From: a virus
Reading direction: 5' to 3' (one strand)
Length of the DNA stretch: 51,099 nt
Virus record (IMG/VR): IMGVR_UViG_3300025759_000141
Coordinates: 1 to 51,099 of that record
Of the stretch, positions 1 through 51,099 are shown one piece after another. Each line of letters begins with the position of its first letter. Within the stretch, counting starts at the first letter, position 1. Position numbers and translations under genes: made by a program. The notes below the pieces were generated by a model. It had not been told where the DNA came from. It ran no database searches and saw nothing but the letters and a program-made list of their open reading frames with translations.

Positions 1-28
1 AGGTGGTTGCTGCATTTGATGTTGCCAT
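1..28 (-). CDS. 5' end of a virion protein gene, cut by the window edge
   Basis: Only the first nine codons are present (MATSNAATT), followed by the window edge. The start is supported by an AGGAG ribosome site nine bases upstream on the minus strand, and by its position directly after the SU10-type adaptor gene. In phages with this gene order the next genes are tail or fibre genes, so a tail protein is the best guess. If the window were closed into a circle as it stands, the frame would stop at once (TAA formed across the junction), so either sequence is missing between the ends or the molecule is not closed here. Product cannot be determined. Confidence 0.6.
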
Positions 29-44
29 CGTCTTTTACTCCTGT

Positions 45-692
45 TTATGTGCGTGGCCTATCAGGTAGACCTCTCCTGTAGGCATCGCTATTCTCTCTAG
101 CTTCAGCCAAATCCTTTAAGCGTTGTACTTCTTGCGCGAACCGCTGCTCATACAACTGCATCATGTCTTGCTCGCCTTTCATGTAAGTATACGCTTCAAC
201 AAGCGAGCCGTAAAGAAGAGCATTCGGGGCATTCTCACTAAGCCACGTTGTGCCAGATGCCACTCCTGCGGTGATGCTGGCTGGACGATAGTAATAGTGT
301 AGTTCTACGTCATAGGCTAAGTCTGGGGTTGGGCCAACAATGAAGTTGCCCACATCAAAAACACTATAGTATCTAGGTGTAGTGTTAATACCGGCATCTA
401 CAGCGTACTGCTGTACAAAATTCACGTCTTTTATTTCGAGAAACTCTTTATAGTTTGCAGTAATAATTTGAAATGAAAAAGGAGCTAGATAGTCTGCGGG
501 AACACTAAGGTAAGGGTCCCCGACAGTAAGCTGCGAAGTAGCGTTCTTGCGAAATAGCTCAAGATCAACAAGCGTAAAGATACGGTCTTCTGCACCACGG
601 ATAAATACCGGCAGGTTTGTTACAAAGGATGTCTCAGAGTTTTCTGTGAAATCTTGTATTGCTGTTTCTAGCTGTGCATATGTAAAGCTCAT
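45..692 (-). CDS. Head-tail adaptor, SU10-adaptor-like
   Basis: A 215-residue protein resembling the adaptor (head completion) proteins of SU10/P22-like podoviruses, which sit between the portal ring and the tail. It begins with the short helical segment typical of the family (SFTYAQLETAIQDFTEN), has a central beta-rich part with SVPADYLAP and a YYYRPASI strand, and ends in a charged helix (LYEQRFAQEVQRLKDLAEARE) and an Arg-rich tail. It follows the FCCH-like gene with no gap (upstream stop at 693) and precedes a cut virion gene. Family assignment rests on pattern and context; the structural role is inferred. Confidence 0.65.
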   Translation of the reverse strand: MSFTYAQLETAIQDFTENSETSFVTNLPVFIRGAEDRIFTLVDLELFRKNATSQLTVGDPYLSVPADYLAPFSFQIITANYKEFLEIKDVNFVQQYAVDAGINTTPRYYSVFDVGNFIVGPTPDLAYDVELHYYYRPASITAGVASGTTWLSENAPNALLYGSLVEAYTYMKGEQDMMQLYEQRFAQEVQRLKDLAEARENSDAYRRGLPDRPRT

Positions 693-1196
693 TTAACTCA
701 CCAAAGTTACCGGCCCAGCGGTCGCATTTTGACCGCCGCCTCGTGTGTTACCGGCTGCCGCTGTTCCCGTGGCGACCGTAAATGTGTATCTGTCTGCGGT
801 GGCAACGGTGATAGAATACCCCGAAGCATTTTCCAAAACCGATTTAGTAAACCCATCAAAACCTTGTACCTCCCTAAAACGCACAATATCTGCTGTAGAC
901 CGCCCATGTGATGGCTCATACACCGTAATTGTTTGTGTTCCCGCAACTCCGCTAGTAAATGGGTTATACGACAAAAGCCTAGCAGTTTGCGGTTCTACTC
1001 TATCTGGTCGAGCATCTTTTAACGCCTGCGGGTCTACAGTACGGGGGCGCGGCTCTAGCTGCTTATGCTTGGGCTCATATTCGTCGCGACCCACTAAAAG
1101 GCCATTCCACTCCCTACGCATATCCCGGTAACGATAACGTAGCCCGGAACGGTCTGAAATAGCAAAAGCGTTTTTTCCTACCGCAAACTTGCCCAT
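693..1196 (-). CDS. Virion protein with FCCH-like beta domain
   Basis: A 167-residue protein. The first about 75 residues are basic and proline-rich. The second half (about 84-167) is a beta domain starting TQTITVYEPSHG, followed by DIVRFREVQGFDGFT and SYSITVATADRYTFTVATG; this resembles the E1-FCCH-like domain that is common in marine phage structural genes. A related sequence occurs inside the nozzle protein at 46156-48036 (residues about 100-185). The start codon overlaps the stop of the upstream adaptor gene, and the stop abuts the next adaptor gene, so the three are translationally linked. It probably belongs to the neck or the head-tail junction; exact role unknown. Confidence 0.6.
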   Translation of the reverse strand: MGKFAVGKNAFAISDRSGLRYRYRDMRREWNGLLVGRDEYEPKHKQLEPRPRTVDPQALKDARPDRVEPQTARLLSYNPFTSGVAGTQTITVYEPSHGRSTADIVRFREVQGFDGFTKSVLENASGYSITVATADRYTFTVATGTAAAGNTRGGGQNATAGPVTLVS

Positions 1197-1864
1197 TACC
1201 CCGCCCTAAAATACTCATACTGAGGTACTACATTAAACGAGGCTCTGTCCCGATCTTCAGACATTGCCCGCTCAAACTCTTCCTCATATACTGCCTTTAA
1301 AAGCTGAACCCGGTTGGGGGCGCGTTTAATCGAAATGTAATACGCTAACCCCGCAGCTAAACAAGGGTAAAACCTAAACGGTACTTCCATTGTGTTTACG
1401 GAATTAGCGGCGTCATCCATCCGGGTCAGTGCGTCATAGTAAACAACGTCAGTGCTGTTGTCCGGTATCGGCCACAGTTTTAGTTCCGGGCTTATCTGAC
1501 GATCTAGAAAAAACTGAGACGGTCGGCCTTCCGTTGTTTTTGTAGGAATGTTTAGATAGTCGGCGCGACTAATTCTTTCCAAAGTGTAGTCAGTGCCGCT
1601 ACGGCGTATCACTACGGACAAAATGTCAATTACATCGTTAGTAAGAGTATAATTTCCAGTGCCAGAAACCAGCGCTTGGCTGCGCTGCGTAATAGTCCAC
1701 TGGTTTAACCCCCTGTTTGCCCACTCTGCAAGCATGAGGTTGAGCGAACGCCGCGCAGATTTGAGGTCGTATCCAGTACGAACCTCTAACCCACAACGCT
1801 CAAACGCCTCCTCGATGTAGTCAGCGACATCTAGCTCAAAAATTCTGGTTCCGGAAACGGCCAT
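1196..1864 (-). CDS. gp4-like head-tail adaptor / tail tubular A-like protein
   Basis: A 222-residue protein with the profile of P22 gp4 / T7 gp11-type adaptors, which seal the portal after DNA packaging. Typical elements: an N-terminal helical pair (DVADYIEEAFERCGLEV then SARRSLNLMLAEWANRGLNQW), a middle strand set (GNYTLTNDVIDILSVVIRR), the FFLDRQISPELKLWPIPD segment, and a C-terminal helix pair with EVPFRFYPCLAAGLAYYISIK and YEEEFERAMSEDRDRAS. It is the first of three tightly packed adaptor or neck genes and follows a 45-aa repeat gene. The family is well known; which ring it forms here is inferred from gene order. Confidence 0.75.
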   Translation of the reverse strand: MAVSGTRIFELDVADYIEEAFERCGLEVRTGYDLKSARRSLNLMLAEWANRGLNQWTITQRSQALVSGTGNYTLTNDVIDILSVVIRRSGTDYTLERISRADYLNIPTKTTEGRPSQFFLDRQISPELKLWPIPDNSTDVVYYDALTRMDDAANSVNTMEVPFRFYPCLAAGLAYYISIKRAPNRVQLLKAVYEEEFERAMSEDRDRASFNVVPQYEYFRAG

Positions 1865-1865
1865 C

Positions 1866-2003
1866 TTATGTCTTCTTCACCATCCCGCCGCCGCGCATCT
1901 TCTTAACCATTCCGCCACCGCGCATCTTCTTAACCATTCCGCCACCGCGCATTTTCTTTACGGTGCCTGTTTTCTTAACCATCTTACGAGGTTTCATCGC
2001 CAT
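1866..2003 (-). CDS. 45-aa Lys/Arg/Gly repeat protein
   Basis: A complete 45-codon frame. After MAMKPRKMVKKTGTVKK it consists of three perfect copies of the nine-residue unit MRGGGMVKK, ending in threonine. An AGGAG site lies eight to nine bases before the ATG, stronger than at most neighbours, and the gene fits the space between the gp4-like adaptor and the gene at 1984-2571, whose last 20 bases it overlaps. It contains no acidic residue, so it should bind nucleic acid or an acidic surface. Similar basic Gly-rich small proteins occur in marine phages but have no known function. The location in the head gene block suggests a virion or DNA-condensing role (inference). Confidence 0.75.
   Translation of the reverse strand: MAMKPRKMVKKTGTVKKMRGGGMVKKMRGGGMVKKMRGGGMVKKT
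1872..1952 (-). repeat. Tandem 27-bp repeat, three units
   Basis: Three adjacent 27-bp units (1926-1952, 1899-1925, 1872-1898 on the minus strand) encode MRGGGMVKK each. Differences between units are synonymous third-base changes, so the protein repeat is conserved while the DNA has drifted a little. Copy number is likely to vary by slippage between related phages. Confidence 0.9.
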
Positions 2004-2571
2004 GTTTTAATCTCCTATATAACTTGGCTCGTTTATTAAATATAGCCTCTGCATCATACTCTGCTAGATAATTGTCATAATAACCTTTTTCCGCTAGTTT
2101 GTCTGCGGATTCTTGCAACTTAGACAACCGCTGCACAAAAACTAGCGCGTACTCGTCGTCAACCATCTGCATAAAAGAATGATCATCAATAAAATCGTTC
2201 GCTTCATCGTAAGGGTGAAAGCCCATTACCCAAACATCTTTATCTATAAAAATACCCGCAGAAATAGCGTCGTTTAAGCTATCTAAGTAATTGTGAAAAG
2301 CGTCTGAGCTTTTTTCAAAGTTCATGTCTACAATTACACATAAATCAAAAACATCTTCCCATTGAGATATGGTGCTGTAAAGGCATTGATAGCTGTCCTC
2401 GTATTTAAACAAGATAGCTACCTTGTTTTCCTGCCACGCTTTTTGCGCGTAAGGGCAAGCCGGGAGATTGTTATAAAACGGGTTTGGCTTCTGAAGCGTG
2501 TGCTCAGACCAAGCGATAATTTCTTCGCAAATCTCTTTTTCTTTGTCTATGTAAAAAGCTAGAGAACTCAT
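1984..2571 (-). CDS. Conserved phage protein of unknown function
   Basis: A 195-residue acidic soluble protein with no signal peptide or membrane segment. Notable stretches are SEHTLQKPNPFYNNLPACPYAQKAW near residues 22-46, with two cysteines in a CPYA context, and DLCVIVDMNF near 76-85. I do not recognise a characterised family; similar proteins seem to occur in marine phage structural regions. It starts four bases inside the end of the DUF5872-like gene (2568-2945) and ends inside the start of the 45-aa repeat gene, so it belongs to the head operon. Function unknown. Confidence 0.6.
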   Translation of the reverse strand: MSSLAFYIDKEKEICEEIIAWSEHTLQKPNPFYNNLPACPYAQKAWQENKVAILFKYEDSYQCLYSTISQWEDVFDLCVIVDMNFEKSSDAFHNYLDSLNDAISAGIFIDKDVWVMGFHPYDEANDFIDDHSFMQMVDDEYALVFVQRLSKLQESADKLAEKGYYDNYLAEYDAEAIFNKRAKLYRRLKHGDETS

Positions 2572-2945
2572 GCTTGCGATACCGATCCTTTTGTGCGTTT
2601 ACGCCGGTCAGACATTACTACGCCGCAGCCGCGAGCTACAGCAGTGCCCGATACACGTTTTCCGTTAAACGGGCGTTTAGGGGTCGTTACTGCGCCGCCA
2701 AGGGCCATTTTTTTTACTTTGGCAGCCTTAGTGTTTGCCACAACCTGCTTTCCTTTAGCTCCTTCACGCTTCTTTTTACGCGCTGTCGAAGCGCGTTCAG
2801 ACTTGCTAAGACTTTGAGCTTTACGTCTAGGCAGGCAACGGTCAGGGTTACGCTTATCTTTTGACGTACCACATGCGCCCGAAATGTTGCCCGAGCTATC
2901 AATTCTGACCCAATCCTCATCTAACCACTCCTGTAATTTACCCAT
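2568..2945 (-). CDS. DUF5872-like basic protein
   Basis: A 125-residue strongly basic protein. The N-terminal part (DWVRIDSSGNISGACGTSKDK then NPDRCLPRRKAQSLS) matches the DUF5872 pattern seen in phages and giant viruses, with two conserved cysteines and a KREG end. The C-terminal half has KVKKMALGGAVTTPKRPFNG, a copy of the GG-V motif also found in the large virion proteins, then a Lys/Arg-rich tail. Its ATG shares an A with the upstream stop (TAATG), indicating coupled translation with 2945-3139. Biochemical function is unknown; the small basic gene cluster may contribute DNA-binding or internal head proteins (inference). Confidence 0.6.
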   Translation of the reverse strand: MGKLQEWLDEDWVRIDSSGNISGACGTSKDKRNPDRCLPRRKAQSLSKSERASTARKKKREGAKGKQVVANTKAAKVKKMALGGAVTTPKRPFNGKRVSGTAVARGCGVVMSDRRKRTKGSVSQA

Positions 2946-3139
2946 TACTTACCCTTTCGCTTGCCGCCTTTTGATTTTTTGGCGTAATTAGGGTCTTTGC
3001 AATATTTTGATGCCGCAAGGTTTGCATAGGCGCTTGGATAGGTATCAAACGTGCGCTTGGCCCACGCTTTTCCTTCCGGGCAAATTTTGCTGCCTTTTGA
3101 CTTTGCGGGCGCGTTTTTTGATTTTCGCGAATAAGCCAT
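2945..3139 (-). CDS. Small basic protein, DUF5872-related
   Basis: A 64-residue Lys-rich protein. The chosen ATG at 3139 overlaps the stop of the preceding gene as TAATG; a longer frame exists to 3193 but would overlap that gene by 55 bases, and its extra residues look unrelated. The core KICPEGKAWAKRTFDTYPSA, followed by YANLAASKYC, resembles the repeat-like core of DUF5872 proteins, with two cysteines that may bind metal or form a bridge. The end is KSKGGKRKGK. It is part of a run of four small basic genes. Function unknown. Confidence 0.6.
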   Translation of the reverse strand: MAYSRKSKNAPAKSKGSKICPEGKAWAKRTFDTYPSAYANLAASKYCKDPNYAKKSKGGKRKGK

Positions 3140-3297
3140 TAGAACATCTTTTGAACTACCGCTGCGCCAATAATTAAAATAGCTATCCCCCAAAGCCGCA
3201 TGTCTAGGGTTTCTAGCTGTTTTTCTATTTTAGCGTACCGACGATTACACTCATCTTCATGCTTTTCTAAAAGCTTTAATACTTCTTCTACTTTCAT
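3139..3297 (-). CDS. 52-aa coiled-coil and membrane protein (holin/XhlA-like)
   Basis: A short frame starting MKVEEVLKLLEKHEDE with an ATG one base after the previous stop. Residues 1-33 form an amphipathic charged helix (ECNRRYAKIEKQLETLDMRL) and residues 34-48 one membrane segment (WGIAILIIGAAVV). This layout, helix plus one C-terminal membrane span, is like XhlA-type haemolysin or holin-accessory proteins, but the gene lies in the head region and not next to the endolysin. A longer frame to 3519 exists but overlaps the DUF6321-like gene. Either a membrane accessory protein or a minor virion protein. Confidence 0.6.
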   Translation of the reverse strand: MKVEEVLKLLEKHEDECNRRYAKIEKQLETLDMRLWGIAILIIGAAVVQKMF

Positions 3298-3298
3298 T

Positions 3299-3583
3299 TT
3301 ACCACGCCTTACAGGACCAATATCTTGCGCTAAATTTGTCTTTGGCAGTATCGCATGAATGTCTTGATCTAAAATTGCGTCTACGTGCGGGTTGATCCTT
3401 TTTAATTGACATATTGGGATCTCCAAACCTAACCAGCTTAATCTCGCTGCCTTTTTTAGCCAAGACGGCACTTTTCTTTGATTTTCCCGGAGTGCGCTTT
3501 GGCTTGTTATATCCAGCAAAGGTCTCTCCTCTATATTTGATTTTCCCAGAGGGGGTTCTAGTAACGTCCTTAGTAGTAGCCAT
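3299..3583 (-). CDS. DUF6321-like basic protein
   Basis: A 94-residue basic protein with the pattern of DUF6321 phage proteins: SGKIKYRGETFAGYNKPKRT, then KSAVLAKKGSEIKLVRFGD, then a Lys/Arg-rich RRRNFRSRHSCDTAKDKFSA and a final RYWSCKAW. It starts on the stop of the structural gene 3583-4380 (TAATG). The ending with Trp-Ser-x-Lys is characteristic of the family. Its conserved basic surface points to nucleic-acid binding, but no member has a function known to me. Part of the small basic gene run at 1866-3583. Confidence 0.7.
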   Translation of the reverse strand: MATTKDVTRTPSGKIKYRGETFAGYNKPKRTPGKSKKSAVLAKKGSEIKLVRFGDPNMSIKKDQPARRRNFRSRHSCDTAKDKFSARYWSCKAW

Positions 3584-4380
3584 TACAAATCGCTCCCGTT
3601 TTTAATGTGAATAAACTCCATAGACGCGGACACATTAAAGTCAACAGACCCAGAGGAAGAAAACGCCCTCATCTCTAAATCTGTTTTTTCTGTAAACCTT
3701 AACGGAAAAGTATAAAACTGCTCGTGTGCGCCATCTGTCAGGGTAAATCTTTCTTTTATCTGAAAGACTTCTCCGTATGGTCTAGCTACAAGACTAGCAT
3801 TCAAAACGGCTTGGGTGTTGGTAGAGGTTCCTGTGGATAAAGACATTTTTGTAAGAAACGCTGTATATCCTGCGGGAACTGTCCAAAGACCCATTAATGT
3901 TTGATTATCACCATCCCCATTTATGGTCAGGTAAATATTAGCTGGAACCCCAGATGTAACCGTACCTGTTCCTGCGTAAATTGTACCAGCATTTGCGCCA
4001 CCACTACCTGCGCTGCGAACAATACCGCGATTTATCCGTAGGTAAGATTTTGTGGTGTTAACAGCAGTTTGCCCATTCAGTGTGACAACTTCGTTTATTT
4101 CGTTGTAATCCGCATCTAGGCCAAAAACTTCTACTGTTCTTGCACCAGTTCCTGCGGCAGTGTCATTAGCTGAACTGCTTGATATAGTCATTACTGTGGC
4201 TGATGCGGGGTATGAATACAAACCACCTTGTTCCCAGATGGTTTCTTTTGTGGCTCCAACAGCAGCGTTGTAGCCAAATTTAAAGACAGTTTTATGGAAG
4301 GATATTTGACCACGGGCAACTTGAAGCTCAAACGGCTCGGAAGTCCCTATACGGGTAATCGAACTTACTTCACGTGCCAT
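3583..4380 (-). CDS. Beta-rich structural protein, head or decoration
   Basis: A 265-residue protein built almost wholly of Thr/Ser/Gly-rich beta strands, with the pattern common in capsid-associated proteins of marine phages: EVSSITRIGTSEPFELQVAR at the N-terminus, VEVFGLDADYNEINEVVTLN in the middle, and ALVARPYGEVFQIKERFTL followed by EQFYTFPLRFTEKTDLEMRA at the C-terminus. It follows two 90-aa beta proteins downstream of the capsid gene, which suggests a head-surface or fibre-like role. The exact place in the virion cannot be read from sequence. Confidence 0.65.
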   Translation of the reverse strand: MAREVSSITRIGTSEPFELQVARGQISFHKTVFKFGYNAAVGATKETIWEQGGLYSYPASATVMTISSSSANDTAAGTGARTVEVFGLDADYNEINEVVTLNGQTAVNTTKSYLRINRGIVRSAGSGGANAGTIYAGTGTVTSGVPANIYLTINGDGDNQTLMGLWTVPAGYTAFLTKMSLSTGTSTNTQAVLNASLVARPYGEVFQIKERFTLTDGAHEQFYTFPLRFTEKTDLEMRAFSSSGSVDFNVSASMEFIHIKNGSDL

Positions 4381-4392
4381 TTGAGTCTCCGT

Positions 4393-4665
4393 TTAGTTGT
4401 AAAACACCGTAGCCGCAGTGATGTTCGTAAAAGCTGACACATAAATGTCATCTACACGAATACCATTTGACGGGATGTTTACTGAGTGCGTATCAGACGC
4501 ATTAAAATCCAAGTCCAAAACGGTGGACCCGCCGTTACCGTCAGTGATGGTAAGGCGGGGAGTACCGGTGGCTGTTTTTAATTGGATCTGACGAATACGC
4601 GCAGGACCAACAGCGAGTGACCCCGTTGCGGTAATGCGCTTTGATTTTACATCAGAGTCGGCCAT
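4393..4665 (-). CDS. Small beta-rich virion protein
   Basis: A 90-residue protein with repeated short strands (KRITATGSLAVGPARIRQI then GTPRLTITDGNGGSTVLDLD). The composition and size are like small head-decoration or spike proteins. It lies 12 bases downstream of the 4678-4950 gene stop and shares its probable transcript, after the terminator that follows the capsid gene. No known family recognised. Confidence 0.55.
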   Translation of the reverse strand: MADSDVKSKRITATGSLAVGPARIRQIQLKTATGTPRLTITDGNGGSTVLDLDFNASDTHSVNIPSNGIRVDDIYVSAFTNITAATVFYN

Positions 4666-4677
4666 CTAAGCCTCCTA

Positions 4678-4950
4678 TTAAGCCGCAGCTACTGCGCCGG
4701 TATCTACACGAATCCAGTTAGAGCCGTCAGAAAACACAAGGTTTCCGGTTCCCGCGCCGACACCTTCCGCAGCCTTACGGCAGTCTGGTGAAAACACAAT
4801 TGCTCCGCGATTTGCGGCAGAAGCTGCGGGAAGCGCACCAACATCCAATGCACCTAAAGTAATAAGGCTGTAGGAAACGTCTCCTGCTGGATTATCAATT
4901 TGAAAGCCCCGCTGTGAAATTACGGGTCCTGTAAAGGTAGTATTAGCCAT
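4678..4950 (-). CDS. Small virion protein, decoration-like
   Basis: A 90-residue protein starting MANTTFTGPVISQRGF, a beginning widely seen in short marine phage structural proteins, with a C-terminal FSDGSNWIRVDTG turn of the type found in fibre or decoration proteins. AGGAG is present seven bases upstream of the ATG. It is the first gene after the terminator at 5019-5043. The leader between them holds a second stem (CAGCCT at 4976-4981 with AGGCTG at 4989-4994). Structural role inferred. Confidence 0.55.
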   Translation of the reverse strand: MANTTFTGPVISQRGFQIDNPAGDVSYSLITLGALDVGALPAASAANRGAIVFSPDCRKAAEGVGAGTGNLVFSDGSNWIRVDTGAVAAA

Positions 4951-5018
4951 TTAGTTCTCCTGTCGTGGCTAGTGTCAGCCTCACAATAAGGCTGTCAGGG
5001 ATTAAGACACTATACAAC

Positions 5019-5043
5019 AAAAAAAGGCGGCTGAATAGCCGCC
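5019..5043 (-). terminator. Rho-independent terminator after the capsid gene
   Basis: On the minus strand a perfect seven-base stem (GGCGGCT with AGCCGCC, loop ATTC on that strand) is followed by seven T. It lies 22 bases past the stop of the major capsid gene and should end, or reduce, transcription before the decoration-like genes. Confidence 0.9.
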
Positions 5044-5064
5044 CTTTTCCGAAAGTTTTTTTGC

Positions 5065-5970
5065 TTATGCGCCCGGTGAACCGAACACGGCCCGCCAGTC
5101 AGAAACACCGAAGCTGTAACGCTCACGTGCCTTAAACCGCATGTTGCCTGTGTCGAAATCGCCTTCCATCGCAGTCTTGATGGCCGCACGGTTAAAGTAT
5201 TTGAAACCGTTTGGTGCATCAGTCTTGATGAAGAAAGCATCGGTATCAGTCAGGAAGTGGTTAACCACTGCCCCTTCTGGGATCATACCCATGTTCTTCA
5301 TTGCGTTTGCATCATTGTCCGCAGTGGCTGGACGAAGGTTTGAGTTGAGCACCCGCTCTGCAATGAATTGCAGTTCTTTCGGGATGATCAGCTTTGTGCC
5401 ACGAACAGCAATCTTCAGACCACGCTCATCAGTCAAGCCAGCAATGTCGATCAGCATTTGCTCAAGAGAAGTCTCGTTGAGGTCTGCTGCAACAGCAAGC
5501 TGGTTGCGCTGGTTGCCTGAGAGTGAGGGGTGAGCAGAAGAGCAAAGTGCCGCACCATCGCCAACAGGGTTAGCTGTGTTGAACGCATTGTTCAGGATCG
5601 ACGCAGCTTTGATCTGTTTTGTCTGAGCCATTGAACGGGCCAGAGCTTTGGTGTAACGAGATGCCAGACGGTCGTACAAGTTGTCCTCGATTGCTTCCTC
5701 AGTAATTGAGAAGGCCAGAGCGATTGTCTCATGTGTGTACCGTGCTGTGTAGGTCTCTTGAGCAGCGTCAAAGTTGATGGCAGTGCCTTCGCCTTTAACT
5801 GGTGCTGTTGAGAATCCACCGAGCATCACTTCTTCTTCAAATGCACGATCTGATGACTCTTCGTCGAAGATTTCAGAATGCTCATTTTCGTAGCGGTCGT
5901 ACTCAAGGCCGAACAAGGCATTCAGGCCGGGCTCAAGCTCTTTCGCTAGTTGTGCGCGAGAAATAGCCAT
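5065..5970 (-). CDS. Major capsid protein, Mu gpT-like HK97 fold
   Basis: A 301-residue protein with the layout of Mu gpT-like major head subunits. The N-terminal helix region is ELEPGLNALFGLEYDRYENE, followed by the E-loop-like stretch EEEVMLGGFSTAPVKGEGTA, the conserved ARYTHETIALAFSITEEAIE and DRLASRYTKALARSMAQTK, and the helix/loop LCSSAHPSLSG. The C-terminus MRFKARERYSFGVSDWRAVF is a typical capsid P-domain end. The scaffold (7156-8040) and portal are upstream in the same operon, and a strong terminator follows immediately. It forms the icosahedral shell. A cleaved N-terminus is not evident. Confidence 0.9.
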   Translation of the reverse strand: MAISRAQLAKELEPGLNALFGLEYDRYENEHSEIFDEESSDRAFEEEVMLGGFSTAPVKGEGTAINFDAAQETYTARYTHETIALAFSITEEAIEDNLYDRLASRYTKALARSMAQTKQIKAASILNNAFNTANPVGDGAALCSSAHPSLSGNQRNQLAVAADLNETSLEQMLIDIAGLTDERGLKIAVRGTKLIIPKELQFIAERVLNSNLRPATADNDANAMKNMGMIPEGAVVNHFLTDTDAFFIKTDAPNGFKYFNRAAIKTAMEGDFDTGNMRFKARERYSFGVSDWRAVFGSPGA

Positions 5971-5984
5971 TTTCTATCCCCTCC

Positions 5985-6635
5985 TTAAACGCCCGTTGAA
6001 GTCGCAGTAGTCTGCGAGTCAAAACGGCTTGTGTTTGCGTTGTAATGTGCATTCAACCGAACGATCATTGGAATGCCCGCAGCAGTAAAGTCGCTGTTGG
6101 CTTCGTCATCCATGATTCCTACAATCCGCAACGGCAGAGTCGCTGTTACGGCAATTGAAGACACGCTAAGTGCACCGTTTGCGCTACCAGTGTCGGTAGA
6201 GCCGGTGCGGGCTGATGTGCCCAAAGATGCGTTAGCAAAAACGGCTGCCTGTGCGGTTGCACGGTCAGTCAATGATGCGTCAGAAGCAACTTTGAACAGT
6301 TGGTTTGGATTGTCAGCAACAAACGCCTTTACAGGGTAGTTGGTGTCAACACTTACTGAACCAGAACCCGGCCAATAGTTTAGCCATACTGGCTTCTTTT
6401 GGATCGAGTCGTGGTATTGAATTCCCATCAGGACGCCCAATGCTGCTGTTGTGCCGCCGCTTGTCGCGCCAGCATAATCAATTACGCCTGCTGCTGTCGG
6501 TGTGACAATAGCGTATTGAAAAATTGCATTGGCGTTGGTAGCAGCAATCTCGTACTCGGTTACACCGGTAGAGTTTACGCCACTTCCAACTAGCCCGATA
6601 GGACGTAGGCCGTAGGCAGATTCTTGGTTTGCCAT
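5985..6635 (-). CDS. Capsid-associated protein upstream of the major capsid gene
   Basis: A 216-residue protein that starts MANQESAYGLRPIGLVGSGV and has a long Ala/Thr/Gly-rich beta region with KPVWLNYWPGSGSVSVDTNY and ATLPLRIVGIMDDEANSDFT. The same type of protein sits next to the capsid gene in many marine podoviruses, where it is annotated as structural. It lies 14 bases from the capsid start and is co-transcribed. A decoration or capsid-stabilising role is likely but not shown. Confidence 0.65.
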   Translation of the reverse strand: MANQESAYGLRPIGLVGSGVNSTGVTEYEIAATNANAIFQYAIVTPTAAGVIDYAGATSGGTTAALGVLMGIQYHDSIQKKPVWLNYWPGSGSVSVDTNYPVKAFVADNPNQLFKVASDASLTDRATAQAAVFANASLGTSARTGSTDTGSANGALSVSSIAVTATLPLRIVGIMDDEANSDFTAAGIPMIVRLNAHYNANTSRFDSQTTATSTGV

Positions 6636-6663
6636 TTGATCTTACTCCTAATCAGGGCGACCC

Positions 6664-7152
6664 TTATCTCTGTGGGCCGCCAAAAGTTACACGAGATTGA
6701 CGATCGGGTTTATTGATCGTCATACTAGAATGAGCGTTCTCTCTCATCATGTCAGAGTCAACTGCCTGCATCTGGTCGGCACTCCGCTGTGCAAAGTATT
6801 CCGTCCGTTCTGCGACTGTTTCCAATGGAATGCGAGCCAGAACTAGGCCGCCTACTCCGAACACACCTTCGTATTTACCTGAGTCAAGTACCGGGGCCTC
6901 AAAGTCAGGGTACTCGTCCTTACGAACCAGTTCCCAGCCCTCACGCATTTTTGCGCTGACATTTTTAGTATCGTTGAAACCGCGGGTTTCCGCTCTAATC
7001 CAACGATGCTTATATCCATCCGGTGCAGGTGGTGCATCTAACATAGACGGGGGAGCCCACGGCTTACGCCTTGCCGCTTTCTCCCGAGTTTGTGTTGCGC
7101 GAGAAGTACGAGTAATGCCCTTCTCAAGGGATTCATTTTGATCTTCAGACAT
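6664..7152 (-). CDS. Conserved head-region phage protein
   Basis: A 162-residue hydrophilic protein. Its central part (KPWAPPSMLDAPPAPDGYKH, RWIRAETRGFNDTKNVS, then MREGWELVRKDEYPDF) is a recognisable block that accompanies scaffold genes in marine phages; the N-terminus is rich in charged residues and the C-terminus disordered. It lies four bases after the scaffold gene. Function unknown; an assembly or minor capsid role fits the position. Confidence 0.6.
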   Translation of the reverse strand: MSEDQNESLEKGITRTSRATQTREKAARRKPWAPPSMLDAPPAPDGYKHRWIRAETRGFNDTKNVSAKMREGWELVRKDEYPDFEAPVLDSGKYEGVFGVGGLVLARIPLETVAERTEYFAQRSADQMQAVDSDMMRENAHSSMTINKPDRQSRVTFGGPQR

Positions 7153-7155
7153 CTT

Positions 7156-8040
7156 CTACTCCTTCACGTATTTCGCGTATTCTTCAAGCGGCACACCCAA
7201 TTTCTTCGCTATTGCGACTTGGCTAGGGGTGAGTCTAACCTTTTTCCCACTACTGCGCCCAGATGTACTGCGGGATACGGAAGCAACCGTCTGAGCGGGC
7301 CGTTTGCTACCACCGTTAAGCTTATGGGGAAACTCTGTCGCCATACGCCTATCAAGTTCATTATAGTACTCATCGGACTGTGGGTCAAACCCTTCATTTT
7401 CGACAAGTTTTTTGTGTACGCCAAAAGCAGCATACGTCATAGCTTCATCAGAGCCGAACCACGCGTTTCTCGATGCCCACTGTTCCGCCTTCGGGTCCGG
7501 GCGGCGAGGTTGCTGCTGCGGCATAGGAGCCTGTACCTGTGATTCCTGTTGCGCTCTAACCTGTTGGGCATAGCGCTCTTGTTGCGCTTTAGCTTGTTCC
7601 GCGCGATCATTTTCAATCGCGAGTCGCGTGATTTTGCGCTGCGCCTCAACAACACCTGCGGTATCCCCAATCTCCATAGCCCGGGAAAGTTTTTCTTCCG
7701 CCGCGGCCATCTCCGTTTCAACCCGCGTACTATACTCGTTGACATAGTTCGTGTCCAACGTGTCCATGCGCTTTTTAAGCTCAGTTGCTTCCGCCTGCAC
7801 GTTCTGTGCAAACTTTACAGCTTCCTCTCGCTGGCGCTCGGCCTCGCGCATTTTCTTTGTCAGGCGGTCAATACGCTTCTGGGTAGCGTTTTCTGCCTTT
7901 TCAAAATTATCGTCAGCTTCCGCCGCAAGAGGAATATCCTCTTCTTCCCCGTCGCCTCCCGACAGTTCTACGTCAGTGTCTTGGTCCGACTCCAGTTCCA
8001 ATTCAATCTGGTCGTCGTCTTTTAATTGCTCTTTTGCCAT
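7156..8040 (-). CDS. Scaffolding protein
   Basis: A 294-residue acidic-to-basic protein typical of internal scaffolds. Residues 1-50 are very acidic (GDGEEEDIPLAAEADDN), about 52-165 form a long coiled coil (KRIDRLTKKMREAERQREEA and onward), then comes a Gln/Pro-rich linker, and the C-terminus is basic (SGRSSGKKVRLTPSQVAIAK), as required for binding the capsid shell. It lies between GroES and the capsid genes. No protease signature is visible in it, so how it leaves the prohead is unknown. Confidence 0.8.
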   Translation of the reverse strand: MAKEQLKDDDQIELELESDQDTDVELSGGDGEEEDIPLAAEADDNFEKAENATQKRIDRLTKKMREAERQREEAVKFAQNVQAEATELKKRMDTLDTNYVNEYSTRVETEMAAAEEKLSRAMEIGDTAGVVEAQRKITRLAIENDRAEQAKAQQERYAQQVRAQQESQVQAPMPQQQPRRPDPKAEQWASRNAWFGSDEAMTYAAFGVHKKLVENEGFDPQSDEYYNELDRRMATEFPHKLNGGSKRPAQTVASVSRSTSGRSSGKKVRLTPSQVAIAKKLGVPLEEYAKYVKE

Positions 8041-8049
8041 TGTTCACTC

Positions 8050-8502
8050 CTAGAAATGCAAAATATCTTCAGGTTCTTGAATTTTAGCTAGGATTTCGTC
8101 ATCGTTAAGAATACGAACCTCCCCGCCATCTATCTTGAATCGGGAACCAGCGTACCGGGCAAACATTACCCAATCGCCTTGCTCGCACCACGGTCCAACC
8201 GGGAACTTGTCCGGATCTTTATACGCCAAATCCCCCACTTTTAAGACGTAGCCGACTTGGGTAGAAACATTCTGTTCCTCCAAGACTTTGTCTGGTAAAT
8301 AGATGCCGCCGTCTGTCTTACCCTTTCCGCGATACGGGAGAATAAGCAGCCGCCAACCTGTGGGACTAGGCATTCTTTCAAGAAGTGAACCCCCGATAGC
8401 TTCGGGGTCTAACACCTTATCGGTGACATCCTTGTATGCAGAAGCTAGGTTTGAAACACCCTCGCTCACTGCTTCAAGGTCAAGTTTTTTAGCTTCAGCC
8501 AT
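8050..8502 (-). CDS. groES: GroES-like co-chaperonin
   Basis: A 150-residue protein whose residues about 44-143 follow the Cpn10 layout: TGWRLLILPYRGKGKTDGGI (first strands), YLPDKVLEEQNVSTQVGYVL (mobile-loop region), VLKVGDLAYKD, then WVMFARYAGSRFKIDGGEVR and ILNDDEILAKI. It has about 40 extra N-terminal residues compared with bacterial GroES (about 95-100 residues). AGGAG lies eight bases before the start. It should cap host GroEL to help fold phage proteins, as T4 gp31 does; the placement beside scaffold and capsid suggests capsid folding (inference). Confidence 0.85.
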   Translation of the reverse strand: MAEAKKLDLEAVSEGVSNLASAYKDVTDKVLDPEAIGGSLLERMPSPTGWRLLILPYRGKGKTDGGIYLPDKVLEEQNVSTQVGYVLKVGDLAYKDPDKFPVGPWCEQGDWVMFARYAGSRFKIDGGEVRILNDDEILAKIQEPEDILHF

Positions 8503-8692
8503 TGCTTTGCTCCTGTTTTTCTAGCAGGCCCTTGAGTTCCTGTTCCACGTGATCTAGGGATTTTAAGTTGCCCATGAGCTCACGATACTGCTCGATGTTC
8601 TTGACGTTGTCGTAAATTAACAAGTCTTGAACTGCCTGTCTCCGCTCCCGGATAATCCGGAACACGGCCTCGGCAAAATATATTTCATCCAC
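8495..8692 (-). CDS. Small helical protein upstream of groES
   Basis: A 65-residue all-helical charged protein (EAVFRIIRERRQAVQDLLIY then YRELMGNLKSLDHVEQELKG). It overlaps the GroES start by eight bases, so the two are translationally coupled. Comparable small helical proteins next to phage GroES genes occur in marine podoviruses; no function is known to me. It may bind the portal or the chaperonin, but nothing in the sequence decides this. Confidence 0.6.
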   Translation of the reverse strand: MDEIYFAEAVFRIIRERRQAVQDLLIYDNVKNIEQYRELMGNLKSLDHVEQELKGLLEKQEQSNG

Positions 8693-8724
8693 TCGTATAC
8701 CTCCGCATTAAATCTGATATGTTT

Positions 8725-9237
8725 TTATACCATGTCTAAAGCAAAGTCACGAGTTTCTTTTGTGCGTCTTAACCAACCTTTTCCAAAAGTTTCAAACGTA
8801 GACAAATTCCGGTAGAACTCCTCACGATACCCCGTAATAGACTCGATTAATCCCGCGGGGTCATACTCTTTAACCGCCTCTAAGGTCATCGGGCCGATAA
8901 CCCCGTCTTGCGAAACCATAACCGCCTTCTGCAATGCTTTTGCCGCGCGGCCCGGACCGCTGTTCACGGCCCAATCAAAAACACAAAAATCCAGCCCCGA
9001 CGGGAGCTCATCACCTTTTATCTTGTCCCAGTACCCTTTTTTGTAGATTAGCTGAATGTGGTCTTCCGGGATGTTTTTTAGCTCGTTTACGTCTTCCAAC
9101 GGGCGGCCAAGAAAATCAGCATAAGTTTTATGCGTGATACCCTTGTTAGTTGCGCCTCCGGGATCATCTTTGTGATCCACAAATCCACCTTCGTGGTGCA
9201 GCACCATTTCAAGGCTTTTAAAAAAATTAGCTTCCAT
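8725..9237 (-). CDS. Endolysin, GH108 family muramidase
   Basis: A 170-residue protein with the GH108 signature EGGFVDHKDDPGGATNKGIT close to the N-terminus; E16 is the expected catalytic glutamate. The C-terminal half (LDFCVFDWAVNSGPGRAAKA, then VSQDGVIGPMTLEAVKEY) matches the peptidoglycan-binding part found in this family. It hydrolyses the glycan backbone of peptidoglycan at lysis. There is no signal peptide, so it needs holin; three putative holin or membrane genes lie directly upstream in the operon (9237-10517). Confidence 0.9.
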   Translation of the reverse strand: MEANFFKSLEMVLHHEGGFVDHKDDPGGATNKGITHKTYADFLGRPLEDVNELKNIPEDHIQLIYKKGYWDKIKGDELPSGLDFCVFDWAVNSGPGRAAKALQKAVMVSQDGVIGPMTLEAVKEYDPAGLIESITGYREEFYRNLSTFETFGKGWLRRTKETRDFALDMV

Positions 9238-9632
9238 TATTTTGTTAACCCTTTGGCTTTTTCAAAGCTACGCATTCCTCCGAGCCCGAGCATACCCAGT
9301 AAGACAGTCATCAAGCTGTCCATATCGAACTGAGGGTAGGCTACTGGCTCAACGCCCATGTAGGCCGTTACTACATCCATAGTAGGAAAGACTAAAAAGT
9401 GAGCAAACAAGGCCAGACTACAGCACCAGCCAACACTCGGCCTCCAGCCCGCCACAAACAAGTTCCGTGACTTGGCTTCTTCAGCATTGATAGCCAACTG
9501 CCCCTTGGCAAGTTCCTGCGCGTGGCGCTCTGCCATCGTGGCTATCTCATGCGCCAACTTGTTCTTTTGGTCTTTGTCTTCAACAAATTTACCGATTAGC
9601 TCGGTAGCTGGTCCAATAAGTGCCTGAATCAT
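9237..9632 (-). CDS. Holin of the three-transmembrane, gene-transfer-agent type
   Basis: A 131-residue protein beginning MIQALIGPATELIGKFVEDK, the hallmark of the 3TM holin family (PF11351-like), followed by a basic helix (HAQELAKGQLAINAEEAKSR), then NLFVAGWRPSVGWCCSLALF and two further hydrophobic segments to residue about 115. The chosen ATG at 9632 overlaps the upstream stop as ATGA; a frame to 9671 exists but would overlap that gene by 43 bases. It would form the membrane hole that releases the adjacent GH108 endolysin. Confidence 0.85.
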   Translation of the reverse strand: MIQALIGPATELIGKFVEDKDQKNKLAHEIATMAERHAQELAKGQLAINAEEAKSRNLFVAGWRPSVGWCCSLALFAHFLVFPTMDVVTAYMGVEPVAYPQFDMDSLMTVLLGMLGLGGMRSFEKAKGLTK

Positions 9633-9835
9633 GCTGTTAACTTTCCTTTTGGTAACGCCCGACATTGCCAAGATACCGGCTTGTACCCTTGCATGTGTTT
9701 ATGAACTGCGCGAGACATTTCATAGGCTCGTTTCTCGCACCGCTCATATGTGCTATAGGGCCCCCACTGGTCTTCTAACTGGTAACATTGTTCCATATTA
9801 AAAACAAGACACGCAAGAACAACCGCCTGATACAT
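9629..9835 (-). CDS. Small secreted cysteine-containing protein in the lysis cassette
   Basis: A 68-residue protein with an N-terminal hydrophobic segment (MYQAVVLACLVFN) and four cysteines (C9, C17, C33, C58) in a short, otherwise polar body (QLEDQWGPYSTYERCEKRAY). This looks like an exported or membrane-anchored protein. It overlaps both neighbours (TAATG with 9835-10044 and ATGA with the holin). Position suggests a spanin-like or lysis-control role, but it lacks the length of an i-spanin and no lipobox is clear. Confidence 0.55.
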   Translation of the reverse strand: MYQAVVLACLVFNMEQCYQLEDQWGPYSTYERCEKRAYEMSRAVHKHMQGYKPVSWQCRALPKGKLTA

Positions 9836-10044
9836 TATTTAGCCGCGGGCTTGTGCTCGTGCCCCATCCATATACCAAAAACGCCCGTCATAACGCCCAT
9901 AACCACTGAAACAAAAGCGCTCTGCGCCCCCGTCGGCGCGTCTAACGCCATAAACCACTCCGCACAGCGCCAACTCATTACGGTGCTTGCTAGCATCATA
10001 AAACGAGGAAGTATCTTCCACTCTAGAAATTTATCTACCGTCAT
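9835..10044 (-). CDS. Second holin-like membrane protein
   Basis: A 69-residue protein with two hydrophobic stretches (ILPRFMMLASTVMSW and SAFVSVVMGVMTGVFGIW), a short charged N-terminus and a charged C-terminus (GHEHKPAAK). This is the size and layout of a class II holin or an antiholin. It overlaps the next gene as TAATG. An alternative frame on the same strand (9839-10021) has no such structure and is rejected. Confidence 0.6.
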   Translation of the reverse strand: MTVDKFLEWKILPRFMMLASTVMSWRCAEWFMALDAPTGAQSAFVSVVMGVMTGVFGIWMGHEHKPAAK

Positions 10045-10517
10045 AGTACCATCGCAAATAAAAATATAAAAAACCCTACCGCGATAACAAGCACCGAAGT
10101 TACAAGCACGACCTGCTTCATAGTTTCTTCAAACTCTTTTGCCTCGGCTATCTTTTTACGACGCTCTACCGCAGCGGCCTCTTTAGCCGCCTGTATCCTA
10201 CGAGCCCGCTCATCTACGATACTTTGCCACGTTCCGGGCCCAAAGCGCAAATCAATCAAGTTACGCATTTCCTGCATCTTTTCTTGAGCCAGTTTTGCAT
10301 CTATGACTTCAGACGCAATATTAGACACCCCGAACTGATCTCCAATCCCGGGGTACGCACTCTTAGCTCTTTTCTGCTGGACCTGCTTTTCACCTTCAAA
10401 AAGCTGGTCAACATAACCCGCTATCTCGCCAACGTCCTTGGCCGTGTTAATGGCTGATTTAATTCCATCAACCGCGGATTTGACCAGTGCTATACCAGCC
10501 AGTGTTTCTGCTATCAT
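10041..10517 (-). CDS. Coiled-coil protein with C-terminal membrane anchor
   Basis: A 158-residue protein. The N-terminal helix is AETLAGIALVKSAVDGIKSA, the middle has a conserved-looking KMQEMRNLIDLRFGPGTWQS segment followed by a charged coiled coil (RARRIQAAKEAAAVERRKKI), and residues about 134-158 form one membrane span (LVTSVLVIAVGFFIFLFAM). It lies between the portal and the lysis genes. It might be a lysis-related membrane protein or a minor virion protein. No characterised family recognised. Confidence 0.6.
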   Translation of the reverse strand: MIAETLAGIALVKSAVDGIKSAINTAKDVGEIAGYVDQLFEGEKQVQQKRAKSAYPGIGDQFGVSNIASEVIDAKLAQEKMQEMRNLIDLRFGPGTWQSIVDERARRIQAAKEAAAVERRKKIAEAKEFEETMKQVVLVTSVLVIAVGFFIFLFAMVL

Positions 10518-10545
10518 TTCGCCCCCAAGCTAAACTAATGAGTAT

Positions 10546-12981
10546 CTAGTCCCCCCGTTGTTTAAGCATCTCCCGTTCCATTGCAGATTGGATACGCTTG
10601 TCTGTCTGACGCTCTTGACTTGCCATGCGCTGCTGGAACTGATCCGCCCGCATACGCTGGCCTGCCGCCTCCATATTAAGCTTGGCCTGATCTACCTGCA
10701 TGTCGTTCTGCTCTGACTGTGCCTTGATCTGTAGCTCCTGCTCTTTAAGCTGAACTAACGGATCAGGGCCTTGACCTGAGACTTGCGCCGACATCTGCTG
10801 AACCGTCTGCATACCCTGCGCCACGAACTGCGCGGTAAGCCCCTCGATTGCAAGCATCTCTTCCTCAGTGGCCGCTTCGCCGCCCGCGGCCTGACGGCTC
10901 TGGATAAACTGCACCGCAGCCTGCTCTCTCGCGGCTACCTTAACGTGTTCCATGACGTGCTTTTGAAGCTCCATAGCCAAAGCTGGCATAGAGCCAACCA
11001 TCGGAGATGCGCCAAAAATCAAGTGCGCCATAATGTGAGACTGATGCTCCTGACCCTCAAACACCTTCAGAGGCACCATGTCCATCACGTCGATGTTTTC
11101 CTGCGCCGGGTCTTTAGGTGTTGGCTCTTCTTCCACAGCCCGCTTCATAATACGGTCCGTGTCGCGTACACCAAGGGCATCGTACATGTCCCGATACACT
11201 TCATACATGTTGTGTAATTCAGGAGCGGCACCCGCTAGCTGTAGCTTAGTCTGTGCCAAAGCAATACGCTGCGCCTGACTAAACACGTTAGGGTCGGACA
11301 CCGGAATGATATCTACCCGATCGTCAAAGTCAGAAGCTTTAACTGACGCATCTTCGCCTTCAATTGTATATGGGTATTCTTCTGGTAAACTTTCACCCAT
11401 CACGCGGGCCAAAAGTTTAAATTCTATCCGCATTGCGTAGTGCAACCGCTTATGCACTGCGCTCATCACGCGTGAACCTTGCTCCAGCATCGCGATAGTC
11501 GTTCCAACCGCCGCCTGCTGGTTACCGTCTCCCACTTTCATGTCTGTGATTGTGGCAAAACGCTGTCCTGCATCCACAACAAAGCCCAAAAGCTGGAACA
11601 ATGTCTGGTCAGGGCCTTTAAATGGCAGCGGCATAAGGCTGTCACGAATAGCCCCTCCGGGAGCGTCCACATCGCGGAACTCGCCGGGCTGAAGCGGATC
11701 ATCGTCGTCTCTGATGCGTAATCCACGGGCTTTGAAACCCGCTGGGAGATTGGATAACGTACCTGCGTCGATCAACTGCCTCAGTGCCGCTGTGGCGGTC
11801 CGTGACAAACCGCCAATCGTATGAATAAGCCCTAAACCGTAAAAACCAAAGCCCGGAAGGAACTTATAATGTACGAAATACTGAATTTTACGCTTTAATT
11901 CGTCATCTTCGCGGTAATTACGGCGAATAGACAGCACTTGGCCGTTGTCCTGACTCAGCGTGACAACATATGGTATCTTAATGCCCGTCGGCTCACCGTC
12001 CTCATCAAGGTCTTCGTAGCCTTCTAGGTCTAAATCGGCGTGACATTCCAAAATTGTGCAATCGTAGTCGATCTGGGAGCGGCTTGTGCCGTCAATACGA
12101 TTGATTTCGCTGGTAACAGAGTCTTCTTCTTCCTGTGCAGGGATCACCGGTATGTCCAAATAGAAGCCTGCAACCTGTTTTTTACGCAAATCGTTAAGAG
12201 ACATCCTCAAAACTTGCGTAATATTAGGGCAAGTCTCCAAATCAGACGTTTCGTAAGGCACTACAAGGTGCTCCGCCGGTATAAACTTAGCTACCGCACG
12301 TCCCAAAGTCTCGTCATAGTATACTTTTTTGAATGTAGACCCCGCCAAAGGCAGATAAAACAGCATCTGATCCAGTTCGGGGGTGTATTCTTCCATCACA
12401 TCGGTGATGTAATAGTTCATAAACTGCTTTACGCGCTGAGACTGCCGCTGTTTGTCGTTTGTTTCGCTTCCCATGATAGAAGTACGCACGGGCCCGGACG
12501 CTGGCAACAACTCATTGAACGCCTGCGCTTGAAACTGCGTAGCCGCCTCGGCAAGCAACGGGTGCGTAACCCCAGAAGCCCCTCTGAACGGCTGCGTCCT
12601 TTCCTCGTAGTTGAACCCGAGAAGATCAAGACCGTTTGCATAAGCATCTTCCCACTCCTGTCGGCTTGCTTTGTTTGCATCAAACTCATGTAAAAGCTCG
12701 CCAGCAATCCTAGAAAGCTCGCGGTCAGGCATCTCTTCTGCCAAGTTGGCGTAAAAGTCATCGCTTTCGCCTCGCTGGTCAGACGGATCAAAATCAATCG
12801 TAACGCCGCCGTCCTCTTCCGGGGTCATCTCAATATCCATGCCCTCCGCCATGCCTTCAAAAGCCACGACGTTGTCCATGCTGCCCGGAATCTCTAATTC
12901 GACCTCCGCAGCTAAATCCTCTGGGTCTAACTGTGAAGGGACATTGTTGTCCATTAAACCGCCAATTGGTTTACGCGCCAT
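10546..12981 (-). CDS. Portal protein, P22/SU10 type
   Basis: An 811-residue protein in the size range of P22-like portals (about 725-830). An acidic N-terminal extension (1-75) is followed by the clip/stem-wing core with RQEWEDAYANGLDLLGFNYE, QPFRGASGVTHPLLAEAATQ and FNELLPASGPVRTSIMG. Later come FVHYKFLPGFGFYGLGLIHT and VGTTIAMLEQGSRVMSAVHK, which are common to SU10-type portals. The C-terminal about 150 residues are a long Gln-rich coiled coil, probably the barrel inside the head. It forms the dodecameric DNA channel where TerL docks. Confidence 0.9.
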   Translation of the reverse strand: MARKPIGGLMDNNVPSQLDPEDLAAEVELEIPGSMDNVVAFEGMAEGMDIEMTPEEDGGVTIDFDPSDQRGESDDFYANLAEEMPDRELSRIAGELLHEFDANKASRQEWEDAYANGLDLLGFNYEERTQPFRGASGVTHPLLAEAATQFQAQAFNELLPASGPVRTSIMGSETNDKQRQSQRVKQFMNYYITDVMEEYTPELDQMLFYLPLAGSTFKKVYYDETLGRAVAKFIPAEHLVVPYETSDLETCPNITQVLRMSLNDLRKKQVAGFYLDIPVIPAQEEEDSVTSEINRIDGTSRSQIDYDCTILECHADLDLEGYEDLDEDGEPTGIKIPYVVTLSQDNGQVLSIRRNYREDDELKRKIQYFVHYKFLPGFGFYGLGLIHTIGGLSRTATAALRQLIDAGTLSNLPAGFKARGLRIRDDDDPLQPGEFRDVDAPGGAIRDSLMPLPFKGPDQTLFQLLGFVVDAGQRFATITDMKVGDGNQQAAVGTTIAMLEQGSRVMSAVHKRLHYAMRIEFKLLARVMGESLPEEYPYTIEGEDASVKASDFDDRVDIIPVSDPNVFSQAQRIALAQTKLQLAGAAPELHNMYEVYRDMYDALGVRDTDRIMKRAVEEEPTPKDPAQENIDVMDMVPLKVFEGQEHQSHIMAHLIFGASPMVGSMPALAMELQKHVMEHVKVAAREQAAVQFIQSRQAAGGEAATEEEMLAIEGLTAQFVAQGMQTVQQMSAQVSGQGPDPLVQLKEQELQIKAQSEQNDMQVDQAKLNMEAAGQRMRADQFQQRMASQERQTDKRIQSAMEREMLKQRGD

Positions 12982-13002
12982 CTGTGTTCTCCTTTAAGGC
13001 CC

Positions 13003-15417
13003 CTAACTTACCATAGGCCGATACATATTCCTAGCTATTGGTGCAAGAGCGGCTACGCCCCGTGGGCCGCGGGTCATGTTCCGCGCGGTTTCGGCCAAAG
13101 TTATTACGCCGCCTTCTGCTTTCCGCGGATAGCGGATCATTTCCCGGTCTAAGTCAGAAATGTCCGGGTCCGGGTCTAAATATTCAAAGCCCTGCTTCTT
13201 GTAGAAATCAACAAGATCTTCCAATTCTAACCCACCATCTCCATAAGGGGCTGGGTACAAAGTCATCGTCGTGCCGGTTTCATCTGCCGTTTTTGTTAAA
13301 CGACGCATTATTTCCGTGCCATGCCCCATGCCCTTTTTACCTGCGCGAATAAGTTCAATATCAACGCTGTTCGGAATTTCATTACCCTTTAAATCTAGGC
13401 TAGGGCGTAAAGTAAGCTCAGACATATCTAAGTCTTCAAAAAAGAAACGATTTGGCATAGTAGGAATAAGCGGTTGCCCGCCAATGCTCTCGCCCAACGC
13501 TTCAGGGGCCAAAGCAGGGGCAGGCCCGCTAGGAGGACGCTCAATCTTCTTTTTCAGGTTTTCCGGTATCTTGTCTACATTAATTAGACCTTCGACATCG
13601 ACCAAGCCTCTTTCTGCGCCTTCCGTGTCATAACTTTTTAGCTGCGTCCCGCGCATAGTCCGGTAGTCAGGCCGTAGCTGTTTTTCTACGTCCAACGACG
13701 ACCCGGCTATGCCCTTGTTGCCGCCCGGAGCCGCTTTTGTTGCACGAGCGCCCCCGCTAGGTATGTCCATTGGAAACAATTTACGGCGCTCACCTACTGG
13801 CATTCCTTCAGTTGCCAAGGCGTACGCCTCTTGCAAGCGGGCCATAAACTCGCCCCGCGTCTTCATGTAATTCCCTTTTGCCGATGAGCCTTGTCTTAAA
13901 GACCCCGCGTCGTTCTTTTCTCTATATATGTCAATACCAAGGGCCTGATACGCCTCCGCTTCTTTAAACGCTTTGGCCTCTTTTTCTCCGATGAGGCGAT
14001 ACATCTCCGCCAGTACCTCATCTCTGTACGGCATTTCGTCCAAATTAATACGGGCGGTGCTATTTGTATTACCGGGCCACATTCTAGCTAAGTTGTCCGG
14101 CGCAGCCGGGTTTGCGTTTTTCACGTTTAAGCGAGCTTGGTTGACCAAGCTTTCTACGTTCTTTGCTTCCCCTTTAGGGCGCAACTCATTAAAAAACTCA
14201 TATGGATTAAAATTCCGGTTCCCCCGCTCCGCCAAAGCTTCTGTTGTCTGAAATAAAGCAAAGTTGTCAAATAGCTTTCCTGACACACTCTCCTTAACCA
14301 AAAACGGAGCACTACCCCCGGGCAAATCTCCCCTTGTCTGCAATACATGCGCTAACTCATGGACAAAAAGTGTGGATGTGTAGCGGTCGTCCCCTAAATA
14401 TTTTGCACCAATGGCAATCGTGTTGGTGGTATCGTCCCAATGACCCCCAGACCCCTTCATGGGTTTTTCAATAACCCTAACGTCTATCTCTTCTCCCAAC
14501 TCCGGAAAGACATCAAAAAGCGGGTGGTCCTTGCTCAGAACCTGATTTAATTTAAACTGTACGCTTCTACCATACTTCCCGCCCCGGTGGCCTTGTTCAA
14601 CAAAAAAGTTTTTGGGGTCCTTTAGCTTTTCAAACGCGTCCATGACCTGTTTTGCAGAGGCATTAGCAGCTACTTTAGAGGCAACAGACTCTGGTAACAA
14701 ACCGCCTAAATTGATCTGCGTTAGGTTATCCGGAATGTCGAAAACCATCTTGGTTTCAAGCGGGGCATCCCCTGCTTCACGCCCGGGTCTTGCGTCCACG
14801 TTAATACGCATAAACCCCGTGTCTTCAAACACCTTGCGGGGGTCTTCGCCTGCTTCTAGGCGGTCCTGCGCCGTCTTTTCCGCCTTTTTTATGTCCTTTG
14901 TATATTTTGGATTCATTCCCGGTGTGTCCGCAGACGCCAGCATTTCGGTAACAGAAGTATCCGGTAAAGGCATCACTTGACCATCCGGAGTAACCACCTG
15001 CGGCCGCAGATACTGCATAAAGTCCTCTATGCCACTCGAAACAGCTTTAGCTCCGCGGGCCGTGAGCATTTCACCGGCACCCGTGATTCCACCAGCCAAC
15101 CGACCCAAATCACGGTACGCCTCCAAATCTTCTGGCGCAGGAGGAAAGAACCGTGAGCCGAGGGCCTCGGAGCCAAATCTTTTAACAAAAGCCTGCGCGT
15201 AGGGGTCCGCGGCAGACAAAGCCGACGCTATCGGCGACACCGCTAACAAACGGGGGTCTATTTGAGACGCAATGCCCGTGGCTGTCGCACCCATGTCTGC
15301 GAAAGAACCACCTAAATCAGTAGTCGCACCCTGAAGGGCCCCGATACCAAGTTCGCGGTACGCGCCTTCCGGTGGGGGCTCAAACTGAAGGAAGTCGTCT
15401 TCCGGGTTACTAGCCAA
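13003..15417 (-). CDS. Polyvalent virion protein with LPD23-, HExxH peptidase- and GNAT-like domains
   Basis: An 804-residue multidomain protein between portal and terminase. Residues about 170-230 resemble the large-polyvalent-protein domain LPD23 (AEKTAQDRLEAGEDPRKVFE then DTGFMRINVDA). Residues 353-357 form a zinc-peptidase motif, HELAH, in FVHELAHVLQTRGDLPGG, preceded by TNTIAIGAKYL. Residues about 680-748 look like a GNAT acetyltransferase (GKKGMGHGTEIMRRLTK as the acetyl-CoA loop, then VDFYKKQGFEYL). The C-terminus carries the GG-V motif (RKAEGGVITLAETARN). Such polyvalent proteins are thought to be carried in virions and act on the host after entry; substrates are unknown. Confidence 0.65.
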   Translation of the reverse strand: MASNPEDDFLQFEPPPEGAYRELGIGALQGATTDLGGSFADMGATATGIASQIDPRLLAVSPIASALSAADPYAQAFVKRFGSEALGSRFFPPAPEDLEAYRDLGRLAGGITGAGEMLTARGAKAVSSGIEDFMQYLRPQVVTPDGQVMPLPDTSVTEMLASADTPGMNPKYTKDIKKAEKTAQDRLEAGEDPRKVFEDTGFMRINVDARPGREAGDAPLETKMVFDIPDNLTQINLGGLLPESVASKVAANASAKQVMDAFEKLKDPKNFFVEQGHRGGKYGRSVQFKLNQVLSKDHPLFDVFPELGEEIDVRVIEKPMKGSGGHWDDTTNTIAIGAKYLGDDRYTSTLFVHELAHVLQTRGDLPGGSAPFLVKESVSGKLFDNFALFQTTEALAERGNRNFNPYEFFNELRPKGEAKNVESLVNQARLNVKNANPAAPDNLARMWPGNTNSTARINLDEMPYRDEVLAEMYRLIGEKEAKAFKEAEAYQALGIDIYREKNDAGSLRQGSSAKGNYMKTRGEFMARLQEAYALATEGMPVGERRKLFPMDIPSGGARATKAAPGGNKGIAGSSLDVEKQLRPDYRTMRGTQLKSYDTEGAERGLVDVEGLINVDKIPENLKKKIERPPSGPAPALAPEALGESIGGQPLIPTMPNRFFFEDLDMSELTLRPSLDLKGNEIPNSVDIELIRAGKKGMGHGTEIMRRLTKTADETGTTMTLYPAPYGDGGLELEDLVDFYKKQGFEYLDPDPDISDLDREMIRYPRKAEGGVITLAETARNMTRGPRGVAALAPIARNMYRPMVS

Positions 15418-16585
15418 TGTTCCGCCCCAAAATATCCGACATTTGGTCCATAGCAGCGGGCCCCAAGCTTTGCGGGGAGGCCCCCGCCATCTTCATTAAT
15501 TTATTATCCATAGCCTCTAATCGAACCATCTGCCCGTATTGGAAGCCACGCTTCTTATCAAAATTCTGCTTATCTATGGGACGGCGTTTAAACTGTTCCG
15601 GTGCTAGGTCACGGTAAATGTCAAAACCTTCTATGCCGGGATACTCCGGAGCGGCTTGTAGTGGACTTGTCCTATCCGCATCCTTACCGAGGTTAGCCAT
15701 TATACCTAAGTTACCCGCACGGTCTTGCTCAACATACGGCTCAAGGGCTTTGTCCATTAGAGGCGGCGCAAACTGTCCGCTATCTTCATAGGGGTCAAAG
15801 CGCCGCGGGCCGTCTACCTCAAACTCATACTCCGGACCAAGGTAGCCGGGCTCCGTAATGTAGTCCCCTTCCCGATATACACGGCCCGGGTACTCCCCGA
15901 CATAGTACTCATCCCCGGGTTGAGCCGGAGTGGCGAACATGCTGTTCATGTCCATGTTACCCATATCTATGTATGCCGGTTCGCCCGCGCCAAGGGAAGC
16001 CACGCCTCCGTTGTCAAAGCCCTGAACCAAATCATCCGGAAACCCTTTTACATAAGGAGCCTCCCCCTCTTTCATATATAGCTTAGTTTTGCTCTCCGGG
16101 TAATTTTGAATGGCGCTGGCGCGTCGCTCCTTAAACTGCTCGATCTGGTCACGCAGCTTTTCTGCCTCCTCATAGTGGTAGCGCTTCATATCTAGAGACT
16201 GGCGCACAGGGATGTCTTCGGCATGGACGCTCTGGGCCGCGGCCAAATGTCCCAACATCTGCTCTTCCATGTTCTGGAGAAAATTGTACGAGCCCTCTTC
16301 TACTTCGGCAGAGGTCATGTAACGTAACTCATCTACACCGGGAAGGGACCCGTCGTTTTGCAACTCCACCGCAGGGCTGCCGCCATCTTCAAAACCAAAA
16401 TACTCCATTACTGGATTGGTTTTTTTATAGTCTCCGGGCCCAGAAAAGTACTGGCGAGCTCCGGGGCCAAGCTTTTTGTAATACCCGCCACTGGCAGAAG
16501 CTTCCGGGGCCCCTGTCATATAATCCCAAACACCCTCGGCATAATCTAAGGCCGCGGCCCCCAAATCTACTACACTATTTCCCAT
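15410..16585 (-). CDS. Virion-associated protein with GG-V motifs, unknown fold
   Basis: A 391-residue acidic protein rich in Gly, Pro and Tyr, with little predicted order apart from a charged coiled coil around residues 120-170 (YHYEEAEKLRDQIEQFKERR). It contains FEDGGSPAV and QGFDNGGVASLGAGEPA, versions of the short GG-V motif found in the large virion proteins. It starts on the TerL stop (TAATG) and overlaps the polyvalent gene by eight bases. A portal-proximal or ejected protein is likely from position; no family recognised. Confidence 0.55.
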   Translation of the reverse strand: MGNSVVDLGAAALDYAEGVWDYMTGAPEASASGGYYKKLGPGARQYFSGPGDYKKTNPVMEYFGFEDGGSPAVELQNDGSLPGVDELRYMTSAEVEEGSYNFLQNMEEQMLGHLAAAQSVHAEDIPVRQSLDMKRYHYEEAEKLRDQIEQFKERRASAIQNYPESKTKLYMKEGEAPYVKGFPDDLVQGFDNGGVASLGAGEPAYIDMGNMDMNSMFATPAQPGDEYYVGEYPGRVYREGDYITEPGYLGPEYEFEVDGPRRFDPYEDSGQFAPPLMDKALEPYVEQDRAGNLGIMANLGKDADRTSPLQAAPEYPGIEGFDIYRDLAPEQFKRRPIDKQNFDKKRGFQYGQMVRLEAMDNKLMKMAGASPQSLGPAAMDQMSDILGRNIG

Positions 16586-18030
16586 TAATAATACGCCCTA
16601 ACTCTTACGTTGGTATCCTCATCACCCCAGTCATCCGACGGTAGCTGCACAAAGTTACCCTGCCGATAACGCATAAGGGCCTGTGTCATGCTATCTACCA
16701 AGTCATCATACTCCCCGTTGGGAAAAGCTGCTACCTCTTCTATGAGCTCGTCAGCAAAAGAAGTGTCGGGGGCCCAAACCATCCCCGCTTCAAACAACGG
16801 TGAGACGGAGTGAACTCTTGTTATCTTATCATTACCTTTGCTTGGCGTAAAGTTAACAACGGGTATCCCGACGTTTCTTAATTCGTGCGTCAGGGGTAAT
16901 CCAGAAGCTTTTGCTTCTACGATGACGGTGTCGGGGTCCCAGTACTGATACTGCTCTAGCGCCTCTCGCTTGAGCTCCGGAAAATCCCACCGCTCTTTCT
17001 TGCTGTCCAGTAATATAATCGCCGGGGGACCCCCAGCTTCTTCCGGGTGAAAAACACCCCACGTGGTTATGGCAGAAAAGTCAGAAGTTTCTCTTTTACT
17101 AAACGCCGTATCATAACTTTGAATAACAAACTCAAGATTGGGTACGTTGTCTTTTTCCCAACGCTTCCACCACTGGCGGGGGATGATGGCGTTCTCTTCG
17201 CCGGTAGGGTTCTGCTGATACTGAGCATTCCATTTGCTCGGCGGAATGGACGCTTTTACCGCGGTTAGATCATCAAGAGACCAGAACTCCGGCCAGCAGG
17301 GCTTGCCGTCATCAAAAATAGCTGGGAGCTCGACAACCTCCCACTGATCAGCTAGCGGGTCTTTAGCCATCGCCTTCAAAAGCTGGCCGGTCATATCCTT
17401 TTCGGACCACCGGGTCTGAACTAGAACTATCGCTCCTCCCGGCTGGAGCCTCTGTCGGGGGCCCCCAGTGTACCAATCCCACGCGTCGTCAAAGCCGTTA
17501 GCTGACATCGCAGTTTGCTCAGAGTGCGGGTCATCAATAATAACCAGATCGCCACCGCGCCCAGCAAGGTTGCTTCCCACACCGACGGCGTAATACATGC
17601 CTCCAGAAGCAGTATCCCAACGACCAGACGCTTTACTATCTGCTGCCAACTTAACTTTCGGAAAAACTTCTTTGTACTCATCGCTGTCAATTAGATTTTT
17701 TGTTTTACGACCAAAGTTAACTGCAAGCTCCGTGGTGTGCGTAGCTTGAATAATTTTCATTTTAGGGTTTCGCCCCATCATCCATGCGGGGAACAAGAAC
17801 GACGCAAACTCAGATTTAGTATGACGCGGTGCCATGTTGATAATAAGGCGCTTTAGCTCGCCCTTGGCTACGCGTTCAAGCTTTTCGGCAATGATTTTGT
17901 GGTGACGCCCGGCTATGAACTCGGGCCACATAGATTTTACAAAAACTAAAAAGTCTTCCTGACAAGCTTCATTCTTCTCGATTTGCGCGAGTCGCAGGCG
18001 AAGCTTCAACTCCTGATCGGAAACATCCAT
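16585..18030 (-). CDS. terL: Terminase large subunit
   Basis: A 481-residue packaging motor. ATPase: a Walker A-like APRHTKS at 67-73 and Walker B DLVIIDDP at 161-168. Nuclease (RNase H fold): D307 in IQSYDTAF, E372 in VIVEAKASG, and the D442/D443/D446 cluster in YDDLVDSM. The ATG at 18030 is preferred to one at 18072 because an AAGGGG site lies eight bases upstream and a promoter with the window's standard spacing ends 34 nt before it. It cuts and pumps DNA through the portal. TerS lies 4 kb upstream, separated by unrelated genes. Confidence 0.92.
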   Translation of the reverse strand: MDVSDQELKLRLRLAQIEKNEACQEDFLVFVKSMWPEFIAGRHHKIIAEKLERVAKGELKRLIINMAPRHTKSEFASFLFPAWMMGRNPKMKIIQATHTTELAVNFGRKTKNLIDSDEYKEVFPKVKLAADSKASGRWDTASGGMYYAVGVGSNLAGRGGDLVIIDDPHSEQTAMSANGFDDAWDWYTGGPRQRLQPGGAIVLVQTRWSEKDMTGQLLKAMAKDPLADQWEVVELPAIFDDGKPCWPEFWSLDDLTAVKASIPPSKWNAQYQQNPTGEENAIIPRQWWKRWEKDNVPNLEFVIQSYDTAFSKRETSDFSAITTWGVFHPEEAGGPPAIILLDSKKERWDFPELKREALEQYQYWDPDTVIVEAKASGLPLTHELRNVGIPVVNFTPSKGNDKITRVHSVSPLFEAGMVWAPDTSFADELIEEVAAFPNGEYDDLVDSMTQALMRYRQGNFVQLPSDDWGDEDTNVRVRAYY

Positions 18031-18063
18031 CGGGGGCCCCTTACGTTTACAATTTATCGACAA

Positions 18064-18092
18064 AATATGCACGTTTTATTGACAGTTAACAA
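18064..18092 (-). promoter_or_regulatory. Predicted sigma70-like promoter of terL
   Basis: Minus-strand -35 TTGTTA (18087-18092) and -10 CATATT (18064-18069) are separated by 17 bp. The distance from the -10 box to the terL ATG is 34 nt, the same as at seven other promoters of this window, which supports both promoter and start. The two palindromes at 18104-18138 lie just upstream of the -35 box. Confidence 0.55.
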
Positions 18093-18103
18093 GTCTTGCG
18101 TAT

Positions 18104-18122
18104 TTGCCTAATAATTAGGCAA
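18104..18122. promoter_or_regulatory. Perfect 19-bp palindrome, operator candidate
   Basis: TTGCCTAATAATTAGGCAA is a perfect inverted repeat with nine-base arms and a single central base. It directly abuts the parS-like palindrome and lies 12 bp upstream of the terL -35 box. With almost no loop and no flanking T run it is a poor terminator and looks more like a dimeric protein-binding site. Confidence 0.6.
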
Positions 18123-18138
18123 TGTTTCACGTGAAACA
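18123..18138. promoter_or_regulatory. parS: parS-type centromere site
   Basis: TGTTTCACGTGAAACA is a perfect 16-bp palindrome and an exact match to the consensus of chromosomal parS sites bound by ParB (TGTTNCACGTGNAACA). It is in noncoding DNA upstream of terL. No parA or parB is present in the window, so any ParB would be from the host or from a missing part of the genome. The match is seen directly; binding is inferred from the known consensus. Confidence 0.8.
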
Positions 18139-18179
18139 ACCCATATCGTTTTTTATATAAATATTTGAGAGAAACATGG

Positions 18180-18560
18180 CCCTTGCCCCCGCTAGGCAGG
18201 CCGGTGGCCGCGCTGCGCGGATCGCGGATTTTTGGCGGATTTCTGCGGTTTTTGACCCGATATGCAGGGGCCCCTTGCCGATTTTCACGGCCAACGACGG
18301 GCTTGACGCCGTCCAGATACCGCGGCCAACGGCCAATAGGCCATTGCTGGCGCATAGAAGCGCATACAGCGGGGTTTGGCGTTTTTAGGTAGGTTGATAC
18401 CACCAGCACGGCCAGCGGCGTTTTTAGCGTCCAGCATGGACTAGCGACGCCCGCGCCAGATATCGGGGCGCAGCGGGCGCAATTTGCCCGCCGGTTCACG
18501 GTTCACGGCCAGCGGATCACGGCCAGCGGATCACGGCCGGTATGTTTGGGGAATAGATCG
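18180..18560. repeat. GC-rich noncoding island with CACGGCCA-type repeats
   Basis: This stretch holds no convincing gene. It is visibly GC-richer than its AT-rich flank and contains a tandem 14-bp repeat, CACGGCCAGCGGAT at 18504-18517 and 18518-18531 plus a partial copy to 18538, and related dispersed copies at 18286-18299 (CACGGCCAACGACG) and 18407-18420 (CACGGCCAGCGGCG). GGTTCAC is also doubled at 18493-18505. Short frames on both strands are Pro/Arg-rich and look accidental. Candidate roles are a packaging initiation site near terL, an origin or a structured RNA. Confidence 0.5.
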
Positions 18561-18587
18561 CGGGGCGCGGCGCGGCTTGTTTAACTC

Positions 18588-18627
18588 TTTTAATGCCGCA
18601 ACGCAGGCCAGCTAGCAGGCATTAAAA
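18588..18627. repeat. Inverted repeat, 10-bp arms
   Basis: TTTTAATGCC (18588-18597) and GGCATTAAAA (18618-18627) are perfect arms separated by 20 bp. The right arm overlaps the T run (on the minus strand) of the terminator at 18624-18656, so the two structures may compete or act in sequence. Confidence 0.5.
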
Positions 18628-18656
18628 AAGCCCCGCCGGTAATGTACCAGCGGGGC
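18624..18656 (-). terminator. Terminator of the 18679-19056 gene
   Basis: On the minus strand GCCCCGC pairs with GCGGGGC (18650-18656 with 18630-18636), with an inner GGT/ACC pairing, followed by six T. It lies 23 bases past the stop codon. It strongly resembles the terminator at 19150-19177. Confidence 0.85.
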
Positions 18657-18678
18657 GGGTTGTCGGCTTATGCGGGGC

Positions 18679-19056
18679 TCAAACGTCTATTGTGACGGTT
18701 GCCCCTGATAGAACGTCGCGGACAATAGACTCGACGGCTTCACGGTGATCATCTTCATCCGGCACGGATGGCAGGCGATCGTCAATCATATCTTCAATTT
18801 CTGATTGGTGATCATAAATATTAAAATCGCTATTGAAATCCCTAAACGCGCCGTCAACCGCGTCATCGACTTTGGCTTCGGCCAAGGCTTCGACTTTGTC
18901 ACCAATCACGGCCATGATCGCGTCGCCCAACTGGTCTAGTTGTTCGGCTTTCAATTGATCACGACGGCGGAAATGTTCGAGCTGGCGTTCAAGATCGACA
19001 ATTTGCTGATCGCGCGGATCGAGGGTTTCGGCTGGTATAAAGTTTTGATTTTCCAT
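18679..19056 (-). CDS. Acidic helical protein of unknown function
   Basis: A 125-residue acidic protein starting MENQNFIPAETLDPRDQQIV. Residues about 18-45 form a coiled coil (DLERQLEHFRRRDQLKAEQL); the rest is Asp/Glu-rich (FNSDFNIYDHQSEIEDMIDD). The upstream extension to 19221 is excluded because it runs through the promoter, hairpin and previous terminator. The gene is a single unit with its own dyad leader, ACGGGA ribosome site and terminator, like its neighbour DUF932. The acidity could indicate DNA mimicry or partner binding, but no family is recognised. Confidence 0.7.
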   Translation of the reverse strand: MENQNFIPAETLDPRDQQIVDLERQLEHFRRRDQLKAEQLDQLGDAIMAVIGDKVEALAEAKVDDAVDGAFRDFNSDFNIYDHQSEIEDMIDDRLPSVPDEDDHREAVESIVRDVLSGATVTIDV

Positions 19057-19066
19057 TTTTACTATT

Positions 19067-19141
19067 TCCCGTAGTTTAAACAGGGGCGGCCACCGCGGCC
19101 ACCCGACAACCCTTTGTCTCATATTATCCCATATGATGCAA
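19067..19141 (-). promoter_or_regulatory. Dyad-hairpin-ACGGGA leader of the 18679-19056 gene
   Basis: A 28-bp imperfect dyad at 19114-19141 reads TTGCATCATAT, six bases, ATATGAGACAA on the minus strand (arms match at 9 of 11 positions). Downstream, GGGTGGCC and GGCCGCCC form a GC-rich hairpin (about 19087-19107), then TACGGGA at 19067-19073. TTGTTG (19146-19151) and GATAAT (19123-19128), 17 bp apart, give a promoter whose -10 lies inside the dyad. The same leader precedes DUF932 with identical spacing. Confidence 0.65.
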
Positions 19142-19149
19142 GCCCCAAC

Positions 19150-19177
19150 AAAAAGCCCCGCCGGATCAGGGCGGGGC
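19150..19177 (-). terminator. Terminator of the DUF932 gene
   Basis: On the minus strand GGCGGGGC/GCCCCGCC eight-base arms (19155-19162 with 19170-19177) with a seven-base loop are followed by five T. It lies 25 bases after the DUF932 stop and next to the promoter of the following gene. Confidence 0.88.
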
Positions 19178-19201
19178 GGGTTTGTTCTTGTGCGGGTAAA
19201 A

Positions 19202-20407
19202 TTATGCGGCAAGGGCGGCAACCCGTTGCCAGTCGGCGGGTTTCATATTGAGCAATTGCCCGCCCCGTTGTTGCCACAAATCGACATCGTCAATGTCGGC
19301 TTTATGTGATACGGCTGTCACCGCATTGATCAGGGTTGCCCGTGATAATGGGCGGCCTTGCTCATAACCGGCTTGGCCGATAGTGTCGAGCAATCCATCA
19401 AGAACGCTGGACGTTTCTTTTTTGGTTAATTGCATCACCTTGCCAAGCCCGCCAACGACGGCGGTTTTGTCGATTGCGAAACCGTCGATAGTATCAGCGG
19501 CGGCTTGTTTCATTTGCTCAATGACCTGATCGAATGCGTCGCGGCTTGAATACACCCCGACAAGATCGCGAATTTTCAATTCAAGCGCGTGATTGTCGGC
19601 GTCTTTTGCCTGATCAGATAGCAAGCCCCAGTCGTCGGTATCACGGGCACTTGTGATATGGCTTGACCGTGTTTTGTTTTGGGTTTGCATACCGTTGAGG
19701 CAGGCCAACGTCCAAGCGATTTGATACACGCTAACTGATCCCGCGCCAACTTCACTATTCTGCAAGCCGATGCCGTTAGCCATTAGATCATTAAGCGCGG
19801 CACCGGTGCCAGTCTGGACAAGAGATTTAAGGCGCAAATATAAACGCTTGTCGGTCACGTCGGCATTTACAACCTGAAACGCGGCGGGGTTGTCCATCAA
19901 TTGCGGCAAGGCGGCTTCGAGCAAATTGACATTGTCGAACGTCTTAAACTTGTCTGAAACAAAAGCCCGCACCATGCCATTAGGGTTTTCGGCATTGTTC
20001 CATTGCGAGCGGGGCGGCTGGTTTATACCAACACCGCCAAACGTAAACGGCGCGGCTGTTTCAGCATGGCGTGTCCGAATCATTCGGGTGTCGTCGCTGT
20101 CGCGCCAGATTGCATTCAAAAGCCCGTCGAATTCAGCGGGATATCTGGCCTGAAGCCGTCGCGCCGTGCGGGTTTCGATATCGGCATGGCTGGCAATTTG
20201 CCCAAATGATACATCGTTAATGTCGAAAAACTGCGTTGGAACCCCGCCGGATTGCTCGACAACGATTTGCGGCTTGCCGGTTTCGGTTGTCGTTTTTTGT
20301 AAATCTTTTAAAGGTGCCAGATAATCAGCATTCCGGCTGGCCTGATCTTGTACCTTAATCAAGAGATTTGCGAGCGAATTTTTGTTATTTTCGATAGTGT
20401 TTGTCAT
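19202..20407 (-). CDS. DUF932-family protein
   Basis: A 401-residue protein starting MTNTIENNKNSLANLLIKVQ. The middle part, MVRAFVSDKFKTFDNVNLLE and its surroundings, plus VYQIAWTLACLNGMQTQNKT, matches the pattern of DUF932 proteins of phages and plasmids. No catalytic motif is known for the family; proposed links are to plasmid or phage replication or antirestriction, without proof. The ATG at 20407 is chosen because TACGGGAT lies 9-15 bases upstream; the frame extends further to 20473 but into the leader hairpin. It forms a single transcription unit in the GC-richer block between TerS and TerL. Confidence 0.7.
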   Translation of the reverse strand: MTNTIENNKNSLANLLIKVQDQASRNADYLAPLKDLQKTTTETGKPQIVVEQSGGVPTQFFDINDVSFGQIASHADIETRTARRLQARYPAEFDGLLNAIWRDSDDTRMIRTRHAETAAPFTFGGVGINQPPRSQWNNAENPNGMVRAFVSDKFKTFDNVNLLEAALPQLMDNPAAFQVVNADVTDKRLYLRLKSLVQTGTGAALNDLMANGIGLQNSEVGAGSVSVYQIAWTLACLNGMQTQNKTRSSHITSARDTDDWGLLSDQAKDADNHALELKIRDLVGVYSSRDAFDQVIEQMKQAAADTIDGFAIDKTAVVGGLGKVMQLTKKETSSVLDGLLDTIGQAGYEQGRPLSRATLINAVTAVSHKADIDDVDLWQQRGGQLLNMKPADWQRVAALAA

Positions 20408-20416
20408 GGTTTTACA

Positions 20417-20492
20417 TCCCGTAAAAGTTAAAAACCGGCGGGCAATATTGCGCCGCCGGTGTTGTTGTCTCATAAAAGCCCATATGATGCAA
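20417..20492 (-). promoter_or_regulatory. Dyad-hairpin-ACGGGA leader of the DUF932 gene
   Basis: The 28-bp dyad at 20465-20492 is identical at 25 of 28 positions to that at 19114-19141. It is followed by a hairpin with eight-base arms (ACCGGCGG at 20453-20460 and CCGCCGGT at 20434-20441 on the minus strand) and five T (about 20430-20434), then TACGGGA at 20417-20423. The CATATG core is 74 nt from the ATG, exactly as in the other leader. The hairpin could also terminate transcripts from the 20511-21254 gene, or act as an attenuator. Confidence 0.65.
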
Positions 20493-20510
20493 GTGAATTT
20501 TTATAAATTT

Positions 20511-21254
20511 CTATTCCGCCCCAATATCGCCCGCGACGTGATGCCGGATAATAGCGCGGGGCGATAGCGTCCGGACAAAAGCCCGCAAGCGTTCCCCGTC
20601 GGTTTGTTTTTGTTCTTGTCCGGCGGTTGCCCGCCAATGAATGGCAACATTGCCGCCCGCCGCATAACAGCCCCCGCGGTCATTGTTTTCTATTTTCTTT
20701 TTGCTGGCACCGTGACCGGTAAAGCCAATAATATAATCACGATCTAGACGGGCGCATAATGGCTTGCCATTGCCGCAATTAATACACCCTACATTGTCCA
20801 AATATTCAGCGGGGCAACGAACAACCCGCACCGGTTCCGATATACGGCCTGAAGGCCAAACATCGGCGGGTTTTATCGTCGCGTTTTTGCCATTTTTCCA
20901 AAAAGATTTTTTAACGACTGCAACAACCGGCGCGAACTTATCGGCGCATATTTCGGCGGCTTCAAAAAGTGAATCGGCGGAATAGTTTATCGTCGTCTTG
21001 TTAGGTGCCAGTTTATGCGCCCAAAATAGCGGGTGAAAATGGGAATAAGTGAAGCTTTCCCCATGACGCGGCTTGGCATCAAGAACGGCGTCCAGATATA
21101 CAAAGTCAATTTGATCGGATTTGCACCCGCGCCCGCTGTCGTTCAGTCTGCAATCAGCGGGGCAAGTTCCAAAGTTGTCCCCGTCGCCCGCCCGATAGGT
21201 CACGGCTAAACCGCCCGTTTTATTTGCTGTTGAATTTTTAACAGTTTTAAGCAT
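20511..21254 (-). CDS. Cysteine-rich GP88/DUF7227-like phage protein
   Basis: A 247-residue protein with ordered cysteines: C31, C35, C44 in GTCPADCRLNDSGRGC; C147, C157, C160, C167 in RCPAEYLDNVGCINCGNGKP plus LC; and C196 in GGCYAAGG. Histidines in TYSHFHPLFW and the end RHHVAGDIG are also notable. The order of CPxxC, a beta-alpha core and late Cys cluster resembles phage GP88/DUF7227-like proteins, which may bind metal or an iron-sulphur cluster. The ATG at 21254 follows ACGGGAG and is 35 nt from a strong -10 box. Function not established. Confidence 0.6.
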   Translation of the reverse strand: MLKTVKNSTANKTGGLAVTYRAGDGDNFGTCPADCRLNDSGRGCKSDQIDFVYLDAVLDAKPRHGESFTYSHFHPLFWAHKLAPNKTTINYSADSLFEAAEICADKFAPVVAVVKKSFWKNGKNATIKPADVWPSGRISEPVRVVRCPAEYLDNVGCINCGNGKPLCARLDRDYIIGFTGHGASKKKIENNDRGGCYAAGGNVAIHWRATAGQEQKQTDGERLRAFVRTLSPRAIIRHHVAGDIGAE

Positions 21255-21288
21255 TTCAAAAGCTCCCGTAATTGAATGCGATTTATCC

Positions 21289-21317
21289 CATATATAGAAC
21301 AAACAAAGCCCCGTCAA
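21289..21317 (-). promoter_or_regulatory. Promoter of the 20511-21254 gene
   Basis: Minus-strand -35 TTGACG (21312-21317), 17-bp spacer, -10 TATATG (21289-21294) continuing as GGGATAAAT. The -35 box lies in one arm of the terminator at 21304-21337, so the end of the upstream unit and the start of this one overlap. The distance from the -10 box to the ATG is 35 nt; TACGGGAG is at 21263-21270. Confidence 0.75.
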
Positions 21318-21337
21318 TATATTTTAACGGGGCTTTG
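21304..21337 (-). terminator. Terminator after the two tiny genes
   Basis: AAAGCCCCGT and ACGGGGCTTT form a ten-base stem with a loop of about 12 bases, followed by TGTTTG on the minus strand. The sequence on the plus side is also T-rich after the stem, so it may work in both directions. It is 16 bases past the stop at 21353. Confidence 0.8.
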
Positions 21338-21352
21338 AATTTTTTAAAATTT

Positions 21353-21451
21353 CTATCGGCGTCGGCGTTTCACATATCGCGTTCGCTTTTGGGTATGCTT
21401 TTCCCAGTCTTTACCGTAAAGCAATCGGCCGATAATACTGAATATAAACAT
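21353..21451 (-). CDS. 32-aa basic protein
   Basis: A 32-codon frame (MFIFSIIGRLLYGKDWEKHT, then QKRTRYVKRRRR) whose ATG shares an A with the stop of the preceding 52-aa gene (TAATG). The first about 12 residues are hydrophobic and the end is strongly basic, as in small membrane-bound or nucleic-acid-binding peptides. It fits exactly between the 52-aa gene and a terminator, which supports it, but the short length leaves doubt. Confidence 0.55.
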   Translation of the reverse strand: MFIFSIIGRLLYGKDWEKHTQKRTRYVKRRRR

Positions 21452-21609
21452 TAAGCTTTTTTCCCTTCTTTATCATCCCGACGGCGCATTTCCCAAACCA
21501 AATGCTCAACATTAGACAAAGCCCCGCATATTTCGGGCATATCGTTTTGATACGCCAAATCATACAAAGCCACCAAATCAATATGAATTTTTCTTTTAAC
21601 GTCGATCAT
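21451..21609 (-). CDS. 52-aa small protein
   Basis: A 52-codon frame (MIDVKRKIHIDLVALYDLAY, then EICGALSNVEHLVWEMRRRD and KEGKKA). It looks helical with a basic tail. Support: CACGGGAG nine bases before the ATG, a promoter with the standard distance (36 nt), and coupling with the 32-aa gene and terminator downstream. No family recognised. Confidence 0.7.
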   Translation of the reverse strand: MIDVKRKIHIDLVALYDLAYQNDMPEICGALSNVEHLVWEMRRRDDKEGKKA

Positions 21610-21644
21610 TGCTCAAAACTCCCGTGTTAATTAACGACAGCTTT

Positions 21645-21673
21645 TACATATAGGATTATCTGGGACATATCAA
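21645..21673 (-). promoter_or_regulatory. Promoter of the two tiny genes
   Basis: Minus-strand -35 TTGATA (21668-21673) and -10 TATGTA (21645-21650) with a 17-bp spacer; the distance from -10 to the ATG at 21609 is 36 nt. TATATG at 21647-21652 is an alternative -10 with a shorter spacer. The -35 lies inside the end of the VRR-NUC-like gene. Confidence 0.6.
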
Positions 21674-22078
21674 GTCGAAAACGACATCCCAGTTAAATTT
21701 GCCTGTTTGGTGGTGTATGGGCTCGACGGATTGCAGCCCGTCCATTTTTAGATCGACGGCCGCACCGGCCGGATACAAAAACAATTCTGGATCATCCATA
21801 GGTTTGTTCTGTTTTTTAATTAGTATCCATGACGGGCTGTGCTGGTGGCGGGAAAGCCATGCCACTTGCGACGGCTGCAAGGTCACCCCGTTGCTGGTCA
21901 AAAACTTTAATTCTACAAAATGAAACGTGCCTTGTTCGTCGCACAAAAGAACATCAGGGATGCCCGCGCCGATAGAGTTTTCAATCCGCGTCAACAATAT
22001 CTTGCGGTTCGATCTCTGCGTCGCTTCTTTCATCTGCTTGTAAAAGCCTGCTTCGCGCTTTACCGCGATTGCTGGCAT
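21656..22078 (-). CDS. VRR-NUC-like nuclease (PD-(D/E)XK fold)
   Basis: A protein of about 140 residues with the VRR-NUC pattern: an early helix REAGFYKQMKEATQRSNRKI, then LTRIENSIGAGIPDVLLCDE with D42, and the catalytic strand FHFVELKFL with E56 and K58. Such nucleases resolve or cut branched DNA or process ends; close use here could be in replication, recombination or packaging. The start is uncertain: ATGs at 22120, 22078 and 22033 are possible, all inside the TerS gene in another frame. 22078 keeps the expected first helix. Confidence 0.75.
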   Translation of the reverse strand: MPAIAVKREAGFYKQMKEATQRSNRKILLTRIENSIGAGIPDVLLCDEQGTFHFVELKFLTSNGVTLQPSQVAWLSRHQHSPSWILIKKQNKPMDDPELFLYPAGAAVDLKMDGLQSVEPIHHQTGKFNWDVVFDLICPR

Positions 22079-22613
22079 TCGTTGTTTCTTCAGGGGTGAT
22101 GTTGATTGTGACTGGGGCATAACTTTGTTTGATTTCCTCTAAAGCTTTCATCACGTCTTCTTTGCTCATGCTGTCAATCGAGCCATGACGGATTTCCGAT
22201 TTGTTAACGTAAATGTCGCCCTGCGCTTGACCGCGCCGATACTCAGCCTGCACGGCTGCGCTATATGCGCCGTTCTGCAAAGCCACATCGCGAATAGTTT
22301 GCAAATCTCTTAAATGCCTTTGATATGTTACCCCATACTTTTCGTCTAACTCGCGCCGGTAAGCTTGTATGGCGGCCACAACATGGGGCGAAATGTGTGG
22401 GTTGGTTAACTCATATGCCCGCGAATGGGCTGACGTAACAGCATATCCCGCATTGATAGCGGCCTCTCGCAAAGTTATCTGACCGTCTTTACTCACAAGT
22501 TCTTTTACAAAAAGTTCTTGCTTGCGGGTTAGGGGCTGCTCGACAGTTGCAGGCGGTCGGCCTCGCGTTTCACGGGGCTTGCCCGTCACTTTGCTTGCTG
22601 ATTTTCTTGCCAT
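21981..22613 (-). CDS. terS: Terminase small subunit
   Basis: A 210-residue protein. Residues about 28-85 have the TerS pattern: LTRKQELFVKELVSKDGQIT, LREAAINAGYAVTSAHSRAY, then ELTNPHISPHVVAAIQAYRR, a helix-turn-helix type DNA-binding unit. A coiled-coil oligomerisation part follows, and an acidic tail (ERSDAEIEPQDIVDAD) that probably contacts TerL. The ATG at 22613 is preferred to 22646 because the promoter's transcript would begin near 22642. It recognises the packaging site. It is unusual in lying 4 kb from terL, and its last about 100 bases are shared with the nuclease gene. Confidence 0.8.
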   Translation of the reverse strand: MARKSASKVTGKPRETRGRPPATVEQPLTRKQELFVKELVSKDGQITLREAAINAGYAVTSAHSRAYELTNPHISPHVVAAIQAYRRELDEKYGVTYQRHLRDLQTIRDVALQNGAYSAAVQAEYRRGQAQGDIYVNKSEIRHGSIDSMSKEDVMKALEEIKQSYAPVTINITPEETTNASNRGKARSRLLQADERSDAEIEPQDIVDAD

Positions 22614-22648
22614 AAGGATTTCACCGTTAATTTGGTCACGTCCCATAG

Positions 22649-22678
22649 TTTATACAGGATATACCTATATAGGGTCAA
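22649..22678 (-). promoter_or_regulatory. Promoter of terS
   Basis: Minus-strand -35 TTGACC (22673-22678), 18-bp spacer, -10 TATAAA (22649-22654), 36 nt from the chosen ATG. The spacer contains the near-palindrome CCTATATAGG (22664-22673), a possible operator. Confidence 0.7.
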
Positions 22679-22740
22679 AAATATTTTTTATAAAAAACGC
22701 GCTCAAATCACACTAAGGCCGATTTGGCATTTAACTAAAA

Positions 22741-22841
22741 GGTTACACCTTGTATTTTATAGTGTAACCGAGAAGTGTAACCTTTTTTCCTTTGTTTAAT
22801 AGTAAGTTACAACCAAAGTTACACGGTTACACCGGTTACAC
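22741..22841. repeat. GGTTACAC repeat cluster, origin or operator candidate
   Basis: Within 101 bp the octamer GGTTACAC occurs exactly at 22741-22748, 22825-22832 and 22834-22841, its reverse GTGTAACC at 22762-22769 and 22775-22782, and a near copy AGTTACAC at 22817-22824; AGTTACAA (22805-22812) is a weaker copy. The last copies are spaced eight to nine bases apart. No gene covers the region. Iterons of this kind are bound by initiators or repressors. Confidence 0.8.
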
Positions 22842-22890
22842 CTATTTTAAACAAAAAAATATTTTTTTTAAATTTCTCCCTATATAAGGT
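22842..22890. other. AT-rich tract next to the repeats
   Basis: Almost pure A/T over about 35 bases (runs of A, then T, at 22851-22877) directly beside the GGTTACAC cluster. A repeat cluster plus an AT-rich tract is the classic layout of a replication origin, where the tract is the unwinding element. The remaining noncoding bases to 22957 show no gene. Confidence 0.6.
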
Positions 22891-22957
22891 GATACCCGAA
22901 ATAACGCTTTTGAAGAAGAGTAACCGTTCTGTGGTTTCGGAACGACAAAATGTTATT

Positions 22958-23044
22958 TTATTTCCAAGCGTCCCATAAAAGAAAGGCCAGCAGGGCGAAC
23001 CCGCTGACCAGATAGGTGGTTATGAAGATGTCTTCAGGTGACAT
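22958..23044 (-). CDS. 28-aa single-span membrane peptide
   Basis: A 28-codon frame (MSPEDIFITTYLVSGFALLA, then FLLWDAWK). After six polar residues it is one continuous membrane span ending in a Trp/Lys border. The ATG overlaps the previous stop by 11 bases, and AAGG lies nine bases upstream. It is the last gene before the repeat region. Its length makes it easy to miss; the membrane pattern and coupling are the support. Confidence 0.5.
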   Translation of the reverse strand: MSPEDIFITTYLVSGFALLAFLLWDAWK

Positions 23045-23225
23045 CGCTGAAGCCTTTTTTGTTGGGCTCGACGATCTCCATTGCCCATTCCGCAGTCTGT
23101 TTGACAAAGCATTTATCTGGCAGCTTCTGCGCGGCCTTGTGTATCGAACGGACGGCTGACTCTAGCTGGGCTAGTTTGATTGACGTTCCTTGTTCGATTG
23201 CGGCTTCGACGTTATCAAGAGACAT
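23034..23225 (-). CDS. Small helical protein
   Basis: A 63-residue protein starting MSLDNVEAAIEQGTSIKLAQ and continuing with LESAVRSIHKAAQKLPDKCF. The start is set by a strong GGGGAGGCGG site upstream; the frame extends to 23276 but would overlap the zinc-ribbon gene further. It looks like an amphipathic helical protein. No family recognised. Confidence 0.65.
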   Translation of the reverse strand: MSLDNVEAAIEQGTSIKLAQLESAVRSIHKAAQKLPDKCFVKQTAEWAMEIVEPNKKGFSDVT

Positions 23226-23340
23226 TTTTTTCCGCCTCCCCGTATTCGACGCACTCATAGCAGGCGGTCGGTTCATCGAACATTTCGGTCAGGGCTTCGC
23301 ACTCTTCGCAGCCTTCGACAGGTTTAAAATCTGGGGACAT
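23215..23340 (-). CDS. 41-aa zinc-ribbon-like protein
   Basis: A 41-codon acidic frame with two CxxC pairs, C11-E-E-C14 and C27-Y-E-C30, spaced as in a small zinc ribbon. AAAGGA lies eight bases before the ATG. It overlaps the upstream gene by 17 bases and the downstream gene by 11, which is the general style of this cluster. Protein- or nucleic-acid-binding via zinc is inferred from the cysteines. Confidence 0.7.
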   Translation of the reverse strand: MSPDFKPVEGCEECEALTEMFDEPTACYECVEYGEAEKNVS

Positions 23341-23500
23341 ATCGCATTCCTTTCATTTGCAGATTTTTAACAGCCATATATTCGCGGTGCTTGGCGTCTA
23401 TTTCTTCCTGCTCAACTTGGTCGAAACACATATCGCCAAACTCGCGCATCAGTCTGCGGACTTCTTCGTCCACATTTAAAAGTCTATTATCAGTCTTCAT
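23324..23500 (-). CDS. Small protein of unknown function
   Basis: A 58-residue charged helical protein (MKTDNRLLNVDEEVRRLMRE then EEIDAKHREYMAVKNLQMKG). The ATG at 23500 has GGTGA five bases upstream and is preferred to the one at 23512. It overlaps both neighbours by a few bases. No family recognised. Confidence 0.6.
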   Translation of the reverse strand: MKTDNRLLNVDEEVRRLMREFGDMCFDQVEQEEIDAKHREYMAVKNLQMKGMRYVPRF

Positions 23501-23786
23501 TGTTGTCACCATTTAACCACTTTGCGCGGTGCCAACCATCTCCGCCGGTCATAAAGAACTCTTTTTGCATACGTTCTTTGATCTCGATCATGCGGCGCGG
23601 GATACTAGCGTCAAACAATTCGTACCCTTCGCAGTAATCACAATCAAATTCACGGAGAATGTTGACTGCATCTAGCAAAGCTGCCAACTGTTTTTCTGAC
23701 AGTGTAGTTTGCAAAGCATAAACATTTTTTACGCGCTCAACTTCTTTAGCTTCGCGCTCCAATTCCCAAGGTTCTTTTTTAGCCAT
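23490..23786 (-). CDS. Small helical protein of unknown function
   Basis: A 98-residue protein rich in charged helix: KKEPWELEREAKEVERVKNV at the N-terminus, TTLSEKQLAALLDAVNILRE in the middle, and a CDYC pair near residues 49-52. The C-terminus is acidic. It is translationally linked to its neighbours by short overlaps. No family recognised. Confidence 0.6.
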   Translation of the reverse strand: MAKKEPWELEREAKEVERVKNVYALQTTLSEKQLAALLDAVNILREFDCDYCEGYELFDASIPRRMIEIKERMQKEFFMTGGDGWHRAKWLNGDNNED

Positions 23787-23955
23787 TGTCTGTTATCTCC
23801 CAGATGTTTTCCATTGTCCAATCCTGACCGCCTTTGCACTCCCAGCCTTCAACATCGGCAGTGCCTGCAAATTCCCACGCTTCCGCTTCGCTTTTTGCCT
23901 CGACGATCAACTCATACCCCACGTCCATAGTGGCAGTTACTTTAAACTTCGCCAT
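23779..23955 (-). CDS. DpnD/PcfM-like small protein
   Basis: A 58-residue protein, MAKFKVTATMDVGYELIVEA followed by KSEAEAWEFAGTADVEGWEC. The strand-helix pattern VEAKSEAEAWEFA is like the DpnD/PcfM C-terminal family found on mobile elements. GGGAGG lies seven to eight bases upstream of this ATG, so a longer frame to 24072 is rejected. Function unknown. Confidence 0.65.
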   Translation of the reverse strand: MAKFKVTATMDVGYELIVEAKSEAEAWEFAGTADVEGWECKGGQDWTMENIWEITDNG

Positions 23956-24283
23956 GAATTTTTTCCTCCCACGTCCGCAGACCATGTGCATGGTCTTCCA
24001 GAAAATACGCAATTTCTTCCGCGTTGCTGTCGTCCAAGGTTCCATCCCTGAAACACTTAGCCCAATGCTCAAGGCTGTCGATAAGGCTCCGTGAGCCGTG
24101 AGCCGCGGTCTTTGTTGCTTTGCCTACGATATACGCAGCGCGTAGCTCGTTCTCGATTACCTTAAAGTCATCCAGATACATTGTGACGGCGGGGTTAGCG
24201 TCCTGATGCGTGATCAGGTCGTCATAATCTACACCAGCGCATTTAGCGATATATCTGGTGCGTTCGTTAGCGTTAAATGTCAT
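23942..24283 (-). CDS. HWAKC-motif protein, larger paralogue
   Basis: A 113-residue protein. Residues about 67-78 read SLIDSLEHWAKC, a motif shared with the 55-aa product of the next gene upstream (SLDHWAKCIADDD). The leader CTACGGGAGATTGCT before the ATG is identical in both genes, which points to duplication of the unit. The rest is acidic and helical. No known family; a small regulatory or host-interaction protein is possible. Confidence 0.65.
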   Translation of the reverse strand: MTFNANERTRYIAKCAGVDYDDLITHQDANPAVTMYLDDFKVIENELRAAYIVGKATKTAAHGSRSLIDSLEHWAKCFRDGTLDDSNAEEIAYFLEDHAHGLRTWEEKIHGEV

Positions 24284-24298
24284 AGCAATCTCCCGTAG

Positions 24299-24466
24299 CT
24301 ACCATTGATATTCGTAGTTATAATTATATTCGGCATCCAATGAGTGCCACGCCTGTTCATAAGCATAATCCCAGTTTGTGTGGTAGCCAGTGGCTATGTC
24401 ATCATCGGCAATACATTTTGCCCAATGATCCAGACTAGGCTCGTGGTCAAGTGGTAATTCTTCCAT
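24299..24466 (-). CDS. HWAKC-motif protein, 55 aa
   Basis: A 55-codon acidic frame (MEELPLDHEPSLDHWAKCIA, DDDIATGYHTNWDYAYEQAW, then a Tyr/Asn-rich end). It shares SLxHWAKC and the exact ribosome-site leader with its downstream neighbour and has a strong promoter at the standard distance (37 nt). The TAG stop lies 15 bases before the next ATG. Unknown function. Confidence 0.75.
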   Translation of the reverse strand: MEELPLDHEPSLDHWAKCIADDDIATGYHTNWDYAYEQAWHSLDAEYNYNYEYQW

Positions 24467-24502
24467 AGCAATCTCCCGTAGCTATATGTATACGATTTAT
24501 CC

Positions 24503-24531
24503 CATATACTATATAAATAAAAAGCTGTCAA
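24503..24531 (-). promoter_or_regulatory. Promoter of the HWAKC gene group
   Basis: A near-consensus sigma70 promoter on the minus strand: TTGACA (24526-24531), 17-bp spacer, TATATG (24503-24508), continuing GGGATAAAT. It overlaps the last codons of the upstream gene. CTACGGGAG is at 24473-24481. It probably drives the run of small genes down to 22958. Confidence 0.8.
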
Positions 24532-24776
24532 TGGCGAACATTGTCCTCGTCTTCCACTGCTATAGCTGCCGCTGCCGCAGCGTGGTGCATAGCAGAGGAA
24601 ATCATACCAAGGGTAGTGCTTTGGTCTTCGCTGGACAGTATGAGGCGAAATAGCAACGCGGTCAGCGCACCGCCCATCGCGGCTCCGGCTTGGATGTCGC
24701 TATTCTCGAAATCGTCTAGCAGTTCATTCATCATGTCGCTTGCTAGGTCGAAATCCTTTTCCAGATCGCTGCTCAT
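24528..24776 (-). CDS. Small acidic protein, Ala-rich
   Basis: An 82-residue protein starting MSSDLEKDFDLASDMMNELL, with an Ala/Gly-rich hydrophobic middle (AAMGGALTALLFRLILS) and an Ala-rich helix (HHAAAAAAIAVEDEDN). The ATG at 24776 overlaps the previous stop as ATGA; an earlier ATG at 24797 is less likely. The middle could be a weak membrane segment. No family recognised. Confidence 0.65.
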   Translation of the reverse strand: MSSDLEKDFDLASDMMNELLDDFENSDIQAGAAMGGALTALLFRLILSSEDQSTTLGMISSAMHHAAAAAAIAVEDEDNVRH

Positions 24777-24958
24777 CCGCGCTGTATCCTTTTCCACGCC
24801 GCTTGGATTTCGGCTGATTTGTCTACCGCTTCACGGCTATATTGGCCTTCGGCCGCGGTTCGTGAAGCGTGTAGCACGACGGCTGTATTTACGAGCGCGA
24901 CGGCTGTTTGCCAGTCCATATCCCGCGCCTTATCCAAAATTATATCTGATCTATTCAT
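24773..24958 (-). CDS. Small helical protein
   Basis: A 61-residue helical protein (MNRSDIILDKARDMDWQTAV, then ALVNTAVVLHASRTAAEGQY). The ATG at 24958 is chosen because it is 37 nt from the -10 box, as at sibling promoters, and because 24967 is only two bases from ACGGGAG. The start at 25024 would precede the transcript. No family recognised. Confidence 0.65.
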   Translation of the reverse strand: MNRSDIILDKARDMDWQTAVALVNTAVVLHASRTAAEGQYSREAVDKSAEIQAAWKRIQRG

Positions 24959-24994
24959 CGTTGTCATTTCTCCCGTAGTACATAAGATATTTCC

Positions 24995-25024
24995 CATATA
25001 ATATAAATGACAACATATTGTCAA
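24995..25024 (-). promoter_or_regulatory. Promoter of the 24773-24958 gene pair
   Basis: Minus-strand TTGACA (25019-25024), 18-bp spacer, TATATG (24995-25000), or TTATAT with 17 bp. TACTACGGGAG follows at 24970-24980. The same motif set as at 24503 and 21289. Confidence 0.78.
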
Positions 25025-25028
25025 CAGG

Positions 25029-25064
25029 AAAAAGAAAACCCCCAGAGCGGCATCACTCTGGGGG
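25029..25064 (-). terminator. Terminator between the small-gene units
   Basis: On the minus strand CCCCCAGAG and CTCTGGGGG (25056-25064 with 25039-25047) form a nine-base stem with an eight-base loop, followed by TTTTCTTTTT. Minus-strand transcripts that reach it would come from 25591 or further right, running antisense through the plus-strand nuclease gene. Confidence 0.8.
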
Positions 25065-25191
25065 CTACACTACGGGAATGTAAAGCTTGGGGGCTCTACG
25101 AGGATGAATATATACGAATGTATGGGAATTGCAACATATAAATGGGCATAAAAGATGTTTTTTTTCAAATAATTCTATGTAAAGTGGTTTT

Positions 25192-25596
25192 ATGTATAAA
25201 GCGATCAACTCAGGAAAGATCGGCGAGCTTATTTGCATGGTTCGCCTGATGAAGCTGGAAGTCCCGTGCGAGATAGTTCACATCGAAACCACCGACATCG
25301 TGGCGCAATTACCTGAAGGTTTGATCCGCATCCAAGTGAAATCCAGTCAGTTTAAAAGAAACCACAGCGGGGTTGGCTATCAGTTTTCGCTGGCTTACGG
25401 CGGACGGAAAAAGCCGCTTACGAAAGAGCACTGCGACGTGGTTGCTTTTGTCGCGTTAGATCGAGAGCGCGTTTTGTTTAAACCGGTAGAATGTTTAAAG
25501 GGGCAGATAACCAAGCGGTTTCTGCCCCATAAGTTTGATAGAGATGATCTTGAGTCTAGGTCTTGGAACCATTGCCTAGATCACTTGTTTTTATGA
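25192..25596 (+). CDS. PD-(D/E)XK nuclease-like protein
   Basis: A 134-residue protein, one of only two plus-strand genes. It has the small-resolvase layout: E12 in KIGELICMVRLMKL, D35 in IETTDIVAQ, and IQVKSS with Q48 and K50, the usual core of the fold in group-I-intron-type endonucleases and similar families. Glutamine replaces the usual acidic residue (D/E-x-K as Q-x-K), a known variant. The gene converges on another nuclease-like gene and overlaps it by six bases. A conventional promoter is not obvious; the region 25065-25191 has leader-like CTACGGGAATG and TATGGGAATT motifs. Could be a homing-type or resolvase-type enzyme. Confidence 0.65.
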   Translation: MYKAINSGKIGELICMVRLMKLEVPCEIVHIETTDIVAQLPEGLIRIQVKSSQFKRNHSGVGYQFSLAYGGRKKPLTKEHCDVVAFVALDRERVLFKPVECLKGQITKRFLPHKFDRDDLESRSWNHCLDHLFL

Positions 25597-26007
25597 AAAC
25601 AAACCCACATTAAAATGAACCACTTTTTCTATATCTTTGGGATCACCCCTGTCTTTGCGGCCGCCGGTTGAAACAACGCCTCTAGCGGTGCTCATGTTAA
25701 GCATCCCACAAGTGTCAGACCAACGCACGAAAAGCACCGTGGGTATCTTGACAAGATGATAAATGCTCACGGCTATATTAACTTTTCTTTCAGAAATCAT
25801 GTAAGTTTTATATTTTTGTTTCGGGTTGTTTCGGCATTTTATCTCTATGAAACAACTTAATGCGTCTTTAGAGCAGACGGCATAGTCAAAACAGGAAAGC
25901 TTTGGCAGCTTGTACAAAGTACAGTCAGGATTTCTTTTTTGTATGTATTCTGCACAAGCTCTTTCGTTTTCTATGTCCGCCGAACTTTCATAAACGGGTC
26001 GCATCAT
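25591..26007 (-). CDS. PD-(D/E)XK nuclease-like protein
   Basis: A 138-residue protein with a compact restriction-like core: a first helix ENERACAEYIQKRN, then FDYAVCSKD with D41 and FIEIKCRNN with E55 and K57. The C-terminal half is basic. This is the classical D...ExK order and differs from the plus-strand neighbour, so the two are not simple duplicates. It ends the zinc-ribbon gene run. Possible roles are host DNA degradation or DNA repair; no specific family recognised. Confidence 0.6.
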   Translation of the reverse strand: MMRPVYESSADIENERACAEYIQKRNPDCTLYKLPKLSCFDYAVCSKDALSCFIEIKCRNNPKQKYKTYMISERKVNIAVSIYHLVKIPTVLFVRWSDTCGMLNMSTARGVVSTGGRKDRGDPKDIEKVVHFNVGLFS

Positions 26008-26288
26008 AAACGCCCGTCATAGATAGCTGCTTCCAGTTCTTCGTCGCTCATACTATCAAAATCAAGCTCCGTGAACCGCGGTTTGTATTTCGGTTTCCGC
26101 GGCCGAACTGGTTTAGCTTTGGGGGCGGCCGCTATTGGAGCGACAACCGTATTATTTTTTTCTTGTAGATATTCGAGGGTGGCGTATTTATGTCCGCAAG
26201 TAAGGCATTTACGGTTGCGACGAATGGTATTTCCGTGTGGCCTGCTATTATATACTTTACTTTTCCCCTGACACTTCGGGCAAATCAC
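26004..26288 (-). CDS. NrdR-like zinc-ribbon protein
   Basis: A 94-residue protein starting at a GTG with AGGGAG six bases upstream (a frame to 26345 overlaps the previous gene). Residues 1-41 follow the N-terminal zinc ribbon of the regulator NrdR: C3-x2-C6 in MICPKCQGKSKVYNSRPHG and C28-x2-C31 in RKCLTCGHKYATLEYL. It lacks the NrdR ATP-cone; instead it has an Ala/Pro/Lys-rich linker and an acidic end (LDFDSMSDEELEAAIYDG). It may bind DNA through the ribbon, but would not sense nucleotides as NrdR does. Confidence 0.7.
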   Translation of the reverse strand: MICPKCQGKSKVYNSRPHGNTIRRNRKCLTCGHKYATLEYLQEKNNTVVAPIAAAPKAKPVRPRKPKYKPRFTELDFDSMSDEELEAAIYDGRL

Positions 26289-26475
26289 ATTGCTCTCCCT
26301 GACAGCATTCGTTGATATAAAGTTTGCACACGGCGCATTGCACATGACCGTGCACTTCGACTGGTGGTAAATTTGTCCGGCAGCGCGGGCACTGGTTGTT
26401 GTCTAAAAGCTTTTGTATTTTACCGGCGGCACCAAAAGGTTTGGGGGGATAATTCAGTTCTCTGTTCTTCATCAT
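26257..26475 (-). CDS. Cysteine-rich zinc-ribbon-like protein
   Basis: A 72-residue protein with pairs C29-x2-C32 and C47-x2-C50 (NNQCPRCRTN and VQCAVCKLY) and further C57, C58, C63. The first two pairs can form one zinc ribbon. The start is uncertain (GTG at 26499, ATGs at 26475 and 26472); GGAG nine bases before 26475 favours it. It overlaps both neighbours. No known function. Confidence 0.6.
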   Translation of the reverse strand: MMKNRELNYPPKPFGAAGKIQKLLDNNQCPRCRTNLPPVEVHGHVQCAVCKLYINECCQGEQCDLPEVSGEK

Positions 26476-26617
26476 CTTCCAACTCTCCTGATCCGCCACA
26501 AAGCTCGCACTCTAACAACCGGTCTTCAAGCCACCCGCCCCGCCAAGACATCGGGGAGGACACTGAGACTTCATACTCACATTGTCCCTCCCCGCCGCAC
26601 TCAGGGCAAGTTTTCAT
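26420..26617 (-). CDS. DnaJ-like zinc-finger protein
   Basis: A 65-residue protein with two CxxCGGxG units, CPECGGEG (C4, C7) and CELCGGSG (C37, C40), as found in the cysteine-rich region of DnaJ. No J-domain is present. It overlaps both neighbours by several bases. Zinc binding and protein interaction are likely by analogy; no further function visible. Confidence 0.65.
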   Translation of the reverse strand: MKTCPECGGEGQCEYEVSVSSPMSWRGGWLEDRLLECELCGGSGELEDDEEQRTELSPQTFWCRR

Positions 26618-27030
26618 TTTACAATTTTGAGGGTTTGTTTAGCGCGTTGCTTATTATAATGTTTGTTATGATGCGCTTTGACCCGATCAGGGTTGTTTTT
26701 TGCCCAGTTGCGCTTAGAGCATGACTTAGAACAGAACAAGCGTTGAAGACCCGTGAGCCGCGTACCGCATTGCTTGCAGTTTACACGGCCGTTTTTGCGC
26801 TTTACTTTTGGCTCTTTTGCCCATTCAGGGATAAACTCGAAAGACATTCCACCGTCAGGGGTGAAGTGAACGTCTTCAGGCAGTTTCTGTTCCTGCTCGT
26901 CCAATTCAGCTTCAACCAGAAGGCCGTAGGCCGCGAGCCGCTTCATAGAAGGCGTGGCTTTTATACCATGCTCGTCGATATCGTTAAGAACGTCCCCGAT
27001 CGTAGAGACAATTAGTTTTGTGTAATCCAT
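26614..27030 (-). CDS. Zinc-finger protein, first in its transcript
   Basis: A 138-residue protein starting MDYTKLIVSTIGDVLNDIDE. The C-terminal part has C85-x2-C88 (NCKQCGTRLTGLQ) and C100-x3-C104 (FCSKSCSKRNWAKN), followed by a basic HHNKHYNKQRAK tail, like small HNH-neighbour or ribosomal-type zinc fingers. No HNH catalytic core is evident. TACGGGAG and a promoter at the standard 35-nt distance fix the start at 27030. Confidence 0.65.
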   Translation of the reverse strand: MDYTKLIVSTIGDVLNDIDEHGIKATPSMKRLAAYGLLVEAELDEQEQKLPEDVHFTPDGGMSFEFIPEWAKEPKVKRKNGRVNCKQCGTRLTGLQRLFCSKSCSKRNWAKNNPDRVKAHHNKHYNKQRAKQTLKIVK

Positions 27031-27064
27031 TTTAGGCTCCCGTATAAGAGTTAACATTATTTAT

Positions 27065-27093
27065 CCCATACCATAGGGTAAAAAATATATCAA
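27065..27093 (-). promoter_or_regulatory. Promoter of the zinc-ribbon gene run
   Basis: Minus-strand TTGATA (27088-27093), 17-bp spacer, TATGGG (27065-27070) continuing ATAAAT; 35 nt to the ATG. The -35 overlaps the stop codon of the 35-aa basic gene. Likely drives 27030 down to 25591. Confidence 0.7.
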
Positions 27094-27197
27094 CCGAAAA
27101 AAGTTTTAACTTTATTCCGCTTATTTAGGTTTTTCTTATGGCGGCCTTTTCGCCGAATACGCTTTTTAAAAGCGAGTACGACGGTTTGTTTAGCCAT
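27090..27197 (-). CDS. 35-aa strongly basic protein
   Basis: A 35-codon frame (MAKQTVVLAFKKRIRRKGRH, then KKNLNKRNKVKTFFG) that starts eight bases inside the end of the RHH gene. A similar pattern, a short hydrophobic start, a Lys/Arg-rich core with GRHKKNLNK, and a short tail, is familiar from small phage proteins. It may bind RNA or DNA. No clear ribosome site; translation is probably coupled. Confidence 0.6.
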   Translation of the reverse strand: MAKQTVVLAFKKRIRRKGRHKKNLNKRNKVKTFFG

Positions 27198-27327
27198 TCT
27201 GTTTATAGACTTCCCACATTATCCGAAGCTGCCCACTGATTGTGCGCCCTTCTGATTTTGCGAGACTTTTAATCTGCTCATATACCTCGATCGGTACTAA
27301 AACAGATTTCCATTTTGTTATGTCCAT
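27190..27327 (-). CDS. Ribbon-helix-helix (Arc/CopG-like) regulator
   Basis: A 45-residue protein with the full RHH pattern: strand KWKSVLVPIEV, helix EVYEQIKSLAKSEG, turn RTISG, and helix QLRIMWEVYKQ. TAGGGG lies about nine bases before the ATG. RHH proteins bind palindromic operators as dimers; this is the only clear DNA-binding regulator in the window, so it is a good candidate to act at the conserved promoters or dyads. That link is inferred. Confidence 0.8.
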   Translation of the reverse strand: MDITKWKSVLVPIEVYEQIKSLAKSEGRTISGQLRIMWEVYKQNG

Positions 27328-27361
27328 AAGAAAACCCCTACATATGGTGCTGATATAAGCG

Positions 27362-27390
27362 AATATATAGGAGCACTGAGGATAAAACAA
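27362..27390 (-). promoter_or_regulatory. Promoter of the RHH regulator
   Basis: Minus-strand TTGTTT (27385-27390), 17-bp spacer, TATATT (27362-27367), 35 nt to the ATG. The -10 region and downstream bases (TATATATTCGCTTATATC) resemble the core of the divergent promoter at 34499-34538. Confidence 0.65.
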
Positions 27391-27392
27391 GC

Positions 27393-27422
27393 AAAAAAAG
27401 CCCTGTACCGTAAGCACAGGGC
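27393..27422 (-). terminator. Terminator of the replication operon
   Basis: On the minus strand GCCCTGT and ACAGGGC (27416-27422 with 27400-27406) with a nine-base loop and seven T. It lies 20 bases after the stop of the 27-aa gene following polA. Confidence 0.9.
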
Positions 27423-27441
27423 GAGTTTAGGGAGGAAACCA

Positions 27442-27525
27442 TTACTTCTGTAGTTTATACAACAATAAAAGTAATAAAGCTATCTGAATAGCATCAATCC
27501 AAGGTACGCCGAAACCATTGCTCAT
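27442..27525 (-). CDS. 27-aa membrane peptide after polA
   Basis: A 27-codon frame (MSNGFGVPWIDAIQIALLLL, then LLYKLQK), one membrane span with a short polar start and a Lys-bordered end. The ATG is one base after the polA stop, with GAGG upstream, and the frame fits exactly between polA and the terminator. Its role is unknown; very small membrane proteins in this position may anchor replication or affect the host envelope. Confidence 0.6.
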   Translation of the reverse strand: MSNGFGVPWIDAIQIALLLLLLYKLQK

Positions 27526-27526
27526 G

Positions 27527-29419
27527 TTACTCTGCCTCGCCCCAACTAGGCCCGATTTCAATATCGCACTTGCTAGGGATTTCTAATGGTACAGCATTTT
27601 CCATTATGTTGGCAACCTCTGCGGCATCTTCACGATTTTTCACAGAAATTGCGATTTCGTCGTGGATTTGAATGAGGGGTACGCGCCCAGTTTCATAAAT
27701 ATTTACCATTGCCTGCTTTGTCATGTCCGCAGCCGACGCTTGAATGAGCCGGTTCAAAGCTTTGTAGGTGTATGCCCGCTTCAGTCTGGTGGTCTCGCCG
27801 TACTCTTGCACCGCTTCGCGGTAAGGCAACGCCTTGTTCATGGCGAATGTATCGGGCTCCCAAAGGTCAAACCGGCACTTACGCCCTAATATAGACCGGA
27901 CGGAGCCGCCGCTGGCGCGGTCGTTGAGCCGCTTTTGTACGCCGTTCATCAGTCCTTTAACAAACGGGACGCGCTCGTGATACTGCTTAACTAGGTCTTT
28001 TGCTTCGTCTACTTCGATGGCTAGCTGATCGGAAAGCTTGTTCACGCCCATCCCGTACATCATACCAAGGTTAATTGTCTTCGCTTGTTTGCGCGGGATG
28101 TCCGCCATTTCTGCCACCATCGTATGAAAATCCATATTAGGATCATGTCTATAAGCATTTACAAACTCCTCCACGCCGCGCATTTCTATGCCGCGTGATT
28201 TGTTATAAAGATGTGCATAGTGAACCAAGATGCGCGGTTCTTGCTGCGAGAAATCAATCGCAGCCCACTGCTCGCTTTCTTCTGGTAGGAATAGGCTACG
28301 GATCATCGGCCCTAGTTCAGGGTCGCGGGCGGGGATTTGCTGTAGATTTGGGTTTGACATTGATATGCGCCCCGAAACCGTGCCGCCGTCGTCTGATCTA
28401 ATCTGGTTGATGTGCCCGTGAATGCGTCCGTCTGACCGGCAGTGCTTCATAATGGTGTTAATAAACGTGCCGCTAGTCTTGTTTAGGTTACGCGCCTGCA
28501 CGATTAGTTGTGCCAGTTCATGCGGGTGATCCGTTAGGAAAGACTTTGTAAAGGACGGCGCACCCTTTTCAGTTTTTGGATAAGCAATGCTTAACTTATC
28601 AAAAGCTTTAGAAATTGAAGCAGCCGCCCAAAGCTCCACGTCCATACCGGACACAGACTTTATTTGTTTAACGATGTCTTTTTCTTTTTTGACTAAAGCA
28701 TTCCTTGTGCGCTCTACGCGGTCTTGGTCAACGCGAACACCGCGCCACGTCATGTCGATCAGGCACGGTAAAAGCTTTAGCTCTAGTTCGGCGATATGCC
28801 ACAAGTCTTCCTTGGTTAATTGTGTGGATAAATAATTCCACAATTCCAAAGTTATTTCTGCGTCGTTTTGTGCGTAAGGCCCGACATACATTGCAGGCAT
28901 CTTCCACATATCGGCTTTAGGGTCTAACCCAAACTCTCTGGCCGCTTCTTGCAGCGTTTTCTCTGTCTTAATTTTACCCAGAAGCTCGTAACAAAGTGAG
29001 TTCAGACTGTAGCTAAATCTGTTTTCGTCTAGCAGCGCAGCCACAAGCATTGTGTCGATAATCTTCCCATTTAGCCCAAAGCCCATCCGGCGTATCCAGC
29101 CAGCATCATATTGTGCGTTGTGCATGATCTTATCCGCGGGGCACTCAAACACTTTTTTAAGCCACTTGTTTACGATCCGCTCGTCTAGGTTACCGCCGCC
29201 AAGATGCCGGATAGGTATGTACCCAGCCCAGTCTGCAACAGCTATTGCATAGCCTACAACCTCGCCATCACCGGTCGGCCATCCGGGCCCGTTGGTCTTG
29301 ATGTTAGGGTCGCGAGTCTCAACGTCGATAGCGATTTGTTTTGCGCTGAAAATGTCAGGTAGTTCTGCGGGTGGGACCCATTCACTCTTGGGGCCGAACA
29401 TTGTCATTTGCAAACTCAT
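27527..29419 (-). CDS. polA: DNA polymerase I, family A
   Basis: A 630-residue replicative polymerase. 3'-5' exonuclease: Exo I D32/E34 (AIDVETRD), Exo II N101-D105 (HNAQYDAGW), Exo III Y182/D186 (PYAQNDAEIT). Polymerase: motif A D389 (AAIDFSQQEPR), motif B R443, K447, L451, Y455 (RKQAKTINLGMMYG), motif C H586-D587-E588 (IQIHDEIA). The position equal to E. coli Phe762 is leucine (L451), a type frequent in marine viruses and linked to fidelity and lifestyle. No 5' nuclease domain. It is the last large gene of the replication operon. Confidence 0.95.
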   Translation of the reverse strand: MSLQMTMFGPKSEWVPPAELPDIFSAKQIAIDVETRDPNIKTNGPGWPTGDGEVVGYAIAVADWAGYIPIRHLGGGNLDERIVNKWLKKVFECPADKIMHNAQYDAGWIRRMGFGLNGKIIDTMLVAALLDENRFSYSLNSLCYELLGKIKTEKTLQEAAREFGLDPKADMWKMPAMYVGPYAQNDAEITLELWNYLSTQLTKEDLWHIAELELKLLPCLIDMTWRGVRVDQDRVERTRNALVKKEKDIVKQIKSVSGMDVELWAAASISKAFDKLSIAYPKTEKGAPSFTKSFLTDHPHELAQLIVQARNLNKTSGTFINTIMKHCRSDGRIHGHINQIRSDDGGTVSGRISMSNPNLQQIPARDPELGPMIRSLFLPEESEQWAAIDFSQQEPRILVHYAHLYNKSRGIEMRGVEEFVNAYRHDPNMDFHTMVAEMADIPRKQAKTINLGMMYGMGVNKLSDQLAIEVDEAKDLVKQYHERVPFVKGLMNGVQKRLNDRASGGSVRSILGRKCRFDLWEPDTFAMNKALPYREAVQEYGETTRLKRAYTYKALNRLIQASAADMTKQAMVNIYETGRVPLIQIHDEIAISVKNREDAAEVANIMENAVPLEIPSKCDIEIGPSWGEAE

Positions 29420-29694
29420 TAAAAAAGTTCCGTATCAGAAATAAGGTTTTCGCCGCCCAGCGCAGCATAGCCACAGATATCAATCCACGAGTCCTCGTGG
29501 TCTGTTTTCATAAGCCGTGCCGCCTTTACCATGATCATGCAGAGCACAAACTGCTGCTCCGTCACCTCTATTCCTAAAATCACAGACCACAACTTGGCTA
29601 TGTCCTGAAAGTTTTTGTGAGCATCGCCGTAATCTTTTGCGCGATCGCCGTTGATCAAATCACCAGCAGTATCTAAAATTTCTTCTCTGTTCAT
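29419..29694 (-). CDS. DUF6378 protein, NTP-pyrophosphohydrolase-like
   Basis: A 91-residue all-helical protein with the DUF6378 pattern: RAKDYGDAHKNFQDIAKLWS in the first half and MVKAARLMKTDHEDSWIDIC plus GYAALGGENL in the second. The layout recalls MazG-type helical bundles with acidic metal-binding residues (E-D near the HEDSW motif). Close linkage to polA and helicase suggests action on the nucleotide pool; activity is not proven for the family. Confidence 0.75.
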   Translation of the reverse strand: MNREEILDTAGDLINGDRAKDYGDAHKNFQDIAKLWSVILGIEVTEQQFVLCMIMVKAARLMKTDHEDSWIDICGYAALGGENLISDTELF

Positions 29695-31256
29695 ATCTGA
29701 TAAGCCTTTGTTGCGTCTTCTGGTTCAACTAAAAAGAGGTTCTGTTTAGTTCTGGTAAGACCGACATAAAATACTCTGTGTATATCGTCGGGGGCGAGTT
29801 CAGCCGCTTTTGCCGCAGCCGGTGATAGTCCGGTAAATAAGACCACGTTATCTGCTTCACCGCCTTTAGAGCCGTGGATCGTGGACAGTTGTATACGGGG
29901 TTCGGCGTTAAATTTCTCACCCCGCCGGAGTAGGGCCGTGATGTACGCGCGGTCGGCACTGGGCAGCCTATCCATTGCTGTATGCCAGACGCAATCACGG
30001 ATGTTTTCTTCGAGGTGCGGGCTGCCTATAATGTGCACCAGTTCAAGAAGGCCGTGATCCGCGATCAGTTCATCGAGTGTAACCAACTCATCATTATCTA
30101 AAGCGGGTAATTTTTTAAATCCGCGCTTGACTCTGTCTCCAACTGACATATAACTGTACACGGCTCGTGCAGTCTCCCCCGTAACTTGTTTACCCCTTCT
30201 TAACTGTTCCCATCCGTTGACAGCAACACTAATGCTTTCAGGCACGGATCGCTTACCTCGGTAGCTAAATAAGTGGCCGCGGCCGCGTAAGTCAGCTTGA
30301 ACGTCAGAGAGGAAGTATGCGGCTTGGGCTAGCACGAGCCACGATCCCTGCGAAAAGTTAATAGCCGACACGTCTGTCACGCGCTCTACTGCTCCGTGGT
30401 CTTTGCGCGGCAAATAGTTTTTAGGGACGCGCCTTTTAATCCTACGGGCTACACGTTCGGCTAGTGGGTGCACAGAAGCGGGAACGCGGAAGGACTGCTC
30501 TAGTACCTCGTAACCGCCGTTAAGGCCGATAAAATGCTCAACATCTGCACCTGCCCAACGGTAAATGGCTTGGTCGTCATCGCCAGCGCAGTATATCTTT
30601 TCCGAATGCTGTTCTAAAACGTGCGCTACATCCCATTGTAAGGGAGACAAGTCCTGCGCTTCGTCGATAAAGGTGACCGCGAGCCGTGGGCAGAAGGCCG
30701 CGCCCTCTCTTACAAACACCTCCAGCATATCCGTAAAGTCGTAGAGCTCGAACCGGTTTTTATATTCAACAAGGCTGTCGGCTATGTACTTGACCTTGTT
30801 CCAAGGCTCGGCGATCTCGCTTTGGTTATACTGCTCGCGTAGGCCGACTTTGCGTAAACGGGCTAAGTTAATCAGGCTAATTACGGGATTACTATTTTTA
30901 CTTAGGTCGAAAACATCTTCCCCGCTTATTTGCGAGCCGTCTACGTTTAGGTCAAAGCCGAGGGCCGCGCCCAGTTCTTTGTAGTGTTCGGACTGCATAA
31001 CCTGTTCTTGCCGTATGCCGGATAAGCGGAGGGCAAAGCTATGTAGGGTACGGAACCACGGAAGCTGTGATTTATCAAAACCAAACCGTTTACTTGCCCG
31101 CTCAACGGCTTCATTTGCAGCCTGCTTGGTGAAAGCAAAATAGCCGATAAGGGACGGGTCTACGCCCGCGGACAGGGCTTCGTCTACCTTGTTAAGCAGG
31201 GCTGTAGTCTTACCAGTTCCGGGTGGGCCGTATATACGAAAGATTTTAGTTTCCAT
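29691..31256 (-). CDS. UvrD/Rep-like superfamily 1 helicase
   Basis: A 521-residue helicase. Walker A GPPGTGKTT at 10-18, motif Ia region FAFTKQAANEA at 40-50, motif Ic FRTLHSFALRL at 68-78, Walker B DEAQD at 198-202, motif III GDDDQAIYRWAGA from 225, motif IV LEQSFRVP at 252-259, and C-terminal motifs V and VI (STIHGSKGGEADNVV and VFYVGLTRTKQNLFLV). It is shorter than cellular UvrD (about 720), lacking part of the accessory subdomains. It unwinds DNA ahead of or behind the fork. The ATG at 31256 overlaps the previous gene by 11 bases. Confidence 0.9.
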   Translation of the reverse strand: METKIFRIYGPPGTGKTTALLNKVDEALSAGVDPSLIGYFAFTKQAANEAVERASKRFGFDKSQLPWFRTLHSFALRLSGIRQEQVMQSEHYKELGAALGFDLNVDGSQISGEDVFDLSKNSNPVISLINLARLRKVGLREQYNQSEIAEPWNKVKYIADSLVEYKNRFELYDFTDMLEVFVREGAAFCPRLAVTFIDEAQDLSPLQWDVAHVLEQHSEKIYCAGDDDQAIYRWAGADVEHFIGLNGGYEVLEQSFRVPASVHPLAERVARRIKRRVPKNYLPRKDHGAVERVTDVSAINFSQGSWLVLAQAAYFLSDVQADLRGRGHLFSYRGKRSVPESISVAVNGWEQLRRGKQVTGETARAVYSYMSVGDRVKRGFKKLPALDNDELVTLDELIADHGLLELVHIIGSPHLEENIRDCVWHTAMDRLPSADRAYITALLRRGEKFNAEPRIQLSTIHGSKGGEADNVVLFTGLSPAAAKAAELAPDDIHRVFYVGLTRTKQNLFLVEPEDATKAYQI

Positions 31257-31497
31257 GTTCTTCGTCCACAATATCTTCAATTTTTTCCATAAACTTTATG
31301 AAGACGGGGGTTTCGTCTCCCACCCACGCTCCGACTACGTTGTAGAACATGAACTCGACGGCGTCGTCGAACTCCATTCGATCCCGCTCGCACAAGATAG
31401 CAACGCATTTATCAAAATCATACGCAATAACGTCCGGTTGACATGCGCGGCTACACACGCCCACAAAGGCTTGATTAAATCCATCAGCTTTTAACAT
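31246..31497 (-). CDS. Conserved small phage/bacterial protein
   Basis: An 83-residue protein with a recognisable conserved block, AFVGVCSRACQPDVIAYDFD, KCVAILCERDRMEFDDAVEF and MFYNVVGAWVGDETPVFI. Homologous-looking sequences are frequent in phages and in bacteria, always unnamed. It sits between primase and helicase, sharing bases with both, so a replication-related role is possible. No catalytic motif seen. Confidence 0.7.
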   Translation of the reverse strand: MLKADGFNQAFVGVCSRACQPDVIAYDFDKCVAILCERDRMEFDDAVEFMFYNVVGAWVGDETPVFIKFMEKIEDIVDEEHGN

Positions 31498-33035
31498 TAG
31501 AAGGGTGACTCCTGTTGTCCGTTAAAGTCAGGGGTTTTTAATTCCACGTCCATTCTTTCATAAGAAGGAATAGACCAAACCCGTACAGGTCGGCCTTTGA
31601 TTTTTAATACACGACTTTCCCCGCCCATATCACGAAGACGTTGAGCTATTTTATAAGGCTTATATTCAAAAAACTTGTTACGTTTTAAGTACGACTCAAA
31701 GTCTTTCATTCGGAAGAACGTAATGTTTGTTTCTTCATCCGTCCACGGACGCTTCAACAATATTTCTTCCCTATCTTTTGCCGCCTGCATATGAGCACAA
31801 AACTCTTCTAAATAGTCATAGAATTGCCCGCTAGTGCTGGCGTCTTCAGCAACGTCGATGATGGCACTTTCATTTGCTTTCATCTCGTTCATTAAACCGC
31901 CTATGCGCGTCTCCCACGCCTGTTTACTGAGTGTGCGCGGCATTGTGTTCAACTGCTCCATACAAGCCTTCTGGAAGGCTAGTTGGCTCATTAAACCGTC
32001 AGTGTCTAATTCCAGCGGCTCGCCGTTTACATCAACAAACCAGACAGGCGGGTTTGAGTTGTACTTACGCAAGTTGGCGACGGTCGCGCCCTGTACCATA
32101 GAGCCGATACCGTGCTTTTTTGTTTGGCACAGTTCTTTGTTGCAGTGCGCGTTAATAGGCGCATCGCTGCACCGGTACGCGTAGTCTTTTTTCTGTAGCT
32201 GCTTTGCTACGACGTTGACCTCGCTTAAAGGAAGCGGCGGCTCAAGGTACTGCAAGTTGTATGTCAGGATTTCTGACTCCCAGCTATCGGGGTATGCTTT
32301 GCGTAGATACACGCCTATGTTAAACAGACCGTTGTTTCTTCCGCCCTCACTGATTTTGTTTTTAATTAAAAACTGTAGACAAGGCGGACCGTCACGCATG
32401 GTGGCGGTCTCTACCTCTTCGCCGATTTGTAATTTAGTGATCTGCTCCGGAGTCTGTTTGTGCGTTTCGTATAGCTCAAAAAACTCTTCTAGCTCTGCGC
32501 TGCTACCGTCATCTTTAATAGCATAGCGCAAGCCTTCTTCTGCGTTGTAGTAAGGCAGGTTCAGGAAATTTCCCACGTCATCGCGCTCTAAGTGGAGCTT
32601 AATCTGTTTTGGAAATATCTCGCTACCTCCGTAGCCGAGGGCAGCAGAAATTTGCTTTAGCGCATCCTGCATATCTTTGGCATCTACCCAGTCGGTAGTA
32701 AACAGGAAGCAATGCGCCCCACCAGACTTTGACCGGCAGACCACCAACGGCAGTTTTAGCTTCCTGATTTTTTCAACCAGAAGCTTGTGGTCAAGCGGGT
32801 ATTGGTCAACGTCAATACAGCCCCAGACGCACTGGTTGTTTTCGTTAATCGGTATGATGCCGATAGCGCGTCCTGTGCCAGCGATATGCCCTTCCCACAG
32901 TTCCGTGGTCCGTGGTTCGCGCACAATGGCTGCTCGTCCGGTGTTCTTACCGTTCGCTTGTGTTTTTTCAATTTTATATGTGCCATAGGCCAACTGTAGG
33001 CCGTTAAATATGGCAGAAAACTTTTCTACAGACAT
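31497..33035 (-). CDS. Primase of archaeo-eukaryotic type (TOTE-like)
   Basis: A 512-residue protein. The catalytic core has the DxD motif at 75-77 (WGCIDVDQYPLD) and the SGGAH motif at 104-108 (CRSKSGGAHCFLF), both of the AEP superfamily in the form found in TOTE-conflict primases. A later Cys cluster (CSDAPINAHCNKELC) resembles the PriCT-type zinc region. It makes primers for PolA. A strong hairpin lies between the upstream SSB-like gene and this start (33056-33085), probably lowering its expression relative to SSB. Confidence 0.85.
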   Translation of the reverse strand: MSVEKFSAIFNGLQLAYGTYKIEKTQANGKNTGRAAIVREPRTTELWEGHIAGTGRAIGIIPINENNQCVWGCIDVDQYPLDHKLLVEKIRKLKLPLVVCRSKSGGAHCFLFTTDWVDAKDMQDALKQISAALGYGGSEIFPKQIKLHLERDDVGNFLNLPYYNAEEGLRYAIKDDGSSAELEEFFELYETHKQTPEQITKLQIGEEVETATMRDGPPCLQFLIKNKISEGGRNNGLFNIGVYLRKAYPDSWESEILTYNLQYLEPPLPLSEVNVVAKQLQKKDYAYRCSDAPINAHCNKELCQTKKHGIGSMVQGATVANLRKYNSNPPVWFVDVNGEPLELDTDGLMSQLAFQKACMEQLNTMPRTLSKQAWETRIGGLMNEMKANESAIIDVAEDASTSGQFYDYLEEFCAHMQAAKDREEILLKRPWTDEETNITFFRMKDFESYLKRNKFFEYKPYKIAQRLRDMGGESRVLKIKGRPVRVWSIPSYERMDVELKTPDFNGQQESPF

Positions 33036-33055
33036 GATGCCCCCAAAAGCAAGAA

Positions 33056-33085
33056 GGGTGACGTTATAACGCTATAACGCCACCC
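33056..33085 (-). terminator. Intra-operon hairpin between SSB-like gene and primase
   Basis: A 13-bp stem with one G-U pair (GGGTGGCGTTATA and TATAACGTCACCC on the minus strand) and a four-base loop, followed by TTCTTGCTTTT. The T run is imperfect, so partial termination is expected, leaving less transcript for primase and later genes. Confidence 0.7.
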
Positions 33086-33092
33086 CTAGTAT

Positions 33093-33884
33093 TTAGAACG
33101 GTACGTCGTCGGAGAAGCTTTCCCCGCCCGCGTTTTCGTCCTGATGTTTAACTACAACCTCACCGTCGCTAATGCTCTTCGCAAAATCTTTTGCTCGGTT
33201 GTAGGTGTTGACATCTTCCACCGGACCGACGCGGCTCATTTCCCAGCCGTGCCAGCTACCCTTGCTGTTTTCTTCTAAGGTCGTCTTCAAGTTGTAGACG
33301 TGGCTGAAACGTGGCGGGGTAAACGGCCCGTTCTTGCCTTGCAGGGTCAATGAAGAGATCATGCTGTTCCACTTGCGTGACTTCTTCAATTGAGTTGATT
33401 TCATTGCAACCAGAGCCGTCTCGATAGAGCCGTCATCATGCAATACAATTACGTAATGCTGATGCGTTTCTTCGATGTACTGCCCAGAGCCGTCCTGAAC
33501 ATATTCGCGGTTGTCGGACGGGTCGCGTTTGGTTTCGGGCTTCTTTTCTCCGGGCGAATAAATCGCTACCGGTGCGCCCGTTCCCTCGCCCAGTGGGGCC
33601 CATTGAATGAACCGGCGTTGGTAGGCAACCGGAATGACGTTAAGCCCGTCCTTGCCCTTTGTTACGCGCCCAGAGACAGTGTTGTAAATGTCCCCTTTGC
33701 GAGCTTCTTCCAAATTATCCAGTTCTTTGCTCATGCCGCCCAAAATCTTTAGGAAGGGTAGCGCAAGATCGTCTTGACCCATATTTTCGAGACCGACGCC
33801 TGCGTCTGCCTCAAACATAGTAGGATCGAATTGAATTATTTCAGCAGACTTAGCTTCTGCAACTTCTGTTTTCTTTTCAGCCAT
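33093..33884 (-). CDS. Single-stranded-DNA-binding-like protein
   Basis: A 263-residue protein starting MAEKKTEVAEAKSAEIIQFD. The core ALPFLKILGGMSKELDNLEE, KGDIYNTVSGRVTKGKDGLN and VIPVAYQRRFIQWAPLGEG is of the phage ssDNA-binding-like type. It ends with an acidic tip, ESFSDDVPF, closely like the DDDIPF tail by which SSB recruits partners. GAGGAG lies eight bases before the ATG; the frame continues upstream to 34223 but inside another gene. SSB function is inferred from tail, core and neighbours. Confidence 0.7.
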   Translation of the reverse strand: MAEKKTEVAEAKSAEIIQFDPTMFEADAGVGLENMGQDDLALPFLKILGGMSKELDNLEEARKGDIYNTVSGRVTKGKDGLNVIPVAYQRRFIQWAPLGEGTGAPVAIYSPGEKKPETKRDPSDNREYVQDGSGQYIEETHQHYVIVLHDDGSIETALVAMKSTQLKKSRKWNSMISSLTLQGKNGPFTPPRFSHVYNLKTTLEENSKGSWHGWEMSRVGPVEDVNTYNRAKDFAKSISDGEVVVKHQDENAGGESFSDDVPF

Positions 33885-33885
33885 T

Positions 33886-34464
33886 TTATTTACTCCTCTT
33901 AATGATGGCACGTTGTCCGACGTATGCTCCAAATAACTCCATTGGGAAGTCGTCACCATTCTCAACACGTTCCTTGACAAAGGCACGAAGCGTCGAGTGG
34001 TGGATACCCGTGTCTTGCTCCGCAAAATAACCCTCTTTTTCCGCAAAGGCTTTGAAGGCAGACGCTTTATCGTCTTCTCCCCTGCCAAACGTACACGCAA
34101 CGGTATTTTTAATGATGTCGTCATACCCATTCTCCCGAAGCCAGTCATAAGCAGCCGGACGATTGTCCACGAGGATGTTCGCCCCGTAGGTTGGCTTGAC
34201 TGAGATTTCAGAACCGTCATCAAGCTTCATGCTGGTCAAACCGATTTCGGCCAGCATTGTCGGCAAGTCTTCATCCGTCATCTTCAGCAAAACACGTTTC
34301 TCCTCCTTGAGCTTTTGCTCAAGTTGGGCTACGCTTTCTTCCTGATCTCGGATTGCTCTTGCCATTCCAGCGACGGTAGTCAAGTCGCTCTGGTCCAGTT
34401 TTTCAACTGATGAAGCCAGCTTTTCTTCAAAGTCAGCTTCCATTTGGTCAAATATATTGCTCAT
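33886..34464 (-). CDS. Conserved phage protein, first gene of the replication operon
   Basis: A 192-residue protein with an N-terminal coiled coil (QEESVAQLEQKLKEEKRVLL) and the block LTSMKLDDGSEISVKPTYGA, DWLRENGYDDIIKNTVACTF, GRGEDDKASAFKAFAEKEG, PMELFGAYVGQRAIIKR, widespread in podoviruses and siphoviruses without a proven function. Its place just before SSB and primase suggests a replication or recombination accessory. AAGGAG lies seven bases before the ATG at 34464; a promoter is at 34510-34538. Confidence 0.75.
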   Translation of the reverse strand: MSNIFDQMEADFEEKLASSVEKLDQSDLTTVAGMARAIRDQEESVAQLEQKLKEEKRVLLKMTDEDLPTMLAEIGLTSMKLDDGSEISVKPTYGANILVDNRPAAYDWLRENGYDDIIKNTVACTFGRGEDDKASAFKAFAEKEGYFAEQDTGIHHSTLRAFVKERVENGDDFPMELFGAYVGQRAIIKRSK

Positions 34465-34498
34465 CGCAATCTCCTTTTTTAAAGACACGTTTCCGGTC

Positions 34499-34538
34499 TT
34501 GACTCCACGTATATATTCTTATATGTTCGCATAGTCAA
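34499..34538. promoter_or_regulatory. Overlapping divergent promoter pair
   Basis: Both strands carry TTGACT at the outer ends of one 40-bp segment. Plus: TTGACT 34499-34504, 17 bp, TATGTT 34522-34527, towards the SNF2-like helicase. Minus: TTGACT 34533-34538, 17 bp, TATATA 34510-34515, towards the replication operon. The two polymerase footprints coincide, so binding should be mutually exclusive. Confidence 0.75.
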
Positions 34539-34548
34539 GGAGAAAGTT

Positions 34549-35997
34549 ATGCGGGATTACAAATTCAAAACAAAACCATTTGATCATCAAATGACGGCCC
34601 TAAAAGATTCGTGGGCCGCGGACTACTACGCGCTGTTCATGGAAATGGGCACGGGTAAGTCAAAGGTGGCTATTGATACAATTGGCGCTTTATATAAAGC
34701 CAAGCAAATCAACGCGGCCTTGATCCTAGCGCCTAAAGGCGTGTATGACAACTGGGTACAGGGGGAAATACCTACGCACTTGCCTGACGACATTAAACGC
34801 AGTGTTGTGCGGTGGACACCTTCTACTTCAAAAACTTTTCAGGAAAGCATGAAGGCGCTGGTATATGACGCTTTTGACGGCATAAAAATATTTGTTATGA
34901 ACATTGAAGCGCTGTCAACGCCGCGCGGCACCCAAGTCGCATATGCCTTTCTATGCAAAAACCCAGCTAATATTATGGTAGTAGACGAGAGCACGACGAT
35001 CAAAAACCGCAAAGCTACGCGCACTAAAAACATCTTAATGCTGGCAAAAGACGCTAAGTATAAGCGCATCTTGACGGGGTCTCCTGTTACTAAATCCCCA
35101 ATGGATTTGTTTAGCCAATGTTCGTTTTTGTCTCCAGACGCTTTAGGGTTCAATAGCTACTATTCTTTTCAAAACCGGTATGCGCTTGTTCAAAAGCGCA
35201 CGATGGGGTCTCGTGCTTTTCAAGAGATCGTTGGTTACAGACGGCTGGACGAGCTCAACTTGAAGCTGGACTCTTTTAGTAACCGCATTTTAAAAGAGCA
35301 TTGTCTTGACCTTCCGGACAAGATGTATATCAGGCGGGACGTTGCGCTAACCGATGAACAGAAACGCGTGTACACGCAGATGAAAAAACTGGCGCTTGCT
35401 AAGTTGGAAAACGGGGAGCTAGCCACAACGTCTAGTGTCTTGACGCAAATCATGCGCCTTCAGCAAATATGCTGTGGGTTTTTGCAGCCAGATGAGGGCG
35501 AAATTGAATTGTTAGATAACAACCGGCTAAAAGAATTGCTGGAAATAACAGACGAGTTACAGGGAAAAGCTATCATTTGGGCGACGTATACACACGACAT
35601 CCAACAGGTATCTTCGGCCCTGCGCGATCGCTTTGGGCCCGAAGCGGTCGCAACCTATTACGGAGCTACGCCGCAAGATGAACGGCAGGAGATTGTCAAC
35701 AAGTTTCAGGACAAAGACAGCCCGCTTCGTTTCTTTGTCGGTCAACCGCGGACAGGGGGCTACGGGATCACCCTGACCGCGGCTAACACAATGATATATT
35801 ACAGCAACAGCTACGATTTGGAAATACGGTTGCAGTCGGAAGACCGCGCTCACCGGATAGGTCAAGAGAATAAAGTGACATATATTGACCTTGTTTCGCC
35901 GAACACGATAGACGAAAAAATACTAAAAGCACTGCGCGGTAAAATAGACCTAGCGGGCAAAGTTTTAGGCGAAGAAGTACGCGACTGGCTGGTCTAA
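34549..35997 (+). CDS. SNF2-like superfamily 2 helicase
   Basis: A 482-residue ATPase. Walker A is at 33-38 (MEMGTGKSKVA), motif II is DEST at 146-149 (MVVDESTTIKN), motif III region ILTGSPVTKSP, and C-terminal motifs V and VI are FVGQPRTGGYGITLTAAN and QSEDRAHRIGQENKVTYIDL. DEST replaces the usual DExH. Such phage helicases are thought to support replication or recombination and translocate on duplex DNA. AAGGAG lies six bases before the ATG. The stop overlaps the end of the 1524-aa gene on the other strand by four bases. Confidence 0.92.
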   Translation: MRDYKFKTKPFDHQMTALKDSWAADYYALFMEMGTGKSKVAIDTIGALYKAKQINAALILAPKGVYDNWVQGEIPTHLPDDIKRSVVRWTPSTSKTFQESMKALVYDAFDGIKIFVMNIEALSTPRGTQVAYAFLCKNPANIMVVDESTTIKNRKATRTKNILMLAKDAKYKRILTGSPVTKSPMDLFSQCSFLSPDALGFNSYYSFQNRYALVQKRTMGSRAFQEIVGYRRLDELNLKLDSFSNRILKEHCLDLPDKMYIRRDVALTDEQKRVYTQMKKLALAKLENGELATTSSVLTQIMRLQQICCGFLQPDEGEIELLDNNRLKELLEITDELQGKAIIWATYTHDIQQVSSALRDRFGPEAVATYYGATPQDERQEIVNKFQDKDSPLRFFVGQPRTGGYGITLTAANTMIYYSNSYDLEIRLQSEDRAHRIGQENKVTYIDLVSPNTIDEKILKALRGKIDLAGKVLGEEVRDWLV

Positions 35998-38900
35998 CGA
36001 GAGCGCCGTATCATACTTGCAATTCCACCGTGAACCGCGCCACCTCTTGCAAACCGCATCTGGTACGTCCCCATAACAGATTGCGTTGCAGGGTCATAGC
36101 TGGGTGTAAAAGTCCCCGGCCCCACTTGTACAGAAAAGGGTTTACTGCTAGGTGCCAGCGTACCTATGCCAATAGGTTGGTTTGTTACTGCGTTTAGCGT
36201 TGACGTGGTTATGCCAAAGGGTCCTGCCACAGGAGCCGGTTGGGCAAAGCTTGCAACGGTGGGGTTATTCGCCCGCAGCGCTTCCGCCCTAGCTTGTGCA
36301 GGGGTTGTAGGAACCTTGTCAAATTGCCCTGAAGCTAACCGGTTTTGAAAATCACTAACTACATCGGGCGCAGTTTTGTTAGCCAACGACGTAGCCGCCA
36401 AGTTACTTATGTTTGATAAGATGCCTGCGCGGTCAAGGCTGTTTTGAACTTGTTCACCCGGTGTTGTAACAACAGTGGGGGTTATACGGGCCGCGTTATC
36501 TAAGTAGCGGTGGCTTACAGTCATGGGCTGGCCTTGATCAGACGAAACGTAAGGGGTAGTTTTAACCCCCGCCCGGCGCAATCGCTCGGCGTTATCCCGA
36601 TAACGCTCTTCTATTGTCATAGACCGGTCTTGATCCCCTAAATCATTGTTGGGGTCACCAAACCCGTGTGATGAATGACCTTCTGATTCGCTGTTGGGCC
36701 CATCTGCACGGCCACCTGTGGCAAAATGTTTTACCGCGCCGCCGTCTGCCATCAAAGTTGTCCGTTGTTGCCGGATCATACCTGACGCGAGATCGTTCGG
36801 AAACAGGGCCGCATATTGCTCCCTGTTTACAGGGCCGCTGGCCGCGGGCGGTGGTGCCACTGGTGTGGCCGACGCAAGAGTGCTGGTGGGAGGTGCAACT
36901 CGTTGCGCCGGAACTGGTTGTGGTGCAACAGAACTTACAGACATACCTTGCGGCGTAGGTATTGGCGTCGTGCGGCCTGTCCCGACATCTTCGTCTTCTC
37001 CGGCTTCTCTGATAAGGTAAGGAGACATTTCACCAAAGGTAAGGAAACCTTTTTCTGTAAGAAGTTTAACAATTCTTTCAGTTTGTTTAACACCCTCTTT
37101 TTCATTTTTTGGTTTACGAATAAGCGTAGCCGCCACTTCAGGGTCTGTAAAAATCATCTGTATAGCTTCCATTCTTTTAGAAGCAGGTATGTTTTTAAAG
37201 AAATCTAGCGCAATACCTTTAGTATACCCGGCCGCACTAATTGATGCGGTGCCCCCAGTGCCTCCCGTTAAAGCCTGATAAGCTTTCGTACCCCCAGCTA
37301 AACCAACCATGCCAACGTAGAAATCAAACAAGGGACCGGCTTGTTTGATTAGATCGGGGTCAGCTAACTTTCCCGCAGCGTCCGCAACGGCTAATCGAAC
37401 CATTTGATTAGATATGGTTCGTATACGGCGTATCTGGTTTTTATCCATTATGCCGTAATCTTCCGCCAAATCCATTAGAGAAAGTTTCCCCGCGCCTTGT
37501 CCGGGTAACGGCTCAAAAAGCGTCCGGTGAAAAGTTACGTGATCAAAGGTTTTGCCTTCTCCGCCAGATTCCATCATGGCGTGTTGCAGAATGGTGTTAA
37601 AGTAACCCTCATTAATTTTTTCACGCATAGCAGTCTGCTCGGCTGCGGGTAAAAACTTTCCGTCGGGGCCTTTATACTTAACGCTGGTTAAACGAAACAA
37701 ACGACGTAACCCACCTATCGGATCAGCTTGTTTAGCGTTTTTAGGCGTAAAATTTAAAGCCTCTGTTAACGCTAAATGCGGCGAAGAGTTACCAATTAAC
37801 GTGGCAAGGTAAGCCTGACTATCCGATATTTTTTTAGCTGCTTCAGACCTTTTTTCAAAAGTCTCAACAGTGCGTTGTGCGCTGACTGCGTTATCTAAAT
37901 CAGATTTTAAATTAGGAAAGGTCTCCATTAATTCAGCGTTGTCTCTTTTAAACCGCTCAAGTGCACCAGCGTTTATGGACCCGTCAGGGTTCATTGCTTG
38001 CAGGCGTAAAGTCCTGATAGCCCCTTCCATAATATTATTGACTGAAGTAAACACACTATCAGCCCCTTCAAAGCCTTGCTGTTCCGCAAATTTAGCAACA
38101 CCTTGAAGCTGCTGAACCCGTAAGTCCACCATGTCTGGGTTACTTCTAACAAAAGTGCTGATTAACAACTCCGGGGGTATGCGGTTACCACGCATAGCAT
38201 CCTTAGAACGAGCTTTACCTACTATTGAGCGCGTATAAACGTCGTTCAAAGAGGCTGAAAAAGCTTTTGCTTTGTTGAATGCGTCTAACTCACTGTCCGG
38301 CATACGGTTTAAATCATCAAGGATAGCTTCCGCTACCTCTCCTAATTTACGAGCTTGGTTAGCCGTCCCTCTGCGAAGAACAGCCCCACTGGCTACTAGT
38401 GCGGCGGAATTTAACACCTCAGACCTAACTTCAAATAGCTCTTTTGCGCTTACAGGAGCGACTCGGTTAGGGTCCAACTTTGCTTGCTCTAATTTAAGTA
38501 ATGCAAGTTTGGCCCTAGCTACTTTTAAAAAGTTTTTCTGCGACTCACTACCTTTTTTTAAATCAATAGAAAACTGTCCTGTTGTTGTCGCACCAGTTTC
38601 TGGGTTTAGTGTTTGAATTTCTTCTCCAACACCCACAAACCTACCTTTATCAATCTCGCTTATGAGATTTTGCATACGGTCGATTTGTCGATTTAAAGGT
38701 GCGCCGCTTAGAGGTATTTCAAACTTAGTACGAATTAAAGCTACGGGATCAGAATCTTGTGCATCTACCGACTGAATAATAGCGTTTTGTTCTGCAATGC
38801 TCTCTTTTATATCCAGCCCTAACCGACGTTTAGCGTCGCGCACAAACGAATCTAAACCTCCGGTTGCCTTAATAAACTCTTCTTTATACCCGGCGGGTAA

Positions 38901-40568
38901 CTCATTTATAAACTCCTCGTATTTAGTTATAAAAGAAGGCATCACGTCGCCATCAATTACTTCAGAGGGGGTAAACACGTCAACCCCGCCCGTTTTTGAC
39001 CAAAGCTCTTTTTCTCTAGCGCGAGCAAAAGCTAATTGTGTTTCTAACAAATCAGCTAGTTCTAAAGAAAAGGAAGAACGAGCCTTTGGCGTTCCAGACC
39101 TTTCGTCCCCGGTCAAAACACGATTACGAGCAGATATTCTGGCGTCTACAGCGTTTAAAAGCCGACGGGACATCATATCAGACATCAGGGCTTTTCTAAG
39201 AATAGCCGCGGTCCGTAATGATTCAGGCGTGTTTTCTTCTACTAAGCCGTAGATAAATTTATCGAAAAATGTTTTAGCGTTGCGTTCAGCTTTTTTTCTA
39301 GCAGCTAGCAAATCGGGGTTTTTTGTAGCCATCTCGCCTTCTAAACCCATGATGATGCCGGTGTTGTCTTCAAGACGTTGTGCCGCGGTAAAATCTACGC
39401 CGGGAAAAACTTCCTGCAATATTTTATTAGTTTCCTCATTATTGAGGTCATTCATCATGCGTTCATAATCGCCGTCATACTTAGTGTATAGCTCGTCAAT
39501 TCTAGCAAACAGTTTCTTTTTCTTGCCTTCAGATATTTTAGTTAAAAAGCTGCTAGCTTCTTTGTCCGCACCAGTTTCTCTTAAATTTGAGTAAGCCTTT
39601 GGTAGCATCTTGGCAAAAGCCAAGCCAAACATATTTCCACCTAAAAACTCCGACCCTAGCCGCAGGCCCGTGCCTCCGGGTTCCATGCCTTCCGCAACAT
39701 AAGCCCCGCCTGCTGACCCCGCACCCGCTGCGCTCTCCACACCCACAGTTAAAGCCGCGCCAGTTTTAGACCCGCGGGCCGTGCGCCCCATGTTCTCAAG
39801 CATTTCTTCTATTGTGGCCGTAAATTTAGTAGCTGTAGGAACGGGCGCATCTTCCGCTAAATTTTTAATGATATCACGAGCTACCCTGCTCCCCGCCTCT
39901 TTAAAAAGAAACGGAAACTGTATGCCCGCCCCAGCACCGCCAAGAGTTCGCACGGTCTCTACGGCTTGTTTCTGACCGGGCAAAATAGGTTTGTCCGGTC
40001 CCGTCGCTAGCTCTTCTAGGGCATCCGCGCCTTCATAAAGGAGTAAACTGCCACCTATAAAAGAGGCGGCTACGGGGGCTGCTCTGAGCATAAATCCGGG
40101 GAGAGATTTGGGCGGAGTTCTAAAAGTTTGAGCCGCGGTCAACTGTGCAGCTTTTGTGCCCGCCGCTACACTAGGGGCTGTCTTAAAAAACTCGCTAAAG
40201 AAAGCACGAGATAAGGAACCCTTTTCAGCAGTCGTTAAAAGAGAACTGATGGAGTCGGGGTCTTTGAAGAAGATACTGCGCTGAACAGGGTTAAGATCGC
40301 GTATGGGGCGCTCTTCGGCTCCGTCAGGTCCTTCCATAGTCACGGTGTAATCGGGGCTTAAAAAATCGTAAAAAGTCGCCGTGCCGTCCTGTAGTTTTTC
40401 GTAACTGAAAAAGTTAGGGTCGTTTTGTATTTGAGCGGCATAATCCTGATCCGCAAACGTCTTTACAACATCACGAGCTAAAGCCTCTGGAGCCCGTTGA
40501 CCAAACTGTAACCGGAAATCGTCTATCTCTTCCGGCATCAAATCAAGCTTGTTAATTTCTAGGTTCAT
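35994..40568 (-). CDS. Giant putative internal/ejection virion protein, 1524 aa
   Basis: The largest gene. Mostly helical, with one membrane-like segment near residues 180-205 (FMLRAAPVAASFIGGSLLLY) and several Gly/Ala stretches. The C-terminal region is disordered and contains MADGGAVKHFATGGRADGP and a final MRFARGGAVHGGIASMIRRS, both forms of the GG-V motif. Residues near 1340-1410 hold an internal repeat (SMTIEERYRDNAERLRRAG and PMTVSHRYLDNAARITP). Size and position match proteins that T7-like and P22-like phages eject before the DNA. No lytic transglycosylase motif is evident. Confidence 0.65.
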   Translation of the reverse strand: MNLEINKLDLMPEEIDDFRLQFGQRAPEALARDVVKTFADQDYAAQIQNDPNFFSYEKLQDGTATFYDFLSPDYTVTMEGPDGAEERPIRDLNPVQRSIFFKDPDSISSLLTTAEKGSLSRAFFSEFFKTAPSVAAGTKAAQLTAAQTFRTPPKSLPGFMLRAAPVAASFIGGSLLLYEGADALEELATGPDKPILPGQKQAVETVRTLGGAGAGIQFPFLFKEAGSRVARDIIKNLAEDAPVPTATKFTATIEEMLENMGRTARGSKTGAALTVGVESAAGAGSAGGAYVAEGMEPGGTGLRLGSEFLGGNMFGLAFAKMLPKAYSNLRETGADKEASSFLTKISEGKKKKLFARIDELYTKYDGDYERMMNDLNNEETNKILQEVFPGVDFTAAQRLEDNTGIIMGLEGEMATKNPDLLAARKKAERNAKTFFDKFIYGLVEENTPESLRTAAILRKALMSDMMSRRLLNAVDARISARNRVLTGDERSGTPKARSSFSLELADLLETQLAFARAREKELWSKTGGVDVFTPSEVIDGDVMPSFITKYEEFINELPAGYKEEFIKATGGLDSFVRDAKRRLGLDIKESIAEQNAIIQSVDAQDSDPVALIRTKFEIPLSGAPLNRQIDRMQNLISEIDKGRFVGVGEEIQTLNPETGATTTGQFSIDLKKGSESQKNFLKVARAKLALLKLEQAKLDPNRVAPVSAKELFEVRSEVLNSAALVASGAVLRRGTANQARKLGEVAEAILDDLNRMPDSELDAFNKAKAFSASLNDVYTRSIVGKARSKDAMRGNRIPPELLISTFVRSNPDMVDLRVQQLQGVAKFAEQQGFEGADSVFTSVNNIMEGAIRTLRLQAMNPDGSINAGALERFKRDNAELMETFPNLKSDLDNAVSAQRTVETFEKRSEAAKKISDSQAYLATLIGNSSPHLALTEALNFTPKNAKQADPIGGLRRLFRLTSVKYKGPDGKFLPAAEQTAMREKINEGYFNTILQHAMMESGGEGKTFDHVTFHRTLFEPLPGQGAGKLSLMDLAEDYGIMDKNQIRRIRTISNQMVRLAVADAAGKLADPDLIKQAGPLFDFYVGMVGLAGGTKAYQALTGGTGGTASISAAGYTKGIALDFFKNIPASKRMEAIQMIFTDPEVAATLIRKPKNEKEGVKQTERIVKLLTEKGFLTFGEMSPYLIREAGEDEDVGTGRTTPIPTPQGMSVSSVAPQPVPAQRVAPPTSTLASATPVAPPPAASGPVNREQYAALFPNDLASGMIRQQRTTLMADGGAVKHFATGGRADGPNSESEGHSSHGFGDPNNDLGDQDRSMTIEERYRDNAERLRRAGVKTTPYVSSDQGQPMTVSHRYLDNAARITPTVVTTPGEQVQNSLDRAGILSNISNLAATSLANKTAPDVVSDFQNRLASGQFDKVPTTPAQARAEALRANNPTVASFAQPAPVAGPFGITTSTLNAVTNQPIGIGTLAPSSKPFSVQVGPGTFTPSYDPATQSVMGTYQMRFARGGAVHGGIASMIRRSR

Positions 40569-43471
40569 CGGATTTGCCTTCTTGAGTTAGCGGTTGCACT
40601 ACCTCCTGATACATTGGCCGCGGCACCGCCCGGTGTCAGGTTAGCTTCATATGCAAGTATGGCTGCGGTGTATTCAGCTATCAAGCCTTCAAAGTCTTTC
40701 ATAGAAAGACGAGCTTGAGCAACCCTGTCTGCAAAATCGGCTGGATTTTTTGCGTTTGCATCAACTATATCTTTAGCCCGAGCATAATTCATAGCTAAAG
40801 TTGAGCGCACTGTTCTAAGTTGCTCTAATGCTGATACATCCGACTTAGCTCCACCCGGCTGGAATCCTTTTACCTCTTGTTGCAACAACTCTAAATCCAA
40901 AGCAAAAATTCTGCCTTCTCTTCCTGCACGAGCTAACTCAATTGTTTTTCGACCTAAAGCACTTAACTGTTTGTCAGCTTTACTTGTTATTTTTGCTTGT
41001 GCCCCAGCATATCCCGTTCCTAAACCAAGGTCAGCTAATTGCCCTGCGACACCGTTGAAAAATCTGTTTAAAGTGGACACGAAACCTTGAGATTGAGTGT
41101 AATCCAAACCTGTTATGATAAAGGTAGGATCAGCCGTAGCACGATCTATATTGACGGTGTTGTCTGAGTTGAGTAATGGAACATCCTGATTCGGTGCTAC
41201 CATTTGCAGTTCCGGTACGGTCAAGCCAAGAGTGTTTAATGGAACAGGTGAATTACCCCCATTAAGAACACGTTTTCTAATGGCCGCTTTCATAAAGTCA
41301 GGCAGTTGACGCTTTTGAAGTAAACCGGTCTTCGGGTTGATAGAAGGTGCGGTATAAATGCTGATTTGGCTTTCCATAACAGGATCGGCAGCGCCGGATG
41401 CGTAAAGGTCGGTCATCTTTGTGCCAGCATCGTTAGTTGCTATAGAGAAGTACCTAAGAGCGTTGCCCGCGTCTCCTTTACCAAACATGTCTGGCGGAGA
41501 GTCCGGTTTCTCGTATGGAACAATAGCCCCACCACCAAAAGTTTCTTTAATATTGTCAATTTCATCATCTGTTGGGTAGAAAGGAGTCCCAGCTTTTATT
41601 GTTTCCCCGCGGAAAGTTATATCTTTAGCGGCGGTAACGGGTTTAGTGGTTGCAGCCTTCGGATCATCTACAATGCTTCCTATGGCAAACCCTTGTTTTG
41701 CAAGTCTGTAATAATCGTCGCTAAACTCTACAACTGACTGACGGGCCCCTGACTTAGGGTCTATCATATTAACAACCGCGCGGTCTTTTTCCGCCACCAC
41801 GCCAGACAGTACAGCGTTGTTCTTAATTGCCTCTTTAAACTCAGGGCTGTTCTTTTCAAAAGCCTTTATGTCTCCGTTTGGCATACGTAGGTTAACTGTG
41901 TCTGTGTCTGGAACTTTGGCTGTACCAGCTAACAGGCCGCCTTTTCCGCCTTGAGCTTCAGGCTTAATGGCATTTTCATACGCTTTGGTTCCCGGAGTTA
42001 AAACCTGCTGTGTATTGTCCGGGAAAAGTATGTTTACATCACCCTGTTTTTTAGGAGCTTCGTAAGGAATGACCGAGGTTTTGAAGCCTTTAATATCGTT
42101 GGCCTCTACAGAGCTAACATTAATCACATCCCCTTTTTTTAGTAACACGCCATCAACCTTTATAGGTTCAGTCACAGTGTAAGATTTTTTAGCGCCAGCC
42201 TCCCCAGTTTCAGCTTTGTACGGCGTTAAGGCGTCAGCATCTACCGTTGAAACTTGTGCGGGGCGTAAGTTTAAAAGTGTGCCTTTTGGGTATGACTCAT
42301 TGCCAATGACTACAGGTTTTGTAGTAACAAAAGGCTTTGTTGCCTTAACTTCTGTGGTTTTGTTTTTTAATTCTTGAAGCTTACGAGCCTCTTCACGACC
42401 AATCTCAGCATCAACTTGCGCCTCACCGCGCTGTACCGCCGCAAGTTTAAGTGCGCGTTCTTCTTTGTCCGCGGCTTTTTTATACTCAAGCTGTTGTTGA
42501 GCACGTGCGCCAATGGTCGGTAAAAGTTTTGTTTGTTGTGCCGCCATAGCCAAACGCTCCGCGGCGCTCAAGCCTTTGCGCTCCCCTGCCATAGGGCCTG
42601 AAAAAGCAAGCGCCGTGTTAGCAACATCAAACAGCATCTGCGCTTGTGTCATTCTTTTTTGTTCTTCAAGCGCCGCGGCTCTTTCCTCTGGTGTACCCAA
42701 ACCTGCCGCCGCATATCTGGCTTCCGCCCCCTCGGCCGCAGAAAGTACGCGCTCGTCATACGTAGGCTCATACACTGGGTATGTACCTGCCCGTAAGGAA
42801 GCCTCGGTCAAGTTTTGGGGCGAGGTAACAGTTAAACCTAGCGCTTTTTGAAAATCCGCTAAAGTTTCGCCGCCTTTTGAAAAGTATTGAACTGGCTGGT
42901 TGTCGCCGCGGCGGACCAGCCCGCCTTTGTTAAAATTTACGGGTGGTGTCTGACCAGCCCCCATCATTGCGGGGTCCATCATAGGGCCGGGGGCCGCGGG
43001 CTGCGGCGGAGGAGCCACAGTAGACATAATGCCTTCCGCCATCGCGCCGTCTACAGGCTGCGTCATCTGCTCCGCGGCTAACTCACCAATGCCCTGATCT
43101 ACAGAGGCTAGCTGAATAACCGGCTGAACCAAAGCTAGTACAGACTCAGGGGTCTGAGCAGCGTCTTCTGGCCCAACCAGACCAGCAAGCTCTTCGCGGC
43201 GAGCTTCAATCGGGGCCTCATCTCCGCGCATCATATTCATCATCTGTTCGTAATCATCCACGTTTTCCAAGTCGCCCATACTAGCAGACGCTTCAGTAAG
43301 CATCTGCTCAAGCATCTGTGGGTCTACGCCTTCCGGGACTTGCGGCATTTCTTCCATAGGCGGAGGAGTCATAGACGCAATTCCAGCGGCCATAGGATCG
43401 CCACCTTCTTGCATGTATACAGGTCCGCCTGCCGCGAACATTTGACGACTTAATACGCTTCTATCCATCAT
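40565..43471 (-). CDS. Large virion protein with repeated beta domains, 968 aa
   Basis: A 968-residue protein. The N-terminus is a Met/Pro-rich disordered region with MFAAGGPVYMQEGGDPMAAG, FNKGGLVRRG and QYFSKGGE (GG-V motifs). The middle has two interleaved repeat types: one of the form KPVVIGNESYPKGTLLNL, EPIKVDGVLLKKGDVINV and KDITFRGETIKAGTPFYP, each ending near a PY(K/E) pair, and one of the form VNILFPDNTQQVL, VNLRMPNGDIKAF, VNMIDPKSGAR. The C-terminal 250 residues are helical. Probably an ejected or internal structural protein. The ATG at 43471 overlaps the previous stop; 43468 is an equal alternative. Confidence 0.65.
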   Translation of the reverse strand: MMDRSVLSRQMFAAGGPVYMQEGGDPMAAGIASMTPPPMEEMPQVPEGVDPQMLEQMLTEASASMGDLENVDDYEQMMNMMRGDEAPIEARREELAGLVGPEDAAQTPESVLALVQPVIQLASVDQGIGELAAEQMTQPVDGAMAEGIMSTVAPPPQPAAPGPMMDPAMMGAGQTPPVNFNKGGLVRRGDNQPVQYFSKGGETLADFQKALGLTVTSPQNLTEASLRAGTYPVYEPTYDERVLSAAEGAEARYAAAGLGTPEERAAALEEQKRMTQAQMLFDVANTALAFSGPMAGERKGLSAAERLAMAAQQTKLLPTIGARAQQQLEYKKAADKEERALKLAAVQRGEAQVDAEIGREEARKLQELKNKTTEVKATKPFVTTKPVVIGNESYPKGTLLNLRPAQVSTVDADALTPYKAETGEAGAKKSYTVTEPIKVDGVLLKKGDVINVSSVEANDIKGFKTSVIPYEAPKKQGDVNILFPDNTQQVLTPGTKAYENAIKPEAQGGKGGLLAGTAKVPDTDTVNLRMPNGDIKAFEKNSPEFKEAIKNNAVLSGVVAEKDRAVVNMIDPKSGARQSVVEFSDDYYRLAKQGFAIGSIVDDPKAATTKPVTAAKDITFRGETIKAGTPFYPTDDEIDNIKETFGGGAIVPYEKPDSPPDMFGKGDAGNALRYFSIATNDAGTKMTDLYASGAADPVMESQISIYTAPSINPKTGLLQKRQLPDFMKAAIRKRVLNGGNSPVPLNTLGLTVPELQMVAPNQDVPLLNSDNTVNIDRATADPTFIITGLDYTQSQGFVSTLNRFFNGVAGQLADLGLGTGYAGAQAKITSKADKQLSALGRKTIELARAGREGRIFALDLELLQQEVKGFQPGGAKSDVSALEQLRTVRSTLAMNYARAKDIVDANAKNPADFADRVAQARLSMKDFEGLIAEYTAAILAYEANLTPGGAAANVSGGSATANSRRQIR

Positions 43472-44316
43472 TAGAATAACCCTGCTCTCTGTGCTCCAGC
43501 ATACGCTGATAAACCCGCAATGCCCATACCCAAAATGGACTGCGCTGGTGATACGTTAGGTGACGTAGCCGAGGTGATTGTTTGCTGCGTTGTAGGCGCA
43601 CCTTTGTAAATGTCTGACAAGAAGCCAAGGCGCTGATACGGCTCGTACAGTTGTGCCAGATTACTTTGGCGCTGCGCCTCAAGCGTAGCTTGGTCCTGCG
43701 CCTGAAACTGCTTTCCAAGATCGAATAGATACGAAGTTTCCTTCTGACCAAGACCTTGCGCCATTTCGCCCAGACTTGCCTGTTGCAGACCGACGCGGCC
43801 TAACGCCTCGCCCTGTGCTAGCTGCTGCCGCTGTGCGTTTTCAAACGCGGCGGCTTGTGCTTGTGCCATCGCCTGCGCCATATTGCGCCCGATTTCACCC
43901 TGTTGGACCGCGGCCCGCGATCCGCCGTAAGCGGAAGGCCCGCCGGGCTGACCTACTGCGCCTAACCCGGCTTGCTGCGCTTGAATTTGATAAGACCTAG
44001 CGATCTCGTTTTGAACAGACTGCTGATACGGGTTCATATATGTAGACAAAGATGACGGGTCTAAGGCTTGCTGCGCGGCAGTTAATGCGCCAGAAGCTTG
44101 TGTCATATAAGGAGCATACGCGCCAATGCCCGAAGCCGCTTGCGCTTGACCGCGGCGCAAGGCCTCTTGCTGCATACTAGTAAGACCGGCGACCTGTTGG
44201 CCCGGAAGCGTGATTGGCTGGTCGGCAAGTCCTTTGGCGGCTTTAATTAGTCCAAGCCGGTAGGCTTCAATATCCGGGTCTTCCCGGACGATTTGAATCT
44301 GGGTATCAGTAGCCAT
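43471..44316 (-). CDS. DNA ejection protein-like, gp14/gp7 type
   Basis: A 281-residue Gln/Ala-rich helical protein (EALRRGQAQAASGIGAYAPY, TYMNPYQQSVQNEIARSYQI, NMAQAMAQAQAAAFENAQRQ) with a C-terminal Gly-rich hydrophobic segment (SILGMGIAGLSAYAGAQRAG). This composition and size fit the small ejection proteins of podoviruses that form a membrane-crossing conduit. It lies between two large ejection-type proteins and shares start/stop bases with both. Confidence 0.65.
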   Translation of the reverse strand: MATDTQIQIVREDPDIEAYRLGLIKAAKGLADQPITLPGQQVAGLTSMQQEALRRGQAQAASGIGAYAPYMTQASGALTAAQQALDPSSLSTYMNPYQQSVQNEIARSYQIQAQQAGLGAVGQPGGPSAYGGSRAAVQQGEIGRNMAQAMAQAQAAAFENAQRQQLAQGEALGRVGLQQASLGEMAQGLGQKETSYLFDLGKQFQAQDQATLEAQRQSNLAQLYEPYQRLGFLSDIYKGAPTTQQTITSATSPNVSPAQSILGMGIAGLSAYAGAQRAGLF

Positions 44317-45857
44317 TACGCAAACGCCCTTCCACGTGACTCTAGATTACGCATCATGTCGTACATGTTGTTAATACCATTGTTTAGGCTCCCGTTTCCT
44401 AGCCCGCGGACCGCATCAGTGGTCATTACAAACTCACCCGGCATCAGCATTGCACGAACACTATCTTGGTTAGGGATACCTTCGTTTGGCATGATGCCGC
44501 CGTTACGGCGTGGGAAAACTTGGCCGCCGTCCGCGTAAGGGGACGGGCGTACAAATGGGCCGGAAGAATATGCCGGTGGGGCGGCAAAAGAAGACAGGCC
44601 GTACTTAGACGGGTCTTGGTTGTAATACTCTTCTGGAGACAAGCGCTCCTCTTCTGGCTCCTCTTCTGGTGCGCTGAAGAAACCGGCGGCTGCGGCACCC
44701 GCTGTGCCTAGCGCAGCGGCAGGGCCATACGTCCTCAACATTCCCGGGGTCAATTCTTTGGTCGCAGCAGCCATTGCATCTGCGCCACTTAAAGTAAGTT
44801 TTTGAGCCGCGGCCTGTTGTTGCAGTTGTCCGGCTCTGGTTATAATATCGCTTTGAGTAGGCCCCGCAGGCATAAACAAGTCCTTCGCCGCAGCTAACCT
44901 ACCTTCACCGCCGCCTGTAATTATGTTCGTTGCGGAGTCCATTGCGGACGTTACTTTATAAGGCACACTAGAACCAGACCCGGAGCCTAGCGCTAACTTA
45001 TCATAAGACCCCGCTGCCGGATCCACGCTGCTGAAAGCTAAAGGATCCCCTGACAATGCCTCCCCTACCACCTGCTGTGAAACGTCGCTTGTTGCAACAG
45101 GGGCCGCTGCCGTTGTTGTCGTACCGGCAGTTTGTGCCAGATTAGCTGCCGCGTCAGGGGTAGGCGCTTGAAGCGAGCCTAAATAACCACCTTGTACCGG
45201 GTTAGACAACGCGTTAGATACGTTTTCGCCAAAACTCCCCGAACCGGAGAAGCCACTAAATACCGCACCTGTCGCGCCCCCAAGCAGCGCAGATTTAAAT
45301 GCGTCTTTTACGCTACCGCCTTGGATCAATGTACCAAGGCCCGCGCCAACCGCGCCAGCATATACAGAGCTAAGACCAAGGCCCGCAGGACCTAAAACAA
45401 ACGGAAGGACGATAGGCGCAACCTTCTTGAGCACCTTACCAACAGATTTGAAAGCTTTTTTTACACCACGGAACAACTTCTTTAAAAAAAACTCCGGCAT
45501 ACCCGTAGTTGGGTTCAAGCTGTTAGCGCTTGATCCAACAACGTAACGCTCGGGGTCTTCTACACCTAGCTCCCGCAAGTGGTTAAAAATAGAGTCTTTA
45601 AGCTCGGGGTTATCTTCGATTAAAGCTTTTGGTACTACAAGCTCGCCGCGTTCGGCGTGGACAACCATATTGTCGCCAAAACGGCCATATGCTGCCATCT
45701 TCTTGGCAAGCGGCTCGAACTGGGCTACACCGCCGGTTCCAAACTCTTTTTGAGCCTCTTCTTTTTCAAAGGCGTCATACTCGTCATCGTTCAGATAAAA
45801 GTCGGCGATACCCCCTGCCGGGACCGTCATCTCTTCTTTTAGTGCTGCTTGTACCAT
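44316..45857 (-). CDS. Putative internal virion protein with membrane-active segment, 513 aa
   Basis: A 513-residue protein. The N-terminal part has FGTGGVAQFEPLAKKMAAYG and NMVVHAERGELVVPKALIED, a block common in marine phage internal proteins. Residues about 125-185 combine a basic amphipathic helix (LKKLFRGVKKAFKSVGKVLK) with hydrophobic Gly-rich helices (APIVLPFVLGPAGLGLSS, YAGAVGAGLGTLI), a membrane-inserting pattern. Near the C-terminus lies SPYADGGQVFPRRNGGIMP (GG-V motif). First gene after a promoter-like site at 45888-45916. Ejection role inferred. Confidence 0.65.
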   Translation of the reverse strand: MVQAALKEEMTVPAGGIADFYLNDDEYDAFEKEEAQKEFGTGGVAQFEPLAKKMAAYGRFGDNMVVHAERGELVVPKALIEDNPELKDSIFNHLRELGVEDPERYVVGSSANSLNPTTGMPEFFLKKLFRGVKKAFKSVGKVLKKVAPIVLPFVLGPAGLGLSSVYAGAVGAGLGTLIQGGSVKDAFKSALLGGATGAVFSGFSGSGSFGENVSNALSNPVQGGYLGSLQAPTPDAAANLAQTAGTTTTAAAPVATSDVSQQVVGEALSGDPLAFSSVDPAAGSYDKLALGSGSGSSVPYKVTSAMDSATNIITGGGEGRLAAAKDLFMPAGPTQSDIITRAGQLQQQAAAQKLTLSGADAMAAATKELTPGMLRTYGPAAALGTAGAAAAGFFSAPEEEPEEERLSPEEYYNQDPSKYGLSSFAAPPAYSSGPFVRPSPYADGGQVFPRRNGGIMPNEGIPNQDSVRAMLMPGEFVMTTDAVRGLGNGSLNNGINNMYDMMRNLESRGRAFA

Positions 45858-45887
45858 TTCATAACCTTTCGGCGTATAACCGTAGAT

Positions 45888-45916
45888 AATATACTATCTT
45901 TTTTGTCCCACGTCCA
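45888..45916 (-). promoter_or_regulatory. Candidate promoter of the ejection-protein genes
   Basis: Minus-strand TGGACG (45911-45916), 17 bp, TATATT (45888-45893), 31 nt to the ATG at 45857. The -35 is weak. The -10 lies in a small near-palindrome (GATAATATACTATC, 45885-45898). Confidence 0.4.
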
Positions 45917-46156
45917 TCATGGGGCTACCTTTACTGTACCGGAATCGTTATATAACGTCCCAGTTTCTAAACCGGTTGGACTAGTTGGCAGGTCTGTGAT
46001 CGTAATAGACGCGGCTCTTAGCTCCCCCGGGTTTCTTTCCTGCTCAATAAATATCTCTAAAGCCCTAACTAAATCAGACATATACTGAATAGAATACTCC
46101 TGCGGAGCTTCCGGTAATCGCGGCGCAGGAACACCGGTGTCTCTAACGTGAACCAT
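45917..46156 (-). CDS. Small virion-region protein
   Basis: A 79-residue protein. Its N-terminal half is helical (YSIQYMSDLVRALEIFIEQE), its C-terminal part is LPTSPTGLETGTLYNDSGTV with final KVAP, a turn-strand end often seen at the termini of phage structural proteins. Its ATG lies on the stop of the nozzle gene. Unknown function. Confidence 0.6.
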   Translation of the reverse strand: MVHVRDTGVPAPRLPEAPQEYSIQYMSDLVRALEIFIEQERNPGELRAASITITDLPTSPTGLETGTLYNDSGTVKVAP

Positions 46157-48036
46157 TATCTACGACCATCTTCCCGTATATCTACCCGCGGGCTACCGAG
46201 CCGCCATTTTGCCCCCAAAGCGTTAGACTCAACCCTGATTGCAAAAGATCGGCCTCGCGTCCTTATATATAACTGTTTAGTGTACTCCTCTACTGGGGAG
46301 GCTTGTGTTCGAGTGGTCGTTCCTGCACCAGTATTGCCAAAATCTTCTCCCGGGAAATCCCGAGCTTTTACTGTAAACGTCGCTTGCGGAGTTGAGATAG
46401 CCGTTGAACCCGAAAAGCTGAGATCGGGAATGAGCCTGCGAATGTACGCAAATTTTTCCCCATCACCTAAATCAATCACCGCCGACTCAATGTATGAGTC
46501 CATTGGCGAGCCATCGGCATCATAACCAAACTCTTGGTTATATGTGTATCCGTTGTTGTCTGTAGCGATAGGGAAGGGCCGTGTGCCGCGGTCCAACCAC
46601 GCTGTTCTTTCAAGCGTACCAAAATACCACACTTTTTCTAAGTAATTATACACGACATATCTATCGTTTTGCTGAGACGCTGCTGACGGGTAGAACCAAA
46701 ACACTTCGCTAAACTCGGAGTTTACCCCGCCATAAATTTTATCGCTTTGCTCTAGGTTAATGTCGTTAAATACTTTTTCTTTCACGGTGCACGGTAACTG
46801 GGCAGTTTGCCCGGCGTAGACGTAAAAGTTGTCCAACCCCATCCAAAAGACATAGTCCTCCGTAGCTACGGCGGCATTTGGCCCGGCGATAGTAATGTTA
46901 GAGGCAAGCTGTTGCAGACCAAACACATAGGGAGCGCCAATAAAACGCATTGAGGTAAGCGCTGTATCTGTCCAAATCAAAATTTCGCGCTTTGTTTCAA
47001 TGGCTCTTACAAAAGTTGATCCGGAACCAAGGCGCAAATCTCCTGCGCTATTCGTAGCTGTCGGCCACCAGTCTATTGCATTTTCTTGATCAGAAAACCG
47101 AATTAAAAGCGGGTCTTGTACCCCATCCCCCTGCGTAGCAGAAGAACTAGCGCCTACCCCGTCACACCCAAAAGCTAAAACGTGGCGGTCGCGGTCAGAC
47201 ACCATAATCTGTTTACAAATTGTTGGTACGCTTGTTTTTACACCAGAAAGAGTAGAAAGCTCAACGGCGCGAGTGCCGGTTCCGGAGCTTTTGTCCCAGT
47301 AATATACGCCCGCGTCACGGGGGTTAATCAACAAGTCTTCGCCAAAGTTGTCGTGTGACCATAAACGAATTTGCGTGGTAGTCGTCAAACCGCCGGGAGC
47401 CGCGCTGCCCCAAGTACCCCGGCTCCACGAACCTGCGCCCCAACCTGTGCCGCCCACCTGTGAGTTCAGGCCAATGTTAATCTGATATTCCCCCACAACA
47501 GCCGCGCCGCCGTTGCCCGTGTCTGATGCGTTAGCCGTAACAGACACCGTGATCTCGTAAACATTGTTGCTAGTAACCGATGTTACCTCATGCTCGGCGT
47601 TCAGGATAGCAGCGGTTACATTGCCGCCAAGACTTACAGCGCCGGAGAAAGTTACAAAGTCCCCAAGTACCGCTCCGTGGTTTAAGTCAGACACCACTAT
47701 GGTTGAAGACCCGTTTGTCGCAGCAAAAGTCACGTCGCCCGCGGCGGTCGTGTCTCGAATAGGCGTTATGTCGTTATAAGTCCCGCCTTCTTCAACATAG
47801 TACTTTAGATGTGTTCCTAGCCCCAAAAAATCAGAGCCGTCTAAAGCAATCCAGTTATGAAGCGCCCGGCAAGAGCCCAGAAACGTGGAGCTAGAATATT
47901 TAGCCCAGCCGCCTATTTTTTCTGGGTAGCCAAGACGAAAGCGCACCTTGTCACCGTCACGCCAACCGCCCTCATTTGAATATGAGGTAAGGTCTCTGAC
48001 AATGCCGGGTCTAAACTGTAGCTTTGTTAGTGGCAT
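46156..48036 (-). CDS. Tail nozzle / DNA-stabilisation protein, P22 gp10-like
   Basis: A 626-residue beta-propeller-like protein. The start PLTKLQFRPGIVRDLTSYSN, GGWRDGDKVRFRLGYPEKIG and GWAKYS is the standard opening of this family. Later come SWSRGTWGSAAPGG, HVLAFGCDGVGASS, PLLIRFSDQENAIDWWPT and AVATEDYVFWMGLDNFYVYA, the repeated blades. Residues about 100-185 are an inserted FCCH-like beta domain related to that of the 693-1196 protein. It forms the tail tube tip below the adaptor ring. Confidence 0.85.
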   Translation of the reverse strand: MPLTKLQFRPGIVRDLTSYSNEGGWRDGDKVRFRLGYPEKIGGWAKYSSSTFLGSCRALHNWIALDGSDFLGLGTHLKYYVEEGGTYNDITPIRDTTAAGDVTFAATNGSSTIVVSDLNHGAVLGDFVTFSGAVSLGGNVTAAILNAEHEVTSVTSNNVYEITVSVTANASDTGNGGAAVVGEYQINIGLNSQVGGTGWGAGSWSRGTWGSAAPGGLTTTTQIRLWSHDNFGEDLLINPRDAGVYYWDKSSGTGTRAVELSTLSGVKTSVPTICKQIMVSDRDRHVLAFGCDGVGASSSATQGDGVQDPLLIRFSDQENAIDWWPTATNSAGDLRLGSGSTFVRAIETKREILIWTDTALTSMRFIGAPYVFGLQQLASNITIAGPNAAVATEDYVFWMGLDNFYVYAGQTAQLPCTVKEKVFNDINLEQSDKIYGGVNSEFSEVFWFYPSAASQQNDRYVVYNYLEKVWYFGTLERTAWLDRGTRPFPIATDNNGYTYNQEFGYDADGSPMDSYIESAVIDLGDGEKFAYIRRLIPDLSFSGSTAISTPQATFTVKARDFPGEDFGNTGAGTTTRTQASPVEEYTKQLYIRTRGRSFAIRVESNALGAKWRLGSPRVDIREDGRR

Positions 48037-48043
48037 GTATCAC

Positions 48044-48763
48044 CTACGATGGCTGCGTTAAGCTGGTGCTGTAAAAAGTTCCCAGCATGATATCAGAAGC
48101 TTTCGCAAAACTAGATGGGTTCTTTAATCTAAAGCCGAACCACTTATATCCTGCTGTTCTTGCAGCGGCGGTGTTATCTGTAACAAAAGATATAATCCCT
48201 GTGTTATAGTTACCGCCAGTATATGTAATTGAATTAATCAACCCGTCTGCATCCCAAACAATAGAATAGCTTCTGTTTCCGCCCGTGCTTCCACTTGATC
48301 CAGCATCCCAACGAGCGACAATATTTGTTGTTGTGGAATCAGATACGCCCCCATAAAGAAGCACATGCTCTGAGTTAGGGGCAACGTCCTCGTTTTGCTG
48401 AATTGTAATTGAAGCGCTGGTAATAAACCCTGTTCCAGCGTGGAACACCGGCTGATATGCAATTTGGTTTGCGCCACCACCAATAGCAAAAGGGGTTGCC
48501 GTGCTGCTGATGGTGGTTAAACCAACACCCCCTGAAGGAGATATATAACCAAGTCTTATTGAAACATCCCTAGTCTGCGTACCAGCGCCAGAATAATAGT
48601 CGCTGAAACTAGCAGTGCCGCTCTGGGGAATATTCACATTTATGGCGTTGTTGGATACGTTTGCACCGCCTCTGTAATACTCAGACACACTATCAGGAAC
48701 AGAACCGCCAAAGGTAGTTCTGAACTGAGATAGGCTAATTTGTCCAGAGGCTGGCAAAGCCAT
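48044..48763 (-). CDS. Tail fibre-type protein with conserved SQF/EYY head
   Basis: A 239-residue protein. The N-terminal about 60 residues (GQISLSQFRTTFGGSVPDSV, SEYYRGGANVSNNAIN, IPQSGTASFSDYYSGAG) match a short domain that begins many marine phage tail proteins and probably attaches to the tail. The remaining part is Gly/Thr/Ser-rich beta sheet that may bind the receptor. It is co-transcribed with three other fibre genes. Confidence 0.7.
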   Translation of the reverse strand: MALPASGQISLSQFRTTFGGSVPDSVSEYYRGGANVSNNAINVNIPQSGTASFSDYYSGAGTQTRDVSIRLGYISPSGGVGLTTISSTATPFAIGGGANQIAYQPVFHAGTGFITSASITIQQNEDVAPNSEHVLLYGGVSDSTTTNIVARWDAGSSGSTGGNRSYSIVWDADGLINSITYTGGNYNTGIISFVTDNTAAARTAGYKWFGFRLKNPSSFAKASDIMLGTFYSTSLTQPS

Positions 48764-49572
48764 TAGACTGTACCGAAGGCTGTGATGTCATCCTCAGAGG
48801 TGAATGCACCGTTAGTAGCTATTTTGGCTACTGTGCTACCGCCGTAAGAAAACACCAGATTGTTGCTACCATCTACAGAAATAGTCCAGCCACTACCACC
48901 CGTTAAGCTTAGTGAGTTACCAAGGCTAGATGAGGCGCTGGCAAAGGTTAGGTTTCCTGCACCGTCCGTTCTTATAAACTGGTTGGCTGTTCCGTCAGCG
49001 GCGGGGTATGACAGACCGTCAAGAACCACACGCCCTGTGCCGTTTGGTGTGATTGGAATGTTGCCATTCGACACACTAACAATAGACTGCCCATTAACAT
49101 CTAGGTTGCCACCAAGCTGCGGAGTCGCATCGTTAACAACATCGGCATTTGGTGTCAGGCTTTTAAACACACCAGAAGCGCCGCCACCGTCACCTGTTAC
49201 AGCCGTTGACGCACCTGCTGCAATCTCAACACCGTTAGATGTTGAATATGTCACGCCCTTGTAGATAACGCGGCAAGCAGCGTTTGTCTCGTTGCGGATG
49301 GTGTAGAACTTTTCCTGATCGGTTGGGGTTACACGCAACTCAAAGGTAGCACCCGGAGAACCGGTAAGCACAAGCACTGTATTTGCACCGTCGCTAATCG
49401 AACCATCGTTGGTTGTAAGGTCTTGATCGCCCACAACAGTAATCTGGGCTTGCCCGTGCAGCGCCTGATCAATGATGTCAAAGTTTGTATTGGTCGTAGT
49501 TCCCCAAGTACCCGACTGTTCGCCGGAGCCGGGTTTTTCGATACCAGTATTTGAAGTATAGGTACTTGGCAT
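48763..49572 (-). CDS. Tail fibre-type protein
   Basis: A 269-residue protein whose start EKPGSGEQSGTWGTTTNTNF, with DIIDQALHG after it, is a hallmark of short phage fibre proteins. The middle is beta rich; the region DATPQLGGNLDVNGQSIVSV, followed by TPNGTGRVVLDGLSYP, is the head-of-knob repeat common in fibre shafts. It overlaps the next gene by one base. Receptor-binding or fibre-shaft role inferred. Confidence 0.75.
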   Translation of the reverse strand: MPSTYTSNTGIEKPGSGEQSGTWGTTTNTNFDIIDQALHGQAQITVVGDQDLTTNDGSISDGANTVLVLTGSPGATFELRVTPTDQEKFYTIRNETNAACRVIYKGVTYSTSNGVEIAAGASTAVTGDGGGASGVFKSLTPNADVVNDATPQLGGNLDVNGQSIVSVSNGNIPITPNGTGRVVLDGLSYPAADGTANQFIRTDGAGNLTFASASSSLGNSLSLTGGSGWTISVDGSNNLVFSYGGSTVAKIATNGAFTSEDDITAFGTV

Positions 49573-50292
49573 TTACACCACCTTATTTGTCCATATGTTT
49601 ATTGTACCACTTGCGTTAACCGGCGTCCATATCCCGCCTGTCGGCACGATTTGAACCCAGTTTTCCTTTGGTACGTCAGCGTCAATACGCTCCCAGAATA
49701 ATCTGCCGTCTGTGGTCTGAACAAAGACAGCGCTAATATCTATCGGCCCCGGATCTTTAAGAATACTGCCGGTGCCAGTATTTATGAATACCGCCTCTAT
49801 CTCTGACAGACCAGAGTAAATTGCGTTTGGCACGGTTGTTTGTGTGAACTCCGCGCTCTGATTAGATATACCAGAATACAACATGTTTGGCGATGATGTT
49901 TGTGTAAACTCTGCCGACATATCAGCAGATAGATCCACAATGGCTTGGGCAGAAGACTCTACGATAAAGGCCGCGTCCTGATCTGATATGCCAGAAGCAA
50001 TGTAGATAGCGTCTGTGCCTTGTATTGTGCTAAAGACCTGCGCCGACACACCTGTGGCAAAACGTGTGGCATTAGAACTTTGGGTGAATTCGGCAGTAGC
50101 CTGCATCAAGCCCAGAAGAACGCCGCTGCCAATAGACACCTTGATTGCAATCGCGCTCATCTCTGCTTCGCCGTTGAGCGTCAGGTTGGCTGCGGATGTA
50201 TCGGTGAACTCAGCACTAACGGTTTGCGAACCCAACAGCAAGATGCTGCTATCCGCTAAAGCCCGTTCTGATAGTGCGAATTCACCCAGCAT
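49573..50292 (-). CDS. Repeat-containing fibre-region protein
   Basis: A 239-residue protein containing repeats of about 20 residues around the pattern A-x-F-T-Q-T-x-x-x-N-x-x-Y-S-G: SAEFTDTSAANLTLNG, TAEFTQSSNATRFATG, SAEFTQTSSPNMLYSG, SAEFTQTTVPNAIYSG, and a weaker EAVFINTGTGSIL. The repeats suggest a beta-solenoid or triple-helical shaft. The C-terminus (VPTGGIWTPVNASGTINIWT) could be a capping strand set. It starts with TGATG overlap with the 56-aa gene. Confidence 0.65.
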   Translation of the reverse strand: MLGEFALSERALADSSILLLGSQTVSAEFTDTSAANLTLNGEAEMSAIAIKVSIGSGVLLGLMQATAEFTQSSNATRFATGVSAQVFSTIQGTDAIYIASGISDQDAAFIVESSAQAIVDLSADMSAEFTQTSSPNMLYSGISNQSAEFTQTTVPNAIYSGLSEIEAVFINTGTGSILKDPGPIDISAVFVQTTDGRLFWERIDADVPKENWVQIVPTGGIWTPVNASGTINIWTNKVV

Positions 50293-50462
50293 CAGTCAGC
50301 ATCCGCTATGGTCAGAGTGCCAGCATCTACCTGACGCAAGATTTCAGCATAGTGGCGGTTGGCTGGGTCTAGGGGTACGGACATTTCAATGCCGTCAATG
50401 TTTACTTTTACACCTAAATTATTACCCTCATTAAAAATATATTGTGCGTTTGTGATATTCAT
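50292..50462 (-). CDS. 56-aa fibre-associated protein
   Basis: A complete 56-codon frame: MNITNAQYIFNEGNNLGVKV, then NIDGIEMSVPLDPANRHYAE and ILRQVDAGTLTIADAD. The block VPLDPANRHYAEI is widespread in small phage proteins beside tail fibres, sometimes called fibre assembly or XkdW-like. GGAG lies eight bases before the ATG and the stop overlaps the next ATG (TGATG). Possibly a fibre chaperone. Confidence 0.8.
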   Translation of the reverse strand: MNITNAQYIFNEGNNLGVKVNIDGIEMSVPLDPANRHYAEILRQVDAGTLTIADAD

Positions 50463-50464
50463 TT

Positions 50465-51099
50465 TTACAACTCCGCATCTGCTGTGAAATGAATAGCATA
50501 TTGGTTGCCATCGGAGCCGCTAGTATTTTTAGATGGAAAACACCATATCTCTCCAATAGATGCTACTGCTGCCGCTCCATCTGAACCAGCACTAATATCA
50601 CGAATATTTCCAGACGCTCCTGTTGCATATGAATAAAGTGTTACTGTAGGAGCAGATCGTTTTTTTACTAAAAAACTTAAAGGAAATTCAACACTGCTGC
50701 TTGCTGCTCTAAAGCGAATTACGCCAGTTATGGTAATTGTGCCGGGGGCCGTACTATCGCTATATGATTTTTCAAAATACCGCTGACACCTAGCCAACTC
50801 ATCGCCATAGCTGCGGTGTTCAAACGGCGTGGCTGTGTCGCCGAGTTCCATCTGAAGTCCTGTAATTTCTAGTGTACGGCTTGTGCTATCAAAGAAAGAA
50901 GTAGCACTAGAGGAGGCACGATTTGCATTAGTAGTGCTTGTCCAAGTTGTGCTTAAAGTACCACCATTGAAATCGCTACCAGCGTGAATCCAGATGTTTA
51001 ATTCTAAACTATTCCCATTATCGTCATCTAATACACCGGATGTATCACCAGCAAAAGTCAAAGACACTCTATTCCACGAAGTTGTAACAGAAAATGTTT
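50465..51099 (-). CDS. C-terminal part of a tail fibre protein, cut by the window edge
   Basis: At least 211 residues are present; the frame runs open to the window edge (TFSVTTSWNRVSLTFAGDTS), so the true start is outside. The first part is a carbohydrate-binding-like beta domain ending in the well-known LQMELGDTATPFEHRSYGDE, LARCQRYFEKS block, which in fibres marks the junction to a C-terminal knob. The rest is a beta-rich knob (VIRFRAASSSVEFPLSFLVK, then EIWCFPSK). It probably recognises a host surface sugar. Confidence 0.85.
   Translation of the reverse strand, partial: TFSVTTSWNRVSLTFAGDTSGVLDDDNGNSLELNIWIHAGSDFNGGTLSTTWTSTTNANRASSSATSFFDSTSRTLEITGLQMELGDTATPFEHRSYGDELARCQRYFEKSYSDSTAPGTITITGVIRFRAASSSVEFPLSFLVKKRSAPTVTLYSYATGASGNIRDISAGSDGAAAVASIGEIWCFPSKNTSGSDGNQYAIHFTADAEL

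Follow-up and report, generated by a model that had tools for sequence, protein, structure and literature searches.

The window, a 51-kb virus record in which nearly all genes lie on the minus strand, contains a cluster of short repeats in a noncoding gap of 387 bp (22647–23033) between terS (21981–22610, minus strand, PF03592, with the reading frame open from 22646) and an ORF at 23034–23276. No convincing gene was found in this gap, in line with an earlier note made from the sequence alone. A repeat search likewise bore out that note's count of three forward and two reverse copies of an octamer with a near copy: GGTTACAC occurs exactly at 22741+, 22762−, 22775−, 22825+ and 22834+ (a span of 101 bp), and the near copy AGTTACAC at 22817+ falls inside the same cluster. 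Only three more exact copies of GGTTACAC are present elsewhere in the 51 kb (whole-window expectation 1.23), and a rough Poisson estimate puts the chance of five copies in any 101-bp window at ~4e-11.

The full element (22657–22897) consists of three tandem, two inverted and one direct copy, set within A/T tracts and inverted outer boxes. Read along the terS strand, it opens with a box (TATATAGGG) and an A/T-rich tract (22843–22875), a candidate unwinding element, followed by three tandem GTGTAAC copies, namely iteron 1 (GTGTAACC on the terS strand; 22834–22841, +), iteron 2 (22825–22832, +) after a 9-bp step and iteron 3 (AGTTACAC; 22817–22824, +) after an 8-bp step. A spacer with a partial copy leads to the inverted pair, iterons 4 (22775–22782, −) and 5 (22762–22769, −), and to the single iteron 6 (22741–22748, +), oriented as the triple. 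Beyond iteron 6 come a short, GC-richer stretch and, on the terS side, the second A/T-rich tract (22677–22698), then an inverted CCCTATATAGGTATATCC, a possible sigma-70 promoter and terS itself. The earlier note had described an A/T-rich flank, which is indeed present, but on both sides rather than one: AAAAATATTTTT has exact copies in the window only at 22677–22688 and 22855–22866, one in each tract and inverted relative to each other. The outer boxes, CCCTATATAAGGTGATACCC (22878–22897, +) and CCCTATATAGGTATATCC (22657–22674, −), are inverted CCCTATATAGG-type sequences; neither these nor the 3+2+1 order of the repeats had been recognised in that note.

The possible terS promoter (TTGACC, 18 bp, TATAAA; 22649–22678, minus strand) was read by eye and weakly supported, its loose pattern being matched in 29 of 63 relatives and a promoter scan not detecting it, while a terminator-like hairpin lies upstream of the element (22985–23009, minus strand). 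DnaA boxes are a feature of many, though not all, iteron-type origins; the gap 22647–23033 has no match to TTWTNCACA. No Rfam match to a structured RNA was obtained at the element, and a T7-like promoter at its TATAGGGAGA-like edge was dropped as a candidate, the box being confined to the element. GC skew, which had been proposed as a check on origin function, shows no turning point here and is uninformative because nearly all genes are on one strand.

To place the element in a wider context, 80 TerS relatives were fetched from viral contigs. A search of relatives had been suggested in the earlier note, and in those fetched here the layout is conserved upstream of terS wherever upstream sequence suffices, with the tandem triple ~200–280 bp before terS and the 3+2+1 arrangement kept. 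Of 63 non-redundant elements, 60 have TATATA-type boxes at both ends, and the A/T tracts stand far above background. The core hexamer varies among phages (GTAACC, GTTACC, GTTACA, GTAACA, GGTACC and GGTACA), the copies within an element changing together. Such concerted change at six sites suggests, from sequence comparison, that the repeats are read by a trans-acting factor whose specificity has also changed. One phage (L008) carries a mixed array upstream of terS, in which a single GTTACC accompanies several GTAACC copies; it may be an intermediate between specificity classes or a recombinant of them. The nearest cultured relative, DSL-LC04 (L202), has no clear iteron array in the gap near terS (20474–21118 of its record); ~20-bp inverted repeats (TTCCTATAGGATACACTCTC) resembling the outer boxes are present there. 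Among bacterial and archaeal genomes (257 billion bases), a DNA pattern resembling the one used for the second sample described below had five matches. Tandem GTTACC triples occur in three to five MAG contigs of bacteria (L598–L602; Bacteroidales, Selenomonadaceae and Pseudomonadales), where the stretch that was fetched encodes no relative of TerS or of the primase; these may represent other phages or satellites that share the boxes.

Candidate readers were evaluated by an exclusion test, in which near-identity of a protein between phages with differing hexamers counted against it as the specificity determinant. For TerS, L039 (GTAACC) and L043 (GTTACA) show 100% identity, and the HTH region hardly varies among the hexamer types, which rules TerS out as the source of the specificity. 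Maximum identity between differing types reached 99.6% for UvrD, 99.2% for PolA and 100% for the ribbon-helix-helix (RHH) protein, and corresponding values were 100% for VRR-NUC-family members, 99.5% for the phrog_1362 family and ~97–99% for DUF7227. Ribbon-helix-helix proteins are binders of short tandem sites, and the RHH protein at 27190–27417 was an early favourite; it was rejected, its DNA-reading strand WKSVLVP being nearly invariant across types. The VRR-NUC, DUF7227 and phrog_1362 proteins were rejected as near-identical across types. TerS, VRR-NUC, UvrD, PolA, RHH and DUF7227 all being near-identical across switches, none of them sets the specificity. Among the upstream small genes, no universally present family tracks hexamer type, and the PDDEXK_14 endonuclease gene (25591–26007) is too narrowly distributed, being confined to a few near relatives of one type. 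That gene was seen only in the window and in L064, L015 and L014, the region otherwise holding different genes. The DUF7227 and phrog_1362 genes (19202–21317, between terS and terL) are swapped in order among relatives, and two phages (L074 and L077) encode a divergent DUF7227 protein with an inserted stretch.

The protein that does follow the repeats is the AEP primase encoded at 31497–33035 (minus strand). The primases of two relatives (L066 and L072) are 98% identical, with STVLKIKGRTVRVW near the C-terminus accompanying GTAACC in one and STTIRIKGRVVRVW accompanying GTTACA in the other. Five primase searches yielded 34 entries (including a few near-duplicates) with both the primase and the element, and in all 34 the first variable wing position agrees with the middle bases (V with GTAAC, L or T with GTTAC, Q with GGTAC) and the position two residues on agrees with the last base (K with mostly C, R with mostly A). 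Two further phages missed by the regular expression (L337 and L451) show the same wing–hexamer agreement. A TerS search of 25 further contigs gave only one new case (L416) besides the already known L265; for L416, Q predicted GGTAC beforehand and the element is mostly GTTACC, an exception at the middle bases, while K with C still fits. In a scan of 2,616 variable columns from 14 conserved proteins, the top predictor of the middle bases was primase column 477 (V476; symmetric uncertainty 0.86, next 0.54) and that of the last base was primase column 479 (K478; 1.00, next 0.46). Plain linkage fails to explain this signal because UvrD and PolA lie between the primase and the element.

When changes were counted on a tree of the primase core from which the wing had been left out, the middle bases switched about nine times, of which at least five are required by supported branches, and the last base about four times. 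Phylogenetically independent pairs all agree (5/5 for the middle bases and 4/4 for the last base), numbers that are too few for a significant sign test. A second sample comprised contigs picked by DNA pattern (mainly the GTAACC class) irrespective of the primase, with some overlap with the first set; V was found in 13 and K in 14 of the 14 contigs with a primase, and one contig (L523) has a divergent wing. This agreement is weaker evidence than it appears, as the VLK/GTAACC class is the commonest and the result partly reflects its base rate. TerS is encoded at 106 of 118 loci from both pattern scans. Taken as sequence co-variation, the association of repeat specificity with the primase wing, V476 with bases 2–3 and K478 with base 6, is well supported.

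Pfam assigns the primase to AEP-TOTE (PF22548, E=3.7e-10); a PriCT_1 match scored 18.7 bits, under the Pfam cut-off of 21.1, and there was no match to a helicase family in Pfam and no Toprim assignment. AlphaFold2 predicts a C-terminal winged helix (aa 395–490; 31566–31853, minus strand), modelled at moderate confidence over aa 401–490 (pLDDT ~70–88), with helices at 443–452 and 460–469 and wing strands at 473–479 and 482–490. The co-varying residues fall within codons 476–478 (31602–31610, minus strand), and in the model V476 and K478, at i and i+2 of the first wing strand, should face the same side. The best Foldseek matches were CRISPR-associated Prim-Pol (CAPP Prim-Pol) for the N-terminal part and TcpK for the C-terminal part, both with E >0.01.

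Primases that are ~28–30% identical to that of the window and have a comparable C-terminal wing are encoded by phages of Acinetobacter, Klebsiella, Pseudomonas, Salmonella and Providencia. In most distant phages the array lies directly upstream of the primase gene, with a similar general order, an 8- to 9-bp step and the frame GNNAC-y. The hexamers and wings pair as GCAACC with ALK, GGAACC with SIK or KLK, G(A/T)AACC with AIK, GGAACG with KLR and GTAAC(G/A) with VIR, so that the last-base rule (K with C, R with G or A) holds in 14 of 14 distant records, perhaps four or five lineages. The first-position rule looks looser in Bhz20 (SIK), where GTAACC and GGAACC are mixed, and JeffCo and Barton have short arrays only, making their assignment less firm. 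Six copies of TGGCACA occupy a gap near terS in 023Pt_psg01. SH-Ab 15497 (L468; ~20958–21080 and 43038–43150) and VLCpiS6a (L472; ~1752 and 25348) each have two arrays, one directly upstream of the primase gene and the other on the terS side, and a GC-rich hairpin (CCGTCCGACGGGG) lies inside an array of SH-Ab 15497. No origin is annotated in the parts of the distant cultured phage records that were viewed.

The best explanation of these results, to which we would give a probability of roughly three in four, is that the element at 22657–22897 is an iteron-type replication origin with the phage's own AEP primase as its initiator. A candidate origin with initiator boxes had been proposed in the earlier note and is still the best reading; the view that no known initiator was encoded in the window, and that an unrecognised small gene or host factor therefore acted in its place, is unsupported, the co-variation pointing instead to the primase, a likely binder gene inside the window which that note had missed. 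Under this proposal, the predicted C-terminal winged helix would bind the six GNNAC-y boxes chiefly through its beta-wing, with residue 476 pairing with hexamer bases 2–3 and residue 478 with base 6. With several primase molecules bound across the six iterons, the flanking A/T tracts would be distorted and perhaps melted, which could admit the phage helicases and leave the primase where the phage PolA would need its first primer as the origin fires. Binding may also affect terS transcription.

Primases that recognise their own origin are already known (P4 alpha, PMC4234260; ColE2 Rep, PMC4538821). The plasmid-encoded ColE2-type Rep resembles the scheme proposed here as an origin-specific AEP primase with a C-terminal DNA-binding module and a family A polymerase, DNA polymerase I, as partner (PMC4538821, PMC5862659), and the reported unwinding of DNA by this Rep through its PriCT-1 and HTH modules (PMC5862659) is a precedent for opening without a built-in helicase. 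Its origin, however, is very small and without iterons, unlike the six iterons and A/T tracts here, where moreover the PriCT-1 match is below the Pfam cut-off. In P4 alpha, a replication protein that likewise includes a primase, repeats in the origin are bound by a C-terminal winged helix (PMC4234260), a domain that is predicted here, but P4 alpha combines a Toprim primase with a built-in helicase, whereas the window has an AEP type and helicases as separate genes. A C-terminal winged helix suspected of origin recognition has been described for PrimPol-PV1 AEP primases (PolpTN2, PrimQH and others; PMC5862659), although neither cognate iterons nor specificity residues were found in that text and Pfam places the window primase in AEP-TOTE. 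TcpK of plasmid pCW3, the best C-terminal fold match, binds 9-nt tandem boxes by its beta-wing in the major groove (PMC6137059), the wing-based reading mode that the window co-variation suggests; as a conjugation accessory protein without a primase, it offers a fold resemblance only. In the literature searched, with most subscription papers falling outside, no origin, iterons or specificity code were described for this primase family.

The main rival is that the repeats are a primase-bound operator that serves chiefly to switch transcription, through autoregulation in some phages and as an early–late switch at terS here, with the origin elsewhere. In the window family the element adjoins terS, and distant phages have it immediately before the primase gene; arrays in front of the primase gene and of terS-side genes, among them the double arrays of SH-Ab 15497 and VLCpiS6a, would suit an operator as well. 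We nevertheless consider it unlikely, since the paired A/T tracts and inverted outer boxes look more like an unwinding region, and site-specific priming is the simplest account of why a primase would carry a domain that binds a particular DNA sequence. The earlier note had itself envisaged that the repeats might be only a terS operator; in the form in which TerS is the binder (cosB or pac) this fails as to specificity, with TerS nearly or fully identical across differing repeats, leaving a primase-bound operator that would control terS.

A packaging site bound by TerS is accordingly the least probable reading. In some phages cosB-type sites lie immediately upstream of terS, as the element does here, but the identity of TerS between GTAACC and GTTACA phages, its nearly invariant HTH and the location of the distant arrays upstream of the primase gene all weigh against it. 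Scarcely more probable is a small phage protein or host factor as the binder, the wing co-variation then being an indirect consequence. The small genes between the primase and terS are highly variable and were tested only in part, and an RHH protein is encoded in the window; yet the RHH protein shows 100% identity between types, none of the universally present small-gene families follows the type, genes closer to the element than the primase lack comparable co-variation, and phages with other layouts show the last-base rule again.

If the primase is indeed the initiator, its wing could embody a recognition code, with residue 476 setting bases 2–3 and residue 478 the last base (K for C/T, R for A/G). 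Phages in nature would then have jumped repeatedly between origin-specificity classes, changing the wing and all six iterons together, and origin firing and the timing of terS or primase expression would both depend on the same primase–iteron complex. This extended scheme is tentative, and in our judgement falls somewhat short of even odds. Such switching could be driven by a need to evade nucleases aimed at the origin, or satellites that exploit the replication machinery. In PLE satellites an iteron origin is pressed by an origin-directed nuclease of ICP1 (PMC8263062), a pressure that offers a possible reason for concerted switching, although PLE RepA is an unrelated initiator with ~30-bp semi-palindromic iterons.

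Through our analysis, a widespread and largely uncultured phage group gains a proposed origin and initiator, as do cultured phages of Acinetobacter, Klebsiella, Pseudomonas, Salmonella and Providencia. On this view the primase, with no separate initiator, may be the origin-recognition factor of a module that comprises an AEP primase, SNF2- and UvrD-like helicases and PolA. The proposal is based on natural variation and predicts simple binding tests, and the phages concerned would provide a natural series of protein–DNA specificity switches in which the joint change of an initiator and its multi-copy origin can be studied.
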